In this document: in pieces, positions 1-64,000 of the stretch
Layout of the letters: each line of letters starts with the position of its first letter
Numbering within the stretch: the first letter of the stretch is position 1
Source of the DNA: Chloroflexota bacterium
GTDB taxonomy: Bacteria > Chloroflexota > Anaerolineae > UBA2200
Reading direction: 5' to 3'
NCBI GenBank assembly: GCA_030607875.1
Contig: JAUWJD010000004.1
Coordinates: 1 to 64,000 of the forward strand
DNA: 64,000 nt
Notes under the pieces: generated by a model
Told to the model about the DNA's origin: nothing
The model's database searches: none
The model's input: the letters and a program-made list of their open reading frames with translations, nothing else
Made by a program: the position numbers and the translations under genes

Positions 1-678
1 CCCGCACCCCCGCTCACAACCCGTCCCAGCCTGGAGTACCAGCATGCCTTCGACCTGTGCGCGGTGGAGGCCCGCCATGAGGAAGGGGCGGTGGCCGTCT
101 TTGCGGCTAGTCACTTCTACGCGCGAGAGTTGCTCAAACGCCTGGATGGCATAGAGTGTAGACTCGTTCCAATAGGCGGCTGGTGTTCATCCACAGGGGA
201 CATTGGCGAACTGTTGGGGCCCGAAGTGAACCAGGTCAACGTTGAAACGTTTGAACGTTTCAACGTTCCAACGAACATAGCCCTGTGGGCTGAGCCACAG
301 ATGGAAGACGGGCCGCAGGTCCTGAAGCACATCGCCCAGCTGTTGCTCCCAGGTGCAAAGCTGTACGTCGTTGTCTCTGACTGGCTGGCGGCCTTTCTTC
401 CGGAGTGGCGGCGCGAGGATCGCCGACCGGGACGGCGATCCGCCGGTCTGCGGCGAACTCTGTCCTGGCTGCGGCAAGCGCACTTTGATGTCGAAAAGCC
501 GTACGGCTTTCACGGCCCGTGCAGCATCCTCTGGGGTTTTGCCTCACGCGGTCTGGCGCGTCTGGGCCGGGACGATTGGGCCGACCGCTGCCACTTCCAG
601 ATGCGCGCCCAGTACGTCGTCCGCGGACGGCAGGCGCTTTTCGCCCCCGTTGCGGTGGCCGTGGCTAGGAGGAAGTAG
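1..678 (+). CDS. Hypothetical protein, 5' end outside window
   Basis: The frame is open back to base 1, so the gene almost certainly starts upstream; the ORF track begins at an internal GTG at 64. The visible part has about 225 residues. It has no motif I can name with confidence, but the stretch around KHIAQLLLPGAKLYVVVS resembles the strand-helix-strand end of a Rossmann methyltransferase domain, where a PGG-like turn precedes a strand. It lies just upstream of a clear methyltransferase in a glycan locus, so a role in sugar modification is possible but inferred. An octamer repeat at 238-273 is translated in frame as NVETFERFNVPT, a probable insertion into the protein. Confidence 0.5.
   Translation, partial: PAPPLTTRPSLEYQHAFDLCAVEARHEEGAVAVFAASHFYARELLKRLDGIECRLVPIGGWCSSTGDIGELLGPEVNQVNVETFERFNVPTNIALWAEPQMEDGPQVLKHIAQLLLPGAKLYVVVSDWLAAFLPEWRREDRRPGRRSAGLRRTLSWLRQAHFDVEKPYGFHGPCSILWGFASRGLARLGRDDWADRCHFQMRAQYVVRGRQALFAPVAVAVARRK
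238..273 (+). repeat. AACGTTNN octamer tandem repeat, inside a coding region
   Basis: Four and a half copies of the octamer AACGTTNN (AACGTTGA, AACGTTTG, AACGTTTC, AACGTTCC, AACG) lie inside the first ORF without breaking its frame. The same word family occurs at 13067, 14617 and 14783. Confidence 0.85.
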
Positions 679-687
679 GACCTCAGA

Positions 688-1584
688 ATGGTGCACTGCC
701 CAGTATGTTCAACGTTGGCCCGCAAACCGCTGGCACACGTTGGTGATTACACTGTGTATCAATGCTCGTCATGCCAGCTACGTTTCAGTGACCCAATGCA
801 GCACCCCGGCGCTCAGTGGTATGAGCAATCGCAGCTATACTTGGAGAGACGAGAGAGAACGACAGCAGTTCCAATGTTCATCATTCGCCGAGACTGGAGA
901 TACCGGTCGTTCTTCTCACTGAAGCTCAATCCCGGGGCAGAGTTGCTCGAGGTAGGGTGCGGCAGTGGAATGTTTTTGAGACTGGCGGCGGAACAAGGAT
1001 ACAAGATCACCGGAATAGACAATGATCCCTCCGCTGTACACGCAGCAGGTAAAGTCTACGGAATGAATGAGGTGCAGGCCCTCTCCGCAGAAGAGCTTCT
1101 GTCAGATCCCTGGCGTCGCTCCTTCGACGTCATCTGCCTGTTCGATGTATTGGAACATCTGGAAGAGCCCGCAGAAGTAGTCCGGGGGCTTGGCGAGATG
1201 CTTGCCGCAGGGGGACATCTGGTGTGCACCGTGCCGAGCCACCAACGCTGGCCGCAGTGGTTCGCCGAAGATGTGGACGTGCCACCGCATCATCTCACCT
1301 TGTGGAGCCAAACTGCGCTCAAGATATGCTTCGAAGGCGCAGGTCTGAAGCTTGCCACCATCCTAAGGAGCCCACTCCTGGGCGATAACCTGTTGCACCA
1401 GGCCAGCCTGCGGTGGAAGGCACTTCAGCGGCTGGACATTGTAGGGATGGCACTTCGAGCTGCAGGTCAGTTTGTGGTGATGCCAGTGATAGCACGCGTG
1501 CTGTCGCTCATGCCAAACGCGGGCGGCTTCACCTTATTGGGAGTCGCTTACAAAGCAGGTGACGGGCCAAGGCATGAACAGTGA
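688..1584 (+). CDS. Class I SAM-dependent methyltransferase with N-terminal zinc-ribbon-like motif
   Basis: 298 residues. The N-terminus has paired cysteines (CPVC near residue 4 and CSSC near residue 26) that look like a small zinc ribbon, as seen in sugar C- and O-methyltransferases of the Methyltransf_23 type. The SAM-binding motif I is LLEVGCGSGMFLRLA near residues 85-100, followed by an acidic residue in ITGIDNDP and a later FDVLEHLEEP motif. The gene begins 9 bases after the preceding ORF and overlaps the next gene, so it is part of the same transcription unit. The likely substrate is a nucleotide sugar or a glycan residue. The family call is firm, the substrate is inference. Confidence 0.85.
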   Translation: MVHCPVCSTLARKPLAHVGDYTVYQCSSCQLRFSDPMQHPGAQWYEQSQLYLERRERTTAVPMFIIRRDWRYRSFFSLKLNPGAELLEVGCGSGMFLRLAAEQGYKITGIDNDPSAVHAAGKVYGMNEVQALSAEELLSDPWRRSFDVICLFDVLEHLEEPAEVVRGLGEMLAAGGHLVCTVPSHQRWPQWFAEDVDVPPHHLTLWSQTALKICFEGAGLKLATILRSPLLGDNLLHQASLRWKALQRLDIVGMALRAAGQFVVMPVIARVLSLMPNAGGFTLLGVAYKAGDGPRHEQ

Positions 1585-3013
1585 CACCAGCGTGAAAGCC
1601 ATAGCCGCTCTGGATTCCTGGCTGGAGACCATGCGTGGCCCCGATGGCTACGGCGGGCCAGTAGCTCACTGGTGGCAGAACTGCCTGCAGTTCACCGGGG
1701 CCGGATTGGACTGGCGCTATGAAGGCATCGTCAGCGGCTATCTGAACCTGTACTGCAAGACCGGTGAGCAGGGATGGCTGGCCAAAGCCCGCAGAGCCGG
1801 GGACGACCTGCTGCAAGGGCAACTGCCCACCGGGAACTACCGCCACTCGTGTTTTGAGCTGAACCCTTACACCGGCGGCACGCCCCACGAGGCCGCCTGC
1901 GACTTGGCCTTGCTGCACCTGGCAAAGGCGCTGCGCGAGCAGGGCGACCCGGCCTGCCAAACCTACCTGGCCACGGCGGAACGCAACATCCGCGGCTACT
2001 ACATCGAGCGACTGTGGGACGCCGAGGCCCAGTCGTTCCGCGACCATCCCCGCATTCCGTCCTTCGTGCCCAACAAGGCCGCCACGCTGGTCGAGGCGCT
2101 CTTCAAGCTGGCGGCTTTGAGCGGCGAAGGGGCATGGATCGAGATCTACGCCCTGCCCACGCTGGAGGCCGTGCTGGCCCATCAGGTACAGGGAGGCCCT
2201 CTGGACGGGGCCATCTACCAGTACAGCCACCAGGGGCGACTCGTGCGCAAGTTCTTCCCCTTCTACATCGCCCGCTGTGTGCCGGGGCTGCTGGCCGGGT
2301 ACGAGCACAGCAACGATGAGCATAGTCGAAGGGAGCGCTATCTGGACGCCGCCCGGCGAGCGATGGCCTTTGTGTTACGCTGGCGCTACGAGGACGGCAG
2401 CTTCCCCCAGGTGGTCTACCGCGGCGGGCGGGTCAACCGCTACCCCCAATGGGTGGCTGGCGTGGGAGACATCCTGCGGGCCATGGCGCTGCTAGAAGCG
2501 TACGGCCTTGAGGCCGACCCAGAGCCCACTCGGCAGTGGTTGCTGCAGGGCCAAGAGCCGAGCGGTGGCTTCCGCACCGCGCGGGGGTTTGCCTCGCAGA
2601 TCTCGCAGCGTGAACCAGGAGAGCTGCCCGAATTCCGCGACCTGCTGCCCGTAGTGGGTTGGAACGACAAAGCCTTCCGCTATCTGACGGAGGTCTTGCC
2701 GGCAGGCTCTGGAATTGCGGGCCAAGAGCGCTATCAACGGATCGCCTTCGGCGAAACCCCCGTCCAGCGAGGACCAGTTGCGGACAAACGGAGGGCTGCC
2801 AGCGTCGATCCGTTTATCCGTTTCCCATCCGTTGACAGCGCCGTTGACAGCCACCCACCGCTCGAGCGCGAGTGTTTGCTGCGCGGTCAGGATCTTCGAT
2901 ATCGAGAGGACGAAGCAAGCATCGAGCTGCGCCGAGGCGCAAAGCTTCTTTACCGCTGGAAAAAGGGTGAGGCCTGGGCCCAGGTTTGTACGCCGGAGAT
3001 GCTGTGGAAGTAG
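1559..3013 (+). CDS. Putative alpha/alpha-toroid carbohydrate-active protein
   Basis: 484 residues from the GTG at 1559; an ATG at 1574 is an equally good start and would give 479 residues. The sequence is soluble, rich in aromatic residues and shows repeated helical pairs, with spaced motifs such as WRYEGIVSGYL, LNPYTGGTPHEAA and RWRYEDGSFPQVVY. These are typical of six-hairpin or alpha/alpha-toroid glycosidases, lyases and prenyltransferase-like folds. No catalytic residue can be assigned by eye. It overlaps the methyltransferase before it and is followed 10 bases later by a GT2 gene, so a role in glycan processing is likely. The exact activity is unknown. Confidence 0.6.
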   Translation: MTGQGMNSDTSVKAIAALDSWLETMRGPDGYGGPVAHWWQNCLQFTGAGLDWRYEGIVSGYLNLYCKTGEQGWLAKARRAGDDLLQGQLPTGNYRHSCFELNPYTGGTPHEAACDLALLHLAKALREQGDPACQTYLATAERNIRGYYIERLWDAEAQSFRDHPRIPSFVPNKAATLVEALFKLAALSGEGAWIEIYALPTLEAVLAHQVQGGPLDGAIYQYSHQGRLVRKFFPFYIARCVPGLLAGYEHSNDEHSRRERYLDAARRAMAFVLRWRYEDGSFPQVVYRGGRVNRYPQWVAGVGDILRAMALLEAYGLEADPEPTRQWLLQGQEPSGGFRTARGFASQISQREPGELPEFRDLLPVVGWNDKAFRYLTEVLPAGSGIAGQERYQRIAFGETPVQRGPVADKRRAASVDPFIRFPSVDSAVDSHPPLERECLLRGQDLRYREDEASIELRRGAKLLYRWKKGEAWAQVCTPEMLWK

Positions 3014-3023
3014 CGGTGCAGGT

Positions 3024-4151
3024 ATGAAGGTCTTGTGGGAGTCGCTCAATGCGCAAGCAGGCTGGGTCTTTTTCCTGGGACTGACTGCGGTTTCGCTGTG
3101 GTTTTGTTGGAAGCGGCGCCAGGATCAGGCGCTGGCCCGACGCTTGCAGACGGAAAAGTCGGAACCGGTGGAGTGGGTGCCTGGGCCCAAGGTCAGCGTG
3201 CTGGTGGCGGCCTGGAACGAGGCGGACGTCATCGCGGAACACATCGAGTCTTTCCTGCGGCTGCGTTACCCCAACAGGGAATTGATCTTGTGTGCTGGAG
3301 GCAATGACGGTACTTGCGAAATCGCGAGCCAGCACGCTGGCGGGCAGGTGCTGCTGCTGGAGCAGCAGCCGGGGGAAGGAAAGCAGCGCGCACTGCAGCG
3401 CTGCCTGGAAAAAGCCGGCGGGGAGATCATTTTCCTCACCGATGCCGACTGCCTGCTGGACGACGATACCTTCGGCCGCACGCTGGCCCCGCTGCTGGAG
3501 GGGGAAGACGTGACAACGGGCACTTCGCGGCCCTTGCGGTCGCAACTGCACAACCCCTTCGTGGCCCACCAATGGTACACCAACCTCTTCGTGGACGCAC
3601 GGCGGCCAGAGTTTATCAGCGGAATCCTGGGCCGAAATTGTGCGCTGAAGCGGGAGGCGCTGCAGCAAATTGGTGGATTTGGCGCGCAGGTGTATACCGG
3701 CACGGATTATCACACCGCCAAGCTTCTGCTGCGGCACGGTTTTGACATGCGCTATGTGCAGGACAGCGCTGTGCAGACCCGATACCCGGCGACGTTTCGC
3801 TCCTACTGGCGTCGCCAATCGCGCTGGGTGCGCAACCTGATGGTACACGGACCAGCTTTCGGAGCCTACGACGAGCTGGCCATGGCCTTGCGCACGTCCC
3901 TGGTGGGATGGACGATGCTTCTGCTGCCACTCATCTCGCTCGCCGCAGGTCCGATTGTGCTCGCAGTCTGGGGTGTGCTGCTCGGACACGCCTTCCTGGC
4001 CAAGCTGCGCTATGCCCACTTTGCGCGTCTCTACCAGGGCATCGAAATCCCCTTGAAGCAGTATCTGCTCATTCCGCTGTACTCATTTGTGGACTTTATC
4101 GCCTGGAGCCTGCCGTTGCTCGACATGCTTATCCGCAGGCATCAATGGTGA
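3024..4151 (+). CDS. Family 2 glycosyltransferase, membrane-bound
   Basis: 375 residues from the ATG at 3024. The ORF track extends the frame to 2715, but that part overlaps the preceding gene, and the sequence after 3024 begins with a proper membrane segment (about residues 13-30). The GT-A domain shows KVSVLVAAWNEADVIAEHI, the acidic FLTDADCLLDDD motif, and a QSRWVRN (QxxRW-like) motif near residue 275, typical of processive or membrane-attached GT2 enzymes. Two to three C-terminal membrane helices follow. It most likely adds sugars at the inner face of the membrane using a nucleotide-sugar donor. Acceptor and donor are not visible. Confidence 0.85.
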   Translation: MKVLWESLNAQAGWVFFLGLTAVSLWFCWKRRQDQALARRLQTEKSEPVEWVPGPKVSVLVAAWNEADVIAEHIESFLRLRYPNRELILCAGGNDGTCEIASQHAGGQVLLLEQQPGEGKQRALQRCLEKAGGEIIFLTDADCLLDDDTFGRTLAPLLEGEDVTTGTSRPLRSQLHNPFVAHQWYTNLFVDARRPEFISGILGRNCALKREALQQIGGFGAQVYTGTDYHTAKLLLRHGFDMRYVQDSAVQTRYPATFRSYWRRQSRWVRNLMVHGPAFGAYDELAMALRTSLVGWTMLLLPLISLAAGPIVLAVWGVLLGHAFLAKLRYAHFARLYQGIEIPLKQYLLIPLYSFVDFIAWSLPLLDMLIRRHQW

Positions 4152-4194
4152 GAATGGGAAGAGTACACCAATTGCATCAACTCCATATTTGTTT

Positions 4195-4290
4195 TTCGTG
4201 TCTTTCGTTCTTCTTCGTGTTTTTCGTGTACCTTCTTGTACTTCGTTTTCCTTCGTGTTTTTCGTTTTTCTTCGTGTATTTCGTGTACTC
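4195..4290 (+). repeat. TTCGTGTNN nonamer-like tandem repeat between two glycosyltransferase genes
   Basis: The 154-base gap holds about ten imperfect copies of a 9-base word (TTCGTGTTT, TTCGTGTAC, TTCGTTTTT and variants). It is strongly T-rich compared with the neighbours. It makes a false 73-codon extension of the next gene in the ORF track. Confidence 0.8.
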
Positions 4291-4305
4291 TTTCAGGGGT
4301 GCGAC

Positions 4306-5433
4306 GTGAAGATCGCGCTAGTCACCAAGCCAGACAAACAGATGACCGGACTGCTGCGCTATGCCCTGAGCATCTACGATGCCTTGAGGGCAAGAGGAGT
4401 GGACGTGGCACTGCTCCATCCCAGGGTGCCGGGCGCGATGGCGCGGCTGGGCAGAGTCTTGAACTTGGACGCCGAGGCCGTCTTTTCCTCCTATCCGCTG
4501 TCTGCCCATCTCCCTGGAGCCTCCATCTGCCACCTGGCCAGCCAGACCCTGGCCACGCTGCTGCTCTTCCAGCGCCTGCCGCGCACCGTGGTCACAGTAC
4601 ATGACATCATCCCCTATTGGGTGCGCGACCACAAAGCCTTGAGCACGTACCGCAATGCCTTCGAGCGGCTTGCTGACCGGCTGGCGCTGCGGGCACTGCG
4701 CCGTGCCGATGCGCTGATCGCCATTTCCAATTTCACCAAATCGTGTATAATAGAGGCCCTCGACTACCCAGCGGAGCGCATTCACGTGATCCATCGAGCG
4801 GTGGACAGGGAGGTCTTCCGACCTCTTTCGGTGCCGCCAGCGTTCCGGCAGAAATACGGGCTGGACAAGGATCAACGATACGTGCTCTACGTGGGCTCGG
4901 AAGATCCGCGCAAGAACCTCGAGACGTTGATCAAAGCATTTGCCGCCGTACAAGAACGTTTGCCAGCGGCCAGGTGGATCAAGGCTGGATCGGCGTACTT
5001 TGCCGCGGAACGCGAGAAGCTGTTGGCGTGGGTGGCGGAGTTGGGACTAGAAGGGAAGGTGCGTTTCCTGGATCAGGTACCTGATGAGGATTTGCCCCTG
5101 CTGTACAACGCAGTGGAGGTCTTCGTGCTGCCCTCGTTCTATGAGGGGTTCGGCCTCCCCGCGCTGGAGGCCATGAGCTGCGGCACGCCGGTGATCGCCT
5201 CCAACCGGGCCTCGCTGCCCGAGGTGGTGGGCGAAGGGGGCGTGTTGGTGGATCCGCAGGACGAGCAGGAGATGGCACAGCGAATCGTCGAACTCATCGC
5301 CAAGCCCGAGCGACGCGCCGCCGCGTCGCAAGCAGCATTGCAGCAGGCCGATCGCTTCTCGCTGGAGCGCCAGGCGAGCGAGACCGTGGGCGTTTACAAA
5401 GAGGCGAGGTCCCCCCAGAGCGACGCATGTTGA
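4306..5433 (+). CDS. Family 4 glycosyltransferase
   Basis: 375 residues from GTG 4306, preceded by CAGGGGTG as ribosome binding site; the longer track ORF (4087) reads through the T-rich repeat and is rejected. GT-B fold: the N-terminal half contains [12 protein letters not shown], and the C-terminal half contains [18 protein letters not shown] and [22 protein letters not shown]. The E-x7-E motif of GT4 enzymes (EGFGLPALE) is intact. It is a retaining sugar transferase, probably GDP-mannose or UDP-sugar dependent, acting in the cytoplasm on a lipid-linked or protein-linked glycan. It overlaps the next gene by 7 bases. Confidence 0.9.
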
Positions 5434-6158
5434 GCAAGTACACTAGGCTTCTCTACCGAGCAGTCGAATGGCTATATGATTGGTCCAATGTGTACTTCAT
5501 CGCGCGCTACCGGCATGTCTTCGGCAACCTACCGCCCTGCCACAAAGGAACCACCCTGGAGGTTGGCTGCGGGGATAGCCTGCTGTGGACCTCGCGTCTC
5601 GCAGCTCGGAGCAGATTGCTCATAGCGATGGACCTAGCTGGAGACAGAGCCCGTAACGCAAAGCAACTGGCGAGCCGCCCGCACAGTCAGTTGCAGAATG
5701 TCGCATGGGTGGTAGCTGATGTGGTGGCGATGCCGTTCAGGTCGGGCTGTCTAGAGGCAGTTACTTGCATTGATGTCATTGAGCACATTCCGGATCACCA
5801 CACGGCAATGAGCGAGATCGCGAGAGTGATCACAGACTGTGGGAAAGCGGTTGTCACCACGATGCACGAAAATCGGCCTCACTACTTATATCCAGTTGTC
5901 TTTGCGGATCACGTCCGCGAGTACACCCCGGAATCGCTGGAACAGCTCTGTCACGAGGGGCGGATGAGGGTGGTCAAGCATTTCTCGTTCTATAAACCCC
6001 TAACGATGGTAATGCGAGAGTTGCAGGGAGTGATTCCCAGGTTCAAACTACCTTTGGTGACCCTCCTGGTGCGCCTGCCTGTTGCGCTGCTGGCATATGT
6101 CGGCGAAATCGATGCCAGGCCAGGAGGGGGGATTGGAGTGGTGATAGAGCCATGCTAG
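5427..6158 (+). CDS. Class I SAM-dependent methyltransferase
   Basis: 243 residues. Motif I is TTLEVGCGDSLLWTS near residue 42, followed by LIAMDLAGD with the ribose-binding Asp, and CIDVIEHIPDHHTAMSEIARV. This is the Methyltransf_11 pattern. The C-terminal part has two short hydrophobic stretches that may bind membrane. It overlaps the upstream GT4 by 7 bases and lies 10 bases before the next gene, so it is translationally linked to glycan assembly. The substrate is not visible in the sequence. Confidence 0.8.
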   Translation: MLSKYTRLLYRAVEWLYDWSNVYFIARYRHVFGNLPPCHKGTTLEVGCGDSLLWTSRLAARSRLLIAMDLAGDRARNAKQLASRPHSQLQNVAWVVADVVAMPFRSGCLEAVTCIDVIEHIPDHHTAMSEIARVITDCGKAVVTTMHENRPHYLYPVVFADHVREYTPESLEQLCHEGRMRVVKHFSFYKPLTMVMRELQGVIPRFKLPLVTLLVRLPVALLAYVGEIDARPGGGIGVVIEPC

Positions 6159-6168
6159 TCGGAGCATC

Positions 6169-7368
6169 ATGCATGGGGGCAACGGGGCCATGACGGCAAC
6201 CAGCACCTATGGCGAAGGCGAACTCGTCAGCCGTATCCGGGAGCAGTTACAGGGCTTCTGGGGCAGGCAGGAGCTGCAGATCCTGGGCCTCAACCTGGCG
6301 CTGCACACGCTGGTGCAGCTCGTGGCCATGTTGTTCATGCCCTTGCCGTACTATTCGCGGCTGAGCCTGCACGACGGCAACATATACTTCCGCCTGGCGC
6401 AGAATCTGTGGCCTGCCCAGCCCCTGGCGCACCTCAGCTGGCACAAGCGGATCCTGCACATCGTCGTCAGCGGGTACGCCATCCCTTGGAACATGGAGTG
6501 GTCTTTCCTGGTCGTGGGGATAGTGGCCGCCTCCCTATCGGCAGTGTTCTTCTACAAGGTCGTCAGGCGCTACGCCGAGCATCCCTTTCGCCTGACGCTG
6601 CTATACAGCGCACTGCCCTGGCTCTTCTTCGCTGCCCATCACGGGCTGACCGAGCCGCTATTGATGCTCACGGTCCTGGCAGGCTTCTACTATTTCTTCG
6701 AGGAACGCTACGTGGCCTGCACCGTCGCTTTTGCCCTGGCGCTGCTGACCAAGGAATTGGCGGCTTTTCCAGCGCTGGCAGTGGGTCTGCTGATGATACG
6801 CCGGCGCGGCTGGCGACGAGCGCTGTGGTTCGGTGCCGCACTGATCCCGCTCATTGGGTTCTGCTTGCTGTACGGCCTGCGGTGGAACAACTGCACCTGG
6901 TGCCTGGGGATGGGCGAGTGGAACGCACCGGAGGGCTTTTTCTCGCTGCGCACAGGCCTGTACTGGATGGCGCAAGCGGTGATCAAGGGCACCAATTCCT
7001 CGGCCAACCCGGCCGTGGCATTGCTCTATGACGTCGGGAACCAGGTTCTCAACGGCCTCTCTTTGATCGTGTTGGCACTGGGCGTGTACCTCCTCTGGAG
7101 GAAGGGCCTCCGTGAACTCGCTTTCATCAACACGATACTGCTTGTCATGGTATTCTTCCTAGGCGAGTTGATGTACCAGTTCAACCACTGCGTCGGCCGC
7201 AAGTTCCTCCTGCTGTCCCCGGCGCTCGTTGCCTACGATCAATGGATAGGCAGCAACCGGCGGGCGCTACGCATTGGCTACTGGGTGCTGATTGCTGGGA
7301 TGCTGGCGTTGGGGATTCTTTGGACCTTCATATATGCCAAGTTCTTCCTGTTCTACAAGGTGTTCTGA
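6169..7368 (+). CDS. Multi-pass membrane protein, GT-C-like mannosyltransferase candidate
   Basis: 399 residues from ATG 6169; ATG 6190 is an alternative start. About nine to ten hydrophobic helices alternate with short loops. An acidic first outside loop (SLHDGNIYFRLAQNLWP) and the FAAHHGLTEPLLML stretch match the layout of GT-C polyprenyl-phosphate sugar transferases. No exact family signature is readable. It lies in a continuous run of glycosyltransferase genes, which supports a role in adding a sugar on the outer face of the membrane. Confidence is good for an integral membrane protein and moderate for the enzyme class. Confidence 0.6.
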   Translation: MHGGNGAMTATSTYGEGELVSRIREQLQGFWGRQELQILGLNLALHTLVQLVAMLFMPLPYYSRLSLHDGNIYFRLAQNLWPAQPLAHLSWHKRILHIVVSGYAIPWNMEWSFLVVGIVAASLSAVFFYKVVRRYAEHPFRLTLLYSALPWLFFAAHHGLTEPLLMLTVLAGFYYFFEERYVACTVAFALALLTKELAAFPALAVGLLMIRRRGWRRALWFGAALIPLIGFCLLYGLRWNNCTWCLGMGEWNAPEGFFSLRTGLYWMAQAVIKGTNSSANPAVALLYDVGNQVLNGLSLIVLALGVYLLWRKGLRELAFINTILLVMVFFLGELMYQFNHCVGRKFLLLSPALVAYDQWIGSNRRALRIGYWVLIAGMLALGILWTFIYAKFFLFYKVF

Positions 7369-7427
7369 ACAGGCTGGCAAGGGACGTATGCTGCACCGCA
7401 GATTCCGTCCGGCACTTGGGGCATGGA

Positions 7428-8576
7428 ATGAGAATCGTCCTCTTTGATTTCATTTTCGACCAGGAAAGACCGGGAATCAGTGGGTTGAGCGATATCGTCT
7501 GGAATTGGGCCAGACATCTGGTGGCCATGGGGGACAGAGTGCACATCGTGGCCCCGTACCCCAAGTCTGCTCAGCCCCCAGAAGGTACCTTCGTCCACCG
7601 CTTTCCTGTGCCCCCAATCGGCTACCGCAACATCATTGGACACGTCCTGATCGTGCTTCGAGGATGGCTCGAGATTCAGAAGCTCGGCCGTGTGGACATC
7701 ATCCAGGCACCGGAGTACCTGTCGACAGGCGTGTTTGCCCTGCTGAGCAGAGACACTCCAGTGGTGTTGCGCGTACCGGGGAACATCTACGAACGAGTTG
7801 CACATGGCAATCCGTTCGACTGGTCCGTCACGCAAGTGTTGAAGGCAGCCGCTCGCGTATCGGCCCGGCGGTGCGCTCGCATCATTGTCACCAGTGAAGA
7901 CATGAGGTCATGGTGGGCCAAGACCGGGGCACCCGAGTCCAGAATGGTGCTGATCCCCACAGGAGTTGATGTTGAGTTATTTCGGCCCATCGTCAATGCT
8001 CGCACCTTGCTTGGGATACCTCGTGATCGGAAGGTCATTCTCTACGTGGGCCGTCTGTCCCATGAGAAGGGAATCCAACACCTACTGGAGGCTTTGCCTG
8101 CTGTTGATAAAGACACCCCTGACGTGGAACTGCACCTAGTAGGAGATGGAAAGCTTAGGAGCCATTTGCTGGAGTTGGCCAAGAAACTGCAGGTCGAAAA
8201 GCGAGTCACTTTCCACGGCTGGCTTGACCAGCCATCTCTGCCCATGTACTATTCAGCCGCCGATGTGACGGTATTGCCCTCTTTCACCGAGGGGCTCCCA
8301 CGGACGATGCTCGAGGCAATGGCTTGCGGCTCCCCATTCTTGGGAACGACGATTACGGGCGTAGTTGACCACGTGCAGGACGGTGAAACGGGATTTCTAG
8401 TACCGCCGGGGGATAGCAACGAACTTGCCCAGAAGCTCAGAATGGTCTTGAAGAATGCCACTCAGGCGCGTGAAATTGGCGAAAGAGGCCGCGAATATGT
8501 GCTCCGCAAGCTCGACTGGAGGGTGATTGTTCAGAGAATGCGGCAAGAAGTCTACCACAGAATCGGGCAGGACTAG
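7428..8576 (+). CDS. Family 4 glycosyltransferase
   Basis: 382 residues from ATG 7428. The track ORF begins at 7242 inside the previous gene, and the conserved GT4 N-terminus MRIVLFDFIFDQERPGISG starts at 7428. C-terminal domain motifs are KVILYVGRLSHEKGIQHLLEAL and VLPSFTEGLPRTMLEAMACG, with the E-x7-E pair present. It acts in the cytoplasm using a nucleotide sugar. The next gene is a paralogue with the same PGxGG(L/V)SDI start, suggesting duplication and successive sugar additions. Confidence 0.88.
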   Translation: MRIVLFDFIFDQERPGISGLSDIVWNWARHLVAMGDRVHIVAPYPKSAQPPEGTFVHRFPVPPIGYRNIIGHVLIVLRGWLEIQKLGRVDIIQAPEYLSTGVFALLSRDTPVVLRVPGNIYERVAHGNPFDWSVTQVLKAAARVSARRCARIIVTSEDMRSWWAKTGAPESRMVLIPTGVDVELFRPIVNARTLLGIPRDRKVILYVGRLSHEKGIQHLLEALPAVDKDTPDVELHLVGDGKLRSHLLELAKKLQVEKRVTFHGWLDQPSLPMYYSAADVTVLPSFTEGLPRTMLEAMACGSPFLGTTITGVVDHVQDGETGFLVPPGDSNELAQKLRMVLKNATQAREIGERGREYVLRKLDWRVIVQRMRQEVYHRIGQD

Positions 8577-8623
8577 GCCATCCGGCAGATGCTGGCTGCG
8601 GATTGAGAGCGAAAACAGGGCGA

Positions 8624-9814
8624 ATGCACATAGTGTTCATCGATTCAATATGCAACCCTCGGAGGCCGGGTGTTGGAGGAGTAAGCGACATCAACTGGTA
8701 TTTGGCCCGCGAACTGGTGCGGGCCAGCGATCGTGTGACAGTGGTTGGTGCCTATGAAGAGGGTGTGACGTCTCCGTATCCTGGGCCCGAGCTGGTAGTA
8801 GCACCTGGAACCGTGGTTCGCCGCAACAACATTGTCAAGCACGTAAGGCGCGCGATGCGGCTTGCCCGTGCCGCAAGGCAAGTCGATTCGGCAGACGTGT
8901 ATCATGTGCCGGACTCTATCACTGTTGCGGCGCTGGCTCTCCTGGGCCCAGGTAATAGAGTAGTCTGGCACGGCCACTCCAACGTCTATCATCATGCACA
9001 GCACGGCATTCCCTGGGACCGGAGCATGTACGAACTCATGCGGTTGGCAACGCACTTTGCTTCCACGCGCATTGCTCGGGTGATTGCCCTGGGCCCTAGC
9101 CTGGTGCCGTGGTGGGAGAGGTCCGGCTTTGCGCGCGAGCGCATTACTGTTGTACCCAACGGCGTCGATCTTAGCGATGAGGCCGCACAAGTATCAGAAC
9201 CGCTGGTTCCGGATTTGTGGAGTGGGCACGAGCACCGTCTGCTCTATGTTGGCCGGTTGTCCGCCGAGAAGGGCGGCTACGGCGAACTGATCGACGCTGT
9301 TGAGGCCCTCAGCAAGAGCATGTCCGTGGGCCTGCTGTTTCTTGGCCACGGTCCTTTGCGCGGTGAGTTGGAGAGAAAAATCGAGGAGCGTGGCCTGGCC
9401 AGGATAGTGGCCTGCATGGGCCACCAGCCGCGAGAGGTTGTGCAGCACGCCTACGCGACCGCAGACCTGGTTGTGCTGCCAAGCCGGGGAGAGATGATGC
9501 CGCGCGTGATGCTGGAGGCGTGGGCAGCAGGCGTGCCGTTTATGGCAAGTGCCGTAGGAGCGATCCCTGACTATTTGGTGGACGGTGAGAACGGGTTCTT
9601 GCTAGCCTCGATTGAGCCGGGCTATCTCGCTTCGAGGCTACGAGAGGCCCTGGGAGACTCCAAGCTGCGGGCGCAGGTAGCTGAACGGGGAAAAGATACA
9701 GCACGGGGAATGTCGTGGACCCACACAGCAGCGCGCTATCGGAAAGTGTATTGCTCTGTGATACGAGATATCGAGACTCAAAGTGGCTCCGTACTGGGCC
9801 GAAACAGGAGGTAG
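8624..9814 (+). CDS. Family 4 glycosyltransferase, paralogue of the preceding gene
   Basis: 396 residues from ATG 8624 (the track starts 21 bases earlier at a TTG). It shares with its upstream neighbour the pattern NPRRPGVGGVSDINWYLARELV. The C-terminal GT4 motif reads LLYVGRLSAEKGGYGELIDAV then VLPSRGEMMPRVMLEAWAAG; here the usual PSxxEGxP is PSRGEMMP, keeping both acidic residues. Retaining transferase of the glycan locus; the donor is not known. A 204-base gap with a dispersed repeat follows it. Confidence 0.85.
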   Translation: MHIVFIDSICNPRRPGVGGVSDINWYLARELVRASDRVTVVGAYEEGVTSPYPGPELVVAPGTVVRRNNIVKHVRRAMRLARAARQVDSADVYHVPDSITVAALALLGPGNRVVWHGHSNVYHHAQHGIPWDRSMYELMRLATHFASTRIARVIALGPSLVPWWERSGFARERITVVPNGVDLSDEAAQVSEPLVPDLWSGHEHRLLYVGRLSAEKGGYGELIDAVEALSKSMSVGLLFLGHGPLRGELERKIEERGLARIVACMGHQPREVVQHAYATADLVVLPSRGEMMPRVMLEAWAAGVPFMASAVGAIPDYLVDGENGFLLASIEPGYLASRLREALGDSKLRAQVAERGKDTARGMSWTHTAARYRKVYCSVIRDIETQSGSVLGRNRR

Positions 9815-9889
9815 CCGGTGGAAAGGCGGGGAAGGATCCTTGTGTGATGAGTTGTTGGCAGTCGGGTCAGCCGTGTATGCTACTGCAGA

Positions 9890-10000
9890 GTACTGCGTCA
9901 ACAGTTCGTCCCGCTCGACGGGACTGCTAAACTCCGGCAGTCGTTTCTATGTGATAATCGAGCCAAAGGGGCTTAGCAACCTTCGGCGCACGAAGCAGTA
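9890..10000 (+). repeat. Dispersed intergenic repeat, copy A
   Basis: The gap before the fucose-synthase gene contains a sequence found again in reverse orientation at 58893-59082. Shared blocks are GTACTGCGTCAACAGTTCGT, CTCGACGGGAYTGCTAAACTC, GCGATAATCGAGCC-like and GCACGAAGCAGTA. Copy A lacks about 80 bases present in copy B between the first and second block. No transposase or terminal inverted repeat is visible. Function unknown. Confidence 0.7.
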
Positions 10001-10015
10001 AGAACAAGGGAGTGA

Positions 10016-11943
<1,928 letters not shown>

Positions 11944-11946
11944 TTA

Positions 11947-11981
11947 CGCATTTCGCATTTCGAAATTGGAATTTGGAACCT
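11947..11981 (+). repeat. Heptamer repeat after wzm
   Basis: Five heptamers (CGCATTT, CGCATTT, CGAAATT, GGAATTT, GGAACCT) fill the gap between the wzm stop and the next start. Confidence 0.75.
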
Positions 11982-11985
11982 GCCC

Positions 11986-12342
11986 ATGGATAAGGCTGAA
12001 CTTGAACAGAGGACCAAGCGCTTTGCTTTGCGTGTCATTCGCTTTGTATCGGATCTGCCAAAAAGCAAGGTGACGAACGTACTGGGTTATCAACTGCTGA
12101 AATCGGCAACCTCCATTGGCGCCAACTACCGTGAGGCCAACCGGGCCGAGTCGCGTAACGACTTTATCCACAAGATCGCCATTGTCGAGAAGGAAGCATC
12201 TGAGACCCAATATTGGCTGGAGCTCCTTGAGGACACCGGCTTGGGTGATTCTCCCGAGCGTCGCTGGCTGCTCCAGGAAAGCGGGGAACTGCTGGCAATC
12301 TTCACGGCATCGGGCAAAACCGCCAAAGCGAGGCGTACCTGA
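11986..12342 (+). CDS. Four-helix-bundle protein of the 23S rRNA intervening-sequence family
   Basis: 118 residues. The sequence matches the S23/IVS-encoded protein pattern: LEQRTKRFALRVIRFVSDLP, then LGYQLLKSATSIGANYREANRAES and FIHKIAIVEKEASETQYWLELL. Members fold as four helices and assemble as pentamers; their function is unsettled. It sits between wzm and a fragment of wzt, flanked on both sides by heptamer repeats, and is not needed for export. It looks like an inserted small cassette. Family call is strong, role unknown. Confidence 0.9.
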   Translation: MDKAELEQRTKRFALRVIRFVSDLPKSKVTNVLGYQLLKSATSIGANYREANRAESRNDFIHKIAIVEKEASETQYWLELLEDTGLGDSPERRWLLQESGELLAIFTASGKTAKARRT

Positions 12343-12389
12343 ATTGCGAATGTGCAATTTCGAAGTTCTAAATCACAAATTCGAGATTC
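12341..12389 (+). repeat. Heptamer repeat after the four-helix-bundle gene
   Basis: Seven heptamers (GAATTGC, GAATGTG, CAATTTC, GAAGTTC, TAAATCA, CAAATTC, GAGATTC) run from the stop codon to the start of a wzt fragment. Confidence 0.75.
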
Positions 12390-12392
12390 TCT

Positions 12393-12448
12393 GAGCCGAC
12401 CGAGGGCTACGCCGAGATCCACGGCCGGGTGGAGATCGAGCAAGTTCG
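12393..12448 (+). pseudogene. Internal wzt fragment
   Basis: GAGCCGACCGAGGGCTACGC and following bases match the wzt segment near 14946 that encodes EPTEGYAEIHGRV. The match then jumps to bases like those near 15078 (GTGGAGATCGAGC). It is a rearranged scrap of a wzt copy lying just upstream of a toxin-antitoxin pair. Confidence 0.7.
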
Positions 12449-12476
12449 AGCAGTGATTTTCAGGGAGGTGTTAGCA

Positions 12477-12701
12477 GTGGATACGCAGACCAAGTCTTCA
12501 GATTTCCAAAGGGTTATCGAAGATGTTGAGACGTTGCCCATTGACGATCAATTGCTACTGATCGAAATCATCCGCCAGCGCTTGATCCAGCATCGGCGTT
12601 CCGAGCTCATTACAGAAGTCGCCGAAGCACGTGAGGCCTACCAGACAGGGAATGTGCGACGAGGCACGGTAGAGGATTTGCTCAAGGAACTGGACACGTG
12701 A
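12477..12701 (+). CDS. Addiction-module-component-like antitoxin
   Basis: 74 residues from GTG 12477, placed 6 bases after GGGAGGTG; the longer track frame (12429) reads into the wzt fragment. Predicted all-helical: FQRVIEDVETLPIDDQLLLIEIIRQRL resembles the short antitoxin-type proteins found next to RelE/YafQ-like toxins, where an N-terminal helical part is followed by a toxin-neutralising tail (here EDLLKELDT). It overlaps the next gene as GTGA, the usual coupling of antitoxin and toxin. Its own DNA-binding ability is not obvious. Confidence 0.75.
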   Translation: MDTQTKSSDFQRVIEDVETLPIDDQLLLIEIIRQRLIQHRRSELITEVAEAREAYQTGNVRRGTVEDLLKELDT

Positions 12702-12982
12702 AGACCCTGGTCTGGAGTTCCAGCTTCATCCGTGCATTTCGGCGTGCGGTCCGCCGACAGCCTGGATTGCGTGCCAGGGCTGTGAATACCCTCCGACAGT
12801 TAGCAGAGGATCCGTTTCACCCTTCGCTGCACAGCCACAAACTGAAAGGGCAAATGGCCGGTGTCTGGGCATGCACGGTGGATTATGACAACCGCATCCT
12901 CTTCGAGTTCGTCGAGAATCCCGAATCGGGTCAAGAGGAAATCCACCTGCTGACAATGGGGACTCACGATGAGGTGTACTAG
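12698..12982 (+). CDS. RelE/YafQ-family toxin (mRNA interferase-like)
   Basis: 94 residues. RelE-fold landmarks are FIRAFRRAVRRQPGLRARAVNTL, HSHKLKGQMAGVWACTVDYDNRILFEF, and the C-terminal LLTMGTHDEVY. This last motif and the VDYDNRI strand are typical of the plasmid-stabilisation type II toxins that cut mRNA on the ribosome. It is coupled to the antitoxin upstream by a 4-base overlap. A truncated copy of the wzt start follows 25 bases after its stop. Confidence 0.88.
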   Translation: MKTLVWSSSFIRAFRRAVRRQPGLRARAVNTLRQLAEDPFHPSLHSHKLKGQMAGVWACTVDYDNRILFEFVENPESGQEEIHLLTMGTHDEVY

Positions 12983-13007
12983 ATGATTGGGTGGGACCAG
13001 GAGGACC

Positions 13008-13066
13008 GTGACCGACATCGTCATCCGTGTTGAAAACCTGAGCAAACGCTGCCGCAGACTGCGTTC
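13008..13066 (+). pseudogene. wzt 5' stub 1
   Basis: GTGACCGACATCGTCATCCG and following bases encode VTDIVIRVENLSKRCRRLRS, clearly the wzt N-terminus (MTNIAIRVENLSKRY). The 22 codons between KRYR and RRLR of the full gene are missing. It then runs into AACGTTNN octamers. Confidence 0.88.
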
Positions 13067-13098
13067 AACGTTCCAACGTTCTAACGTTCAAACGTTCC
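13067..13098 (+). repeat. AACGTTNN octamer repeat after wzt stub 1
   Basis: Four exact octamers: AACGTTCC, AACGTTCT, AACGTTCA, AACGTTCC. Confidence 0.9.
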
Positions 13099-13152
13099 AG
13101 GGATATGGCCTCTCAGCAAAAGTCCTTGGGAAAAACAAAGGAGGTGTGAGCG

Positions 13153-13413
13153 ATGGGTACAATGGTCCTGGAAATCCCCGATGAACTGGCTAAAGCTCTT
13201 CGCGTGCCACCCGAGGAGAGATTGCCTCGATTGTGCCGCGAACTGGCGGTGCGGTTGTATCAAAAGGGCTTGTTGTCTTTCGGCAAGGCTCGCGAGTTGG
13301 CCGGGATGAGCAAATGGGAATTCCACGTCTTATTAGGCGAGGAAGGGATCGTCCGCCGCTATGACGTGGAAGAGTTGGAAGAAGATTTGAGGACATTGGA
13401 GGCTCTCGCTTGA
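13153..13413 (+). CDS. UPF0175-family antitoxin
   Basis: 86 residues from ATG 13153, 6 bases after AAAGGAGGTG, a perfect ribosome binding site. The sequence LYQKGLLSFGKARELAGMSKWEFHVLLGEEGI is the helix-turn-helix-like core of the UPF0175 family. These proteins occur with DUF3368/PIN-like toxins, as here. Likely binds DNA and neutralises its partner. It overlaps the next gene by TTGA. Confidence 0.9.
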   Translation: MGTMVLEIPDELAKALRVPPEERLPRLCRELAVRLYQKGLLSFGKARELAGMSKWEFHVLLGEEGIVRRYDVEELEEDLRTLEALA

Positions 13414-13907
13414 AAGCAGTGGCGAATTCGTCTGTCCTCATCGCTCTGAGCAGGATTGGGCAACTTGAGCTGTTATCCCGCCGATTCCCAGAGGGCCTCC
13501 TCATCCCTCGAGCTGTTTGGCGTGAGGTTGTGGAAGCAGGGAAGGGACAACCTGGGGCGGCAGAGGTTGCGGCCGCCTCATGGATCACGGTGTACGCGGT
13601 GAAAGATCAGAATATAGTATCTCTACTCCGCACAGAGTTGGATGAAGGGGAGGCGGAAGCAATTGCCCTGGGCCATGAGCAACAAGCAGAGGTGGTCTTG
13701 CTGGATGAAAAGGATGCTCGTCGAGCTGCGCGACGGCTGGGCCTGGCCGTTCTGGGTACGGTGGGTGTCCTGATCTGGGCTAAACGTGCTGGGCTGATCG
13801 CCAGCCTTCGAGACCAATTGGATGTGTTGCAGACGCAGGGGAAGTTTCGCCTGAGCGCGGCCGTTTATGAAAAAGCCTTGCGCGTTGTGGGGGAAGTTGA
13901 ATCATGA
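13410..13907 (+). CDS. DUF3368 PIN-like toxin
   Basis: 165 residues starting at TTG 13410 overlapping the antitoxin stop, with GGAGG 7 bases before. PIN-fold landmarks: VANSSVLIALSRIGQLELL (usual first acidic position is here N), LDEGEAEAIALGHE with conserved acidic residues, VVLLDEKDARRAARRLGL and GTVGVLIWAK. These match the DUF3368 nuclease family partnered with UPF0175. The loss of an Asp at the first position (VANSS rather than VxDSS) might weaken metal binding. Its stop codon TGA is embedded in the ATGA start of the second wzt stub. Confidence 0.88.
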   Translation: MKAVANSSVLIALSRIGQLELLSRRFPEGLLIPRAVWREVVEAGKGQPGAAEVAAASWITVYAVKDQNIVSLLRTELDEGEAEAIALGHEQQAEVVLLDEKDARRAARRLGLAVLGTVGVLIWAKRAGLIASLRDQLDVLQTQGKFRLSAAVYEKALRVVGEVES

Positions 13908-14074
13908 CCAACGTCGCCATCCGCGTCGAGAACCTGAGCAAACGCTATCCCAGACTTGGAAGAATCTCGAATTTGGGATTGCGAATTGCGAATCGTGAAG
14001 TGGACAATCCGAAATCCGAAATCCACAATCCGCAATTCATTTGCGCCCCCAAGACGTCTCCTTTGAGGAGGTGA
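13904..14074 (+). pseudogene. wzt 5' stub 2 with interior scrap
   Basis: ATGACCAACGTCGCCATCCG and following bases encode MTNVAIRVENLSKRYPRLGR, the wzt start, with the same 22-codon deletion as the other stubs. Heptamers replace the octamers found in the other stubs. After them, bases 14037-14066 (TTCATTTGCGCCCCCAAGAC and on) resemble the wzt segment encoding FIWALKDVSFEV but shifted in frame. The stub starts as ATGA on the preceding toxin's stop. Confidence 0.85.
13962..14038 (+). repeat. GAAATCC/GAATTGC heptamer repeat within wzt stub 2
   Basis: Eleven units of period 7 (GAATCTC, GAATTTG, GGATTGC, GAATTGC, GAATCGT, GAAGTGG, ACAATCC, GAAATCC twice, ACAATCC, GCAATTC). They occupy the same place in the wzt copy that AACGTT octamers occupy in the intact gene. 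Confidence 0.9.
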
Positions 14075-14078
14075 CAGC

Positions 14079-14327
14079 ATGTTGTTGCAGTACATTCAGA
14101 CCGCACTGGAATGTGCCCATTATGAAATCATCGAAGACGAAGAACCGTTTTATGGCCAAGTACCACCGCTAGCCGGGGTCTGGGCGACCGGTAAGACTCT
14201 GGAAGAATGTCGTCGCCAGCTGGCCGAGGCAATTGAGGACTGGGTGCTGTTTAGCATTGCCAAGGGATTGCCGATACCGGCTCTAGGGCAGGTAGTCATC
14301 CACCTGCCAGAGACGGCGCCAGCCTAG
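14079..14327 (+). CDS. HicB-like antitoxin
   Basis: 82 residues from ATG 14079, 5 bases after GAGGAGGTG. The fold pattern is that of HicB: YEIIEDEEPFYGQVPPLAGVWATGKTLEECRRQLAEAIEDWV is the partial RNase-H-like domain with the P-x-x-G-V-x-A-x-G-x-T-x-E-E-C motif. A C-terminal DNA-binding domain is absent, as in many short HicB proteins. It ends directly at the HicA start. Antitoxin to the next gene. Confidence 0.9.
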   Translation: MLLQYIQTALECAHYEIIEDEEPFYGQVPPLAGVWATGKTLEECRRQLAEAIEDWVLFSIAKGLPIPALGQVVIHLPETAPA

Positions 14328-14549
14328 ATGCCGCGTCTCACGCCTGTTTCACGTCGTGAACTGATTCAGCGTCTGCAAAGGCTGAGGTTTGAAGGTCCCT
14401 ACACAGGTGGGCGGCACCAGTTTATGCTCCGCGGGGAGCACCGCTTGATTCTGCCCAACCCGCATCGGGAAGAGATCAGCACAGACCTGTTGGCTCGGCT
14501 TCTGCGACAGTCCGGCATTACACGAGAAGAATGGCAATCCTCGTCTTGA
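14328..14549 (+). CDS. HicA-like toxin
   Basis: 73 residues, double-stranded-RNA-binding-like fold. Landmarks are SRRELIQRLQRLRFEGPYTGGRHQFML with the catalytic His in GGRHQFM, and the C-terminal LLRQSGITREEW. HicA toxins cleave mRNA. It abuts the HicB gene with no gap. The third wzt stub starts 7 bases after the stop. Confidence 0.9.
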   Translation: MPRLTPVSRRELIQRLQRLRFEGPYTGGRHQFMLRGEHRLILPNPHREEISTDLLARLLRQSGITREEWQSSS

Positions 14550-14556
14550 GGCATTT

Positions 14557-14658
14557 ATGACCAACATCGCCATCCGTGTTGAGAACCTGAGCAAACGCTA
14601 CCGCAGACTGCGTTTCAACGTTCTAACGTTCAAACGTTCCAACGTGATAACGTTATGA
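14557..14658 (+). pseudogene. wzt 5' stub 3, a 33-codon leader overlapping wzt
   Basis: ATG 14557 opens MTNIAIRVENLSKRYRRLRFN, identical to the wzt start through KRYR and carrying the same deletion as stub 1. It reads through AACGTTNN octamers to a TGA at 14656 that overlaps the true wzt ATG at 14655. It may still act as a coupled leader ORF. Confidence 0.88.
14617..14656 (+). repeat. AACGTTNN octamer repeat touching the wzt start
   Basis: Five units (AACGTTCT, AACGTTCA, AACGTTCC, AACGTGAT, AACGTTAT). The last unit supplies the A and T of the wzt start codon. Confidence 0.88.
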
Positions 14659-15941
14659 CCAACATCGCCATCCGCGTCGAGAACCTGAGCAAACGCTACC
14701 GCATCGGCGAGCGCGAGCCCTACGGGGCTCTCCGCGACGTGCTCACCAATGCCATGACCGCTCCCTTCCGCAGACTGCGTTCAACGCTCCAACGTTCCAA
14801 CGTTGAAACGTTCAAACGTTCCAACGAATTCATCTGGGCCTTGAAAGACGTCTCTTTCGAGGTCAAACGCGGCGAGGTCATCGGCATCATCGGCCGCAAC
14901 GGTGCGGGCAAGACCACGCTGTTAAAGATCCTCTCGCGCATCACCGAGCCCACGGAGGGCTATGCCGAAATCCACGGCCGCGTGGGCTCCTTGCTGGAGG
15001 TGGGCACCGGCTTCCACCCCGAGCTGACCGGGCGGGAGAACGTGTACCTCAACGGCGCCATCCTGGGGATGAGGAAGGTGGAGATCGAGCGCAAGTTCGA
15101 CGAAATTGTGGCTTTTGCCGAGATCGAGAGGTTCCTGGATACGCCAGTCAAGCGTTACTCCAGCGGCATGTTCGTGCGCCTGGCCTTTGCCGTGGCCGCG
15201 CACCTGGAGCCGGAGATCCTGCTGGTGGACGAGGTGCTCGCCGTGGGGGATGCGGCCTTCCAGAAGAAGTGCCTGGGGAAGATGGGGGATGTGGCCAAGG
15301 AAGGGAGAACAGTTCTGTTTGTGAGCCATCAGATGAACGCGATCCGGACGCTGTGCCGTAAATGCTTGTTGCTCACACAAGGCAAGATCACCGATTATGG
15401 CGATGTTGAGCGTGTTATCCCTAGATATTTGCAGCTGGATTCGACTGAGAACGAATGGATCTCTGATGGTAAGTCACGGGTCAGCAACCCCTACTTCAAT
15501 CCTACACGCTTTGCAATCGTTGACCGACAGCTCAACTGCATTTCGCGAGCGATTAGGGCAGACGAGGAATTTGGCGTTCTAATCGAAGGTGTCACAGATA
15601 GTATCAATATCTCACTCACGGTTGGATTCGCGGTTTACGCCGCGAGCGGGGAATTGTTGTTTTGGGCATTGCATACTGACAGAAAACCTGAGATGTGGCC
15701 GGCGATCAGGACAGGGCACAATAAGCTTGTTTGCTGGATTCCGAGGCATTTTGTAAATGAGGGTGACTATAGGATTGAGCTCATCGTGAGTCTGCACTAT
15801 GTAGCTTGGCTCAGTCAGCCCGGAGTGAATGCGCCTTCAGTTCATATTGCTGTGAGAGGTGGCTTGAGCGAATCGCCGTACTGGATGATGGCGCGTCCAG
15901 GCCTCCTGGCACCCGTACTTCCATTCACATCCATTGGGTGA
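14655..15941 (+). CDS. wzt: Polysaccharide export ABC ATPase with C-terminal glycan-binding domain (Wzt)
   Basis: 428 residues. Residues 1-245 form the ATPase: Walker A GRNGAGKTT near 81, signature YSSGMFVRLAF near 171, Walker B ILLVDEVLAVGD near 190, and the switch histidine in VLFVSHQMNAI. Residues 265-428 form a beta-rich Wzt_C-type domain that reads the chain terminus and commits it to export. It pairs with Wzm (11023). In the variable linker after the first strand, octamer repeats encode RSTLQRSNVETFKRSN, an in-frame low-complexity insertion. Three truncated copies of its 5' end lie upstream between toxin-antitoxin pairs. Confidence 0.93.
   Translation: MTNIAIRVENLSKRYRIGEREPYGALRDVLTNAMTAPFRRLRSTLQRSNVETFKRSNEFIWALKDVSFEVKRGEVIGIIGRNGAGKTTLLKILSRITEPTEGYAEIHGRVGSLLEVGTGFHPELTGRENVYLNGAILGMRKVEIERKFDEIVAFAEIERFLDTPVKRYSSGMFVRLAFAVAAHLEPEILLVDEVLAVGDAAFQKKCLGKMGDVAKEGRTVLFVSHQMNAIRTLCRKCLLLTQGKITDYGDVERVIPRYLQLDSTENEWISDGKSRVSNPYFNPTRFAIVDRQLNCISRAIRADEEFGVLIEGVTDSINISLTVGFAVYAASGELLFWALHTDRKPEMWPAIRTGHNKLVCWIPRHFVNEGDYRIELIVSLHYVAWLSQPGVNAPSVHIAVRGGLSESPYWMMARPGLLAPVLPFTSIG
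14783..14822 (+). repeat. AACGTTNN octamer repeat inside wzt
   Basis: Five units (AACGCTCC, AACGTTCC, AACGTTGA, AACGTTCA, AACGTTCC) are translated in frame within the ATPase linker. Confidence 0.9.
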
Positions 15942-15945
15942 AACC

Positions 15946-16599
15946 ATGAAAGCGCTCAAAGCTGTTGTAAAGCGAACCATTCTTGGTAGGATCTGGGGGG
16001 AGCTGAGACGAGCTATGGAAAGCGCAAGAGAGGTCAGGCGTTGGGAAAAGTCTGGGAGGCCTGTTCCGCCCCCGCATCCGGTCAAAGTTCGAACTGTTAA
16101 GGCTTATGCGGCGCGCTTTGGCACGCCAGTATTAGTTGAAACCGGCACTTATTATGGAGACATGGTCTTTGCGGTGAGAAGCATCTTCCGCACGATTCTG
16201 TCAATAGAGCTAGACGAGGATCTCTACCGGAAGGCAAAGGCAAGGTTCGCGCACTTTGGGCATATCCACATCATGTCTGGAGATAGTGGCAGAGTGTTGC
16301 CCAAAATACTGCCAGGGATCAACCAGCGATGCCTATTCTGGTTGGACGCCCACTATTCGGGCGGAGTCAGCGCCCGAGGCAACACGGACACGCCGATTAT
16401 GGAGGAACTGCAGCACATTCTGGCGTATCCCGTCATCGATCCTGTCATACTGATTGATGACGCGCGTCTTTGTGTGGGCCGAGCCAGCTATCCAACTCTC
16501 GATGAGTTGCGTAGATTCGTTTCTTGCGTACGTCCGGATTGGGTTTTTGAAGTTCGAGACGACATCGTCCGGATCCATAGACCCTCTCAGATCTTATGA
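15946..16599 (+). CDS. Probable class I methyltransferase of glycan loci
   Basis: 217 residues from ATG 15946 (GGGTGA upstream); the track start at TTG 15934 overlaps wzt. The pattern LVETGTYYGDMVFAVRSIF then ILSIELDEDLYRKAKARF is a Rossmann SAM-binding core (ETGTYYGD in place of ExGxGxG), and FWLDAHYSGG with an acid and His is frequent in uncharacterised methyltransferase-like proteins of O-antigen loci. The last strand motif is PVILIDDARL. It overlaps the next gene as ATGA. Fold is likely, substrate unknown. Confidence 0.65.
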   Translation: MKALKAVVKRTILGRIWGELRRAMESAREVRRWEKSGRPVPPPHPVKVRTVKAYAARFGTPVLVETGTYYGDMVFAVRSIFRTILSIELDEDLYRKAKARFAHFGHIHIMSGDSGRVLPKILPGINQRCLFWLDAHYSGGVSARGNTDTPIMEELQHILAYPVIDPVILIDDARLCVGRASYPTLDELRRFVSCVRPDWVFEVRDDIVRIHRPSQIL

Positions 16600-17384
16600 G
16601 TACCCCTGTGGCTCTCATCAAGCGTGTGCTCAAGACCACACCAGCGGCCCAAGGTATCAAGCGGTGCGTATCTCAACTCGTGGCGCAGCTTCGTTTTCAG
16701 CAGGAGTTCATGAGATTCAAGAGCCTAGCTTCTAGGAGTGCAACCCAGCGTTTTACCGTTCGCTGGCAAGACCGATACCCGTGTCTAGGTGACAAGACCG
16801 CCATCACCGGGTTCGATCACCATTACATTTACCACACAGCCTGGGCGGCGCGAATTGTGGCCCAAACCCGTCCGGTGCGCCATGTAGATATTTCCTCTAG
16901 TTTGTACTTCTGCGCTTTGGTTTCCGCCTTCATCCCGGTCCAGTTCTACGAGTACCGCCCTGCTGACCTCCACCTAGGCAATCTGTCCTCCGAACTCGCT
17001 GACCTGCTGGCCTTGCCGTTTGCCAATGCCAGCATTAATTCGCTTTCTTGTATGCACGTGGTTGAGCACATTGGCCTTGGGCGCTACGGTGACCCACTCG
17101 ATCCGGACGGTGATTTGAAAGCGATAGCCGAACTCAAGCGGGTGCTGGCAAATGGAGGTTCGTTGTTGTTCGTCGTCCCGGTTGGCAAACCCAAAATCAT
17201 GTTCAATGCACATCGCATTTATTCCTACTCCCAGATCGCCAGCGCTTTTGCAGACCTGCAATTGCAGCAATTCGCCCTGATCACCGACAATGGACAAGAA
17301 GGCCTGATAGAGAACGCTCCTACTGAAATGGCGGATGCTCAAACGTATGGCTGCGGGTGTTTTTGGTTCACCCGGCGTGATTGA
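16596..17384 (+). CDS. DUF268 methyltransferase-like protein
   Basis: 262 residues. The segment SLSCMHVVEHIGLGRYGDPLDPDGDLKAIAELKRVL followed by GGSLLFVVPVGKPKIMFNAHRIYSY is the hallmark of DUF268, a family related to class I methyltransferases and common in surface-polysaccharide loci. The N-terminal region has HVDISSSLYFCALVSAF where the nucleotide-binding strand would be. It is coupled to the gene before it. No proven reaction is known to me for this family. Confidence 0.8.
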   Translation: MSTPVALIKRVLKTTPAAQGIKRCVSQLVAQLRFQQEFMRFKSLASRSATQRFTVRWQDRYPCLGDKTAITGFDHHYIYHTAWAARIVAQTRPVRHVDISSSLYFCALVSAFIPVQFYEYRPADLHLGNLSSELADLLALPFANASINSLSCMHVVEHIGLGRYGDPLDPDGDLKAIAELKRVLANGGSLLFVVPVGKPKIMFNAHRIYSYSQIASAFADLQLQQFALITDNGQEGLIENAPTEMADAQTYGCGCFWFTRRD

Positions 17385-17756
17385 CTCAACGCACCTTGCC
17401 CGCCACTGGGCGCTGACCATTTTCTAGAGAAACTGTCTCATGCTCAGCAACGGGTGCTGTCCATATGAGACGTGCCTGGCTTCCATGGAAAAACTGGGGT
17501 TTCGAGAATTAGGGATAGTGACAAATGTCCCCATATGGGTTTTTATCAAAACAGTACTTGGGTATCTACAGTATTCAGGTGGAAGCATGTAAGTTGCCCC
17601 CTTATCCTCCATACGAAAGGCAGCTTGAAGCTGCTAAAGAATTCGTAGAGTTGAGTCTGGTAGATCGTCGTGTACCATCTGAAATGAGGCTGTTGGATTT
17701 GTGGCTTCAGGAGCTAACCCGAAAGAAGTCTGTTGGTTAGGGGATTGGAGTGTTCA
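17385..17756 (+). other. Decayed coding-like stretch between DUF268 and fucosyltransferase genes
   Basis: 372 bases without a convincing gene. A 35-codon frame (MEKLGFRELGIVTNVPIW...) from about 17486 ends in the middle, and an overlapping frame (17525-17740, 71 codons) continues with LPPYPPYERQLEAAKEFVELSL. Together they look like a frameshifted end of some protein, but I cannot name it. It is less GC-rich than its upstream neighbours, like the fucosyltransferase that follows. Confidence 0.35.
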
Positions 17757-18662
17757 ATGCAAACCATGATTATTGTAAGATTGAAAGGCGGGCTAGGCAA
17801 CCAACTTTTCCAATATGCTGTTGGTCGCCGTATAGCAATTGACAAAGGTGTTCCCTTGAAACTGGATATTTCTGGTTTTGATGTTCATCGGACACCTGAA
17901 AACGTTACTCCACGGCGGTATGAACTGCATCACTTTAACATCTCAGCAGAGATAGCTTCAGGCGAAGAAGTAGCTCTGGTAACCGGTTCAAACCTTCATG
18001 GATATCAAGGGTACCTTTGGCATTTTTTTCAAAGACTACTTCCATACTATAAACGATCTATCGTGCCGGAAAGGGGTGCCGCATTCGATCCCAACCTCCT
18101 CAGGGTGTCGAGAAATGTCTACTTGGACGGCTATTGGGCCAGTGAAAAGTACTTTGGAGACATTGCCCCCGTCATCCGTCAAGATTTCACTTTCAAGTAC
18201 CTCTTGGAGGGGGCAAATGCGGAACTGGCAGACAGGATAGCGGAGTGCAATTCTGTCAGTTTGCACATCCGACGTGGCGATTTCGTAAGCAATCCTGTCA
18301 TCCATGCATTCCATGGAGTCTTATCGTTGGACTATTATCTGGCTGCTGCCAAGAGAATCAAAGAACTAGTCACGTCTCCGCACTTCTTTGTGTTCTCAGA
18401 TGATATTGCATGGGGGAAAGATAACTTGGTTATTGGTGCACCAGTTACCTTTGTTGAGGGCAATCAAGGAGAGAGAGACGATGAGGATCTGCGTTTGATG
18501 AGTCTGTGCAAGCATCATATCATTGCGAACAGCACCTTTAGCTGGTGGGGAGCTTGGTTGAGCAAACACGAAGAAAAGATCGTCATTGCTCCGAGAAGAT
18601 GGGCAAACCATCCATCGCTAGATACGCAAGATTTGTTCCCTGCAAACTGGCACCAGCTCTAG
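17757..18662 (+). CDS. GT11 fucosyltransferase (alpha-1,2-type)
   Basis: 301 residues from ATG 17757 with GGATTGGAG upstream; the track start at GTG 17733 is less likely. GT11 motifs are all present: LKGGLGNQLFQYAVGRRIA near the N-terminus, SLHIRRGDFVSNP (the HxRRxD GDP-fucose motif), and ANSTFSWWGAWLS near the C-terminus. It transfers L-fucose from GDP-fucose, the product of fcl in this locus. Base composition is more AT-rich than the upstream genes, hinting that this gene and the next few came by transfer. Linkage specificity is inferred from the family. Confidence 0.93.
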   Translation: MQTMIIVRLKGGLGNQLFQYAVGRRIAIDKGVPLKLDISGFDVHRTPENVTPRRYELHHFNISAEIASGEEVALVTGSNLHGYQGYLWHFFQRLLPYYKRSIVPERGAAFDPNLLRVSRNVYLDGYWASEKYFGDIAPVIRQDFTFKYLLEGANAELADRIAECNSVSLHIRRGDFVSNPVIHAFHGVLSLDYYLAAAKRIKELVTSPHFFVFSDDIAWGKDNLVIGAPVTFVEGNQGERDDEDLRLMSLCKHHIIANSTFSWWGAWLSKHEEKIVIAPRRWANHPSLDTQDLFPANWHQL

Positions 18663-18675
18663 GTAGACTCCTTGA

Positions 18676-19371
18676 ATGAGAAACAACATCTCTAGGACGG
18701 GTTTGTACCATCAGGTGAAAAGAAAACTAGTGGTGTGGGGCACTTCTGGGCACGCGCTGGTGGTGGCAGATATCATTCGTCTACGAGATGAGTTTGAGAT
18801 CGTTGGTTTCGTCGATGATGTGAATCTGGAGTGCCGCAACACAGAGTTCGGCGGGGCTGTTGTCTTGGGAGGGCAGGAACAACTGGATGTTCTCCAGCAG
18901 ATGGGGGTCAAATACCTGATTCTCGCATTTGGAGATTGTGAGGCGCGGCTGCGACTGTCCAACGTGGTTCGTGCAAAAGGTTTCCGTCTGGTCACGGCTA
19001 TTCACCCTCAAGCGGTGGTTGCGGCTGACGTAGCAATAGGTCCAGGTACTGTAATTGTTGCTGGCGCGGTTGTAAACCCTGGCTCGAGGATTGGTGAGAA
19101 CGCAATCATTAACACTGGCGCAATTGTTGATCATGAGTGTGTTGTTGAGGACGGGGTACACATTGGTCCAGGTGCACACTTAGGCGGCAAAGTCACGGTA
19201 GGGCGAGGGGCATGGGTGGGAATCGGAGCAATAGTAAGGGATCGTGTACGAGTTGGCGCACATTCAATAATAGGGGCTGGCGCTGTCGTCTTAAATGATA
19301 TCCCAGATGGTGTCGTAGCCTACGGAGTGCCAGCTAAGGTCATCAAGAGGGTTACGTCTAGTGATCACTAA
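18676..19371 (+). CDS. PglD/NeuD-like sugar O/N-acetyltransferase
   Basis: 231 residues. The N-terminal half is a small Rossmann domain that binds a UDP- or CMP-sugar (KLVVWGTSGHALVVADII, then IVGFVDD). The second half is a left-handed beta helix of hexapeptide repeats (AAD VAIGPG TVIVAG AVVNPG and on), with the active-site His in TGAIVDHECVV. It acetylates an amino sugar with acetyl-CoA. It overlaps by 11 bases a DegT aminotransferase that could make that amino sugar, so the two probably make an N-acetylated deoxy sugar. Confidence 0.88.
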   Translation: MRNNISRTGLYHQVKRKLVVWGTSGHALVVADIIRLRDEFEIVGFVDDVNLECRNTEFGGAVVLGGQEQLDVLQQMGVKYLILAFGDCEARLRLSNVVRAKGFRLVTAIHPQAVVAADVAIGPGTVIVAGAVVNPGSRIGENAIINTGAIVDHECVVEDGVHIGPGAHLGGKVTVGRGAWVGIGAIVRDRVRVGAHSIIGAGAVVLNDIPDGVVAYGVPAKVIKRVTSSDH

Positions 19372-20605
19372 AGAGCGATTAAGCGACTTGGTCGTTTTTG
19401 GAGGTACTCCCGCATTCCAGGAGGAACTGCATGTTGGGCGTCCCAATATTGGCAACCGAGAGCGCCTCCTCCGGCGCATCAACGATCTCCTGGATCGGCG
19501 GTGGTTGACAAACAACGGCCCCTATGTGCAGGAATTCGAGCGTCAAGTGGCTGATATGCTCGGCGTCAGGCATTGCGTCGCCATGTGCAATGGAACTGTT
19601 GCTTTGGAGATCGCCATCAGGGCTCTGGGACTTGCAGGGGAAGTCATTATCCCTTCGATGACCTTTATTGCTACTGCGCACGCGCTGCAATGGCAAGGGA
19701 TAACGCCGGTGTTCTGCGACATCGATCCACATACGTATAATCTCAACCCTTCGCGGCTCGAGGAAATGATCACACCTCGCACAACCGGGATCATCGGCGT
19801 GCATCTCTGGGGTCGCCCCTGCGACGTCGAAGGGCTCTCTGAGGTCGCTCAGAAGCATAATCTAAAGCTCCTGTACGACGCGGCTCATGCATTCGGATGC
19901 TCATACAAGGGGCGCAGGATTGGTAATTTCGGTAATGCCGAGGTGTTCAGTTTCCACGCCACCAAGTTCTTCAACACCTTCGAGGGCGGCGCAGTCGTTA
20001 CGAATAATGATGAGCTAGCAGCCAAAATTCGCCTAATGAAGAACTTCGGCTTTGCCGGATACGACAATGTTATCTACATTGGTACCAACGGGAAAATGAG
20101 CGAGGTATCAGCGGCGATGGGGCTGACATCATTGGAGAGTCTGGATGAGTTCATCGCTGTCAATCATCGGAACTACAAGCAGTACCAGCAAGAACTGGCG
20201 GACGTGCCAGGTGTGCGTTTATTGACTTACGATGAAAGTGAGAAGCGCAACTACCAGTACATTGTTGTCGAGATTGACAGGGCGGTTACCAAGGTCGGCA
20301 GGGATCAATTACACGAACTACTCTGGGCAGAGAACGTTCTAGCAAGGCGCTACTTCCATCCTGGCTGCCATCGTATGGAGCCATATCGCTCTTACTTCCC
20401 TCATGCCGGACTTCTCCTGCCCGAGACTGAGAGGATTGTGAAACGTGTACTATGTCTGCCGACCGGTACGGCTGTCAGTCCTCGAGACATAAGAGTGATG
20501 TGTCAGATCATTCAGTTGGTAGTGACAAGAGGTGACGAGGTAAGGGATAGATTAGAGCACCGCGCCATTGGGGAGCTGCACGGGCACTCGCATGAGAGAC
20601 TATAG
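19361..20605 (+). CDS. DegT/DnrJ/EryC1/StrS sugar aminotransferase
   Basis: 414 residues from GTG 19361. PLP-dependent fold type I: NGTVALEIAIRALGL near residue 78, IIPSMTFIATAHAL, the PLP-contacting DAAHAFG near 167, and the lysine in FSFHATKFFNTFEGG near 193. It adds an amino group to a keto sugar nucleotide using glutamate. Coupled to the acetyltransferase before it. No matching 4,6-dehydratase is in the window, so the keto-sugar must come from elsewhere. The last 30 residues (DEVRDRLEHRAIGELHGHSH) extend beyond the usual family end. Confidence 0.9.
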   Translation: MITKERLSDLVVFGGTPAFQEELHVGRPNIGNRERLLRRINDLLDRRWLTNNGPYVQEFERQVADMLGVRHCVAMCNGTVALEIAIRALGLAGEVIIPSMTFIATAHALQWQGITPVFCDIDPHTYNLNPSRLEEMITPRTTGIIGVHLWGRPCDVEGLSEVAQKHNLKLLYDAAHAFGCSYKGRRIGNFGNAEVFSFHATKFFNTFEGGAVVTNNDELAAKIRLMKNFGFAGYDNVIYIGTNGKMSEVSAAMGLTSLESLDEFIAVNHRNYKQYQQELADVPGVRLLTYDESEKRNYQYIVVEIDRAVTKVGRDQLHELLWAENVLARRYFHPGCHRMEPYRSYFPHAGLLLPETERIVKRVLCLPTGTAVSPRDIRVMCQIIQLVVTRGDEVRDRLEHRAIGELHGHSHERL

Positions 20606-20638
20606 CCTTGTCACTCGCTGGCATCATCGGGTGAATCT

Positions 20639-21580
20639 GTGAAGCTAAGTGTAGCAATGATAACCTATAATCATAAGAGATATCTTGCTCAGGCAATAGA
20701 CAGCATCCTGATGCAGACAGTGAACTTTGACTATGAGGTGGTCATTGGTGAAGACTGCTCTACAGATAGCACACGAGAGGTTGCGATTGGCTTTCAGAGA
20801 AGGTTCCCCGACAGAATCCATCTGGAATTGCGTGAGAGGAATCTAGGCGTAATCACGAACTTTGTGAAAACACTCCAGGCGTGCCAAGGTCAGTATATCG
20901 CTTTGCTGGAGGGCGATGACTATTGGGTTTCTGACCATAAGCTGCAAAAGCAGGTGGATTTCTTGGACGACTACCCCGAATGCGCTATCTGCTTTCACAA
21001 TGCAACGAACGTTTACGAGGACAGCAATCAGGAACCGCACAACTGCGTGCCCGCAGATCAGAAGGAAATATCGACTTTAAAAGATCTGTTAGTATCGAAC
21101 TTCATTCCGACCTGCTCGGTGATGTTTCGGAGAAGTCTGTTCAGCGAGTTTCCTGACTGGTATCATCTATTGGAGATGGGAGATTGGCCGCTTCACATGC
21201 TTAATGCCCAACACGGAAAAATCGGGTACATCAATGAAGTCATGGCTGCTCATAGAGTTCATTCCAGAGGTATATGGTCGAAGACGAGCACTATCCAGCA
21301 TTTGCAGCAGATCATCAGGATGTACGAGTACATAAATGGTCATTGGGGCCACAGGTATGAGAGGATTATCAGAACAAGTGTATCCCGGCACCGTTTTCTA
21401 CTAGCCGTGGCGTATGCGAATGGTGGGGATATTGCCAGTGCCAGAACCAACCTTATCAGGAGTATCAGAGAATGTCCCCTTAATGGGCAGATAGGATTTG
21501 CTGATTTGTCCGCAATGGTGCTGAGGTTGTATGCTCCAGGCCTTCACAAAGCTCTTAGAAACTTCTGGCTATCGGCATAA
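20639..21580 (+). CDS. Family 2 glycosyltransferase
   Basis: 313 residues from GTG 20639. GT-A domain: LSVAMITYNHKRYLAQAIDSIL, VVIGEDCSTDSTREVA, and YIALLEGDDYWVSDHKLQKQ with the DxD-like acidic motif. The remainder (WYHLLEMGDWPLHMLNAQHG) is typical of soluble GT2 enzymes of O-antigen loci. No membrane helix. Acts in the cytoplasm on a lipid-linked acceptor. AT-richer than the 1-15 kb part, as are the preceding three genes. Confidence 0.88.
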   Translation: MKLSVAMITYNHKRYLAQAIDSILMQTVNFDYEVVIGEDCSTDSTREVAIGFQRRFPDRIHLELRERNLGVITNFVKTLQACQGQYIALLEGDDYWVSDHKLQKQVDFLDDYPECAICFHNATNVYEDSNQEPHNCVPADQKEISTLKDLLVSNFIPTCSVMFRRSLFSEFPDWYHLLEMGDWPLHMLNAQHGKIGYINEVMAAHRVHSRGIWSKTSTIQHLQQIIRMYEYINGHWGHRYERIIRTSVSRHRFLLAVAYANGGDIASARTNLIRSIRECPLNGQIGFADLSAMVLRLYAPGLHKALRNFWLSA

Positions 21581-21688
21581 TAGGGCAATGCTGCTGGTCT
21601 GTGCATGATTTGCTGAGCTTTGGGTTGAGTAGAGCGATTGGCTTCATGGAAGTTAAGATCTGAAGCCTACCAGCGAGGTCAAAGTAGG

Positions 21689-24223
21689 ATGCCCATCAAT
21701 CGAAAAGGGCGGATTGTCGCCTTCGGAGTTGTGCTAGCTCTCACATTGGGTACCACGTTTCCATCTGCCACCCACGCGCAGGAGAGCGAGGAGTGTACGG
21801 TTTCCTTCCAGGACTTGGACCAAGACGGTCAGCCGGATATGGCGGTGATCCAGTGCCCATTCTCTGGCAGTGACGGCGATGCCGTCCGTGTTTACGACCG
21901 GGCTGGGAACATGCAAGTCACCGAGAGGTGGGAGACATCGGTGGACTTTGAAGACGACGTCTGGGTATTTGATGCAGCTGGCGACGGGACAGCGAATCTA
22001 GTCATCGCTTTCCACCGCGATGGCGATGAGCTTGTTGCTGAGCTCTACGATGATCAAGATGATGATGCGGAGGTTCGCTATACGGTTACGAATGGTGTGC
22101 TGGCTGTTCAAGAGAGTGCGTATCCCACCGTACGGGTCGTGGCTCCAGACGGATGGTGGCTTCAAGATGCCACAATCAACTACAATCTGAACATTGAGGT
22201 CGATGGAGTGGCTCGTGCGTCATTTCACTCGCCAATCGGAATTCTTGTCCAGAACCGGCCAGAGCTGGCCCGGGGACTGCTGAACGGAAGGGTGGATTGC
22301 CTCATTCATGTTCGTGACACCGACTACGACGGGCGTCCGGACCACGACATCAGGCAGGTTTATCCTCCCCCGCCTTTCCCTGATTACTACGGAACGGAAC
22401 TCACGGTGAACACTCAGCACAATGAGATTTGCTTCACCGACTTTGCCTTCTGGCCTCATTTGGGAACGTATACAGGTTACATCAAGCCCTACGCAGGCAG
22501 CGTGCCACCCATCCAGATCGACTGGGGGGCCTCGCGGATTGCTGTTGTGGCGGAGTTTGTTGCTTCGCGGGGCCATGACTCAAACTGGTTCATCTACTCG
22601 ATGGCCAAGTTCGGGTACGATGATCGAACCTTCGCCAATTTTGAGAATCCCTTTGCCTTCTATGACCTGGCAGCTGACCGAGACGGGTATCCAGAGTTGA
22701 TGATACGGATGGAGTACTCCCGGTCGAATGCCCCGGACCGTCAATTCCGCCAGCCAATGCAGATGATCAGGTTCTCTTGGGATCAGGACAACAATCAGAG
22801 TCTGGACTACAAACTGGGGCTTTATGGACGCCACGAGATAATACAACTGGTCACTTTCCCCGACTTTGCGGTGCGCACCGTGCCCTATCCCGAGTATCCG
22901 GATTGGGTCATCGGCCGCAACTGGGATGCGGCCTTCTTCGTTGCGGTTGAGGCCGGGCGGTATTGGTCCACTGAAGGCATATATGAAGGCTCGGACAGGG
23001 AATGGCGGGATTCCTACATAACCGGCCTTACGAACGAGCCATCGCTGGCGCGGACACAGGACACCCGCCAAGGCCTGCGTCTGGAGTATACGCCGCAGTT
23101 ACTACAGCAAGCCTGGCTGTACTTCAGCCCAATAGATTGCAAGCTGCACTTGCGGCACGCCTGGGGAGGGGTGTGGAACATTGATGACGTGCAGCGAGTG
23201 CGGTTCGAGGACCTGGACGGCGATGGCTACCTGGACCAGTGGACTCTCACTGTTGGGTCGGAAGAAATAGAGGATTCTGAGGAGGGAGAGGAAGAACAGC
23301 AAGCCCCGGAGCAACTGGTGAAGTCGTTGCAGGTGGTTGAGGGCTTCTTGGTATATGGCGACAAGCAGCGGGCCAAGCTTATCCACAGCCAGACCTCTCC
23401 CAGTCTCTTTGAAACCCTCCCGCCTCGCAACCATGCGGAATGGCTCGCCCTGGGCAAGCAACTGGACCGGCACCGGCAGGATTTTGCCCCGCACGATTTC
23501 CTGGGTATGATGGGCCAGTTTCGGGGCCCGACGACGGAGATCGAAGGCAGCAGCCTGGAGGATTTCAGGCTGACCGAAGATGGGTTTCGCTTCGTACTCA
23601 ACCTGCAGCCAGGGTTCCGCGTTGTGTCCGATGAGAACGCCGTGGACGTGGCACACCTGGCGGATGGCGTCTACCTGGTCACCTATGACGGCGTCTTTCG
23701 CGCGCAGGCCCTCACTCCACCGCACATCACCGGGGAGATTTCGTGCGAGCCGCCCGTGCCGCAACAGATGGCCTGGGTTACAATCCAGGCTGTGCTGCAC
23801 AACGACGGGCTGCGGGACGTGCAATCCTTGCCGGTGCGCCTCTACGCTGCCAGGGAGGGGGGCGAGCCCTTCCTGCTCAAGGAGACACAGGTAGCAGTCC
23901 CAGGAGGTGGAGACCATGCACGCGTGTACGACTGGCCACCGCGAGAGCCTGGCCGGTGGACGGTATGGGTAGAAGCCGATGCCGCAGAGGCAGTTCCGGC
24001 CGGAGTGCAGTTGGGCTCCGTGGTCAGCCTGGGGGTAGAGGTTCAGCCAGCGCCCATGCCAGACATGTTTCGACCCACGGGTCGCTACGACGGTGTGGGC
24101 CTCACCTGGCCGGTGGCACTCTTGCTTGCGAGGGCGGGCCTGGCGGCCATCTCTGTCCTGGGGATGATCTGGATACGAGCTACAGATACAACGGTGGTGG
24201 AGCCGACGTCTGAGGAGTCGTGA
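21689..24223 (+). CDS. Large secreted, membrane-anchored surface protein
   Basis: 844 residues from ATG 21689; the track start (21638) lacks a signal sequence. Residues 1-33 are a signal peptide (KGRIVAFGVVLALTLG ... THAQ). Short acidic motifs, DLDQDGQPDMAV, DTDYDGRPDHDI and DLDGDGYLDQW, match calcium-binding FG-GAP/VCBS-type loops. A CARDB-like beta domain is visible near residues 685-780 (VTIQAVLHNDGLRDVQSLPVRLYA). A single C-terminal membrane helix (LLLARAGLAAISVLGMIWI) precedes a short tail, so the protein is probably held at the outer face. It sits amid glycan genes and may be a carrier of the glycan, which is inference. Confidence 0.7.
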   Translation: MPINRKGRIVAFGVVLALTLGTTFPSATHAQESEECTVSFQDLDQDGQPDMAVIQCPFSGSDGDAVRVYDRAGNMQVTERWETSVDFEDDVWVFDAAGDGTANLVIAFHRDGDELVAELYDDQDDDAEVRYTVTNGVLAVQESAYPTVRVVAPDGWWLQDATINYNLNIEVDGVARASFHSPIGILVQNRPELARGLLNGRVDCLIHVRDTDYDGRPDHDIRQVYPPPPFPDYYGTELTVNTQHNEICFTDFAFWPHLGTYTGYIKPYAGSVPPIQIDWGASRIAVVAEFVASRGHDSNWFIYSMAKFGYDDRTFANFENPFAFYDLAADRDGYPELMIRMEYSRSNAPDRQFRQPMQMIRFSWDQDNNQSLDYKLGLYGRHEIIQLVTFPDFAVRTVPYPEYPDWVIGRNWDAAFFVAVEAGRYWSTEGIYEGSDREWRDSYITGLTNEPSLARTQDTRQGLRLEYTPQLLQQAWLYFSPIDCKLHLRHAWGGVWNIDDVQRVRFEDLDGDGYLDQWTLTVGSEEIEDSEEGEEEQQAPEQLVKSLQVVEGFLVYGDKQRAKLIHSQTSPSLFETLPPRNHAEWLALGKQLDRHRQDFAPHDFLGMMGQFRGPTTEIEGSSLEDFRLTEDGFRFVLNLQPGFRVVSDENAVDVAHLADGVYLVTYDGVFRAQALTPPHITGEISCEPPVPQQMAWVTIQAVLHNDGLRDVQSLPVRLYAAREGGEPFLLKETQVAVPGGGDHARVYDWPPREPGRWTVWVEADAAEAVPAGVQLGSVVSLGVEVQPAPMPDMFRPTGRYDGVGLTWPVALLLARAGLAAISVLGMIWIRATDTTVVEPTSEES

Positions 24224-24230
24224 CCGAGCG

Positions 24231-25514
24231 ATGAAGAGCATAGAAGACAATTGGACTCGGATATGGGCCGCTAACCGCTGGTGGATTGCCATCTTCTTGT
24301 TGGCGCTCACCGTTCGGATCGTGTACGCGTTTTGGGCCGCACGGGTGGACCCCTTCTTGCGGGACAATCCGCTGCACGGAGATGCCGCTTCCTACGACCG
24401 CATCGTGCGCAGCCTGCTGGCGGGCGGCGGATTCGCTGAGCGACCGGGCTCGCCGACGGCCTTCTGGCCGCCGCTCTATCCCCTGTTGCTGGCTGCATGG
24501 TACCGCGTCTGCGGCTACAGCTTGCTGGCGGCGCGCTTGCTGCAGGCGGTCCTCGGCGCGGTGGCTGTGGCCGTCACATCTCTGGCCGCACGCAGCGTCT
24601 TTGGGCGGCGTGTGGCCATCCTCACGGGGTTGGGCATGGCCTGTTACCCGCACCTGGTCTACTTTGGCGCGTGGCTGATCCCCGAGGCCCTGTACCTGGC
24701 CCTGTTAGCGCTGACGGTGTGCGTCGCTGTGCGGCTGCAAAGCCTCCCCCGTCGCATGGGCTTTGCAGCTCTGGGCCTTCTGTTGGGGTGGGCCACCCTG
24801 GCCAAGCCAGCGACGTTGATGCTCCTCCCGTTGGTCGTTTGGTGGCTGTGGATCGCTCCCCCGCCGCGGCCCACGCGGGCCAGGCTCGTGCAGTGCCTGT
24901 GGCTGCTGGCCCTGGCTGTGGTGGTCATCGCGCCGTGGACGGTGCGCAACTATCAGGTCTTTCAAACGTTTGTGCCCGTCTCCACCAACGGCGGCTACAC
25001 CTTCTACGGAGCCAACAATGCCGATGCCTTCGGTGGCCATCGCGAAGCATTCCCGCCCCCTCTGCCGGCGTTCGCCGAACCCCAAGCAGAGCAGGAATAC
25101 TACCGCCGGGGGATGGAGTGGATCGTTGGACATCCGGGTGACTTTGCCCGGCTGGCCCTGCGCAAACTGGTGCGGCTGTTCTCGCCCCTCTCGGTGGCCA
25201 GCTATGAGCAGGATTACCCCTTGCCCCTGGCCGGCCTGGTGAGGGGGATATACACCGCTTTTCTCATCCTGGCGCTTGTGGGAGCTCTATGGTCGCTGCC
25301 CCGCTGGCGCGAGGTCGCTATCTTCTACGCGCTGATTGTGCGCGTGCTGCTGGGCACGGTGATCTTCTATGGCGATGCCCGCTACACCATGCCGATGGTG
25401 CCCTCCCTGGTCGTCTTCGCCAGCGTCGCCTTGGTCCTTGTCTATGACAGGCTGCGCGCCCGGAGAGCACCTTTGGCAGCCGAAGCCATGCGCACCCGTG
25501 GAGGCCACCACTGA
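24231..25514 (+). CDS. GT39/ArnT-like membrane glycosyltransferase
   Basis: 427 residues with about eleven membrane helices. The first external loop carries the acidic motif of GT-C enzymes, HGDAASYDRIVRSLLAGGGF, followed by FWPPLYPLLLAAWY and YFGAWLIPEALYLAL, the dolichyl/polyprenyl-phosphate mannosyltransferase pattern (PMT_2). It would move a sugar from a polyprenyl-phosphate carrier to a protein or glycan on the outer face of the membrane. The next gene begins inside its stop (ATGA). Confidence 0.85.
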   Translation: MKSIEDNWTRIWAANRWWIAIFLLALTVRIVYAFWAARVDPFLRDNPLHGDAASYDRIVRSLLAGGGFAERPGSPTAFWPPLYPLLLAAWYRVCGYSLLAARLLQAVLGAVAVAVTSLAARSVFGRRVAILTGLGMACYPHLVYFGAWLIPEALYLALLALTVCVAVRLQSLPRRMGFAALGLLLGWATLAKPATLMLLPLVVWWLWIAPPPRPTRARLVQCLWLLALAVVVIAPWTVRNYQVFQTFVPVSTNGGYTFYGANNADAFGGHREAFPPPLPAFAEPQAEQEYYRRGMEWIVGHPGDFARLALRKLVRLFSPLSVASYEQDYPLPLAGLVRGIYTAFLILALVGALWSLPRWREVAIFYALIVRVLLGTVIFYGDARYTMPMVPSLVVFASVALVLVYDRLRARRAPLAAEAMRTRGGHH

Positions 25515-27106
25515 TGACGCCCCCCCGCACGTCCCGCAGGTCGGCCCAATGGCTGCTGGTGTTGCTCGTGCTGGTGTATGCCGCACTGGCTGGGTCCTAC
25601 TTCGTGCTGCGCTACGCGGGACAGTGGATTGAGTCTGACACCGCCAACCTGACCCTGGCAACAGCCGCCATAGCCGGCGAGGGAACGCTCGTGCCCGCAC
25701 AGCGCCAGTATGGCCTGGGCTTTGCCTATCAGGCGCTCTCGACATTCATTACCTCCGTCACCGCGCTGTCTCTAGTGCAATTGCAGTTTCTGATCTATCC
25801 CGTCGTCGCGGGCGGCCTGAGCGTGATCGCCTTTGTCATGTACCGCACACTCACTGGAGACACCACAGCCGGCGCTCTGGCTGCGCTCTTCCTCTTCCTG
25901 CAGCCCGATTTCCTGTTCGTCATCTTTCGTGGCTCGCACGAGAAGGTGACCTGGCTGGCGACGATGCTGGCAATGCTCTTGCTAGCCAAGAGCTTCCGTG
26001 CGACGGGCCAACTCTCCCGTTTCTCCGCCTACGTCGGCTTGTTCTACCTGGCCACGCTGGCAATAAGCGCCAGCAATGTCTTTTTCGGGTCGTCGTTCAT
26101 CATCGCTGTAGCTGTCAGCCTGGTGGCCGGTTCTGCGTTGCTGCAGATTTGGCGGCGCCAGGGGACAGGCAAGATACCACAGCCAATAGTAGCACGATTG
26201 GTGTACATTGTCGCTTCCGGCATGGTGCTCTGGTTTCTAAACACCTTTTATCTCTATCGTCCGGCGATGCGGGTTTTCTGGGACTTGCGCACCGCGGCGG
26301 ACAAGACCGCGGCCGTGACTTTGGGACTTGAACCTGCCTACGATCCATATGCTGTTGTCGCATCGGGATGGGTGAGCCGGAGAGCTTATCTCGGGCTCAC
26401 ACTGCCAACCTGGGTGGCGGCGCTTGCTTCCTTTGCAGTATGGGCTCGCATGGGGATACACCTGCTGCGGAGTCGGGGCCTGCTTGATCATCCACGGCAG
26501 TTGCTGTTGTGGCTGCTCTACGGAGGCTTTGGAACCCAGCTGGCGGCCAGCACAATACTATCACATGCTGGCGGCGTTTCGGGCAATCTGCAAGTCCGTA
26601 TCTTCCCGTCCGTCATGCTGCTGGGCTTTCCGCTGCTCGCGGCAGGCGCCCTGAGGACGTGGCGAGGTGAGAGCGCGGGCTTGAGGAACCGCGCGCTGGC
26701 GCTCGCCTTCGTCTTGATGGTCGTCTGGGCGAGCGGAGCGTCCCTGCTGAAGATGACCAACGATCCCTGGCTAAGTCAGTACTGGACGTTCTGGACGGCA
26801 CCTGAAGATCGGGCGGTGGGGTGGGCCGAGGCCCATCTGCGGTACAGGAGCGTTTGGCTCGGCCTGGAGGGCGTGCGGCTTAGCGCATATGCAGTTGGCA
26901 GCGGCTTTGGCAATCAGACGGGCAATGACTATGACGCAGGACCCGTTAATCCAGAAACGCGCGATCTCATTGTGTCCGACGTAGATCAAACGATGAGCAT
27001 CAGGAAGCTGATTCCCATGCCCGACGTTCGTGGCGAGCACCGAGTATACGATAACGGTATGGTGGTTCAATATCACAAGCGCCCGCGGACACCCTACCAA
27101 CACTAG
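25514..27106 (+). CDS. Multi-pass membrane protein, possible GT-C enzyme
   Basis: 530 residues, about eleven membrane helices, then a 120-residue soluble C-terminal part. After the first helix comes an external loop with GQWIESDTANLTLATAAIAGEGTL, which keeps an acidic pair where GT-C catalytic Asp lies. No closer family is recognisable by eye. Coupled to the GT39 gene before it by ATGA, so a linked role in glycan transfer is reasonable. Confidence 0.55.
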   Translation: MTPPRTSRRSAQWLLVLLVLVYAALAGSYFVLRYAGQWIESDTANLTLATAAIAGEGTLVPAQRQYGLGFAYQALSTFITSVTALSLVQLQFLIYPVVAGGLSVIAFVMYRTLTGDTTAGALAALFLFLQPDFLFVIFRGSHEKVTWLATMLAMLLLAKSFRATGQLSRFSAYVGLFYLATLAISASNVFFGSSFIIAVAVSLVAGSALLQIWRRQGTGKIPQPIVARLVYIVASGMVLWFLNTFYLYRPAMRVFWDLRTAADKTAAVTLGLEPAYDPYAVVASGWVSRRAYLGLTLPTWVAALASFAVWARMGIHLLRSRGLLDHPRQLLLWLLYGGFGTQLAASTILSHAGGVSGNLQVRIFPSVMLLGFPLLAAGALRTWRGESAGLRNRALALAFVLMVVWASGASLLKMTNDPWLSQYWTFWTAPEDRAVGWAEAHLRYRSVWLGLEGVRLSAYAVGSGFGNQTGNDYDAGPVNPETRDLIVSDVDQTMSIRKLIPMPDVRGEHRVYDNGMVVQYHKRPRTPYQH

Positions 27107-27173
27107 GAGCAAATCGTCAACTACAGTGTGCAGAACCAAATGGCGACACCACCTATCCAGTCGGAGAGCATGG

Positions 27174-28799
27174 ATGAACATTCGAAAGAAGCTTAGCGCC
27201 GTCGCTTCTTGGACACGCCCCCACTGGGGGAGCTGTGTTCTTGTGGCGCTTCTAGGCCTGAGCCTGTTGCCGCTCTTGGTTTACCGATTTCCTCCTTTCC
27301 ACGACTATCCTCCCTGGGTATTCCAGGGCTATCTGCTACGTCTGACACACACGGATCCCGAAGCAGTGTTTCGCCACTATGCGCTGGTCCGCACCCCAGT
27401 GCCCTACAGCGCATGGCCAATCGTGGCGTGGGCGCTCAGTTTTCTGGTTCACTCGCCCGAGCTCGTGGGGAAGGCCTTCTTCGTGTTGACCACTCTCGTC
27501 TTCGTAGGTGGGGCCAGCTATCTCATTCGCTCTGTGCAGGGCTATCCCACAGCGCTTGAGTTCCTGCCCCTTGTCTGGGTGTACGACCGGTACGCGTACG
27601 ACGGCCTTCTCAACTATCACCTGTCCGCAGGCCTGTGCCTATTGGCAGTTGGATATCTGCACCGGATAACGAGCGGCGGTCAGGAGCTGCCTTCCAATCG
27701 TTCGCTGTTTCTGCTCTCCGGCTTGAGTGTAGTGACGTACCTGTCCCACCTTATGGGCTGGTTGCCGCTGTGTCTCGCTGTAGCTGTGTACTCCTGTCTC
27801 ATCTGTCTGCGGCAACGTTCCCTGAAAGGCACCCGCGTCGTACTTTCGCTTCTGCCAGCCGTGTTGCTTCTGAGCTGGTACACGTTCAGTCGTGTGGGTA
27901 CAGTAGGTGTCGTCCTGTACTCCTCTTTGGTCGCAAAGCTATATGCATGGGCGCCCGTGTTGTTGCTGTTCTTCAGGCTGGAGCCCTTCGGCATCCAGCC
28001 CCCCATTGCGCTTGTGCTGAATCTAGGCGCTCTGGTGGCGATAGTTGCCATTATAGCAGCGTTCGCAGAGCGCCAGGCCGGGATCACAGGCCGCATATTC
28101 CTCCATGCGGCTCCAATCACCTCGGCGCTGGTTTGCCTGGCCTGTGCCGCGCTCATCCCGTTCATCTGGTTCGGTGGCTTGGCCGGCCCCGCCGCGCGGT
28201 TCATCCAACCAGCTTTCTGGCTTGGCCTCGCGTCCCTGCGGTATCGCTCGCGCACGCGCAAGCAGGTGCTGCTGGTGGTCATGCTGGTCGCGTTCGTACT
28301 CGTAGTGAACGTGACGCAGTTCGCTCGAGTTCAGCCGCTGCTTACTGAGGTATACGAGACTCTGGACACCGTGATACCAGCAGACGCAAGAGTGTTATCG
28401 GTGTCATTGCGCAGTCCGCCACTGTCTCTGCGGGACGCCACTCGCGACACGGGCCTAGCGAGCTTCACAGTGGGAATGCCACTGCTAGACTACTTCGATC
28501 TATATCGTTTCATGTCGCAGGGTAGGCACCACGCTGACCTGGGCATGTTTGGCACCGGGTGGCTCAGCAACAGGCAAGCCGACGAGCCACCACAATTAAG
28601 GCTTGCAGTGATATCGAACAGGGATCTCCAGGAATCAGCCAAGGCAATACTGAGACAAGCGGAAACCTACGACTTCATTGAACTCTTCGGTTACTGCGAT
28701 GACGTTCGTGGAGTTGAGACACTGCTTGCTCCCACTTTCTCGCCCGTGGCACAGGGTCAACACTTCTCGGTGCTTTCGCGGAACTGGGAGCCGTTGTGA
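27174..28799 (+). CDS. Multi-pass membrane protein of the glycan locus
   Basis: 541 residues from ATG 27174 (GGAGAGC upstream); the track start (27030) overlaps the previous gene. About ten membrane helices. A first external loop rich in aromatics and acids, RFPPFHDYPPWVFQGYLL, is GT-C-like. The 120-residue C-terminal domain is soluble and extracytoplasmic by prediction. It overlaps the next gene as GTGA. I do not recognise a specific family. Confidence 0.55.
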   Translation: MNIRKKLSAVASWTRPHWGSCVLVALLGLSLLPLLVYRFPPFHDYPPWVFQGYLLRLTHTDPEAVFRHYALVRTPVPYSAWPIVAWALSFLVHSPELVGKAFFVLTTLVFVGGASYLIRSVQGYPTALEFLPLVWVYDRYAYDGLLNYHLSAGLCLLAVGYLHRITSGGQELPSNRSLFLLSGLSVVTYLSHLMGWLPLCLAVAVYSCLICLRQRSLKGTRVVLSLLPAVLLLSWYTFSRVGTVGVVLYSSLVAKLYAWAPVLLLFFRLEPFGIQPPIALVLNLGALVAIVAIIAAFAERQAGITGRIFLHAAPITSALVCLACAALIPFIWFGGLAGPAARFIQPAFWLGLASLRYRSRTRKQVLLVVMLVAFVLVVNVTQFARVQPLLTEVYETLDTVIPADARVLSVSLRSPPLSLRDATRDTGLASFTVGMPLLDYFDLYRFMSQGRHHADLGMFGTGWLSNRQADEPPQLRLAVISNRDLQESAKAILRQAETYDFIELFGYCDDVRGVETLLAPTFSPVAQGQHFSVLSRNWEPL

Positions 28800-30124
28800 C
28801 TTCACGACTGAAGGTGGCGCTGCTCACCTATGCCCTTGACCGGCCTCTCTCAGGCATCGGCCGTTACACACTAGAGCTAGTCCGGGCGCTGGTCCGTCTG
28901 AAAGACCGTCCCCAACTTGTGTTATTGGCCGCAGGTAACGTTGGTACTCTGGCAGAAGCTAGCGACCTCCAGCGCGTATCGCTGCTTGCTTGCAGCAGAC
29001 TGCCCGGTCTGGTGACGCTAGGCAATGTTCTGATTCCGTTCTTGGCGCGGCGTTCACGTGCGAATGTCGTACACGACCCCACTGGGGTGACACCTCTTTT
29101 CTTTGGCGCTGACGGTGCGCGGACCGTAGTTACGGTCCATGACGTCTTCGCCTGGAGTTTTCCGGGGCACAGCACGCTGCTGGACACGTTGATCTATCGC
29201 CGCTGGCTGCCGCGGGTGCTGCCCCGTGTGGATGCGGTGATCACCGACAGCGAGACATCAAGAGCAGACATCGTTCGCTATCTGCGAATAGCGGCTGACA
29301 AAGTGACCATGATCTACCCAGGAGTAAGCCCCGCCTATGGCCCCGTTTCCCCGCAGCAAGCGACTACGGTTGCGGCGCGGTACGACCTTGCGGCAGGCTA
29401 CATCCTCTTCGTCGGCTCCGTCGAGGAGCGCAAGAACCTGCGGCGGCTGCTCCGTGCTTATGCCCAACTGCAGCAGCGAGGGGAGCGGCGGCCGCTGGTT
29501 GTGGTCGGCGCGCGCAAGTGGAAGTATTCCCGAATCATGCAGACGGTGGAGGAGCTCGACCTGCAGCAACGCGTGATCTTTGCCGGCTACGTGCCCGATG
29601 CCGACCTGCCGGCCATCTACAGCGCGGCCGACCTCTTTGTCTTCCCTTCCCTCTACGAGGGCTTTGGCCTGCCGCCGCTGGAGGCCATGGCCTGCGGCAC
29701 GCCGGTGGTCTGCTCGCATGCCGCCTCGCTGCCGGAAGTGGTCGGCGATGCCGCGATCACCGTGGACCCGTACGATGTGCAAGGCCTGGCAGAGGCCATG
29801 CACCGCGTGCTGGCCGACAGCGACCTGCGAGACGAGCTGCGCCACAAGGGCCTGGCCCGCGCCAAACACTTCTCCTGGGAAAAGACAGCGCGGCAGACCA
29901 TTGAGGTGTACGAGAAGGTGCTTGGGGTGATAGGCACCCGGCGCACACAGCGCACAGAGGCAACAGAGGGAGCAGAGGGAGCAGAGCCAACAGTGCCCAC
30001 AGAGACCACAGGGGCTATTGGCCCTACAGAGACTACAGACACTACACAGCCCGCGATTCCGCCTGCCTGCCAGCGTGGAGGCAGCCAAATCAACACTCGA
30101 CCAAAGCGACCAGCGATCCCATGA
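28796..30124 (+). CDS. Family 4 glycosyltransferase with repeat-derived tail
   Basis: 442 residues from GTG 28796. GT-B fold: LSGIGRYTLELVRAL near the start, VTVHDVFAWSFPG, GYILFVGSVEERKNLRRLL, and VFPSLYEGFGLPPLEAMACG with the E-x7-E motif. The nearest relatives are mannosyltransferases of the RfaB/GT4 class. After residue 382 the protein continues as a 60-residue low-complexity tail (RTQRTEATEGAEGAEP...) encoded by a 9-base tandem repeat; this is probably not functional enzyme sequence. It overlaps hddC as ATGA. Confidence 0.87.
   Translation: MTSRLKVALLTYALDRPLSGIGRYTLELVRALVRLKDRPQLVLLAAGNVGTLAEASDLQRVSLLACSRLPGLVTLGNVLIPFLARRSRANVVHDPTGVTPLFFGADGARTVVTVHDVFAWSFPGHSTLLDTLIYRRWLPRVLPRVDAVITDSETSRADIVRYLRIAADKVTMIYPGVSPAYGPVSPQQATTVAARYDLAAGYILFVGSVEERKNLRRLLRAYAQLQQRGERRPLVVVGARKWKYSRIMQTVEELDLQQRVIFAGYVPDADLPAIYSAADLFVFPSLYEGFGLPPLEAMACGTPVVCSHAASLPEVVGDAAITVDPYDVQGLAEAMHRVLADSDLRDELRHKGLARAKHFSWEKTARQTIEVYEKVLGVIGTRRTQRTEATEGAEGAEPTVPTETTGAIGPTETTDTTQPAIPPACQRGGSQINTRPKRPAIP
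29946..30053 (+). repeat. CAGAGNNNN nonamer tandem repeat, coding
   Basis: Twelve units of period 9 (CACAGCGCA, CAGAGGCAA, CAGAGGGAG twice, CAGAGCCAA, CAGTGCCCA, CAGAGACCA and on). Period 9 keeps the reading frame and gives a tri-residue repeat in the tail of the glycosyltransferase. Confidence 0.88.
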
Positions 30125-30888
30125 CCACCCGTGATGGCATGAAAGCGCTCATCCTGGCCGGCGGGCTGGGCACCCGCCTGCAATCGGTGCTAAAAGACCG
30201 CCCCAAGCCCATGGCCAAGGCAGGCGGCAAGCCCTTCCTGGAGTACCTGGTCGAGCAATTGCGCGCTCAAGGCTTCAGGGAGTTGGTCTTTTGCCTGGGT
30301 CACCTGGCCGACCAGGTGCACCACTATTTCGGAGATGGGCAGCCCTGGGGCGTGCAGATCGACTATTCTGTCGAGACCCAGCTCCTGGGCACTGCCGGGG
30401 CAATCAAAAATGCACAGCACTTTATCGACGCAACGTTTCTGGTGCTGAACGGCGACTCCTACCTCGACACCGATCTGCGATCTGTGGTACAATCCCACCG
30501 GCGCAGGCACAATGCCAACCCGCGCACCGTGGGAACCATTGCCGCCGTAGCCGTGGACGAGGCCGCCGCCTATGGCACCTTGGAGCTGGGTCCCCAGATG
30601 CGCATCGTCCGCTTCCGTGAAAAGGCCAGCACAGGTTGGGACTGGATCAACGGCGGTGCCTACGTGCTGGAACCGCAGCTCCTGGACTTTATCCCCGCCG
30701 GCCAGGTGGTATCCATCGAAAGGGAGACCTTCCCACTTGTCCTGCAGCGCGGATACCGCCTCTACGCCTACCCGGTGGAGGGCTTTTTTGTGGACATCGG
30801 AACACCAGAGGGTTATCGTTCTTTCCAACGCTACATTGATCACAATCAACACAAACATCACAAAGGTCCCTCATGCCCACAAGAATGA
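30121..30888 (+). CDS. hddC: D-glycero-alpha-D-manno-heptose 1-phosphate guanylyltransferase
   Basis: 255 residues from ATG 30121; MKALILAGG at 30139 is the family's usual start. Nucleotidyltransferase fold with ALILAGGLGTRLQSVLKDRPKPMA and the metal-binding NGDSYLDTD. It joins GTP and heptose-1-phosphate to give GDP-D-glycero-alpha-D-manno-heptose. The identity as HddC rather than a general sugar nucleotidyltransferase rests on context: hddA, gmhA and gmhB follow in one block and complete the pathway. Confidence 0.88.
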   Translation: MTTRDGMKALILAGGLGTRLQSVLKDRPKPMAKAGGKPFLEYLVEQLRAQGFRELVFCLGHLADQVHHYFGDGQPWGVQIDYSVETQLLGTAGAIKNAQHFIDATFLVLNGDSYLDTDLRSVVQSHRRRHNANPRTVGTIAAVAVDEAAAYGTLELGPQMRIVRFREKASTGWDWINGGAYVLEPQLLDFIPAGQVVSIERETFPLVLQRGYRLYAYPVEGFFVDIGTPEGYRSFQRYIDHNQHKHHKGPSCPQE

Positions 30889-30970
30889 AACGTGAAACGT
30901 GACGAGTGAGCGGTGAAGCGGGAAACTGCTAACCGGTAACCGCCAACTGCTAACCGCCAACTGCTAACTA
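30887..30970 (+). repeat. Heptamer tandem repeat, twelve units, between hddC and hddA
   Basis: Exact period 7: GAAACGT twice, GACGAGT, GAGCGGT, GAAGCGG, GAAACTG, CTAACCG, GTAACCG, CCAACTG, CTAACCG, CCAACTG, CTAACTA. It fills nearly the whole gap between the two genes. Confidence 0.92.
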
Positions 30971-30988
30971 CAAGAAGGAGTTCTGGCA

Positions 30989-32005
30989 ATGATCTTCCGC
31001 AGCAAAGCGCCGCTGCGCATCAGCTTCGCCGGCGGCGGCACCGAGGTGGAGCCTTACCTCTCGGAACGGGGCGGGGTCGTGCTCAGCACCAGCATCGACA
31101 AGTACGCCTACGCCTCCCTGCGCTTCCGCGACGACCGCCAGATCACCGTCACCTCGCTGGACTATGACGTGGTGGCCAAGTACGACCTGGATCAGCCACT
31201 CACCTACGACGGCCAGTTGGACCTGGTCAAGGCGGCCATCCGCCGGTTGAACCCCCAGGACAGCGGCCAGGGGCTGGATGTCTTCCTGCACAGCGACGCC
31301 CCGCCCGGCTCCGGCCTGGGTTCCTCGTCCACCGTGGTGGTGGCCCTCATCGGCCTGTTCAAGCAGTGGTTGCACCTGCCCCTGACCCACTACGAGATCG
31401 CCGACCTGGCCTACCAGATCGAGCGCGTCGACCTGGGCATCAAGGGCGGCAAGCAGGACCAATACGCCGCCACTTTCGGCGGGTTCAACTATATCGAGTT
31501 CGACCGCGACGCCACCATCGTCAACCCGCTGCGGGTGCCGCCCGACGTGCTGAACGAACTACACTACAACCTGCTCTTGTGCTATACTGGCAAGACCCGC
31601 CTCTCGGCGCGCATCATCGACACCCAGGTGGAAGGATACGTGCGACGCGAGGAAGAGGTGCTGCGGGCCATGGACGAGCTAAAGCGCATCGCCACCGCGC
31701 TGAAGGACGCCCTGCTGCAGGGCCGCCTGAACGATTTTGGTGCCCTGCTGCACCAGGCCTGGATGAACAAGAAGAAGATGGCCGCCCAGATCAGCAACCC
31801 CGGCATTGACCAGTTGTACGAGACAGCGCGCAAACACGGAGCACTGGGGGGCAAGATTTCGGGGGCCGGTGGCGGGGGCTACATGTTCTTCTACTGCCCA
31901 TTCGAAAGGAAGCACGTCGTGGCCGAGCAACTGGAGCGCTTGGGTGCGCGGGTGGTGGACTTTAACTTCGACCTGCATGGGTTGATGACCTGGGAGGTGC
32001 GATGA
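30989..32005 (+). CDS. hddA: D-glycero-alpha-D-manno-heptose 7-phosphate kinase (GHMP family)
   Basis: 338 residues, preceded by AAGGAG. GHMP kinase: N-terminal RSKAPLRISFAGGGTEVEPY, the phosphate-binding PPGSGLGSSSTVVVALIGL near residue 107, and the C-terminal GGKISGAGGGGYMFFYCP. This adds the 1-phosphate to heptose-7-phosphate, in the alpha configuration used for GDP-heptose. It overlaps gmhA by four bases. Confidence 0.93.
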   Translation: MIFRSKAPLRISFAGGGTEVEPYLSERGGVVLSTSIDKYAYASLRFRDDRQITVTSLDYDVVAKYDLDQPLTYDGQLDLVKAAIRRLNPQDSGQGLDVFLHSDAPPGSGLGSSSTVVVALIGLFKQWLHLPLTHYEIADLAYQIERVDLGIKGGKQDQYAATFGGFNYIEFDRDATIVNPLRVPPDVLNELHYNLLLCYTGKTRLSARIIDTQVEGYVRREEEVLRAMDELKRIATALKDALLQGRLNDFGALLHQAWMNKKKMAAQISNPGIDQLYETARKHGALGGKISGAGGGGYMFFYCPFERKHVVAEQLERLGARVVDFNFDLHGLMTWEVR

Positions 32006-32598
32006 GCGGTCCTGGCAAGGTATCCGCTGAAGTGATCATCCGCCGCTCCATCCGCGAGAGCATCGCGGTCAAGGAGCAGCTTCTGCAAGAACACACCGCG
32101 CTCATCGCCCGCCTGGCCGGCATCCTGGTGGACGCCTTCCGCAGTGGCCACAAACTTGTCCTCTTCGGCAACGGCGGAAGCGCCGCCGATGCGCAGCACG
32201 TGGCTGGTGAGCTAGTCAACCGCTTCCTGATGGACCGCGACGCCCTGCCAGCCATCGCCCTCACCACCAACACCTCCGTCCTGACCGCCATCAGCAACGA
32301 TGCCGGCTTTGAGCATATCTTTAGCCGCCAGGTGCAGGCTCTGGTGCAGCAGGGGGACGTGGCGGTGGGCATCAGCACCAGCGGCAACTCGCCCAACGTC
32401 ATCAAGGGCATTTTCGCTGCCAGGGAGAAGGGCGCCATCACCGTCGGCTTCAGCGGGCGCAGCGGCGGGAAGCTCAAAGAGCAGGTCGATGTCTGCCTCT
32501 GCGTGCCGTCAGATAGTACCCCGCGCATTCAGGAAGCGCACATCACCGTCTGGCACGCCATCTGCCAGGTCGGGGAGCAGGAGCTGTTCGGCCGATGA
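32002..32598 (+). CDS. gmhA: Sedoheptulose 7-phosphate isomerase
   Basis: 198 residues, SIS fold. Motifs LFGNGGSAADAQHVAGELVNRF near residue 54 and VGISTSGNSPNVIKGI near residue 120 match GmhA, with the HVAGELV histidine and glutamate expected for catalysis. Turns sedoheptulose-7-phosphate into D-glycero-D-manno-heptose-7-phosphate, the first step of the GDP-heptose route. Overlaps both neighbours by four bases. Confidence 0.93.
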   Translation: MSGPGKVSAEVIIRRSIRESIAVKEQLLQEHTALIARLAGILVDAFRSGHKLVLFGNGGSAADAQHVAGELVNRFLMDRDALPAIALTTNTSVLTAISNDAGFEHIFSRQVQALVQQGDVAVGISTSGNSPNVIKGIFAAREKGAITVGFSGRSGGKLKEQVDVCLCVPSDSTPRIQEAHITVWHAICQVGEQELFGR

Positions 32599-33149
32599 AG
32601 TGGGCTGTTTTTCTCGATCGCGACGGGACGATCAACGAGGAAGTGCAGTACCTCCACGACCCGCACCAATTGCGCCTTCTCCCCGGCGCGCGGGTAGCCA
32701 TCCGTCTGCTCAACCAGGCCGGGGTCCCGGCCATCCTGGTCACCAACCAGGCTGGCATCGGCCGGGGCTACTACTCTGAAGCCGCCATGAGCGAGCTCCA
32801 TCGGGAACTGGCCAGGAGGTTGGCGGCTCAGGGTGCCCATCTGGATGCCACCTACCACTGTCCCCACCATCCGGACCAGGAATGCGCCTGCCGCAAGCCC
32901 CAGCCAGGGATGTTGGTGCAGGCTGCGGAAGAGCACGGCATTGACCTGCAGCGCTCCTTTGTCGTCGGCGACAAGGTCAGCGACCTGGAGGCGGGATGGC
33001 GGGCCGGTTGCCGCACGGTGCTGGTGTTGACCGGATACGGTGTGCAGGCACGAGAAGCGTTCAAGGACTATCACTTCCAGCCCGATCACATTGTCCCAGG
33101 TCTGCTGGAAGCCGTGTTGTGGATTCTGGCGCAAGAAGGCTGCCAATGA
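32595..33149 (+). CDS. gmhB: D-glycero-D-manno-heptose 1,7-bisphosphate 7-phosphatase
   Basis: 184 residues, HAD superfamily. FLDRDGTINEEV holds the nucleophile Asp, VTNQAGIGRGYYSE is motif 2, and CPHHPDQECACRKPQPGM is the zinc loop of GmhB-type phosphatases; VVGDKVSDLEAG is the last motif. Removes the 7-phosphate before guanylylation by HddC. With this gene the four-step GDP-heptose pathway is complete. It overlaps the next ORF as ATGA. Confidence 0.93.
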   Translation: MKWAVFLDRDGTINEEVQYLHDPHQLRLLPGARVAIRLLNQAGVPAILVTNQAGIGRGYYSEAAMSELHRELARRLAAQGAHLDATYHCPHHPDQECACRKPQPGMLVQAAEEHGIDLQRSFVVGDKVSDLEAGWRAGCRTVLVLTGYGVQAREAFKDYHFQPDHIVPGLLEAVLWILAQEGCQ

Positions 33150-34252
33150 GTCAGGGCCAGGGTCAGGGATTGTTATCCCTGGCTGACGGTGGAAAGCTGT
33201 CACGCCCTCCCGCAGCATCTTCCCCGTCAGGGTGCCTCCTTGGTCTCTCGACAAAGGAGGGAAGTCGCCCCTCTGCGCCGTTCGCCTCGCTCCGACGAGC
33301 AGGCCCTTCGACGGCGTCGCTCGCCCCGTCTCGAAACGACAGGACGGAGGCGGCCCGAACGGCGTGCCCTCAGGCGCTCGTTGCCGGTCAAGCATCAGAC
33401 CCTGATGGGTCTTCTCAACTTCAGACGGCGAATTCCCCTGTGCCTGCCCTGTCTCACCTTGGTCTTTGCGCCAAAGGCGTAAACGGGGACGACAGGACTG
33501 AGGCGCCACAGGTGCAGGCATTCGCCGGCCATCTCGCCGGCCATCCTGTTGCCGGTCAAGGTCCAGACCCTGAGGGGTCTTCTCAGCTTCAGACGGCGAA
33601 TTCATTCGCCGGCCATCCCGCCGGCCATATCGCCGGCCATCTCGCCAACCACCTCCAAACCCACAAAATAGCCATCCTGGCGCTTGTGGCTGCTCTTCTG
33701 CTGCTGGCCTCCCACAGCCTGTGGCTTCCCAGCATTGGCCGCCTCCTCGTGGTGTCCGACCCGCTGCAAGCAACCGACGCCATTGTGGTGCTGGCCGGCG
33801 GTGGACGCCACAGAGTGGCCGGAGGGGCCGAACTGTTCCATGCGGGCTATGCACCCTGGTTCATCGTCACCAACAGCCCGCTGAACACCCCTGGCATCCG
33901 CGTTTCCTATGCCGAACTGATGAAGACCGAGGCGGTGTGGCAGGGCGTTCCTAAAGACCGCATCCTGACGGCACCAGGGATGGTGCGGACCACTTACGAG
34001 GAGGCGCTGGCGGTGCGGCAGTTGGCGGAGCAGCGGGGCTTGTTTTCCCTGACCGTCGTCACCGACCCCTTCCACACCCGCCGGGCGCGGTGGGCTTTCC
34101 AGGACGCCTTTCGCGGCACAGGCATCACCGTGATGGTTCAACCCAGCGAGAGCTGGTACAACGCCGACTCCTGGTGGCAGGACCGGGACACGCTGCGCGA
34201 GACCTGGACGGAGTATCTGAAATGGATCCTGTATTGGATTGGGTATCGTTAG
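33146..34252 (+). CDS. YdcF/DUF218-family membrane protein with long repeat-derived N-terminal extension
   Basis: 368 residues if translated from ATG 33146, which overlaps the gmhB stop. The real domain begins only around residue 172: one membrane helix (IAILALVAALLLLASHSLW), then ATDAIVVLAGGGRHRVAGGAELF, MVRTTYEEALAVRQLAEQRG and VVTDPFHTRRARWAFQ, the DUF218 pattern found in envelope biogenesis proteins. The first 170 codons are DNA repeats that happen to stay open, with duplicated SSQLQTANS and repeated AGHLAGHP units. A start nearer 33680 at a GTG is possible, so the N-terminus is uncertain. Confidence 0.7.
   Translation: MSQGQGQGLLSLADGGKLSRPPAASSPSGCLLGLSTKEGSRPSAPFASLRRAGPSTASLAPSRNDRTEAARTACPQALVAGQASDPDGSSQLQTANSPVPALSHLGLCAKGVNGDDRTEAPQVQAFAGHLAGHPVAGQGPDPEGSSQLQTANSFAGHPAGHIAGHLANHLQTHKIAILALVAALLLLASHSLWLPSIGRLLVVSDPLQATDAIVVLAGGGRHRVAGGAELFHAGYAPWFIVTNSPLNTPGIRVSYAELMKTEAVWQGVPKDRILTAPGMVRTTYEEALAVRQLAEQRGLFSLTVVTDPFHTRRARWAFQDAFRGTGITVMVQPSESWYNADSWWQDRDTLRETWTEYLKWILYWIGYR
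33156..33650 (+). repeat. Repeat-rich segment upstream of the DUF218 domain
   Basis: Two approximate tandem units of about 150 bases begin with ACGACAGGAC near 33339 and 33489 and each contain CAGACCCTGANGGGTCTTCT and CTTCAGACGGCGAATTC. A 12-base word CGCCGGCCATCY follows in several copies. CAGGGATTGTTATCCCTGGC near 33166 is a short palindrome. Related pieces recur at 36760 and 36970. Confidence 0.75.
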
Positions 34253-34277
34253 GTGACCAGCCTTCTGAGTGGCGCCC

Positions 34278-34305
34278 TGTCATCGCGAGGAGCGCAGCCA
34301 TCTAC
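34278..34305 (+). repeat. Partial copy of palindromic TGTCATCGCGAGGAGCG repeat
   Basis: TGTCATCGCGAGGAGCGCAG is the left arm only of the element found complete at 34352. Confidence 0.75.
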
Positions 34306-34351
34306 ATAGTCCTTGTAGCGCCCTGTCTCGATCATCTACACCACGACGACT

Positions 34352-34432
34352 TGTCATCGCGAGGAGCGCAGCGACGAAGCGATCTCCCTGCCTCTGCAAA
34401 GCTGAGATTGCTTCACTGCGTTCGCAATGACA
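34352..34432 (+). repeat. Palindromic TGTCATCGCGAGGAGCG repeat, full copy
   Basis: Left arm TGTCATCGCGAGGAGCGCAG with GAAGCGATCTCC, right arm GAGATTGCTTCACTGCGTTC with GCAATGACA. The two arms are inverted complements, so the RNA would fold as one long hairpin. Confidence 0.88.
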
Positions 34433-34499
34433 CGGGGGACCGGTTCGCCGGCTGGCTGCGTTGGGCGCCTCGCAATTGCAGTAAGGTAGCTGTTTGACG

Positions 34500-34787
34500 A
34501 TGAGCAGGGAATACTACGTCTACATCATGACCAACAAACACAACACCGTGCTGTATACGGGGGTCACCAATAATCTAGCGCGCAGGGTCTGTGAGCACAA
34601 ACAAGGACTGGGCGGCCGGTTTACTAGCAAGTACAAGATTAGGAAACTGGTCTACTACGAAGTCACGACAGATGTGCGCGCTGCGATAGCGAGGGAGAAG
34701 CAGATCAAGAGCGGCTCACGGAGAAAGAAGATCGATCTTGTGAACGGCATGAATCCGCAGTGGAAGGATCTCTATGATGAGATCTGA
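34500..34787 (+). CDS. GIY-YIG nuclease domain protein (URI-like)
   Basis: 95 residues from ATG 34500 (a TTG six bases earlier is possible). Single-domain GIY-YIG fold: YYVYIMTNKHNTVLYTGVTNNL carries the two tyrosines and glycine of the motif, RRVCEHKQG the arginine and His, and REKQIKSGSRRKK the catalytic Glu with basic residues. Such small proteins are DNA endonuclease-like; their role is not well established. The gene lies between two copies of one palindromic repeat, the second starting 5 bases after the stop. Confidence 0.92.
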   Translation: MSREYYVYIMTNKHNTVLYTGVTNNLARRVCEHKQGLGGRFTSKYKIRKLVYYEVTTDVRAAIAREKQIKSGSRRKKIDLVNGMNPQWKDLYDEI

Positions 34788-34792
34788 CCGCC

Positions 34793-34879
34793 TGTCATCG
34801 CGAGGAGCGTAGCGACGTGGCGATCTCCTGGCCTCAGTGGGGCGGAGATTGCTTCACTGCGTTCACAGGTGACATGACA
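34793..34879 (+). repeat. Palindromic TGTCATCGCGAGGAGCG repeat, downstream copy
   Basis: TGTCATCGCGAGGAGCGTAG with GGCGATCTCC pairs with GGAGATTGCTTCACTGCGTT. The right end differs slightly (CACAGGTGACATGACA). Same orientation as the copy at 34352. Confidence 0.85.
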
Positions 34880-34924
34880 GGCGGCTTCGCAGACGGCCTG
34901 CGTTGCCAAACCTTGCTGCTCGGC

Positions 34925-34947
34925 AAAATGGTCGGATGTGGTATAAT
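34925..34947 (+). promoter_or_regulatory. Candidate promoter for the DUF1616-CPBP pair
   Basis: A perfect -10 TATAAT lies at 34942-34947, about 62 bases before the start at 35010. The -35 is weak (CTCGGC-like at 17 bases). Confidence 0.5.
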
Positions 34948-35009
34948 GGGCACTCGCGGGTGCAAGGCCCGCACATGTGGAGGCTTACCACAGGCACTAG
35001 GCGGATTAC

Positions 35010-35882
35010 TTGACATTGAATATCAAGAACGAATTCATCCCCATCCTGCTCATCGGCCTGGTCTTGCTCGCGCTTATCGCCGCGGGCGTCGAGGGGCTGC
35101 CAGCGCCGCTGCCCATGCTGCGCCTGCTCCTGGGGCTGGCCTACGTGCTCCTGGTCCCCGGCTACGCGCTGCAGGCGGCACTGTTCCCCCGCGCCGACGA
35201 CCTGGATGGCCCGGAGCGGCTGGCGCTGTCCTTCGGCCTGAGCGTGGCCGTCGTCCCACCCATGGCCCTGCTGCTGGACGCACTTCCGTGGGGCATCCGG
35301 CTGTGGCCCATCGTCGTAATGGAAGCCCTGTTCATCCTGGCCTGCTCCGCCCTGGCATGGTTCCGCCGCCAGCGGCTGACGGAAGAGCAGCGTCCGGTCT
35401 TGGCCGTCGAATTCGCCCCGCGCACCTGGTGGGCCACGCAGGACCGCACCAGCCGCCTGCTCTACAGCATGCTGGCCCTGGCCCTACTGATGGCGGCCGT
35501 TGCCGCTACGGCCATCATAGTCACGCCCAAGCCTGGCGAGCGCCTCACCGAGTTCTACATCCTGGGTCCCGAGGGGCTAGCCGAGAACTACCCCCGCCAG
35601 GCCACCGCCGGCCAGCCTGTCACCGTGACCATGGGCATCGCCAACCACGAGGGCCTGCCAGCCGAGTACCGGGTGGAGGTCCACGACAGCACTGGCCTCA
35701 TCGGTCACGCCGGGCCGCTGCGTCTGGACGCCGAGGAAACGGACGAGCGGCCGGTGAGCTTTGTGCCCGCTGAGGTAGGAGATGACGTGAAGGTGGAGTT
35801 TCTGCTGTACCGCGATGGGGGAGTACAACCCTACCGCACCTTGCATCTGTGGATCAAGGTCGTAGAGGAGACCACACAGTGA
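35010..35882 (+). CDS. DUF1616 membrane protein
   Basis: 290 residues from TTG 35010 (TTG 35016 also possible). Four N-terminal membrane helices with the DUF1616 pattern RLLLGLAYVLLVPGYALQAALFPRADDLDGPERLALSFGLSVA, then a membrane helix near 155 and an outside beta-rich domain (FYILGPEGLAENYPRQATAGQPVTVTMGIANHEG). This family is common in archaea and Chloroflexota beside glycan genes; function unknown. Start overlap with the following CPBP gene suggests joint expression. Confidence 0.85.
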   Translation: MTLNIKNEFIPILLIGLVLLALIAAGVEGLPAPLPMLRLLLGLAYVLLVPGYALQAALFPRADDLDGPERLALSFGLSVAVVPPMALLLDALPWGIRLWPIVVMEALFILACSALAWFRRQRLTEEQRPVLAVEFAPRTWWATQDRTSRLLYSMLALALLMAAVAATAIIVTPKPGERLTEFYILGPEGLAENYPRQATAGQPVTVTMGIANHEGLPAEYRVEVHDSTGLIGHAGPLRLDAEETDERPVSFVPAEVGDDVKVEFLLYRDGGVQPYRTLHLWIKVVEETTQ

Positions 35883-36667
35883 GTATGCTTTCGCGGCTTC
35901 TGGAGGTGGACGAGGACACCCGCCCGGCTCTCAGGGTGGCTCTGGGTTACTTGGCTGCGGTGACGGTAGCCGAAGTGCTCACCGCATTTTTCGAACCGCG
36001 CGCGGGCTTGGTGCTGCACGGCATCCTGCTGCTGGTGATGCTCCTGCACACTGCCCTGTCCTGGGAGCAGCCAACCTACAAACTCCTGTTGACCCTGGCC
36101 TTCGCCCCCCTCATCCGGCTGCTGAGTCTCTCCCTGCCCCTGGCGGGTCTCCCCTTGGTCTACTGGTACTTGCTCACCAGCGTGCCCCTCTTTGTCGCTG
36201 TCCTCATGGCCATGCGCACGCTGCAGTTCACATGGCGGTCGGTAGGTGTGAACCTGCGGGCCCTACTGCTTCAGCTTGTGGTGGGCCTCAGCGGTGCGCT
36301 GTTTGGATACATAGAATACCACATCCTGCGGCCTGCACCGTTGGCCAAAGCCTTTACCTGGCAGCAGCTTTGGCTGCCGGCGCTCATCCTGCTGGTCAGC
36401 ACGGGCTTCCTGGAGGAGCTCATTTTCCGTGGTCTGATACAACAGGCCACAAAGGAGACCCTGGGGCAGTTCAGCGTCCTATACGTAGCTGCGATCTTCG
36501 CTGTGCTTCACGTAGGCTACAAGTCACTGGTGGACATCATCTTTGTCTTTGGCGTGGCGCTCTTCTTCGGTTACGTGGCGGACAAGACGGAGAGCATCCT
36601 GGGAGTCAGTCTATCCCACGGGCTGACCAACATCGTGCTTTTTCTGGTGGCGCCGTTTGTGCTGTAA
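35879..36667 (+). CDS. CPBP-family intramembrane metalloprotease-like protein
   Basis: 262 residues from GTG 35879 in a GTGA overlap (ATG 35885 is an alternative). About eight membrane helices. CPBP/Abi motifs: TGFLEELIFRGLIQQ (EExxxR), FAVLHVGY (FxxxH) and LGVSLSHGLTNIVLF (HxxxN/B). The family includes Rce1-like prenyl-protein proteases and bacteriocin-immunity proteins. Its last 45 bases are duplicated 214 bases downstream. Confidence 0.9.
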   Translation: MSMLSRLLEVDEDTRPALRVALGYLAAVTVAEVLTAFFEPRAGLVLHGILLLVMLLHTALSWEQPTYKLLLTLAFAPLIRLLSLSLPLAGLPLVYWYLLTSVPLFVAVLMAMRTLQFTWRSVGVNLRALLLQLVVGLSGALFGYIEYHILRPAPLAKAFTWQQLWLPALILLVSTGFLEELIFRGLIQQATKETLGQFSVLYVAAIFAVLHVGYKSLVDIIFVFGVALFFGYVADKTESILGVSLSHGLTNIVLFLVAPFVL

Positions 36668-37065
36668 GCCAGTATGTGCTGCAAAGCATGCCCAGCGAAT
36701 GGAATTCGCCGCCCGGAGATGAACAATGCCCTCAGGGACAGTGTCCTTGAGAGCTAGATCAATCCCCTGAGGGGGATTCTCAGCTTCAGACAGGGATTGA
36801 AATCCCTGGCTCCGTGATGCCAAACTGTCCCACGGGCTGACCAACATCGTGCTCTTCCTGGTGGCGCCGTTTGTGCTGTAAGCCAGTATGTGCTGCAAAG
36901 CATGACCAGCGAATGGAATTCTCCCGCCGGAGATGAACAATGCCCTCAGGCATTGTGTCCTTGAGAGCTAGATCAATCCCCTGAGGGGGATTCTCGGCTT
37001 CAGACAGGGCTACGTCCCGCCATTAGTCAGGCGGGGATTTCAATCCCTGGCTCTCTCTGGCTCCG
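36616..37065 (+). repeat. 214-bp tandem duplication of the CPBP gene 3' end with intergenic repeats
   Basis: The block beginning CCCACGGGCTGACCAACATC is present at 36616 and again at 36830. Each copy contains the last 15 or so codons of the protease, the stop, GCCAGTATGTGCTGCAAAGC, a CCCTGAGGGGGATTCTC element and a palindrome around CAGGGATTGAAATCCCTGGC. The second copy is extended by ACGTCCCGCCATTAGTCAGG. The second gene fragment is a pseudogene end. No other gene in 36668-37133. Confidence 0.9.
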
Positions 37066-37076
37066 CGATGCCAAAC

Positions 37077-37108
37077 AAAAAAGGCCGTGCACCCTTCTGT
37101 GCACGGCC
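37077..37108 (-). terminator. Rho-independent terminator for the small membrane protein gene
   Basis: On the - strand GGCCGTGCAC, loop AGAAGG, GTGCACGGCC, then TTTTTT. A 10-bp perfect GC-rich stem plus six T. It lies 26 bases after the stop of the gene at 37134. Confidence 0.92.
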
Positions 37109-37133
37109 CGTATACCAGTGAATCAAATAAGCG

Positions 37134-37403
37134 TCAGCGCAACACCTGGGCTATCCTCGTCACCGCAATCATTCCGAAGGTCATCAGCAGGGGCACGACA
37201 GCGACATCGAGAGTGCGCCCCAAAGCCTTGAAGCGCGGGGTATCCGCAGCCAGCACCAGCTCCTTCTGCAGCAGGAGCACGAACAGCACCAGAATGCTCA
37301 CCAGAGCCAGCGAAGCCGCAAAGGTCACTGTGGTGACAGTGGTTGTCGTCGATGTCACCGATGTGATGGTCGTAACGGTTGTAGTCGTAACAGTTGAGAT
37401 CAT
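37134..37403 (-). CDS. Small Thr/Val-rich membrane protein
   Basis: 89 residues from ATG 37403 with AAGGA 8 bases upstream; the track's longer form (to 37571) runs through the promoter and is rejected. The N-terminus is a run of Thr and Val (MISTVTTTTVTTITSVTSTTTTV). One membrane helix follows (FAASLALVSILVLFVLLL), then RFKALGRTLDVAVVPLLMTFGMIAVTRIAQVL, a second helix. I recall similar short proteins in Chloroflexota but no function. It stands alone with its own promoter and terminator. Confidence 0.75.
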   Translation of the reverse strand: MISTVTTTTVTTITSVTSTTTTVTTVTFAASLALVSILVLFVLLLQKELVLAADTPRFKALGRTLDVAVVPLLMTFGMIAVTRIAQVLR

Positions 37404-37422
37404 CTTGCTATTCCTTGGATGC

Positions 37423-37451
37423 AGTATAGCATAGAACGAAACCTGTGCCAA
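37423..37451 (-). promoter_or_regulatory. Sigma-70-type promoter of the small membrane protein
   Basis: On the - strand TTGGCA, 17 bases, TATACT, with an extended TGC before the -10. The start codon is 20 bases beyond the -10. Confidence 0.8.
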
Positions 37452-37661
37452 ATGCAACAACAAACAGGACGCACGCACCGCGCCTGTCCAACTACGATAG
37501 CCGACAAAGATGAAAATTAGATGAAATTCCGCCTGTCGCACATTACAGTTCTGTAAGGTAAGGACGGGCATTCAGACGCGAATCGTGAACTTCGCTCATG
37601 CGGTGCTGCGATTACCGCAGACGGTCCAAATCGACTCTAGCGCCAGCAAGGTCACAGGGCC

Positions 37662-39767
37662 ATGATCCCAAAACGCAACGATCCAATCGATGACTATCCA
37701 GACAGCTCCGAAGGACGCCCCCCCTGGGCCAGCACGGGCCTCTGGCTAACACTGCAGCGTTTCGCTGGATGGGTCGCACAGCACGAACTGTGGATCCTGG
37801 CGGCCGCTGCGCCTTTCCTCCTCTTTCCCAGCCGCTGGACCGTCCTGGCCTTCTCCGTGATCGTCGCTTCCTGGCTTTGCCGCTGGATCGCCCAGGGAAG
37901 GCTCAGCGTACCGACGCCAGGAGATGCGCCCATCGCCCTGCTGCTGTTCACGACCGCGATCGGCCTCTACGCCTCGGTGGATCCATCTTCGAGCCTTGCG
38001 GGCCTGTGGCGCATCGTGCTGGGCGTGGCAGTCTTTTACGGCCTGGCCCACGGGCTGCGGAGTGAGGCACGGCGGCGATGGCTGCCCATAGTCCTGATCT
38101 TCTGCAGCCTGGCACTGGCACTGGTCACCCTGATAGGCACAGAATGGGCCAGCGTGCGATTGTTGCGCCTGCCCCAGATATACGAGCATCTTCCCAGATG
38201 GATTCGGGACATCCAGGATCAGAACGCCTTTCACCCACGGATCATGGGCATGGCGCTGGCAACATGGTTGCCCATCCCCCTCGCTCTGCTGCTGTTCAGC
38301 CGCAACAAGCGTCAGCGTGCATGGGCGGGCCTGGCGGTTTTGGTCATGGGCTTGACCCTCTTGCTCACCCAATCCCTGCAGGCCACCGTCGGAGTTGCGT
38401 GCGCCGTGTTGTTCCTGGCCGTGTGCTGGAATCGCCGGTTCCTGCTGACTGTGCCGCTCTTGCTGGGGGCCTTGCTGTTGGGTCTCAGGATGTATGGTCC
38501 CCAGCAGGCCGCCAAGGCCCTTCTGTCCCTGGACCATCCCCTCGGCATTGCGGTGGTTCTGCGGCTGGACATGTGGAGCCGCGCGCTCGCTATGATTCAC
38601 GACATGCCCTATACCGGCATCGGACTGGACACCTTCCCGGTGATCCAGAGCCAGTTCTACCCCGGCGTGATGATCGGCCCGGAGCCGCACGCTCACAACC
38701 TGTTCCTGCAGCTCGCTTTGGACCTGGGCCTGCCGGGCCTCTTTGCTTTCCTGTGGCTCCTTGTCAGCCTCGGCTATGCAGCGTTCAACGCATACCGCAA
38801 GTGCAGTGAGCCAGATACGCGCGCCCTTCTGCTGGGTGCGGTTGGCGGTGCTGTGTCCTACGTGGCTTCAGGGCTGCTGGATACCATCTGGACGGCCAAG
38901 CCCTCCGTCCTGCTTTGGTTCATCCTGGGCCTTTTCGCTGCAGTGTCTGCAGCCGTCGCTCGCTCCGACGAGCCCCGCGCGTCGCGGAGGTTGCCGGCAT
39001 GGGTGCACCGAACCACTCCTCTGTTTCTGCTGTTGGTTCTTCTGATCCCTGGCCTCTTGGTCACTCGTGCTGGCCCCGCTCTCAACCTGGCCACCGTTCG
39101 GGCCCACAAGCTCCTGCTCTCCGCCCAAGCGGGCCAGGGTCCTTCACGCCAGGCTCTTTCGTCGCTGGCTGAAGAACTCACCGAGGTCGCACGCGTGGAT
39201 GTGGACAATGCTCATGTCCACAGCTTGTTGGGCCGCGTTCTTGCCTGGCAGGGCGAGTACGCAGCCGCCATCGAGGCCTTTCACACACGGGTGCAGATTG
39301 ACGGTAAGAACGCAACCGCGCGTTACGACCCTTCTGAGAGCCTGCGCCGGCGCCTGCTGGCCCAGGGGGGACCGGATCAGTGGGAGGACACCGTGCGAAT
39401 CTACTCGCAGTGGACCAGCCGCTTCCCGCAACGCGCAGAGCACTATGTGCTGATCGCGCTAGTACGGGACCGACATCAGGACAACCCCCGAGGCGCTGCT
39501 GCGGTTCTGAATTCAGGAATAGAGCGCGGAGCAGAGCCCCAGGGGCTTCTCCTATATTACCTGGAGACTATGCAAAAACCAGCCGAAGCGGCTGTTTCTC
39601 GCATAGTCTCTCGACTTCATTCGGATAAGAACACCCTCCTGACAGAACCCCGCACGACTGCCACTCTGCACGTCCATGGCTTCCAGCAACGCCAATCATT
39701 TTCCACCTTCCTGCTACCAAAAAGCTACCCTTTGTTTATGCTTATATGCTATACTATCGCAAAGTAA
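37662..39767 (+). CDS. O-antigen-ligase-like (Wzy_C) membrane protein with TPR tail
   Basis: 701 residues. About twelve N-terminal membrane helices. The Wzy_C hallmark, a large external loop ending GIGLDTFPVIQSQFYPG ... GPEPHAHNLFLQLALDLGLPGLFAF, lies near residues 325-370 with the conserved His. After the last helix, residues 480-640 contain TPR-like helices (ARVDVDNAHVHSLLGRVLAWQGEYAAAIEAF). It would transfer or polymerise a lipid-linked glycan on the outer membrane face. Ligase and polymerase cannot be told apart by eye. The final 40 residues (FSTFLLPKSYPLFMLICYTIAK) read into the promoter of the next gene. Confidence 0.85.
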   Translation: MIPKRNDPIDDYPDSSEGRPPWASTGLWLTLQRFAGWVAQHELWILAAAAPFLLFPSRWTVLAFSVIVASWLCRWIAQGRLSVPTPGDAPIALLLFTTAIGLYASVDPSSSLAGLWRIVLGVAVFYGLAHGLRSEARRRWLPIVLIFCSLALALVTLIGTEWASVRLLRLPQIYEHLPRWIRDIQDQNAFHPRIMGMALATWLPIPLALLLFSRNKRQRAWAGLAVLVMGLTLLLTQSLQATVGVACAVLFLAVCWNRRFLLTVPLLLGALLLGLRMYGPQQAAKALLSLDHPLGIAVVLRLDMWSRALAMIHDMPYTGIGLDTFPVIQSQFYPGVMIGPEPHAHNLFLQLALDLGLPGLFAFLWLLVSLGYAAFNAYRKCSEPDTRALLLGAVGGAVSYVASGLLDTIWTAKPSVLLWFILGLFAAVSAAVARSDEPRASRRLPAWVHRTTPLFLLLVLLIPGLLVTRAGPALNLATVRAHKLLLSAQAGQGPSRQALSSLAEELTEVARVDVDNAHVHSLLGRVLAWQGEYAAAIEAFHTRVQIDGKNATARYDPSESLRRRLLAQGGPDQWEDTVRIYSQWTSRFPQRAEHYVLIALVRDRHQDNPRGAAAVLNSGIERGAEPQGLLLYYLETMQKPAEAAVSRIVSRLHSDKNTLLTEPRTTATLHVHGFQQRQSFSTFLLPKSYPLFMLICYTIAK
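39747..39755 (+). promoter_or_regulatory. Extended -10 promoter for the SdrD-B surface protein
   Basis: TGCTATACT (extended -10) lies 140 bases before the start at 39895. No clear -35. Confidence 0.5.
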
Positions 39768-39894
39768 TCTCGGCGATGCGTCCATCCGACGAGTCATGAT
39801 CTATGTCAGCAAGATTGAAACACGATTTCCGGACACTGGCTCCGGTCTAGAACGCCGAGAAGGGATTCGGCATACATTTACAGGAGGTCAAAGC

Positions 39895-42261
39895 ATGAGA
39901 CTGAGCAAGACTGTTCTGATTGTGATGGTCCTTTTAGCGCTGCTGGTGTCATTTGGCGCCGGCAACCTGACGGCGCAGCCAACTGCGCAGCAGGGTTCGG
40001 ACAGCAGGTTGACCGGGTTCCCGGATTCGACGCCCTACACAGATCCGGTCACAGGCGGGTTCTTCCCCAACAGCGGCAAGTTCATCAACGTCACCCGTGG
40101 CCTGGCCAGCCTTGGCGACGTCGGCGAGGGTCAGAGGGTCTTTAACCTGTCCCTTGCCATCCCCGCTAGCCTGACCGCCTTCGAACTGGAGGTCTTTGAT
40201 GGTGACATGGGTGGCAAGTGGGACCGGCTTCCGACAGGCACTCCCGATCAGCTCACCTTCCGCCTGTACGCTGATCCCCTGCTCACGGGGGCGTCTGACG
40301 TACAGCTGTACCCCGAGTGGGCTGCCACGTCGATGCTGGACGACGATTGGTGCACCTTGAACGAAAGCGGTGACTGTGAGGCAGGGGCCTTGATTACCCA
40401 GCACGATGCGGCCTACAATGAAGATGAAGACACCTACTACTACCACCTCATCGCCACCTGGAACACCATCGACAACACCGATGAGCAGAACGTGTTCAAG
40501 GTGCGCGTGCGAGGCACGCCCTTCCTGCTGGCAGGCAGCACCATCGGCTTCGAGGGCTTTGGCTGCAATCTGGAGCACCCCTTGTGCACGCCCGACTTTC
40601 TCTGGTACAGCGCCTACGACGGCATCTTCGAGTTCGATTTCGTGGTGCCAGTCCTCGGCCCACCGCACCCGCTGGGCGTGATTGAGCTCTACGATGGCGA
40701 CTTTGACCTGGTGCCCGACACGGACGATTTCAACTCACTGTCGGACCCCTCGTGCCGAGGAGCTGCCGCTGATCCGGATGGCCCGGGGCCCAAGGTCCCT
40801 GATCCGCTGAACGGACCGTGGTACACCGTGCTCGATCCGGCTACAGGCTTGCCAAGCTGCGGCTTCCCGCCCTTCCAGACCTCTCCGGACACCTGGGTCG
40901 AGGGCGCCAACACTGGCAACCCTCCAGACGACCAGCCGTGGCCTCTCTTCCTGTGGGAACCGGACATCTGGTACGAGGTCATAGGCCCGAACAACGAGAC
41001 GGCGGCGAACCATAACGTGTCCGGAAACCAGGAGTGGGAGCTGTTCCGCATCGGACTGACCGGGGCTCCGGACGAGGACGCAACGATGTCCTCCTTGCCG
41101 GCCGGCGCCTACCGCTGGCGCATTCAGGGCGTGGATGCACTGAACACGCTGTTCGTGCACCTGAAATACAACCTCTTGCCCTCGCTACCCAAGCTGGGCA
41201 ACACGGTATGGTTCGACAAAGACCGGGACGGGTACTGGGATGCGACGCCAGAGGAGCCCGGCATTGTTGGCGTAGTGCTCAACCTGTACGTCGACGTGGA
41301 CGGGGACGGACAGCTAGACCTTGATGGCCGTACTCCCGATCAGCTCATAGACAGCACGTCCACCGGTGCAGACGGGCAGTACTGGTTCTACGACATCCCC
41401 ATCGGCGTGGTCAACACCTACTGGCTGGTTGAAGTCGCTCCGGAGAACTTTTATGCGGGTGGCCCGCTTGAAACCCTAGCGCCGACGATAGACCGCTCCA
41501 CCGTAGCGGGTGATCATTACAACCGCTCGTCGCCATGGGCAGTGACCATGCCTCCGACTAACGTCGACTACATCGTGGCTGACTTTGGATATGTCGATCA
41601 GGGTGATTTCTGTGTCTGGGATCCGGACGATCCTGATAACGGGGCCACCGGCGGTTGGTGGATCAACTCGGATGCGGAAGGCAACCCGCAATCGGTCACC
41701 ATCCGCACCACGCTGGCCCGCACTTTCGCGGACACGGCCTACGGCACCAACGCGCACCTCACAGGCTGGCCAGGACAGGGGCGCAGGTTCAAGCACATCT
41801 GGACCTCTGACAATCTAGAGATGGAGCTGCTGAACGGCAATGGCGAGGTTGTCATGGAGTTCGGCATAGACTTGCTCGAGCGCACAGACGACCCCAACTT
41901 CCCATCGGGCGTTGCAACGGCGGGCGTCACTGGCGGCGATGGCTACCTTGCGGTCGGTGATCTCGCTCACGTACTGAACTACGAAACATCTATGAGCCTG
42001 AATGTCAACGACTCTGGGTGCTTTGACCCAACCACCTCACCGGAGGTAACCGTAGACCCAGAAACCGGAGAATACACCTCCGAGGCTTGTCCGGCGTGGT
42101 TTTGGGACACCTGGTATGAGATCACGATTGACCTTGCGGCCTTTGGCGATTCTGGCTTTGGTGATGCGATTGTGACGACACTGCATTCAAGCCCGAGCAA
42201 GACCGGTGAGGAAAAGCCCGACATTGATCCCTGCCCGCCTGATTGGCGCGATTGGCTATAA
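39895..42261 (+). CDS. Secreted SdrD-B-domain surface protein
   Basis: 788 residues from ATG 39895, with AGGAGGT 7 bases before; the track start 39676 overlaps the previous gene. Residues 1-26 are a signal peptide (KTVLIVMVLLALLVSFGAG). The SdrD-B (Cna-B-like) domain is at about residues 435-570: LGNTVWFDKDRDGYWD, GIVGVVLNLYVDVDGDGQLDLDG, STSTGADGQYWFYDIP, and a closing DYIVADFGYV strand. Acidic metal-binding loops are frequent. There is no C-terminal anchor. It may be part of an S-layer or a glycan-decorated matrix; this is inference. Confidence 0.8.
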   Translation: MRLSKTVLIVMVLLALLVSFGAGNLTAQPTAQQGSDSRLTGFPDSTPYTDPVTGGFFPNSGKFINVTRGLASLGDVGEGQRVFNLSLAIPASLTAFELEVFDGDMGGKWDRLPTGTPDQLTFRLYADPLLTGASDVQLYPEWAATSMLDDDWCTLNESGDCEAGALITQHDAAYNEDEDTYYYHLIATWNTIDNTDEQNVFKVRVRGTPFLLAGSTIGFEGFGCNLEHPLCTPDFLWYSAYDGIFEFDFVVPVLGPPHPLGVIELYDGDFDLVPDTDDFNSLSDPSCRGAAADPDGPGPKVPDPLNGPWYTVLDPATGLPSCGFPPFQTSPDTWVEGANTGNPPDDQPWPLFLWEPDIWYEVIGPNNETAANHNVSGNQEWELFRIGLTGAPDEDATMSSLPAGAYRWRIQGVDALNTLFVHLKYNLLPSLPKLGNTVWFDKDRDGYWDATPEEPGIVGVVLNLYVDVDGDGQLDLDGRTPDQLIDSTSTGADGQYWFYDIPIGVVNTYWLVEVAPENFYAGGPLETLAPTIDRSTVAGDHYNRSSPWAVTMPPTNVDYIVADFGYVDQGDFCVWDPDDPDNGATGGWWINSDAEGNPQSVTIRTTLARTFADTAYGTNAHLTGWPGQGRRFKHIWTSDNLEMELLNGNGEVVMEFGIDLLERTDDPNFPSGVATAGVTGGDGYLAVGDLAHVLNYETSMSLNVNDSGCFDPTTSPEVTVDPETGEYTSEACPAWFWDTWYEITIDLAAFGDSGFGDAIVTTLHSSPSKTGEEKPDIDPCPPDWRDWL

Positions 42262-42399
42262 TAGAGCGAAGCAGGATCTGTATCGTCGCCGAAAAAGCCG
42301 GGAAGGCACGCTAGCAGCTTTCAGATTAGGGCAGTCGCTTTTGCGCAGGTCAAGGATCTAGTACGGGGCTGCTGGACTTGCCGCGCTCTGCAAACATCA

Positions 42400-42443
42400 T
42401 GCAACGGGCAGGCTTGAATCTAGATTTGAGCCTGCCCGTTGCA
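42400..42443 (+). repeat. 44-base near-perfect palindrome
   Basis: TGCAACGGGCAGGCT pairs with AGCCTGCCCGTTGCA around AATCTAGATT. Located between the surface-protein gene and the lasso promoter. It is not followed by a T run, so it is an imperfect terminator at best; it could end transcription in either direction. The rest of 42262-42494 shows nothing. Confidence 0.85.
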
Positions 42444-42494
42444 TTAGCTCTCAGTGCACTGTTCACAACCAAGTCACGTTGTCTGTTTCAGGAA

Positions 42495-42523
42495 TTGACA
42501 AAGCCCGGGCTTCCAGCTAGAAT
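42495..42523 (+). promoter_or_regulatory. Sigma-70 promoter of the lasso-peptide cluster
   Basis: TTGACA, 17 bases, TAGAAT, about 115 bases upstream of the first gene of the cluster. Confidence 0.75.
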
Positions 42524-42638
42524 TCGGCAGCATCGGCACAGGCCGATGTGGTGCTTGGCTTGCTTCTCCAATGGCTGCACGATCCAGTGAGTGCGTCACC
42601 TTGGTGGCGAGCGACACAATGGCGAAATCGAGACAGTG

Positions 42639-42920
42639 ATGGCAACCCTTGAGTCAACAATCCGGCTTCCCAGAGATGTCCTGTTTCGCGACCTGGGTGG
42701 CGAGGCGGTGCTGCTGAACCTGGAAAACGGCAAATACTACGGGCTGGACGACGTCGGCACTCGCATGTGGTCCTTGCTCGCCGAGCATGGCCGGGTAGAG
42801 CGGGCCTATCAGGCTCTGCTAGGCGAGTACGACGTGGATGAGGAACAGCTCCTCCGGGATCTGCTGCGATTGATCGATGAGCTGGCACACAATGGATTGC
42901 TTCAAGTTAACGAGACATAG
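42639..42920 (+). CDS. PqqD-family lasso peptide B1 protein (RiPP recognition element)
   Basis: 93 residues from ATG 42639; the longer track frame starts at GTG 42591. The sequence LRDL-like start then GGEAVLLNLENGKYYGLDDVGTRMWSLLAEHG and a C-terminal LLRDLLRLIDELAHNGLL is the winged-helix PqqD fold. In lasso clusters this small protein binds the leader of the precursor and brings it to the B2 protease and cyclase C. It is the first gene after a strong promoter and overlaps the next. Confidence 0.9.
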   Translation: MATLESTIRLPRDVLFRDLGGEAVLLNLENGKYYGLDDVGTRMWSLLAEHGRVERAYQALLGEYDVDEEQLLRDLLRLIDELAHNGLLQVNET

Positions 42921-43356
42921 GCTGCGCACGGTGCTTACCCTCTCACCGCACGACTGGTGGATGCTGGTCCAGACATGGACCCTGCTGCTGGCCGTTGATC
43001 TGGGCCTGCGCGTCCTGCCGTTGCGAAGGGTGCAGGCACTGCTTTCGCTGAGACACAAGGATGCCAGGTATCCCTACCCTGCCGAATTGTCTGCTGTCAC
43101 TCAACACTTGTGGAGGCTGGTTGACATTGCCGCGCGCCATCACCTGTACCGCATGACTTGCCTGCGGCGTTCGGTGGTGCTACAATGGTTGCTGAGAAGG
43201 CGTGGCATTCCTGCCGATCTGCGGATTGGCGTTCGCAAGGAATCGGAGGTCCTGCGTGCACATGCCTGGCTGGAGGTTCAAGCCAAGCCCATTGGCGATC
43301 CAGAGACCATCGCCGCGTGCTATGCGCCCTTGGTAACCTGGGAGGCCGACCGATGA
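42892..43356 (+). CDS. Lasso peptide B2 leader peptidase (transglutaminase-like)
   Basis: 154 residues from ATG 42892; ATG 42877 is an alternative start. B2 motifs: RHHLYRMTCLRRSVVLQWLLRRRGIPADLRIGV has the catalytic Cys, and VLRAHAWLEVQ the His. The N-terminal third is hydrophobic (MLVQTWTLLLAVDLGLRVLPLRRVQALL), as in the family. It cuts the leader from the precursor before ring closure. Overlaps cyclase C by ATGA. Confidence 0.9.
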   Translation: MDCFKLTRHRLRTVLTLSPHDWWMLVQTWTLLLAVDLGLRVLPLRRVQALLSLRHKDARYPYPAELSAVTQHLWRLVDIAARHHLYRMTCLRRSVVLQWLLRRRGIPADLRIGVRKESEVLRAHAWLEVQAKPIGDPETIAACYAPLVTWEADR

Positions 43357-45329
43357 GCGGCATCTGTGGTATCGTCAAGCTAGATGGTGCGCGGGTTGAA
43401 CCGCAGTTGCTGCGCAAAATGGCGGATGGGGCGGCCTATCGTGGACCGGATGGGATCCGGCACTGGGTGCAAGGGCCTGCTGGGTTTGCCCATCTAGCCT
43501 TTCACACCACTCCCGAATCTGCGCGTGAGCGCCAGCCCCTCCTGAGCGATGATGGCCGCTATTGTCTCGTCACGGATGCCCGCATCGACAACCGCGATGA
43601 CCTTATCCCTTTGCTTTATGCCAAGGGTCTTCTGAAATCGAAGTTGCCGACAGACGCGGACATCATCTTCGCTGCGTATAGCCAATGGGGCGAAGATTGC
43701 GCTCAGTATCTCATTGGCGACTATGCCTTTGCGCTATGGAACGCGCCGAACCAGCGGTTGTTCGCGGCCCGCGACGTCATGGGGATCCGACAACTGTACT
43801 ACACTGTACGCGATGGTACCCTGTACTTCGCTACGACTATCGGCAGTCTCATCGCCGCCCTTCCCAGCCGGCCCGCACTGAACGGACCGTTCGTAGAGGA
43901 CTTTTTGCGTTGTCGGTGGAACAGATGGGTACACGAGACGGTGTATGCGGGCATCTACCGTTTGCCGCCTGCACATTCCCTGGTGAGCACTGAGAAGGAA
44001 GTGCGGCTGCGGCAGTACTACACGCTGGGGTCTCGGCCCCCGCCCGCGTATCAGACGGACGAAGAGTGGATCCTGGCCTTTCGCGAGCTATTGAACAAGG
44101 TCCTGGTAGCACAGTTGCGCAGCCAGACTCCGGTCGGTATCCTGGTCAGCGGCGGCCTGGATTCGTCCGCAGTTGCCAGCGTCGCTCATGATATCAGCCA
44201 ACGGCGCGAAGTACCAATGATCAAACTCATCACCTGTCTGTTTGACCATACACCAAGCGCCGATGAACGGGAGTTCTTCCACGAGGTGGAAGCTTACTGT
44301 CCCGACTTTGAATCCCACACCTTTCTGGGTGACGAGCTGTGGGGTTTTCGCGATGTCGGTGCGGAAAGCGGTTATCCCCTGGACGAGCCGGACATTTATG
44401 TACTGCGAGCGCAAACAATGGCGCTCTTTGGCGCAGTTGCCAGCAGTGGCTGCCGCGTGGCGTTGAGCGGAGACTGGGCCAATGGCACCTTGGGCGACGC
44501 GGTTTATGCCACCCCCCGTGCACTGAGAGCAGTTGATCTGAGGACACTGCCATCTGAGATCAAACACTTTAAGAGATTCAGCAAGGAAAGCTGGGTCAGG
44601 CTGTTGTTGAGAGCCTACGCGCCGGAGACTCTGCTGCGCCTGTACCGCAAAGTCATCGATCCCAAGCGCGGGTTATTCGGTCCTTCGCCTACGCCCTGGG
44701 TCCGGCCGTTGGATGATAGTCTCAACCAACGGCAGACAGGTGCCAGGAGTACCAGGCTTCACCGCCCGGATGGACTATCGATTTCCGGAGAGGCCATCCT
44801 GCAGTGGTCAACGCGCGCCTATGACTTTGCCCGGGTGAGTGCGGTAGATGTGAGCACCGCGTTCGCGGGCATTGAGTGGCGGCTGCCGTACCTCGATCGC
44901 CGCATTGTGGAGTTCGCCTTGCGCATGCCGCAGCACATGGCCTGCTCCAATGGCATGAACCGAGTTATTCTACGGCAGAGCATGCGCGGTTCGCTCCCCG
45001 AAAGCGTGCGTTTGCGCATGGATAAGCCCGGCTTGGTGGAACTCGTCTACCGTGGTTTTGAACGTGAGAGAAATCGTGTAGAATGTCTACTAAATGAGCC
45101 GCGTCTCGCAACGTTGGGTTTTATTGATGGTGCGACGCTCCGTGACGAGGTTCACAGGCTGTGGCCAGAAGGAGACAGCAACGATTATCGATTTCGACAT
45201 TGCCTTCCCAGCCTGCTTATGGAGGCCTGGTTGCGCCATGCTTTCCCAACGGTAGATGACATTACTGTTGGCTGTAACGGGTACAATGGCGTTGCGAACC
45301 AGCTATGGAACGAAGGAGGGACATCATGA
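43353..45329 (+). CDS. Lasso peptide cyclase C (asparagine-synthase-like)
   Basis: 658 residues from ATG 43353. Residues 1-210 are the glutaminase-like domain; its start is MSGICGIVKLDG, where Cys sits at position 5, so the Ntn nucleophile is not free and the domain is likely inactive. The synthetase domain has the ATP pyrophosphatase motif GILVSGGLDSSAVAS near residue 264 and the closing region PYLDRRIVEFALRMPQHM. In lasso maturation this enzyme adenylates an acidic side chain and closes the macrolactam with the new N-terminus. It overlaps the precursor gene by ATGA. Confidence 0.93.
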   Translation: MSGICGIVKLDGARVEPQLLRKMADGAAYRGPDGIRHWVQGPAGFAHLAFHTTPESARERQPLLSDDGRYCLVTDARIDNRDDLIPLLYAKGLLKSKLPTDADIIFAAYSQWGEDCAQYLIGDYAFALWNAPNQRLFAARDVMGIRQLYYTVRDGTLYFATTIGSLIAALPSRPALNGPFVEDFLRCRWNRWVHETVYAGIYRLPPAHSLVSTEKEVRLRQYYTLGSRPPPAYQTDEEWILAFRELLNKVLVAQLRSQTPVGILVSGGLDSSAVASVAHDISQRREVPMIKLITCLFDHTPSADEREFFHEVEAYCPDFESHTFLGDELWGFRDVGAESGYPLDEPDIYVLRAQTMALFGAVASSGCRVALSGDWANGTLGDAVYATPRALRAVDLRTLPSEIKHFKRFSKESWVRLLLRAYAPETLLRLYRKVIDPKRGLFGPSPTPWVRPLDDSLNQRQTGARSTRLHRPDGLSISGEAILQWSTRAYDFARVSAVDVSTAFAGIEWRLPYLDRRIVEFALRMPQHMACSNGMNRVILRQSMRGSLPESVRLRMDKPGLVELVYRGFERERNRVECLLNEPRLATLGFIDGATLRDEVHRLWPEGDSNDYRFRHCLPSLLMEAWLRHAFPTVDDITVGCNGYNGVANQLWNEGGTS

Positions 45330-45502
45330 GAGAGCCAGAGCGTCCGCTGGACCAAGAGACTGGGCAAGAACCTGAGCCAAAGTCAAGACTGCCGTATGCG
45401 CCGCCGAAGCTTCACGAATACGGACAGCTCTCAGAGTTGGTTCAGTACGCACCGTCCGAATATCCAAACGAAGCGATTGCCGGGTCTTGGTCTACGTTCT
45501 GA
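45326..45502 (+). CDS. Lasso peptide precursor
   Basis: 58 residues from ATG 45326, six bases after GGAGGG; the track start at 45305 lies inside the cyclase gene. The leader (residues 1-40) is acidic and Pro-rich and ends with the recognition motif YAPPKLHEYGQLSELVQ, matching YxxPxLxxxG, but at the -2 position Val replaces the usual Thr. The predicted core is YAPSEYPNEAIAGSWSTF, 18 residues, with Tyr1 as amine and Glu9 for a nine-residue ring; Glu5 is too close. Its place after the cyclase, rather than before the processing genes, is less common. Confidence 0.88.
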   Translation: MREPERPLDQETGQEPEPKSRLPYAPPKLHEYGQLSELVQYAPSEYPNEAIAGSWSTF

Positions 45503-45524
45503 CATACCTCTTGTCTGTGCGTAG

Positions 45525-46508
45525 ATGAAATCGGAGTCTCTGCGGCGCGAGCCAGCACAGAACATCGTAGGCCTGAGTGCCTGTGTTCAGGACTGCAGCC
45601 TGCAATTGACATACCGGCAGACCGAGAGTGCGGTGAAGCGACTGGCAGCCCGGTTCATCGCGGCCTTTGGTCGCAGTGAGCTGGGGGGGTTTTGCTACAT
45701 GGCGATTCCTCGAGGCGGCCTATTCGTTTTAGGTATGCTGTCATACGTGCTCGACCTGAGTCGTGAAAGCTTGCTGCCACCGCCTCCCGATCTCCCCCTG
45801 GTGGTGGTTGACGACTGTTGCTTCTCCGGAGCGCGTTTCCACCACGTGCTGCAACTGGTTGAGAACGAGCAGGTCATCTTCGCTCATCTCTATTCTCATC
45901 CCGATTTGCGCGCGGCCATCGAGCATCAGGAGCCCCGAGTGGTTGCCTGCCTGGCAGCGCACGACCTGCGTGACCTGGCTCGGGAACGCTACCCCAATGA
46001 AGAAGAGTACCGTGCCTGGCAGGAGCGCTGGCGCCAGCGGCTGCCAGGTTCACGCTATTGGATTGGCCTGCCGGAGCTCGTTATCTTCCCGTGGAACGAG
46101 CCGGACCGTCCTGTCTGGAACCCACTCACAGAGGAGTTGGAAGACAACTGGCGGTTGACGGCGCCGGACCGCTGTCTCAAGAACTGGGCTCGCCTGGGGG
46201 CACCACCAAGCACAGAAGCGCAGCCAACCCTGCGCAGCCCAGATGCAGTTGCCTTCAGTGTGGGTAACGGCAAGGTCATCCTCTGTGACCTGCAAACCGA
46301 ACAAGTATACGGCCTGGAGGACGTTGCCGCCGACATGTGGCGCGCCCTGACTGCGTATGGCGACCTGGATGTGGCTGCCGAATACTTGCTGAGCCAGTAC
46401 GAGGTGGACCAGACCAGACTGCGCAAGGATTTGAGAGCATTTGCGGACCATTTGCTGGCCAAGGGACTGTTAGAGCGAGTGCATGAGCCAGGCAACAGCA
46501 AGCCCTAA
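45525..46508 (+). CDS. Phosphoribosyltransferase-PqqD fusion protein in lasso cluster
   Basis: 327 residues. Residues 30-195 form a type I phosphoribosyltransferase domain: YMAIPRGGLFVLGML near 58, the PRPP loop LPLVVVDDCCFSGARFHHVL near 90-109, and a COG2236-like VIFPWNEPD near 187. Residues 240-320 are a PqqD/RRE domain, AVAFSVGNGKVILCDLQTEQVYGLEDVAADMW. It would bind the precursor leader through the RRE and use PRPP on the peptide, or sense a purine-like ligand. I do not know this fusion as a lasso tailoring enzyme. It lies 22 bases after the precursor and overlaps the kinase gene by 26 bases. Confidence 0.85.
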   Translation: MKSESLRREPAQNIVGLSACVQDCSLQLTYRQTESAVKRLAARFIAAFGRSELGGFCYMAIPRGGLFVLGMLSYVLDLSRESLLPPPPDLPLVVVDDCCFSGARFHHVLQLVENEQVIFAHLYSHPDLRAAIEHQEPRVVACLAAHDLRDLARERYPNEEEYRAWQERWRQRLPGSRYWIGLPELVIFPWNEPDRPVWNPLTEELEDNWRLTAPDRCLKNWARLGAPPSTEAQPTLRSPDAVAFSVGNGKVILCDLQTEQVYGLEDVAADMWRALTAYGDLDVAAEYLLSQYEVDQTRLRKDLRAFADHLLAKGLLERVHEPGNSKP

Positions 46509-47502
46509 GCCAGAGAATGGCACGTTTCCACCTGCCTCGGCGACCTACCGTATCTTCGGTCTCACCCTGGCTAGCGACTTCCCCTTCGCCAACCGGCTTG
46601 CACCAGGTCTCGGTGTCCCCGACCTGACCTTCACCTGCGTCACCGCAGCCCCACTCCCCAGCAGCTGGGAGCAGGCCACGCCCGCCTACACGAGTTCCTA
46701 CCGTACTGACGACGGCGAGAGCATCTTCTACCTCTACCAGTTGGACGCCTGCGACGTGCTGCGCTTCACCCGCGTTGCTGACTTCTACCTCTGGCCTGAC
46801 CGCATTATCTGCCACCTGCTGGATCCCGACTACGAGTATCTCGTGGAGATCCGCTTGCTCGGGCCGGTGCTCTCCTTCTGGCTGGAGCGCCAAGGGGTCC
46901 CTGCTCTCCACGCCTCGGCCGTTGTGGTGGAGGATCGCGCCGCAGCATTCCTTTCCAGCAACAGCGGTGGTAAGAGCGTGCTGGCGGCCATGTTGATGCA
47001 GGCTGGCTACCCACTGCTCACCGATGACATCCTCCCCGTGGAGCAGAGCCACGGCGCGTTCCTCGGCCGACCTGGCTATCCCCAGATGCGCCTCTGGCCC
47101 GACGAAGCCCATTACTTCCTGGGCCGCTACCAGGATCTGGAGCTCGTACATCCCTCGTACTCCAAGCGTCGCGTCCCTGTGGGCCCTCCCGCCTTTGGCA
47201 CCTTCTGCCCTGAATCGAAGCCCCTGGCTTGCCTATACCTGCCGCAGAGGCGTAGTGCGGCAGAGGGGGATACGGAGATCGAGATCACGCCCGTCTCACG
47301 CCGGGATGCGCTGATCGAACTGGTCCGCCACTCCTTTGCGGCATCGATCGTGGAGCAGTTGGGACTACAACAGCAGCGCCTGGATCTATTCGCCCAGATG
47401 GTGCGGCTGGTCCCCGTGCGCCGGCTCGTCTACCCTTCCGGTTTCGAACACCTGGCCCTCGTGCGGGAGGCGATACTCCAGGATTTGGAGACGCTGTCCT
47501 AG
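46483..47502 (+). CDS. HPr-kinase-like lasso tailoring kinase
   Basis: 339 residues. HprK-related fold: the region VPALHASAVVVEDRAAAFLSSNSGGKSVLAAMLMQAGYPLLTDDILPVE holds the P-loop SSNSGGKS (residue about 165) and the acidic pair of the second motif. N-terminal 140 residues are beta-rich and would face the peptide. Kinases of this group phosphorylate the C-terminal Ser of lasso precursors (paeninodin type). Here the core ends SWSTF, so Ser16 or Thr17 are candidates rather than a terminal Ser. This placement is inference. Confidence 0.82.
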   Translation: MSQATASPKPENGTFPPASATYRIFGLTLASDFPFANRLAPGLGVPDLTFTCVTAAPLPSSWEQATPAYTSSYRTDDGESIFYLYQLDACDVLRFTRVADFYLWPDRIICHLLDPDYEYLVEIRLLGPVLSFWLERQGVPALHASAVVVEDRAAAFLSSNSGGKSVLAAMLMQAGYPLLTDDILPVEQSHGAFLGRPGYPQMRLWPDEAHYFLGRYQDLELVHPSYSKRRVPVGPPAFGTFCPESKPLACLYLPQRRSAAEGDTEIEITPVSRRDALIELVRHSFAASIVEQLGLQQQRLDLFAQMVRLVPVRRLVYPSGFEHLALVREAILQDLETLS

Positions 47503-47542
47503 CCACACACAGCGCTACGCCGGGTCAGTAGCACACCACTCA

Positions 47543-49426
47543 CTAGCCGCCCCGCCCCACTCTGGGCAGGAACTGTTCCAGTAGCAGCGGCGGGCCCAGG
47601 TGATACTCGGGCGCATCCCACTGCCGCCCGGCGCACCAACCTCCGAAAGAGTCCCCCAGGTCAACCCAAGGTTCCAACCGTCCTTCCACAACACTCACGG
47701 CCCCGCCCTCAATCTGTAACTTCACCACCTCGATCTGAAGGGGTCCCGCCGCAGTGCCAACCCTGCTTGTGTCCGTCAAGGTGACAGTCACCGTCTGAGC
47801 CAGCGGCTGACGCTGGAGTGGCATGGACCAGGTCCGCTCCGCTGCGCTCAGGCTAGCCATCGTTGTGGTGTAGACCCTTTGCTGCGTCTGCACCTGAACT
47901 TGCACATCCACGGGCAAAAGCCCATCGTTGGAAATCGTCAGCGTCAGTGTGTCCGCGCTTGCACCTACTCTGCTCAGCCCCACGTTTGGTGTCGCCGCCA
48001 GGAGGTACAAGCTCCAGTGCAGCCAGCGATGCACCGTCAGTGGAATCTCGTCCGGCGGCGGGTTGAATGCCTCACCGAGACTCAAGCCGACAGTGTAGGT
48101 ATTCGTCATCGTGATGCGCTGCGTAAACGACAGCGAGCTGGCGCCGTACACCTCGGGTGTCCAGGCCAGAATCCCCTGCTCGTACAGCCAGTCCATGACG
48201 TTGCCGGGTCCGGCGTACAGCCCCCGCGCCGTCCAGGTGTGGGGTGCGCCATGGAAGCCGTTCGCCTCGGTAAGCTGGCTGCCCTTGCGTGACAGCATCT
48301 CGTACCAGAACACGTCTGGCAGCTCGGCCTCGGCGGACCAGCCCCAGGGATGCAGCAGCGTATCGGTGCCGGATTGAAAGTCGCAAGCCATCACGATGTT
48401 GGGCCGCGCCAGCACGAAATCCCGGACGGCGCGGGTCTCTGGTTCGGAGAAGGCCACCGGGCCATGGTAAGTGTCCGCCCTGGGATCCTCATTGCCCAGC
48501 TCCCAGTGGCTGTCAAAATTGCGGTTGGGATCCACGCCGCCGGGCGGGTCCTCCCCGGCCAACCCGTCCCCATCGTTGTCTACCTGGACGACCTTTCTAC
48601 GCTCATTATCAAAGATCCCCACAAACGTACGGCTCACCAGGTGAGCTTGCCAGCCTTCGGCGAAGGGGGCATCGGGATGCTCTGCCACCCAGTCGGCATC
48701 GAATTCGTAGTGATACACGTCGTAGGTGCCATAGCCCGCCTCCTCGCGCCCATCCTCGTCGTACAGACCATCTCCATCGTCATCGCTGGCCGTCGGGTTG
48801 GCCGTCTTGCGCTGCCTCTGATCCGCATCCAGGAAGATGTCGTTGCCGTCGGGGTTCACGCAGGGGACGGCGTACACCGTCCGCGTGTCCAGCAGGTGGG
48901 TGATCAGCGGGTCACTGCCGTACTGCGAGGCCAGGTACCATAGGAGGTACAGCACCACCGGGCTGCTCACAGCCTCGCGGGCGTGGATCCCACCCTCTAC
49001 GTACAGCGCCGGCCGGCTGTCTGGCCCGCCCGTTGCCTGGTTGCTGATCCGTACCGCCATGATCGGCCGCTCTTGCCATGACCGGCCGATTTCCCTTGCT
49101 TCCACCAGCCCAGGATAGGCGCTCTGTAGTTGATTCAGGAACGCCACTATCTCCGCGGAGGTCGGGTAGTGGGTGAAATCCACCACGAAGGACGGATCGG
49201 GGAGGGGGATGTCTGCCGACCGGTGGGTGAGCATCGGACGCGAGAGCTGCTGGCCATGCTCACGTCGGTACAGATCATCAAGGCCTTCGATCCAGCGAAA
49301 ACGGTCGATGGGTGCCCGAGGCTGGGCCTGACCACGGGCCGGGCTGAGACAGAGACCCGCGATGATCGCGAGGATCAGAGCGCTCAACAGCAGATAGCGA
49401 TTCCTCAAAAGCTCAAGTGTGGCCAT
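47543..49426 (-). CDS. Secreted M14 zinc carboxypeptidase-like protein
   Basis: 627 residues on the opposite strand. Signal peptide at 1-33 (YLLLSALILAIIAGLCLSPARGQA). M14 core: zinc pair in VEGGIHAREAVSS (HxxE), VPCVNPDG, GVDPNRNFDSHW, and the general base in LAWTPEVYG. The third zinc ligand position, His in known enzymes (IHSYSQLLLYPYG in bovine enzyme), is Gln here: CDFQSGTDTLLHPWG. A Ca-binding-like insert, DDDGDGLYDEDGREE, sits after residue 210, and a beta domain ends the protein. It has its own promoter and is not obviously part of the lasso operon. Confidence 0.88.
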   Translation of the reverse strand: MATLELLRNRYLLLSALILAIIAGLCLSPARGQAQPRAPIDRFRWIEGLDDLYRREHGQQLSRPMLTHRSADIPLPDPSFVVDFTHYPTSAEIVAFLNQLQSAYPGLVEAREIGRSWQERPIMAVRISNQATGGPDSRPALYVEGGIHAREAVSSPVVLYLLWYLASQYGSDPLITHLLDTRTVYAVPCVNPDGNDIFLDADQRQRKTANPTASDDDGDGLYDEDGREEAGYGTYDVYHYEFDADWVAEHPDAPFAEGWQAHLVSRTFVGIFDNERRKVVQVDNDGDGLAGEDPPGGVDPNRNFDSHWELGNEDPRADTYHGPVAFSEPETRAVRDFVLARPNIVMACDFQSGTDTLLHPWGWSAEAELPDVFWYEMLSRKGSQLTEANGFHGAPHTWTARGLYAGPGNVMDWLYEQGILAWTPEVYGASSLSFTQRITMTNTYTVGLSLGEAFNPPPDEIPLTVHRWLHWSLYLLAATPNVGLSRVGASADTLTLTISNDGLLPVDVQVQVQTQQRVYTTTMASLSAAERTWSMPLQRQPLAQTVTVTLTDTSRVGTAAGPLQIEVVKLQIEGGAVSVVEGRLEPWVDLGDSFGGWCAGRQWDAPEYHLGPPLLLEQFLPRVGRGG

Positions 49427-49486
49427 ACCTTCTCTTCGTCTCTACACCATCCTTCGTGCACCCGTACACCGATGAAGCTCGCTCCC

Positions 49487-49515
49487 ATTATACCACCGCA
49501 ACTCCACACGTCAAC
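49487..49515 (-). promoter_or_regulatory. Promoter of the M14 carboxypeptidase
   Basis: On the - strand GTTGAC, 17 bases, TATAAT, 60 bases before the start codon. Confidence 0.7.
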
Positions 49516-49889
49516 ACCTGGTGGCGGAAGGTAGTGTGTCCTTCGTACCGACGTAGCTCGATTGCTGTGTCACTGCGCTCTCTTATGTAGTATAGGGGCT
49601 TGTCCCCGTCCGTGACTTCCATAAAGGGCTATGCTACATACCCTGCTTTGCACCAGAGACCCAAAGACCGCGGACGAGACGGTCTGCCTGCCATCATGTC
49701 TTGTGACAGTAGGCTGCTCGCCACTCGGCAGGTCTTCTCACACCAGGGTGGGCATGGTGTTTCCCATCTGCTCTCGGAACCCGATTTCCTGAGCCAAAGA
49801 CCCACTATCCGGCGGAATGCCCAAAAGTGTGGTACAATAGGACATATCCGTACCGGAGGGATAGGCCGCACGCCAGTGGCGGGCACCCA
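49516..49889 (+). other. Intergenic stretch, no gene seen
   Basis: The ORF at 49600-49893 has no family look and overlaps the next gene. A possible -10 (TACAAT near 49835) lacks a convincing -35 but sits about 50 bases before the next start. Nothing else is recognised. Confidence 0.5.
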
Positions 49890-51131
49890 ATGAACCGGCC
49901 CAGCCCTCGGCAAGGTCAGCCAAGGAGAATCTTGTCCAAACCATACAAATCCCCGACAGCAGGCACTCGTCCCGAAACCGATCTGCTTCTCTGCTGTGCC
50001 CAGGTCTGCGCGGATTCTGAAAGGGCCGAGCGCATCAGGGCGCTGCTCCGAGAAGACCTGGACTGGGAATACCTGCTTCAGACAGCGCAGCAGCACGCTA
50101 CGATGCCAATCCTGTATCAAAGCCTGACCACTGCTTGTCCGCAAGCCGTTCCCAAAGCTGTCTTGGATCAGCTCCGGGAGCATTTCTACAGCAACACACG
50201 GCGCAACTTTGCCCTCACCGGAGAACTGCTCAAATGTCTGAATCTGCTTGAGGCCCACGGCATCCCCGCCGTGCCGTACCGGGGGCCTGTGCTGGCAGCT
50301 TCCGTCTACGGCGACTTTAACCTGCGTCAGTTCGGTGATCTGGACATCCTGGTGCACAAGAAGGACGTCATGCGGGCCCAAGACCTGCTTATATCCCAGG
50401 GTTACCGGCCCGAATTCCAACTCAACCGCGCACAGGAGGCAGCCTACCTTCGGGCCCAGTCCGAGCACAAAGTTGTGCTCGATGAGGGCCCGGTTATCGT
50501 GGAGATCCACTGGCGACTCACAGAGGGATACTTCTCCTTCCCGCTCGACCCAGAGCAACTGTGGGAGCGCCTGGAGCCGGTATCGCTTGCTGGCAAAGAA
50601 GTGCAGACCTTCTCGCCCGAGGACTTGCTCCTGATCCTGTGCGTGCACGGCACCAAACACCTGTGGGAGCGGCTGGGGTGGATCTGTGACGTGGCCAAGC
50701 TGGTGTGCGCTCATGAAGCGATGAACTGGCAATGGGTTATGGAGCAGGCCTGCGCACTGGGCAGTGCACGGATGCTCTTCCTCGGCCTTTTCCTGGCCAA
50801 CGATCTCCTGGGTGCAGCCCTTCCGGCAGAGGTATTGCAAAGGGCGCAGGCCGACCCAATGGTTGTTTCGCTCGCCCGGCAGGTGCGACAATGGCTCTTT
50901 CTTGATCCCAGCGAGCGGCCTGGAAGCCTGGAAAGCTGCCTCTTCCACCTCAGAGCGAGAGAACGAACGCAGGACAGAGTACGATACTGCGTCCGCCTGG
51001 CTGTGACGACAACGCCTGGAGACTGGGCCCTCGTGCGGCTGCCGTCATCTCTGTTCCCTCTCTACTACGTGCTGCGGCCGATCCGGCTGGCGGGGAAGTA
51101 TGGACTGGAACTATTGAAGCGCTTACTCTGA
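49890..51131 (+). CDS. PF14907-type nucleotidyltransferase, likely lasso-cluster associated
   Basis: 413 residues from ATG 49890; ATG 49827 is an alternative. Nucleotidyltransferase pattern: GIPAVPYRGPVLAASVYGDFNLRQFGDLDILVHKKDVMRA, with the GxxxAxxxY...RxxxDxDxLV metal-binding layout of the NTP_transf_5 family, then VIVEIHWRLT and FSPEDLLLILCVHGTKHLWERLGWICDVAKL. This family often lies in lasso and other RiPP clusters (pseudomycoidin type). It is separated from the kinase by a divergent gene, so membership is inference. It could modify the phosphorylated peptide. Confidence 0.85.
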   Translation: MNRPSPRQGQPRRILSKPYKSPTAGTRPETDLLLCCAQVCADSERAERIRALLREDLDWEYLLQTAQQHATMPILYQSLTTACPQAVPKAVLDQLREHFYSNTRRNFALTGELLKCLNLLEAHGIPAVPYRGPVLAASVYGDFNLRQFGDLDILVHKKDVMRAQDLLISQGYRPEFQLNRAQEAAYLRAQSEHKVVLDEGPVIVEIHWRLTEGYFSFPLDPEQLWERLEPVSLAGKEVQTFSPEDLLLILCVHGTKHLWERLGWICDVAKLVCAHEAMNWQWVMEQACALGSARMLFLGLFLANDLLGAALPAEVLQRAQADPMVVSLARQVRQWLFLDPSERPGSLESCLFHLRARERTQDRVRYCVRLAVTTTPGDWALVRLPSSLFPLYYVLRPIRLAGKYGLELLKRLL

Positions 51132-51184
51132 TCAGAGGAATGCAGACCACGCCCCCCTGCCCGTGCGCAGCCGTCCGATAAACA

Positions 51185-51212
51185 AAAGCCCGCGGATTGC
51201 TCCGCGGGCTTT
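51185..51212 (+). terminator. Terminator hairpin between convergent genes
   Basis: AAAGCCCGCGGA, loop TTGC, TCCGCGGGCTTT: 12-bp stem with A and T flanks, usable in both directions between the + gene ending at 51131 and the - gene ending at 51257. Confidence 0.85.
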
Positions 51213-51233
51213 GTGATCCGGGCAGGCCTCTTG

Positions 51234-51259
51234 TAGAGACGTAGCATACTACGTCTCTA
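51234..51259 (-). repeat. TAGAGACGTAG inverted repeat overlapping a stop codon
   Basis: TAGAGACGTAG, loop CATA, CTACGTCTCTA: 11-bp perfect stem. Its outer edge contains the TAG stop of the gene at 51257. Confidence 0.8.
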
Positions 51260-52528
51260 CGGTACGTTCTTTTTCACCACCGGCAGGTAGAGCTTGTACA
51301 CAATTGCCGGGCCTACTTCTGTCTCTGTAGGCGTCGGCCCCGCAGGTTCTGTCTCTGTAGGTGTCGGCCCCACAGGCTCTGTTGAGGTAGGTGTCGGCCC
51401 CACAGGCTCTGTCGGCGTAGCGGTTGGCGTCATCGTCGGCGTTGCTGTTGGGGTCGGCGTCGCTGTTGGTGTCTGCGTAGCGGTCGGTGTCGGCGCGGGC
51501 GGCAGGTACACAAAGGCCTCGTCCTCGGCATAGACGGTTGGCACTCCGGGGCTCTCCACCATCGCCATGTTGTACAAGTAGGTGCCAGCAGCCCAGCGAT
51601 AGGTGCTGGCCATGATCCACAGGTACACTCCCTCTCCTGGCTCCAATGTCCCCAGTTCCCAGGTCACCGTACGGGACGCCTCGTCAAAGACGCCCCCTTC
51701 GCTCACGCGTACCGTGTAAGGCGCAATCCCCTCCGGCAGGGTGTCCGTCACCACCACGTCGTGCGCTGCTGCGTCTGACTCGTTGTACACGTAGATATAG
51801 TACCAGAAGTTATAGGTGGCGACCACGTCACCATGAGGGCGGAACTTGGTGATACCAAGCCGCGCCTCCGGCCTGCTGGTGGGCGTCACGGTAGGTGTTG
51901 CCGTGCTCGTCGGCGTCGCAGTAGGTGTGGCCGTTGGCGTTGCTGTGCCTGTCGGTGTTGGCGTGCTCGTCGGTGTCGCCGTGCGCGTTGGCGTTGGAGT
52001 GGGTGTTTCGCAGTGGCGGAAGCAGGTGACATCAATCGCCTTGACCGCCTGAGCGAATTCAGCGGTGCTTACCCAGGCTGTGTTGGTGATACACTTGCCG
52101 GCAACCCACGTGTACGACCTGACCTTGATCCACCCGGTCCATGAGCCGTATGGACCCAAAGTGAACGGACCCCAGAACACCGAGTGCACCGTGGGACTGT
52201 ACACACCACCAGGGCTCACTTGCAGAACATAGACTTCGGCGGGCAAAGTATCTGTCACCATGACACTGGTGAAGGTATGGGTCGTGGGGTTGGTGACGTC
52301 GATGTAGTACCACAAGTTCCATCCAGCACAGTCGATATTGTCCCGGTTGTCCTTCGTGATTAGCAGTGGTGGAATCGTACCACCCTGTGCACTGCTCGGG
52401 AGCGCCCAGTCACCACTGCCCAGGAATGAGATAAGAACAAATGCTAGTGCCAGACCCAAAGTGAGTGCTAGCTTAGGGAGCCACCCTATCTCACGGACTT
52501 CTTCCCACACCGATCGAAGCTCTCCCAT
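51257..52528 (-). CDS. Secreted DUF11-like protein with Thr/Pro repeat linkers
   Basis: 423 residues from ATG 52528, nine bases after AAGGGGG; the track form to 52627 is rejected. One membrane segment near residue 20-40 (LALTLGLALAFVLISFLGSG) is a signal anchor. Two DUF11/COG1361-like beta domains follow, each with a VVTDTLPEG / VMVTDTLPAEV motif and a W-Y-Y-I strand; they are joined by long TPTATPT linkers and end with EPVGPTPTSTEPVGPTPTETEPAGPTP. The last residues YLPVVKKN are a common C-terminal signature in Chloroflexota secreted proteins. Surface structural protein; role unknown. Confidence 0.8.
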   Translation of the reverse strand: MGELRSVWEEVREIGWLPKLALTLGLALAFVLISFLGSGDWALPSSAQGGTIPPLLITKDNRDNIDCAGWNLWYYIDVTNPTTHTFTSVMVTDTLPAEVYVLQVSPGGVYSPTVHSVFWGPFTLGPYGSWTGWIKVRSYTWVAGKCITNTAWVSTAEFAQAVKAIDVTCFRHCETPTPTPTRTATPTSTPTPTGTATPTATPTATPTSTATPTVTPTSRPEARLGITKFRPHGDVVATYNFWYYIYVYNESDAAAHDVVVTDTLPEGIAPYTVRVSEGGVFDEASRTVTWELGTLEPGEGVYLWIMASTYRWAAGTYLYNMAMVESPGVPTVYAEDEAFVYLPPAPTPTATQTPTATPTPTATPTMTPTATPTEPVGPTPTSTEPVGPTPTETEPAGPTPTETEVGPAIVYKLYLPVVKKNVP

Positions 52529-52586
52529 CGTCAATTCCCCCTTCCCATGTTGGAGTCGTGACCCCTGCTCCAAGCTTCCGGTGAAC

Positions 52587-52595
52587 AGTATAGCA
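52587..52595 (-). promoter_or_regulatory. Extended -10 promoter of the DUF11-like gene
   Basis: On the - strand TGCTATACT, 59 bases before the start codon. Same extended -10 as at 37423 and 39747. No clear -35. Confidence 0.6.
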
Positions 52596-52735
52596 CACGA
52601 AGATGAAAAAAAGATGAACAGAAGCAACTCTGACCAAGGTCCTGAGCTCTCGCCAAGTCGTCGTTCGGCACGCCGTCAAGTTCGCTTGCCTGTCTGCAAA
52701 GAAAAAGGCGCTGCCCCAGCATCTTATCGTACGCA

Positions 52736-52764
52736 ATCTTATACCATATTCTGAGAATTGTCAA
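52736..52764 (-). promoter_or_regulatory. Second upstream promoter candidate
   Basis: On the - strand TTGACA, 17 bases, TAAGAT, 208 bases before the DUF11-like start. It would give a long leader. Confidence 0.45.
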
Positions 52765-53485
52765 GTTCAGACTCGGTTCCACAGCGTGTTGGTAGTCTGT
52801 GCGGTAGAGTATTCATCTCTCAGCAGATTCGAGCACGGTCATCCAACGCCGCGCAAAGGCCGGCCTCGAACTTCCCGGAATGGCGCAGGCGAACCAGCCG
52901 ACGGTGTTTGGCGCTGCTTTTTGAACTCGTCACGGTAGCGCCCTGGCGGCAACGAACTGCCTGCGCCCAATTCCCTGAGGGAAAGATGCACTATCAGACC
53001 AACACGCCGATAGTCAGAACGCCCGAAATGTAGTACAATTGCTTCTGCCATTGGTGCCTCTCCCTGGGCGGGTTCGCTTGTTAGGGAACAGGCTCACTTA
53101 TCACAGTCACCCTTGGCTTACAAGACAGCATTTATGCAGTTCGATTGGGTGCAAAGCGCCGGAAAACAGGATCATGACCATCAGCCACGCCACGGGAACC
53201 TCGACCTTTCTCAAGTCTGCGCTCGTCGTGGCGCAGAGCTGTTATCCCTTTGGCTGCTTCGACGATCCGCTGATCGTGTTTCCAAATGCGATCATCCGCT
53301 GCCGCCCTCGCAGACAGCTTGGATGCTTGGTAGGCTCCAAACGCCGAGCGTGCCAGAAAGCATATACCTGCGGGCTTGTCGGTACAACTCGGCCTGGAGA
53401 CGAAGGCGATTGGCCGTCATTCCGTCGTACGCCCCGCAGCAGGCTTCATCGATGAGAACTGCCATATTGGGGAGATGCTAAGGTC
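52765..53485. other. 720-base intergenic stretch with no gene recognised
   Basis: Several short frames exist on both strands, none with a recognisable motif, family look or good ribosome site. ATGCTAAGGTCATG at 53474-53488 is the only clear signal and belongs to the next gene. Confidence 0.5.
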
Positions 53486-55270
53486 ATGAACCCACAGATT
53501 CTGCTTATGCTGGGCACCGTGTTGGCAGCGGTGGTGCTGTTTTCCTGGGACAGGTTACCCACCGATGCAACAGCGCTGGGCATCCTTCTTTTTCTGATCC
53601 TCACAGGTCTGCTGCCGCCCGAGAAGGCGTTCGCCGGTTTCGGCAGTGACGTCGTGGTGATGATGCTGGGTCTGCTGATCCTGATGGCAGCGCTGGCCCG
53701 AACGGGCGTGACCGACTTTGCCGCACGTGCGCTTCTGCACTGGGGCAACCAGAGTTCCAACCAGCTCCTTCTCGTGGTGATGATCGCCGCAGTGTCCCTG
53801 GGCGCGTTCATGAGCAACACCGCAGCTACTGCATTCTTCCTCCCCATCATCATCGGGTTGGCCCGCCGTGCCAAGATCAGCGCGGCAAAGCTGCTGATGC
53901 CGCTGGCCTTTGCATCGATTCTGGCCAGTTCCATCACTCTCGTGAGCACCTCCACCAACATCATCGTTAGCGGTCTGATGACAGAGCACAACATGCCACC
54001 TATGGGCATGTTCGAGCTGGCGCCGGTCGGCCTGCCCATTGCCATCGTTGGGGTAGTCTACATGTTTGTGCTAGGCCAGCGCCTGGTTCCAGACCGCATC
54101 CCCACGGAACAGATCGAGGACTGGAGCGTACGCCTGTACTTGACCGAAATCCTGATCCTGCCTAATTCGTCCCTGATCGGAAAAACGCTTGCGGAATCGG
54201 GCATGGGACGCGACCTCAACCTGACAGTGCTGCGCATAGCCCGAGGCAAGACCCTCTCCCTGGTGCCAAAAGCAAGCACCCGCCTGAAAAAGGGAGACGT
54301 GCTGTTAGTTGAGGGCGAACGCGAAAGCATCCTGCAGGTAAAAGAGGTGGCTGGCATCGGCATCAAGGCAGACGTCGAGCTTCCCCACCCTGACCTGAAC
54401 ACCGAGGAAATCGGGCTGACCGAAGTCATTCTGCTGCCAGGCTCACCGCTGATCGGGCGAACGCTGAAGGGCCTCCGTTTCCGAGAACAGTATAGCCTAC
54501 AGGCTCTGGCGATCAACCGGCACGGTGCAAGGCTGATGCGTAAAATGAGCCGCATCCGTCTGAGAATGGGCGACGTGCTGGTGGTGCAAGGTGATCGCGC
54601 GCAGATTGCGGCATTGGAGAGGCAAGGCACCTTCCGCATCCTGGGATCAATCGACGAGAAGCTGCTCAACAGAGAGCGTGCTCCACTTGCGCTGGCCATC
54701 TTTGGCGGGGTGCTGGCTGTGGCGACGTTCAATTGGGTCTCGCTGCCAGTAGCAACGCTGCTGGGAGCGATGCTCGTCTTTGTGACACGCTGCATCACAC
54801 CTGAAGAAGCGTATGGCCAGGTCAACTGGAAGGCGCTGATTCTGATCGCCTCCATGCTGGGCCTGGGCGCAGCGATGCAGGCTACTGATACGGCAGAGTT
54901 CCTGGCCGCGCAGGCTGTAAAGGTCGTGGGACACTCACAGCCGGTCTGGATGCTCAGCGCGTTCTTTGCCTTGACGGTGCTGCTCACTCAGCCGATGTCC
55001 AACCAGGCCGCAGCGGTTGTCGTCCTGCCGGTGGCCATACAAACGGCCACGCAACTAGGCCTGAACCCGCGCAGTTTCGCCATGATGGTCGCACTGGCCG
55101 CAAGCTGCTCCTTCCTGACCCCGCTAGAGCCGTCTTGCTTGCTTGTCTACGGGCCCGGACGTTACCGGTTTGTAGATTTCGTCAAGGTTGGACTGCCGCT
55201 GACTCTGCTGATCTACATCATCTCCATCACCATGGTCCCATTGTTCTGGCCTGTCCAGGCGCTGCCATGA
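53486..55270 (+). CDS. SLC13-family permease with two RCK_C (TrkA-C) domains
   Basis: 594 residues. Membrane parts at 1-200 and 400-594 flank a soluble insert. The family pattern appears as FGSDVVVMMLGLLILMAALARTG, FMSNTAATAFFLPIIIGLA and LTQPMSNQAAAVVVLPVAI, the paired SNT-like carboxylate and sodium sites of the DASS/ArsB-NhaD group. The insert (about 215-390) holds two TrkA-C-like domains: LPNSSLIGKTLAESGMGRDLNL and LPGSPLIGRTLKGLRFREQYSL. This layout is known in bacterial sulfate or dicarboxylate transporters; the substrate is not decided. Confidence 0.9.
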   Translation: MNPQILLMLGTVLAAVVLFSWDRLPTDATALGILLFLILTGLLPPEKAFAGFGSDVVVMMLGLLILMAALARTGVTDFAARALLHWGNQSSNQLLLVVMIAAVSLGAFMSNTAATAFFLPIIIGLARRAKISAAKLLMPLAFASILASSITLVSTSTNIIVSGLMTEHNMPPMGMFELAPVGLPIAIVGVVYMFVLGQRLVPDRIPTEQIEDWSVRLYLTEILILPNSSLIGKTLAESGMGRDLNLTVLRIARGKTLSLVPKASTRLKKGDVLLVEGERESILQVKEVAGIGIKADVELPHPDLNTEEIGLTEVILLPGSPLIGRTLKGLRFREQYSLQALAINRHGARLMRKMSRIRLRMGDVLVVQGDRAQIAALERQGTFRILGSIDEKLLNRERAPLALAIFGGVLAVATFNWVSLPVATLLGAMLVFVTRCITPEEAYGQVNWKALILIASMLGLGAAMQATDTAEFLAAQAVKVVGHSQPVWMLSAFFALTVLLTQPMSNQAAAVVVLPVAIQTATQLGLNPRSFAMMVALAASCSFLTPLEPSCLLVYGPGRYRFVDFVKVGLPLTLLIYIISITMVPLFWPVQALP

Positions 55271-55353
55271 GTCTGTGGAATGGTCAGTAGTTCGGGCGGA
55301 TAACCTCTCAATGGCGCAAGAGAGCATACCTGCTTTCGATGCGCGGAGATTTC

Positions 55354-55362
55354 TGCTATAAT
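55354..55362 (+). promoter_or_regulatory. Extended -10 promoter of ppk2
   Basis: TGCTATAAT, 66 bases before the ppk2 start; no clear -35. Confidence 0.6.
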
Positions 55363-55428
55363 CTTTGGCATCCCGGAAGTTACAGCAGCTCTATCGCAGC
55401 ATCAACCGATTTGCAAGGAGACTCAATC

Positions 55429-56238
55429 ATGTCTGACCAACCCTTCACGCTCCCGACTGGTTCCAAGTTCCGTTTCAAAGAGTTCGATCCCGGCTGGACA
55501 GGGACGTTCAAGAGCAAGGGCGAAGCCAGAAAGCAGACAAAGCAGAACCTGGAGCGCCTGAACGAGCTTCAGGAAATGCTGTATGCGCAGAACAAGTCCG
55601 CCTTGCTCATCGTGCTACAGGGAATGGATACAGCAGGCAAGGATGGCGCGATCAAGCACGTGATGGGTGCCTTCAACCCCCAGGGGGTCCAGGTGACATC
55701 GTTCAAGGTGCCCACCGAAGAGGAATACGCCCACGACTTTCTGTGGCGCGTGCACAAGGCCACGCCCCGACGGCGCATGGTGGGCATCTTTAACCGCTCG
55801 CACTACGAAGACGTTCTGGCTGCGCGGGTGCTCCAAATCGTCCCCGAAGGGGTGTGGAGCAGGCGCTACGCGCACATCAATGACTTCGAACGGCTGCTGG
55901 CGGACAATGGTGTGGGCATTGCCAAGTTCTATCTGCACATCAGCCGAGAGGAGCAGGCGGAACGCTTGCGTGCACGCCAGCAAACGCCATCGAAACAGTG
56001 GAAGTTCTCACCGGGAGATTTGGAGCAGCGCAAGCTGTGGGATGACTACATCGCCGCGTTTGAAGACGCGCTGACAAAGTGCAACACCGAATACTCTCCG
56101 TGGCACGTCATCCCGGCAAACCGCAAATGGTACCGCAACCTGGCCATATCCGAAATCCTGGTACAGACGATGGCCAAAATGGATCTGCACTACCCAGATC
56201 CGGTGCCCGACATCGAATCCTACGTGATTCCGGAGTAG
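55429..56238 (+). CDS. ppk2: Polyphosphate kinase 2 (PPK2)
   Basis: 269 residues from ATG 55429, with AAGGAG 7-8 bases before; the longer track frame (55339) covers the promoter. PPK2 landmarks: Walker A LIVLQGMDTAGKDGAIKHVM, Walker B-like VGIFNRSHYEDVL, and lid residues RARQQTPSKQWKFSPGD. It moves phosphate between polyphosphate and nucleoside diphosphates (or monophosphates). Single-domain length fits class I or III. Stands with its own promoter. Confidence 0.93.
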   Translation: MSDQPFTLPTGSKFRFKEFDPGWTGTFKSKGEARKQTKQNLERLNELQEMLYAQNKSALLIVLQGMDTAGKDGAIKHVMGAFNPQGVQVTSFKVPTEEEYAHDFLWRVHKATPRRRMVGIFNRSHYEDVLAARVLQIVPEGVWSRRYAHINDFERLLADNGVGIAKFYLHISREEQAERLRARQQTPSKQWKFSPGDLEQRKLWDDYIAAFEDALTKCNTEYSPWHVIPANRKWYRNLAISEILVQTMAKMDLHYPDPVPDIESYVIPE

Positions 56239-56245
56239 AGCCTGA

Positions 56246-56276
56246 AGTGGCCGGCACTTGGCAAGTGCCGGCCACT
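56246..56276 (+). repeat. Inverted repeat after ppk2
   Basis: AGTGGCCGGCACTT, loop GGC, AAGTGCCGGCCACT: a perfect 14-bp stem. It starts 7 bases after the ppk2 stop. No T run, so a poor intrinsic terminator, perhaps an mRNA 3'-end stabiliser. Confidence 0.85.
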
Positions 56277-56315
56277 CCCCTGAGAAAGGCCTGTATTGAG
56301 AAAATGGAGGAAGGA

Positions 56316-57266
56316 ATGCCACGTACCGCTTTGTTCATGGACAGCACTACCGTCATGCCAGAGGGTTTTATCGAAAAGCACGGCGTCACCGTGATGCCTG
56401 TACCCATTTACGCTGGGGGAAAGGAATACCGAGACGGAGTGGACATCACACCCGATGAGTTCCTGTCTCTGTTGGAGACATCGAAGGAGCGTCCTTCCAC
56501 TGCAGTGCCAGGGCTGGGGGAATTTATGTCCTATTACGAGGGGCTGCTCAAAAAACACCACAACGTCGTCTATCCAGTACCCAGTTACAAGATCACGGGC
56601 CTTTTCGACGCTGCCATTCAAGCCGCAGAGCAGGTGCCAGGTGTCACCATCGTTGCTATCGACCCCCCCGAAGGGTTGGAAAAAGATCTGTATGCGCTTC
56701 GCTCCAACGATCCACAACTGGAGGCCCGGCTGGTTGGGATTCGCGAGTTGACGCCACCGATTATTGCAGTGATGAACACGGGCTTTGCTTCAGGCGCCTC
56801 TGGCCTTGTGGCGATGGCGGCCCTCACGGCGATGGGTGAAGGCCGACCAATGGCTGAGATCATCCGCAGCATGGTCACTGCCAAGCGAAACACCAACATC
56901 TACCTCATCCTCAACACGCTGGAGTACATTGTGGACCGGGTGGGGCATCTGCAGGCCTTTATGGGCACCTTGCTGAGGATAAAACCCATCCTGACCTTTA
57001 GAGGCGGGGACCTAGTGGATGCCGCCAGAGTGAGGGGCAAAGGGCAAGCCAAGCGAAGGATGATCGAGCTGCTGAAAGAGCGGGCAGGCAGCAGGCCAGT
57101 CGATCTCTATGCGCTGCACTCATTGGCCCAAGAGGAAGCCAAAGACCTCCTCGAACAAGCCAAATGCCACCTGAACGTCAGAAACTCATGGGTCGGCGGA
57201 ATCGGCGCATCCGTCAGCAGATACATCGGCAGGGGAGGCCTCGGCATCGCTTTCACAGTACTGTAG
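56316..57266 (+). CDS. DegV-family fatty-acid-binding protein
   Basis: 316 residues from ATG 56316 in GGAGGAAGGAATG; ATG 56304 is an alternative. DegV pattern: ALFMDSTTVMPEGFIEKHGVTVMPVPI with the usual DS(T/S) at the start, TSKERPSTAVPGLGEF (TSqPs-like), and RIKPILTFRGGDL. Family members bind a fatty acid and, with FakA, feed acyl-phosphate synthesis. The FakA kinase is not in this window. The gene is single. Confidence 0.88.
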   Translation: MPRTALFMDSTTVMPEGFIEKHGVTVMPVPIYAGGKEYRDGVDITPDEFLSLLETSKERPSTAVPGLGEFMSYYEGLLKKHHNVVYPVPSYKITGLFDAAIQAAEQVPGVTIVAIDPPEGLEKDLYALRSNDPQLEARLVGIRELTPPIIAVMNTGFASGASGLVAMAALTAMGEGRPMAEIIRSMVTAKRNTNIYLILNTLEYIVDRVGHLQAFMGTLLRIKPILTFRGGDLVDAARVRGKGQAKRRMIELLKERAGSRPVDLYALHSLAQEEAKDLLEQAKCHLNVRNSWVGGIGASVSRYIGRGGLGIAFTVL

Positions 57267-57296
57267 TCGCCTGACCTGCGCGCACTCTGCGCCGCT

Positions 57297-57339
57297 GGTC
57301 TTGCGGCTGCCCGATGCTTCCGGGCCGCATCGCAAGACC
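57297..57339. terminator. Inverted repeat between convergent genes
   Basis: GGTCTTGCG ... CGCAAGACC with a further GC-rich inner pairing, between the DegV gene (+) and the DUF3795 gene (-). No strong T run; probable weak bidirectional terminator. Confidence 0.5.
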
Positions 57340-57386
57340 TTCCTGCCTTCACTGTGATGATACGTTGTTGAGGATTTGCCCCAGCA

Positions 57387-57713
57387 CTACTTCTCCCCAG
57401 ATTGCTCCTCAAGCCACGCTTCAGTGCCCACTTCACGGCGTCGCAGCAGGCTACTAATGCCCCTCTGCCGATGGGCGGCAAAAGTCACCTCATCCAGCTT
57501 CTCTGGATTCCAATCGAACCAGTGGCAAGGAAGCTCCTCACACCAACCACAATGTTCCAAGTGCTTTTCTTCCACACAGCACTGATAGCGCTCGCAGGTG
57601 CCCCAGAACATACGACCTTTCTGGGCCAAGCAACCGAAGCAGGTTCGCCCCAAGAAATCACAGGTGCCGCAGCGGTTGCCGCATACAGCAGCCAACTCTG
57701 GCTTGATGTCCAC
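57387..57713 (-). CDS. DUF3795 cysteine-rich protein
   Basis: 108 residues. Nine or more cysteines in the pattern CGNRCGTCDFLGRTCFGC, CERYQCC and HCGWCEELPC, typical of DUF3795, a likely zinc- or metal-binding small protein. The C-terminal half is a helix (EKLDEVTFAAHRQRGISSLL). Function unknown. It lies downstream of, and on the same strand as, the GH130 gene, with 42 bases between. Confidence 0.85.
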   Translation of the reverse strand: MDIKPELAAVCGNRCGTCDFLGRTCFGCLAQKGRMFWGTCERYQCCVEEKHLEHCGWCEELPCHWFDWNPEKLDEVTFAAHRQRGISSLLRRREVGTEAWLEEQSGEK

Positions 57714-57755
57714 ATAGCCTCCAAGCTACCAAATGTAATCGATCGCCCCTTCTCG

Positions 57756-58697
57756 TCAGAGGGGCGGTCTTGGTTTCTCCAGGCACAGCTTCACCAGATC
57801 GTTGATCCGTGCCGTGCCGACGCACATCACTGTATCAGCCCCGCCCCAATATATCTTGACTGTGCCGTCATCCTCGGGGATGACTCCGCAAGTGAACACG
57901 ACGTTGTGTACGTACCCGGTCACCTCCCACGGGTCTTCCGGTTGCAGGATCCATTCGTCCGAGACGCCCAGAATCGTAGCCGGGTCTTTGAGGTCGTGAA
58001 GGGCAACGCCAAGCCGGTAAACGGAGCCATCCATGGTGGGAAAGACGCCGTGGTAGATGTGCAGCCAGCCATGCCCGGTCTCGAAAGGCGTGGCTCCGGG
58101 ACCGATCTTCATTTCATCCCAGTGATACTGTACAGGTTTCATCACCAGCCGAGAGTCCCCCCAGTGTACCAGGTCTGGAGAATAGGAGATCCAGATGGAC
58201 CAGGGGGAAATCTCGGAATGGGGCCGGTCCAGCCGGGCGTAGCGTCCGCCGAACTTGCGAGGAATGATAACCACGTTGCGGTAGTCTGCCTCCGTGATCA
58301 GTGAAACCCGCTCCACAGATTCAAAGTCTTTGGTTTGAGCCAGGCCGATGCGCACACCGTGCCTGGAGTAGGCGCTGTAGGTGATCAGATAGCGGCCCTC
58401 CATCGCGCAGATGCGCGGGTCTTCGATGCCATACTCCTCATAGATCGCAAAGACTCCTTCGCTAGCAGGCACCATGAATGGCTCTGGCCGCACACGGAAG
58501 TGAAAACCGTCGTCGCTCTCCGCCAGTCCAAGGATGGAGCGTCCGTTTCGCTGGTGAGAGCGAAAGAGCATCACGTACCGGCCGTCGTGCTTGACCATTC
58601 CCGCGTTGTGAACCGTCGCCACGGGATATGGCACGTCGTCCTTTGTGAGGATGGGGTTGCCCTTGTATCGCGTGACTATGGCTTCTATCATTTCCAT
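57756..58697 (-). CDS. GH130-family glycoside phosphorylase
   Basis: 313 residues from ATG 58697 (GGGAGGAG just upstream); ATG 58691 is also possible and has better spacing. Five-bladed propeller: YKGNPILTKDDVPYPVATVHNAGMVKHDGRYVMLFR, GIEDPRICAMEGRYLITYSAYS with the catalytic Asp, IGPGATPFETGHGWLHIYHGV and the closing WGGADTVMCVGTA. GH130 enzymes cleave beta-mannosides with phosphate to give mannose-1-phosphate, or hydrolyse them. Mannose-1-phosphate would feed GDP-mannose and GDP-fucose supply; that link is inference. Confidence 0.92.
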   Translation of the reverse strand: MEMIEAIVTRYKGNPILTKDDVPYPVATVHNAGMVKHDGRYVMLFRSHQRNGRSILGLAESDDGFHFRVRPEPFMVPASEGVFAIYEEYGIEDPRICAMEGRYLITYSAYSRHGVRIGLAQTKDFESVERVSLITEADYRNVVIIPRKFGGRYARLDRPHSEISPWSIWISYSPDLVHWGDSRLVMKPVQYHWDEMKIGPGATPFETGHGWLHIYHGVFPTMDGSVYRLGVALHDLKDPATILGVSDEWILQPEDPWEVTGYVHNVVFTCGVIPEDDGTVKIYWGGADTVMCVGTARINDLVKLCLEKPRPPL

Positions 58698-58840
58698 TTC
58701 TCCTCCCGACACTGACGAAAGGCAATTTTCTCCGCCATGTCCAACTCTTCAGGCAATTCGCTCTGACCGGCCTGTGCGCTCAACGCCAACAACCCTCCCA
58801 CTTCTGCACTCGGTACAGGACCTTTCTCCGACAAACTGCT

Positions 58841-58867
58841 AGGGGCTAGCCAGTCTGACCAGCCCCT
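58841..58867 (-). repeat. Inverted repeat in the leader of the GH130 gene
   Basis: AGGGGCT and AGCCCCT enclose 13 bases. It lies about 145 bases upstream of the GH130 start, in a possible leader. No T run. Confidence 0.6.
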
Positions 58868-58892
58868 CAAAAACACACGCTCACGTTGTTGC

Positions 58893-59082
58893 TACTGCTT
58901 CGTGCATCAGTTGCGAAACCCCTCTGGCTCGATTATCGCATGAAAACAACAGCCTGAGTTTAGCAATCCCGTCGAGCCGTCGCCTGCCTCTGGGTATCGT
59001 CTCCCCAGAGACGATGCGGCCTTGTCTTCGCCAAGATCTTCGACGAGAAGGGCATGCAGAGCACGAACTGTTGACGCAGTAC
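58893..59082 (-). repeat. Dispersed intergenic repeat, copy B
   Basis: Reverse-oriented relative of copy A (9890-10000), with GTACTGCGTCAACAGTTCGT at one end and GCACGAAGCAGTA at the other. It has about 80 extra bases, which include an ATCGTCTC/GAGACGAT hairpin. It lies upstream of the GH130 gene, as copy A lies upstream of fcl. Confidence 0.7.
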
Positions 59083-59115
59083 CCTGTAATCGCAGAGATG
59101 GTGATTCACGAAAGT

Positions 59116-59766
59116 TTAATATAGCCGCCGCAGCACAAAGATCGCGGCAATTGCTATCAGAACAACCGCCATCAACTGCGCGCCCAAGCACAACGACTGC
59201 CGCCAGGCGTTGACGTCCAGTACATCTGGCAACGCTGACCGCGTAGGACGGGCCAGAGTAGGTGTAGCTGTAGGTTGAGCAAGCGGTGACGTCGGAATGA
59301 TGAACGTGGGCGTGGCGGCGGGTGTGATCGTCGCCGTGGGTGTCGGAGTACGCGTTGGCTCTGGGGTGTCAGTCGGCGCCGCGTTGGCAACCAGGATGCC
59401 ATGCACAAGAACCTCTTGGTAGTTGCCGGTCTGATTGACAACTCGCAGGCGCAGGCTATAGCTGCCATCCGAAACGATGATTGTCTCCCAGGTCTCAAGA
59501 AGACCGTCGGCTACCTGCGTCTCATGTACAGAGCCGATCAACGTCCACTGCTCTGTGCCCTCTGCTGCGTAGTACACCTCGTACTTCCAGAATGCCGGAT
59601 CAATGGCGGTTCCCACAATGGGGACCGTGCCTCTCACCACTGCATTGTCACCTGGCGAATTGATGGTTGCCTGCGCTCCCTGCGGCAAAGGCTCAGCCGC
59701 GATTGTTGTCCAGGCCCAAGTGAGTGCAGTACATATCACCAAACTACAAACGAGTGTTTTTCTCAT
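59116..59766 (-). CDS. Secreted Ig-like protein with Thr/Pro linker and C-terminal anchor
   Basis: 216 residues. Signal peptide 1-23 (LVCSLVICTALTWAWTTIA). Residues 30-125 form one Ig-like domain: INSPGDNAVVRGTVPIVGTAIDPAFWKYEVYYA and SDGSYSLRLRVVNQTGNY. A linker of TPTPTATITPAATPT follows, and a C-terminal membrane helix (LMAVVLIAIAAIFVL) before RRLY holds it in the membrane. Carbohydrate or protein binding at the surface is a guess. Confidence 0.82.
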   Translation of the reverse strand: MRKTLVCSLVICTALTWAWTTIAAEPLPQGAQATINSPGDNAVVRGTVPIVGTAIDPAFWKYEVYYAAEGTEQWTLIGSVHETQVADGLLETWETIIVSDGSYSLRLRVVNQTGNYQEVLVHGILVANAAPTDTPEPTRTPTPTATITPAATPTFIIPTSPLAQPTATPTLARPTRSALPDVLDVNAWRQSLCLGAQLMAVVLIAIAAIFVLRRLY

Positions 59767-59829
59767 CTACGCCTCTCAGGTCGTTGCCTTCGTTCGAGCG
59801 GGCCGTGCTGCTTGTCGCTGAACAGGCCA

Positions 59830-59858
59830 AGTTTAGCACAAAACACGGGCGGTGACAA
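59830..59858 (-). promoter_or_regulatory. Promoter of the Ig-like protein
   Basis: On the - strand TTGTCA, 17 bases, TAAACT with an extended TGC; 64 bases before the start codon. The 271-base gap 59767-60037 shows nothing else. Confidence 0.65.
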
Positions 59859-60037
59859 GCTGCCAGGAACACGTGGTGGTTGTGCCTATGGAGACAAGGG
59901 GTGGAGTGCAAAGGAGGTTCCTGTGGGTGTCAGGGGCCGGAAGGAAGATGCGCTGGCAGCGCAATAAAAGGGCGTGTTGACTTTTTGGAGGCGTTGGTCA
60001 ATCCTGGAACAGCGGCGCACGGCGAATGGATGTCCTC

Positions 60038-60778
60038 CTATCGCAGGATGATCTTTCTGAACTCCTCAGCGTAGTCAACACCGAGTTGGCGTCCGAGTTC
60101 CCGATTCCATTCGCGGACCCTTCTGTCTACAAAGTCTGGCTCAACCTGGCTGCGGTGCGCCTTGAGCGCAGCGATCTTCAGCTCAACCGTTTCCGTGATA
60201 TCCACCCAGGTGTCGGCCTCCGGTGATCCGTAGAGGTAGATCTCCTGAACTTTGTGTGGCTCCAATCCCTCTTCCAGCAGCTCGGGGAACACAAAGCGCG
60301 TACCAGCGGACGGGAAGATGGCATAGAGCGCTGCTTCGGCTGCGGCCCGATGGTCGGGGTGATTGATGTATGTATTGCGGTGGAAAATTCGTGTGGGATC
60401 CCCGCAAACCACAATGTCCGGCTTGTAGCGCCGGATGAGGCGGGTCAGTTCACGGCGCAGCTCCAGGGTGGGCTGAAGTGTGCCATCTTCATGATCCAGG
60501 AGAATGACAGTCTCGACCCCCAGGATGCGAGCTGCTTCCAGTTGCTCTGCACGCCGGATAGGAGCCATACGCTCTGGTGGCATGTCGGGCTCATTGCTGC
60601 CCCGGCTGCCATCGGTGCAAATCACATAGACAACTTGCGAGCCTTCCTTGATCCAACGCGCAACAGTTCCTGCGCAGATGAACTCGGGATCATCAGGGTG
60701 TGCAGCAATCACCATCCGCCTGTTGGGTTCGCTATGGGGTTGGGCGGATTGTGTCGGCTCTACTCCCTTTATTGCCAT
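60038..60778 (-). CDS. PIG-L family N-acetylglucosaminyl deacetylase
   Basis: 246 residues. Zinc motif MVIAAHPDDPEFICAGTVARW near residue 22 and the third ligand in NHPDHRAAAEAAL near 140. PIG-L/LmbE enzymes remove an acetyl group from GlcNAc-type conjugates (MshB, BshB, GPI). It overlaps by 10 bases a GT4 with an MshA-like start, suggesting a two-step glycoside-deacetylate pathway. Confidence 0.92.
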   Translation of the reverse strand: MAIKGVEPTQSAQPHSEPNRRMVIAAHPDDPEFICAGTVARWIKEGSQVVYVICTDGSRGSNEPDMPPERMAPIRRAEQLEAARILGVETVILLDHEDGTLQPTLELRRELTRLIRRYKPDIVVCGDPTRIFHRNTYINHPDHRAAAEAALYAIFPSAGTRFVFPELLEEGLEPHKVQEIYLYGSPEADTWVDITETVELKIAALKAHRSQVEPDFVDRRVREWNRELGRQLGVDYAEEFRKIILR

Positions 60779-62013
60779 AGCTCCTCGTAGACATTCAGGA
60801 TACGCTCCGCCACTGTTTGCCAGGTGTATCCCTGCGCCTTTTGACGGGCATTGACGGCCAGGCGTTCGCGCAGTTCGCCATCCAACAGGATGAGCCGCAG
60901 TTTCTCGGCCAGAGCATCTTCGTCCCCCGCTGGCACCAGAAAGCCTGTCACACCATCCTCGACAGTGTGCTGCAACCCCCCAACCCGCGAGGCGATGACT
61001 GGCGTGCAGCAGGCCATTGCTTCCAGTGCGACCAGCCCAAAAGATTCGTAGTGGGAAGGCACCACGCAGACTTCGGCAGCGGAGTAATAATAGGCCAGGG
61101 TGTCCTGCGCTCGCGAGCCGAGGAAGGCGACCAGATCGTGCAAGCCGACCTCATCCTTCAGCTTGTCCAGGCATTCGAGTTGGCCAGCGACGTCGGAGCC
61201 ATCGTCATCAGCGTCGCCCCCAATGATCGCCAGACACAGGTACTTGGCCAACTCAGGCTCCAGTTCCGTCAGCTTGCACATCGCTTTCAACAATGTATCC
61301 AGGCCTTTGAGCGGATCGAGCCGGCCGACGAACAGGACAAGGCGCTGATCCTGAGGTAGCTCGACCCCGATAGCAGTCATGGCTTCATCACGGGGCATGG
61401 GTCTGAACATGTCGAGGTCCACGCCTAGAGGGATGACGACGATTTTGTCAGGATCGGCGCCGTAGAGCTCTACCATCTGTGCTTTGTCCAGTGGGGTTGC
61501 GGCGACGATGCGATCAACTTCGTCCGTCAGTTCACCCTCTACACCGATGCGTGCGGCGGTCTCTTTCTCTTCCTCATTGCGGGCCACGGCGTCTTTCATG
61601 CGTCCCAGCGTGTGGAACATTTGTACTGTGGGCAGCGGGCATTCGCGCGCGAGTTCACGTGCCACCCACCCTGAGAGCCAGTAGTGGCTATGCAGCAAGT
61701 CGTAGGCAATGCCCTCACGCGCAGAGAACTCACGCAGGCCAGCCACAAATTGCGGCAGGTGGTCGTAGACCAGGTTCTTGTTGTATGGCTTCTCTGGCCC
61801 AGCCGGCAGATGGATCACCCGCACGTTGGGCCACAAGTCGCGTATGCGCTCGCTTGTTGGGTCTTGAAAACGGGTATAAATGTCCACGATCAGGCCTTGG
61901 GCACCCAACTCACGGCTCAACTCCCGCACATAGACATTCATGCCCCCGGTCTCTTTGCCTCCCAACGCGGCCATGGGGCAGGTATGAACGCTGAGCATGG
62001 CGATTCGGCGCAT
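60769..62013 (-). CDS. Family 4 glycosyltransferase, MshA/sucrose-synthase-like
   Basis: 414 residues from ATG 62013, with GGAGG upstream; the track form to 62094 runs into the gap with terminator hairpins. [34 protein letters not shown] is close to the MshA N-terminus (GGMNVYV). C-terminal motifs [22 protein letters not shown] and [20 protein letters not shown] hold the E-x7-E pair. It would transfer GlcNAc or a similar sugar to an acceptor such as inositol phosphate. Coupled with the PIG-L gene it resembles the first steps of mycothiol or bacillithiol synthesis, but other thiol genes are not in the window. Confidence 0.88.
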
Positions 62014-62040
62014 GTTGATGTCGCCTCCTCTACAGCGAAA

Positions 62041-62101
62041 GTCTCTAACGCCAGTAGCATTAGAGACAAAGAGGGAATGGGATAGTGATCTCATCCCCTC
62101 T
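62041..62101 (-). terminator. Two hairpins after gap
   Basis: On the - strand the first hairpin, AGAGGGGAT ... ATTCCCTCT, is followed by TTTG; the second is GTCTCTAA ... TTAGAGAC followed by TTTC. Likely a partial terminator between GAPDH and the glycosyltransferase. Confidence 0.6.
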
Positions 62102-62123
62102 AGTGCGCTGTCTGAACAGGTGC

Positions 62124-63131
62124 CTACATCTTATCGCCGATATACTTGACCAGGTCGGCGATGCGGCAAGAGTAACCCCACTCGTTGTCGTACCAGGAGA
62201 GCACTTTGACCAAATTGGCAGTAACCCTCGTGGACAGCCCATCCACGATGGACGAGCGGGTATCCCCCTTGTAGTCTAATGAAACCAAGGGTTCCATGCT
62301 AATCCCCAGAATGCCCTTGAGCTTCCCCTCGGCCGCTTCCTCGTACGCCGCATTGACTTCCTCAACGGAGGTCTCCCTCTTCACCTCGGCGACAAAGTCA
62401 ACGATAGAGACCGTCGGCGTGGGGACACGAATTGCAAGCCCGTCGAACCTGCCCTTCAACTCCGGCATGACCACACCAACCGCTTTGGCTGCTCCGGTGG
62501 TGGTGGGTATCATGTTCAGGGCAGCGGCGCGCGTCCGCCGCAGGTCCCTGTGCGGAAGATCCAGAATGCGCTGGTCAGTGGTGTAGGAGTGGATGGTGGT
62601 CATCAGCCCACGCACGATGCCAAACTTGTCGTGCAAGACTTTAGCCGCAGGGGCGATGCAGTTGGTGGTGCAGGAGGCGTTCGAGATTACGTGATGCTTG
62701 GCAGGATCGTATTTCTCTTCGTTCACACCCAGCACAATAGTAATGTCCTCATTCTTGGCTGGTGCACTGATGATGACCTTCTTGGCTCCGGCGTGAATGT
62801 GTGCGACGGCCTTCTCCGCGTCACGAAAAACGCCAGTTGACTCAACTACGATATCCACACCCAGATCACCCCAGGGCAACTTTGCCGGATCTCGCTGTGC
62901 CATGACGATCAGTTTTTTGCCATTCACGCGCAGGTTGTCGCCGACTACCTCAACGGTGCCGGGGAAAGCACCATAGTTGGAGTCGTGGCTGAGCAGGTGT
63001 GCGTTCATCTTGGCATCGAACAAATCGTTGACGGCCACAACCTCGATATCCCCCGGATAGTAATCGAGCATGGCCTTGAAAGACTGCCGCCCAATGCGCC
63101 CGAAACCGTTGATTCCGACTCTGATTGTCAT
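62124..63131 (-). CDS. gap: Type I glyceraldehyde-3-phosphate dehydrogenase
   Basis: 335 residues, preceded by CGGAGGAAAAGAA. NAD-binding [22 protein letters not shown], catalytic [19 protein letters not shown] with the active Cys near residue 151, and [31 protein letters not shown]. Oxidises glyceraldehyde-3-phosphate to 1,3-bisphosphoglycerate with NAD and phosphate in glycolysis. The nearby yvcK/CofD-like gene is also tied to central carbon metabolism. Confidence 0.97.
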
Positions 63132-63218
63132 TTCTTTTCCTCCGTTGTTGATGATCTCACCAGCCCAATGGCGGTGGAGTGTTGTGCCAATACCTCAGTA
63201 TCGATCAGGATGACTGTG

Positions 63219-64000
63219 CTACATCAGGCCCACAGGGAGCTTTATGCGAGACCTGCTTTGCCTCCGATGGCTGGCATAGATGCTCATGATGCTCTGCGCC
63301 AACTTCGTGGGGTCATGGCGCCATGGCGTCTCCTCATCCACCAGATCCGCAGGCCACAAGCGGTACGTCCCATCCGCTGTGGGCTTGACCATTTCTGCAT
63401 TCCAACTTGCTGGCTTTTGCACCTCCAGGTTATCGTTCACCAAAACGTAGTCAAAGAGGCTTTCCCCCACGTGACTGTACAGGGCTCGCACATGGTCGGC
63501 TGCATCGTAGTGATCCGTCTCGCCAGCCTGGGTGGCCAGGTTGCAGGCATAGATCTTTGGTGCTTCGGAAGCGCAGAGTGCTGCGGCAATATCCTTGACC
63601 AGCAGGTTGGGCAAGATGCTGGTGTACAGACTGCCTGGGCCCACGACAATCAGGTCCGCGTCGAGCAGAGCCTGCACCGACTCACCGTATCCCCGCGCAT
63701 CGCCTGGCTGCAGGAACACACGCTCGATCGGCGCCCCAGCCTTGGGAATGCTAGATTCCCCCTGCACCTGATATTGCCCGTTGTTGCCGTCCGTGTCCTC
63801 TGCCAGTTCGGCGCACAGGATGACACTCTGCATGGTGGAAGGTAAGATACGTCCACGAACAGCAAGCACCTTGCTGGATTGGCGAATGGCCTGTCCAAAA
63901 TCGCCAGTGACCCCGGCCATGGCAGCAATAAACAGATTGCCAAAGCTATGGCCATTGAGCCCCAGCCCCTCGCCAAAGCGGTACTGAAAGAGCAACGTCA
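63219..64000 (-). CDS. YvcK/CofD-like (gluconeogenesis factor) protein, cut by window end
   Basis: At least 260 residues; the frame is open at base 64000, and the N-terminus lies outside. Family landmarks: FQYRFGEGLGLNGHSFGNLFIAAM, DADLIVVGPGSLYTSILPNLLVKDI and ACNLATQAGETDHYDAADHV. YvcK binds UDP-sugars and affects cell shape and gluconeogenic growth in Gram-positive bacteria; CofD relatives share the fold. It lies 87 bases upstream of gap on the same strand. Confidence 0.92.
   Translation of the reverse strand, partial: TLLFQYRFGEGLGLNGHSFGNLFIAAMAGVTGDFGQAIRQSSKVLAVRGRILPSTMQSVILCAELAEDTDGNNGQYQVQGESSIPKAGAPIERVFLQPGDARGYGESVQALLDADLIVVGPGSLYTSILPNLLVKDIAAALCASEAPKIYACNLATQAGETDHYDAADHVRALYSHVGESLFDYVLVNDNLEVQKPASWNAEMVKPTADGTYRLWPADLVDEETPWRHDPTKLAQSIMSIYASHRRQSRSRIKLPVGLM

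Follow-up and report, generated by a model that had tools for sequence, protein, structure and literature searches.

A lasso peptide precursor with valine at position −2 in a Chloroflexota operon that encodes an HPr-kinase-like enzyme and a predicted phosphoribosyltransferase–RRE fusion

Introduction

A 64,000-nucleotide stretch of a Chloroflexota genome (hereafter the window) contains a short open reading frame, 45326–45502 on the forward strand, whose product looks like a lasso peptide precursor with Val at position −2, Tyr as the first core residue and the C-terminal sequence SWSTF in an operon that also encodes a kinase. This locus raises two questions: is the frame a genuine precursor, and, if so, which residue would the kinase modify? 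Our comparison of related clusters indicates, as judged from sequence, that 45326–45502 is a genuine lasso precursor and only mildly unusual; with its Val(−2), its Tyr1 and its place behind the cyclase gene, it represents a variant form of an established precursor type. More interesting than the precursor itself for specialist follow-up are an internal Gly-Ser found in most precursors of its kinase group and a phosphoribosyltransferase (PRTase)-fold protein fused to a second RiPP recognition element (RRE).

A complete lasso peptide operon

The precursor gene runs from the ATG at 45326 to the TGA at 45502 (+) and encodes 58 amino acids, with a leader of 40 residues (MREPERPLDQETGQEPEPKSRLPYAPPKLHEYGQLSELVQ) and a core of 18 (YAPSEYPNEAIAGSWSTF; 45446–45499, +). 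Its start is well supported, because the ATG overlaps the cyclase stop codon as ATGA and is preceded at normal spacing by a strong ribosome-binding site (AAGGAGG, region 45310–45325, +; upstream sequence AAGGAGGGACATC). The operon is complete, in the order B1, B2, cyclase, precursor, PRTase-RRE and kinase, and none of its six genes is interrupted. B1 (42639–42920, +) is a PqqD-like RRE predicted to bind the leader (Pfam PqqD, 1.5e-18; NCBIfam lasso_PqqD_Bac, 3.9e-17, below its curated cut-off). B2 (42877–43356, +), a transglutaminase-like leader peptidase, exceeds the curated cut-off of NCBIfam lasso_biosyn_B2 (2.8e-25) and has conserved Cys and His-Ala-Trp columns. The asparagine-synthetase-like cyclase (43353–45329, +) combines Asn_synthase and GATase_7 domains, matches NCBIfam lass_lactam_cya at 1.1e-108, below the curated cut-off, and is the only lasso cyclase of its kind in the genome. 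The precursor is found beside the B1/B2 protease and the cyclase, as is usual for lasso precursors. The sequence-only reading had regarded its position behind the cyclase as atypical; the position is correct, but this order is common in related clusters.

Further downstream is the gene for an NTP_transf_5 protein resembling nucleotidyltransferases, of a kind that often accompanies lasso clusters and is present in many of those that we retrieved (49827–51131, +; Pfam, 3.2e-69). Upstream lies a gene for a large secreted SdrD_B-like protein (39676–42261); a FINVTRG-like stretch of this protein recurs in a protein encoded upstream of the L009 cluster, and the L008 cluster is also preceded by a gene for a secreted protein.

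The cluster recurs in two genomes of the same family, with identical gene order and homologous precursors (YASPKLHEYGRLADLTQ-GTYKFGYKDANGGSYYPGFFEPKE in L008 and YTSPTLQEYGHLSSVTC-GTGKKAPDSPFPGSQTTFFAPEKRRF in L009), and precursor genes occupy the orthologous position in L010, L129–L134 and L142. The presence of homologous precursors at the same place among cyclase, PRTase-RRE and kinase genes, in the same family and in other phyla, rules out a chance open reading frame. We assembled 49 distinct precursors from kinase-bearing clusters by a kinase search of the class and phylum, a search of every species genome with aligned kinases as the query, and loci obtained earlier. A search of genome contigs with the single cyclase protein gave no match, whereas the kinase alignment did. 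Five frames were removed by hand as chance matches to the leader pattern (window 41655, L040 5293, L103 9817, L110 1554 and L113 1); the L093 precursor, which has no ring acid and may have suffered a frameshift close to its contig end, was retained in the counts. Two precursor-like peptides with lasso-type leaders are also encoded beside a kinase and a B1 protein (L104 7399–7515 and L105 7485–7595). Their cores have no ring acid and contain basic runs (RGRGRGRR and RKKKKK), and they perhaps give rise to a non-lasso product.

We consider it probable that the product of 45326–45502 matures into a phosphorylated lasso peptide. Leader binding at Y(−17)xxPxL(−12) would fall to B1 and to the second RRE, that of the PRTase fusion, and the HPr-kinase-like enzyme would phosphorylate a tail hydroxyl before cutting, most likely Ser14 of the Gly-Ser and not a C-terminal Ser. 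B2 would then cut between Gln(−1) and Tyr1, accepting or even favouring Val(−2), and the cyclase would link the side chain of Glu9 to the amine of Tyr1 around the threaded tail A10–F18. The PRTase-RRE would probably add, or control, a further PRPP-dependent modification. The monoisotopic masses calculated for these predicted products are 1970.869 for the lasso (1988.879 for the linear core), 2050.835 with one phosphate and 2182.877 with a phosphoribosyl group (+212.009); a form shortened to Ser14 would have 1449.641, or 1529.608 when phosphorylated.

Candidate phosphorylation site in the tail

The kinase gene (46483–47502, +) was assigned to the HPr-kinase-like lasso precursor kinases by alignment, by its position in the tree and by a match to TIGR04352 HprK_rel_A (1.6e-5, below the cut-off). 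His143, Lys164, Asp181 and Asp182 are invariant in eight aligned kinases, and this catalytic motif is that of the paeninodin group (PadeK, ThcoK and SyanK; PMC9266682), whose HPr-kinase-like enzymes likewise belong to lasso operons. Paeninodin-type precursors differ in ending with the Ser that is phosphorylated (PMC9266682), whereas the precursor of the window has an internal Gly-Ser and ends in STF; it also has Val for Thr at −2 and is separated from the kinase gene by that of the PRTase-RRE.

A terminal Ser had been taken beforehand as the expected kinase target, and this expectation proved misplaced. We compared the 16 precursors whose cluster kinase is at least 40% identical to that of the window (the kinase group) with the other 33 (below 40%). 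A C-terminal Ser occurs in only one of the 16, as against 16 of the 33 (Fisher P 0.004). Conversely, a Gly-Ser lies four to six residues past the ring acid in 10/16 members of the group, and within eight residues of it in 4/33 of the rest (P 0.0005); shuffled tails gave a mean of 2.2/16, and none of 20,000 shuffles reached 10, these P values being descriptive only since the sequences are related and the pattern was noticed before testing. Examples are E9-AIAGSWSTF in the window, D9-LKVGSWTV (L133), E8-PTGGSTFF (L129), D8-SEGGSTPETF (L010) and D8-TLGSQQT (L132); the L142 precursor terminates in IGS, and L131, L134, L092 and L141 are members without the Gly-Ser. In the kinase tree, the window groups with L008 and L009 (98/92) inside a clade of 21 members (99/95) that holds all the PRTase-RRE clusters. 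The Gly-Ser seems to be tied to the kinase, as it is also found in clade members in which no PRTase gene was seen (L010, L040 and L140). The near loss of the C-terminal Ser, combined with the conserved Gly-Ser, makes Ser14 the likelier target; Ser4, Ser16 and Thr17 are other possible sites. An internal Gly-Ser as the indicated phosphorylation site would change the product predicted for such clusters.

Phosphorylation away from the C-terminus has a published precedent in the BsfA/BsfK cluster of Bradymonas sediminis, in which BsfK modifies the ring residue Ser3 of BsfA (PMC10368454). By analogy, the kinase of the window could act on Ser4 in the ring, with the Gly-Ser being only a structural feature of the tail. 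BsfA is also a precursor with a residue other than Thr at −2, and several relatives have Thr2 or Thr1 in the ring. The position of the ring hydroxyl nevertheless varies within the kinase group (Ser4 in the window, Thr2 in L008, L009 and L129, Thr1 in L010) while the Gly-Ser is kept, and we regard a ring target as unlikely.

Another way to reconcile the tail with paeninodin would be to consider WSTF as a removable extension, trimmed back to a terminal phospho-Ser14 to give a conventional paeninodin-type product. The candidate for this trimming is an M14 zinc carboxypeptidase with an N-terminal hydrophobic signal-like segment (47543–49426, −; Pfam Peptidase_M14, 1.7e-56), whose gene converges on that of the kinase in the window and in four other clusters (L008 9803–11746, L009 1830–3755, L010 3669–5597 and L094 5237–7144). 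The precursors of L011 and L142 end exactly in such a Ser, and host carboxypeptidases shorten lasso tails in other cases (PMC13352647). However, the M14 protein looks secreted and is encoded on the opposite strand, and it is absent from PRTase-RRE clusters of other phyla in which the tail likewise extends past the Gly-Ser. We therefore consider trimming to be somewhat less likely still than a ring target; our search of the literature found nothing relevant on M14 enzymes in lasso clusters, and this one may trim the tail or be unrelated to the cluster.

In two clusters, one cyanobacterial (L130 7010–8155) and one acidobacterial (L134 7036–8178), a methyltransferase-like gene (MYS.xxYGxM...IGTG) directly follows that of the lasso kinase.

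Valine at position −2

The comparison upheld the earlier observation that the precursor has an unusual Val at −2. The residue, encoded by GTT at 45440–45442 (+), is present in the window alone, Thr being found in 48/49 precursors of kinase-bearing clusters (the search for Thr tolerated a shift of one residue in either direction, a slight bias towards Thr, but 47 precursors have the standard spacing). A single sequencing error was rejected as its source, since GTT and ACT differ by two bases. The window precursor departs here from the usual lasso pattern; Thr(−2) is, however, a typical and not a defining feature, because members with Ile or Val at this position have been published (PMC10368454). 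BsfA has a natural Ile(−2), and Ile or Val is predicted in precursors of Acidobacteriaceae and Sphingomonadales, all accompanied by a kinase or phosphotransferase (PMC10368454); an earlier report, as cited there, predicted Ile, Val or Ala. Val(−2) is thus a rare but known residue.

This does not mean that Val is generally accepted, as BsfA was no longer cut, or almost no longer, when its Ile(−2) was replaced by Val, Leu, Thr or Ala, the Val variant being among those with almost no cutting (PMC10368454). Each lasso system may be tuned to its own −2 residue. We looked for a compensating change in B1 or B2 and recognised none: the GKYYGLD motif of B1 is intact, and Thr33, Leu49 and Val100 are the only B2 residues that deviate where the column is broadly conserved.

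One could also argue for a decaying gene that no longer yields a product, in which Val(−2) and Tyr1 reflect loss-of-function drift. The window is indeed the sole member with either residue, and the BsfA mutant shows that Val can block cutting. Against this, the operon is uninterrupted, all its enzyme motifs are preserved, and the precursor gene retains its ribosome-binding site, register, ring acid and Gly-Ser, so that decay seems improbable. Cutting of a functional precursor by a B2 that accepts Val(−2) is the reading that we favour, and with such a natural substrate one could ask directly which demands the B1/B2 pocket makes at a position where Thr was long thought necessary.

Register of the precursor

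The leader contains YAPPKLHEYG (−17 to −8; 45395–45424, +), an instance of the lasso pattern YxxPxL...G, and YAxPKLHEYG or a close variant recurs in the syntenic precursors of the two same-family genomes and in clusters of other phyla. Counted from the proposed cut, the precursor has Y−17, P−14, L−12, G−8, V−2, Q−1, Y1, E9 and S14. This register matches that of BsfA, in which Tyr, Pro and Leu occupy −17, −14 and −12 and mass spectrometry established where the peptide is cut (PMC10368454). The two systems also share a branched residue other than Thr at −2, a kinase with separate B1 and B2 proteins, and phosphorylation (predicted in the window) away from the C-terminus. They differ in that BsfA has Ile(−2), a Gly1–Asp8 ring and Ser3 as kinase target, and in that no PRTase-RRE fusion has been described in its cluster.

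The leader Gly is separated from the core by seven residues in 47/49 precursors and by six in the other two. With the proposed cut, 39/49 precursors have an acid at core position 8 or 9, as compared with 27 for a cut one residue earlier and 22 for a cut one residue later. In the window, the seven-residue spacing gives Glu9, within the 7–9 range of lasso ring acids; a cut one residue earlier leaves no acid at 8 or 9 and is ruled out by spacing and ring acid. These comparisons support cleavage after Gln40 (Gln|Tyr) and a predicted Tyr1–Glu9 ring, and they bear out the sequence-only reading of a lasso precursor with a YxxPxLxxxG leader and a core starting at Tyr. Its expectation of an invariant Glu at core 9 did not hold, as the ring acid of relatives is either Asp or Glu and lies at position 8 or 9, and Tyr1 is unique to the window among the 49 (26 have Gly and seven Ser). 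A core starting at Ala2, with Glu8 at another usual ring position, is very improbable, since it needs a spacing of eight with Gln at −2, a combination that none of the 49 precursors displays.

A predicted PRTase-RRE fusion

The gene between precursor and kinase (45525–46508, +) encodes a predicted PRTase-fold domain (residues ~25–215) followed by a second RRE (~240–316), as indicated by Pfam, AlphaFold2 and Foldseek. The C-terminal half matches Pfam PqqD (5.7e-11). The N-terminal half matches Pribosyltran at 0.0034 only, below the cut-off, and would thus be a divergent member of that family; its PRGG and VDDxxxSG-type PRPP-binding motifs are invariant (VVVDDCCFSGARF, with V95, D96, D97 and G102 invariant). 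A first structural model was poor (pLDDT 65), and we used one built on a deeper alignment of 12 sequences (pLDDT 83, pTM 0.77). In Foldseek searches with this model, the RRE half matched the leader-bound lasso RRE TbiB1 (5V1V; TM 0.90 by target). The N-terminal half matched several type I PRTases (XGPRT, HGXPRT and OPRT structures) by partial superposition (E ~1e-4; TM by target 0.41–0.61), and one match, 5VOG, holds ppGpp. The model and the motifs together point to a PRTase fold with a PRPP motif.

The PRTase-RRE gene adjoins that of the kinase in 11 clusters from six phyla, the hosts comprising Chloroflexota, a Nitrospirota-labelled MAG, Nodosilinea (Cyanobacteriota), two Acidobacteriota, a Chromatiaceae MAG and a Myxococcota MAG. 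It lies directly between precursor and kinase in ten of them (the window, L008 7830–8813, L009 5122–6102, L129 3315–4286, L130 4746–5930, L131 5069–5986, L132 4027–4944, L133 4727–5911, L134 5066–5968 and L142 4775–5992); the contig of the remaining one (L033) breaks off before it reaches a precursor. The distribution of these clusters requires five changes on the kinase tree, so that a single origin of the fusion is neither shown nor excluded.

In the literature that we searched, we found neither a PRTase-RRE fusion nor any lasso peptide or RRE coupled with a PRTase as tailoring enzyme. The protein is apparently an enzyme of tailoring or regulation that has gone undescribed. It probably carries out a second modification, which may be the attachment of a PRPP-derived group by analogy with pseudomycoidin, in which phosphorylation by the kinase PsmK is followed by sugar-type addition on the phospho-Ser by PsmN (PMC9266682). 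The NTP_transf_5 gene near the operon adds to this resemblance; PsmN, however, is a hexose-adding enzyme with a nucleotidyltransferase annotation, and the predicted fold of the PRTase-RRE is a different one. Alternatively, the protein could bind a nucleotide as a regulator, in line with the ppGpp present in 5VOG. We put forward only tentatively that, in at least six phyla, an internal tail Ser is phosphorylated and then receives a phosphoribosyl or other PRPP-derived group from an RRE-bearing PRTase. If true, phosphoribosyl-type tailoring would be new to lasso peptides, and the fusion is a candidate new lasso tailoring enzyme with a ready-made substrate. Homologues of the PRTase(-RRE) are also encoded at two loci in which no lasso gene was recognised nearby (L034 7343–8890, G132; L035 1931–2857, G351), and the family may have another role.
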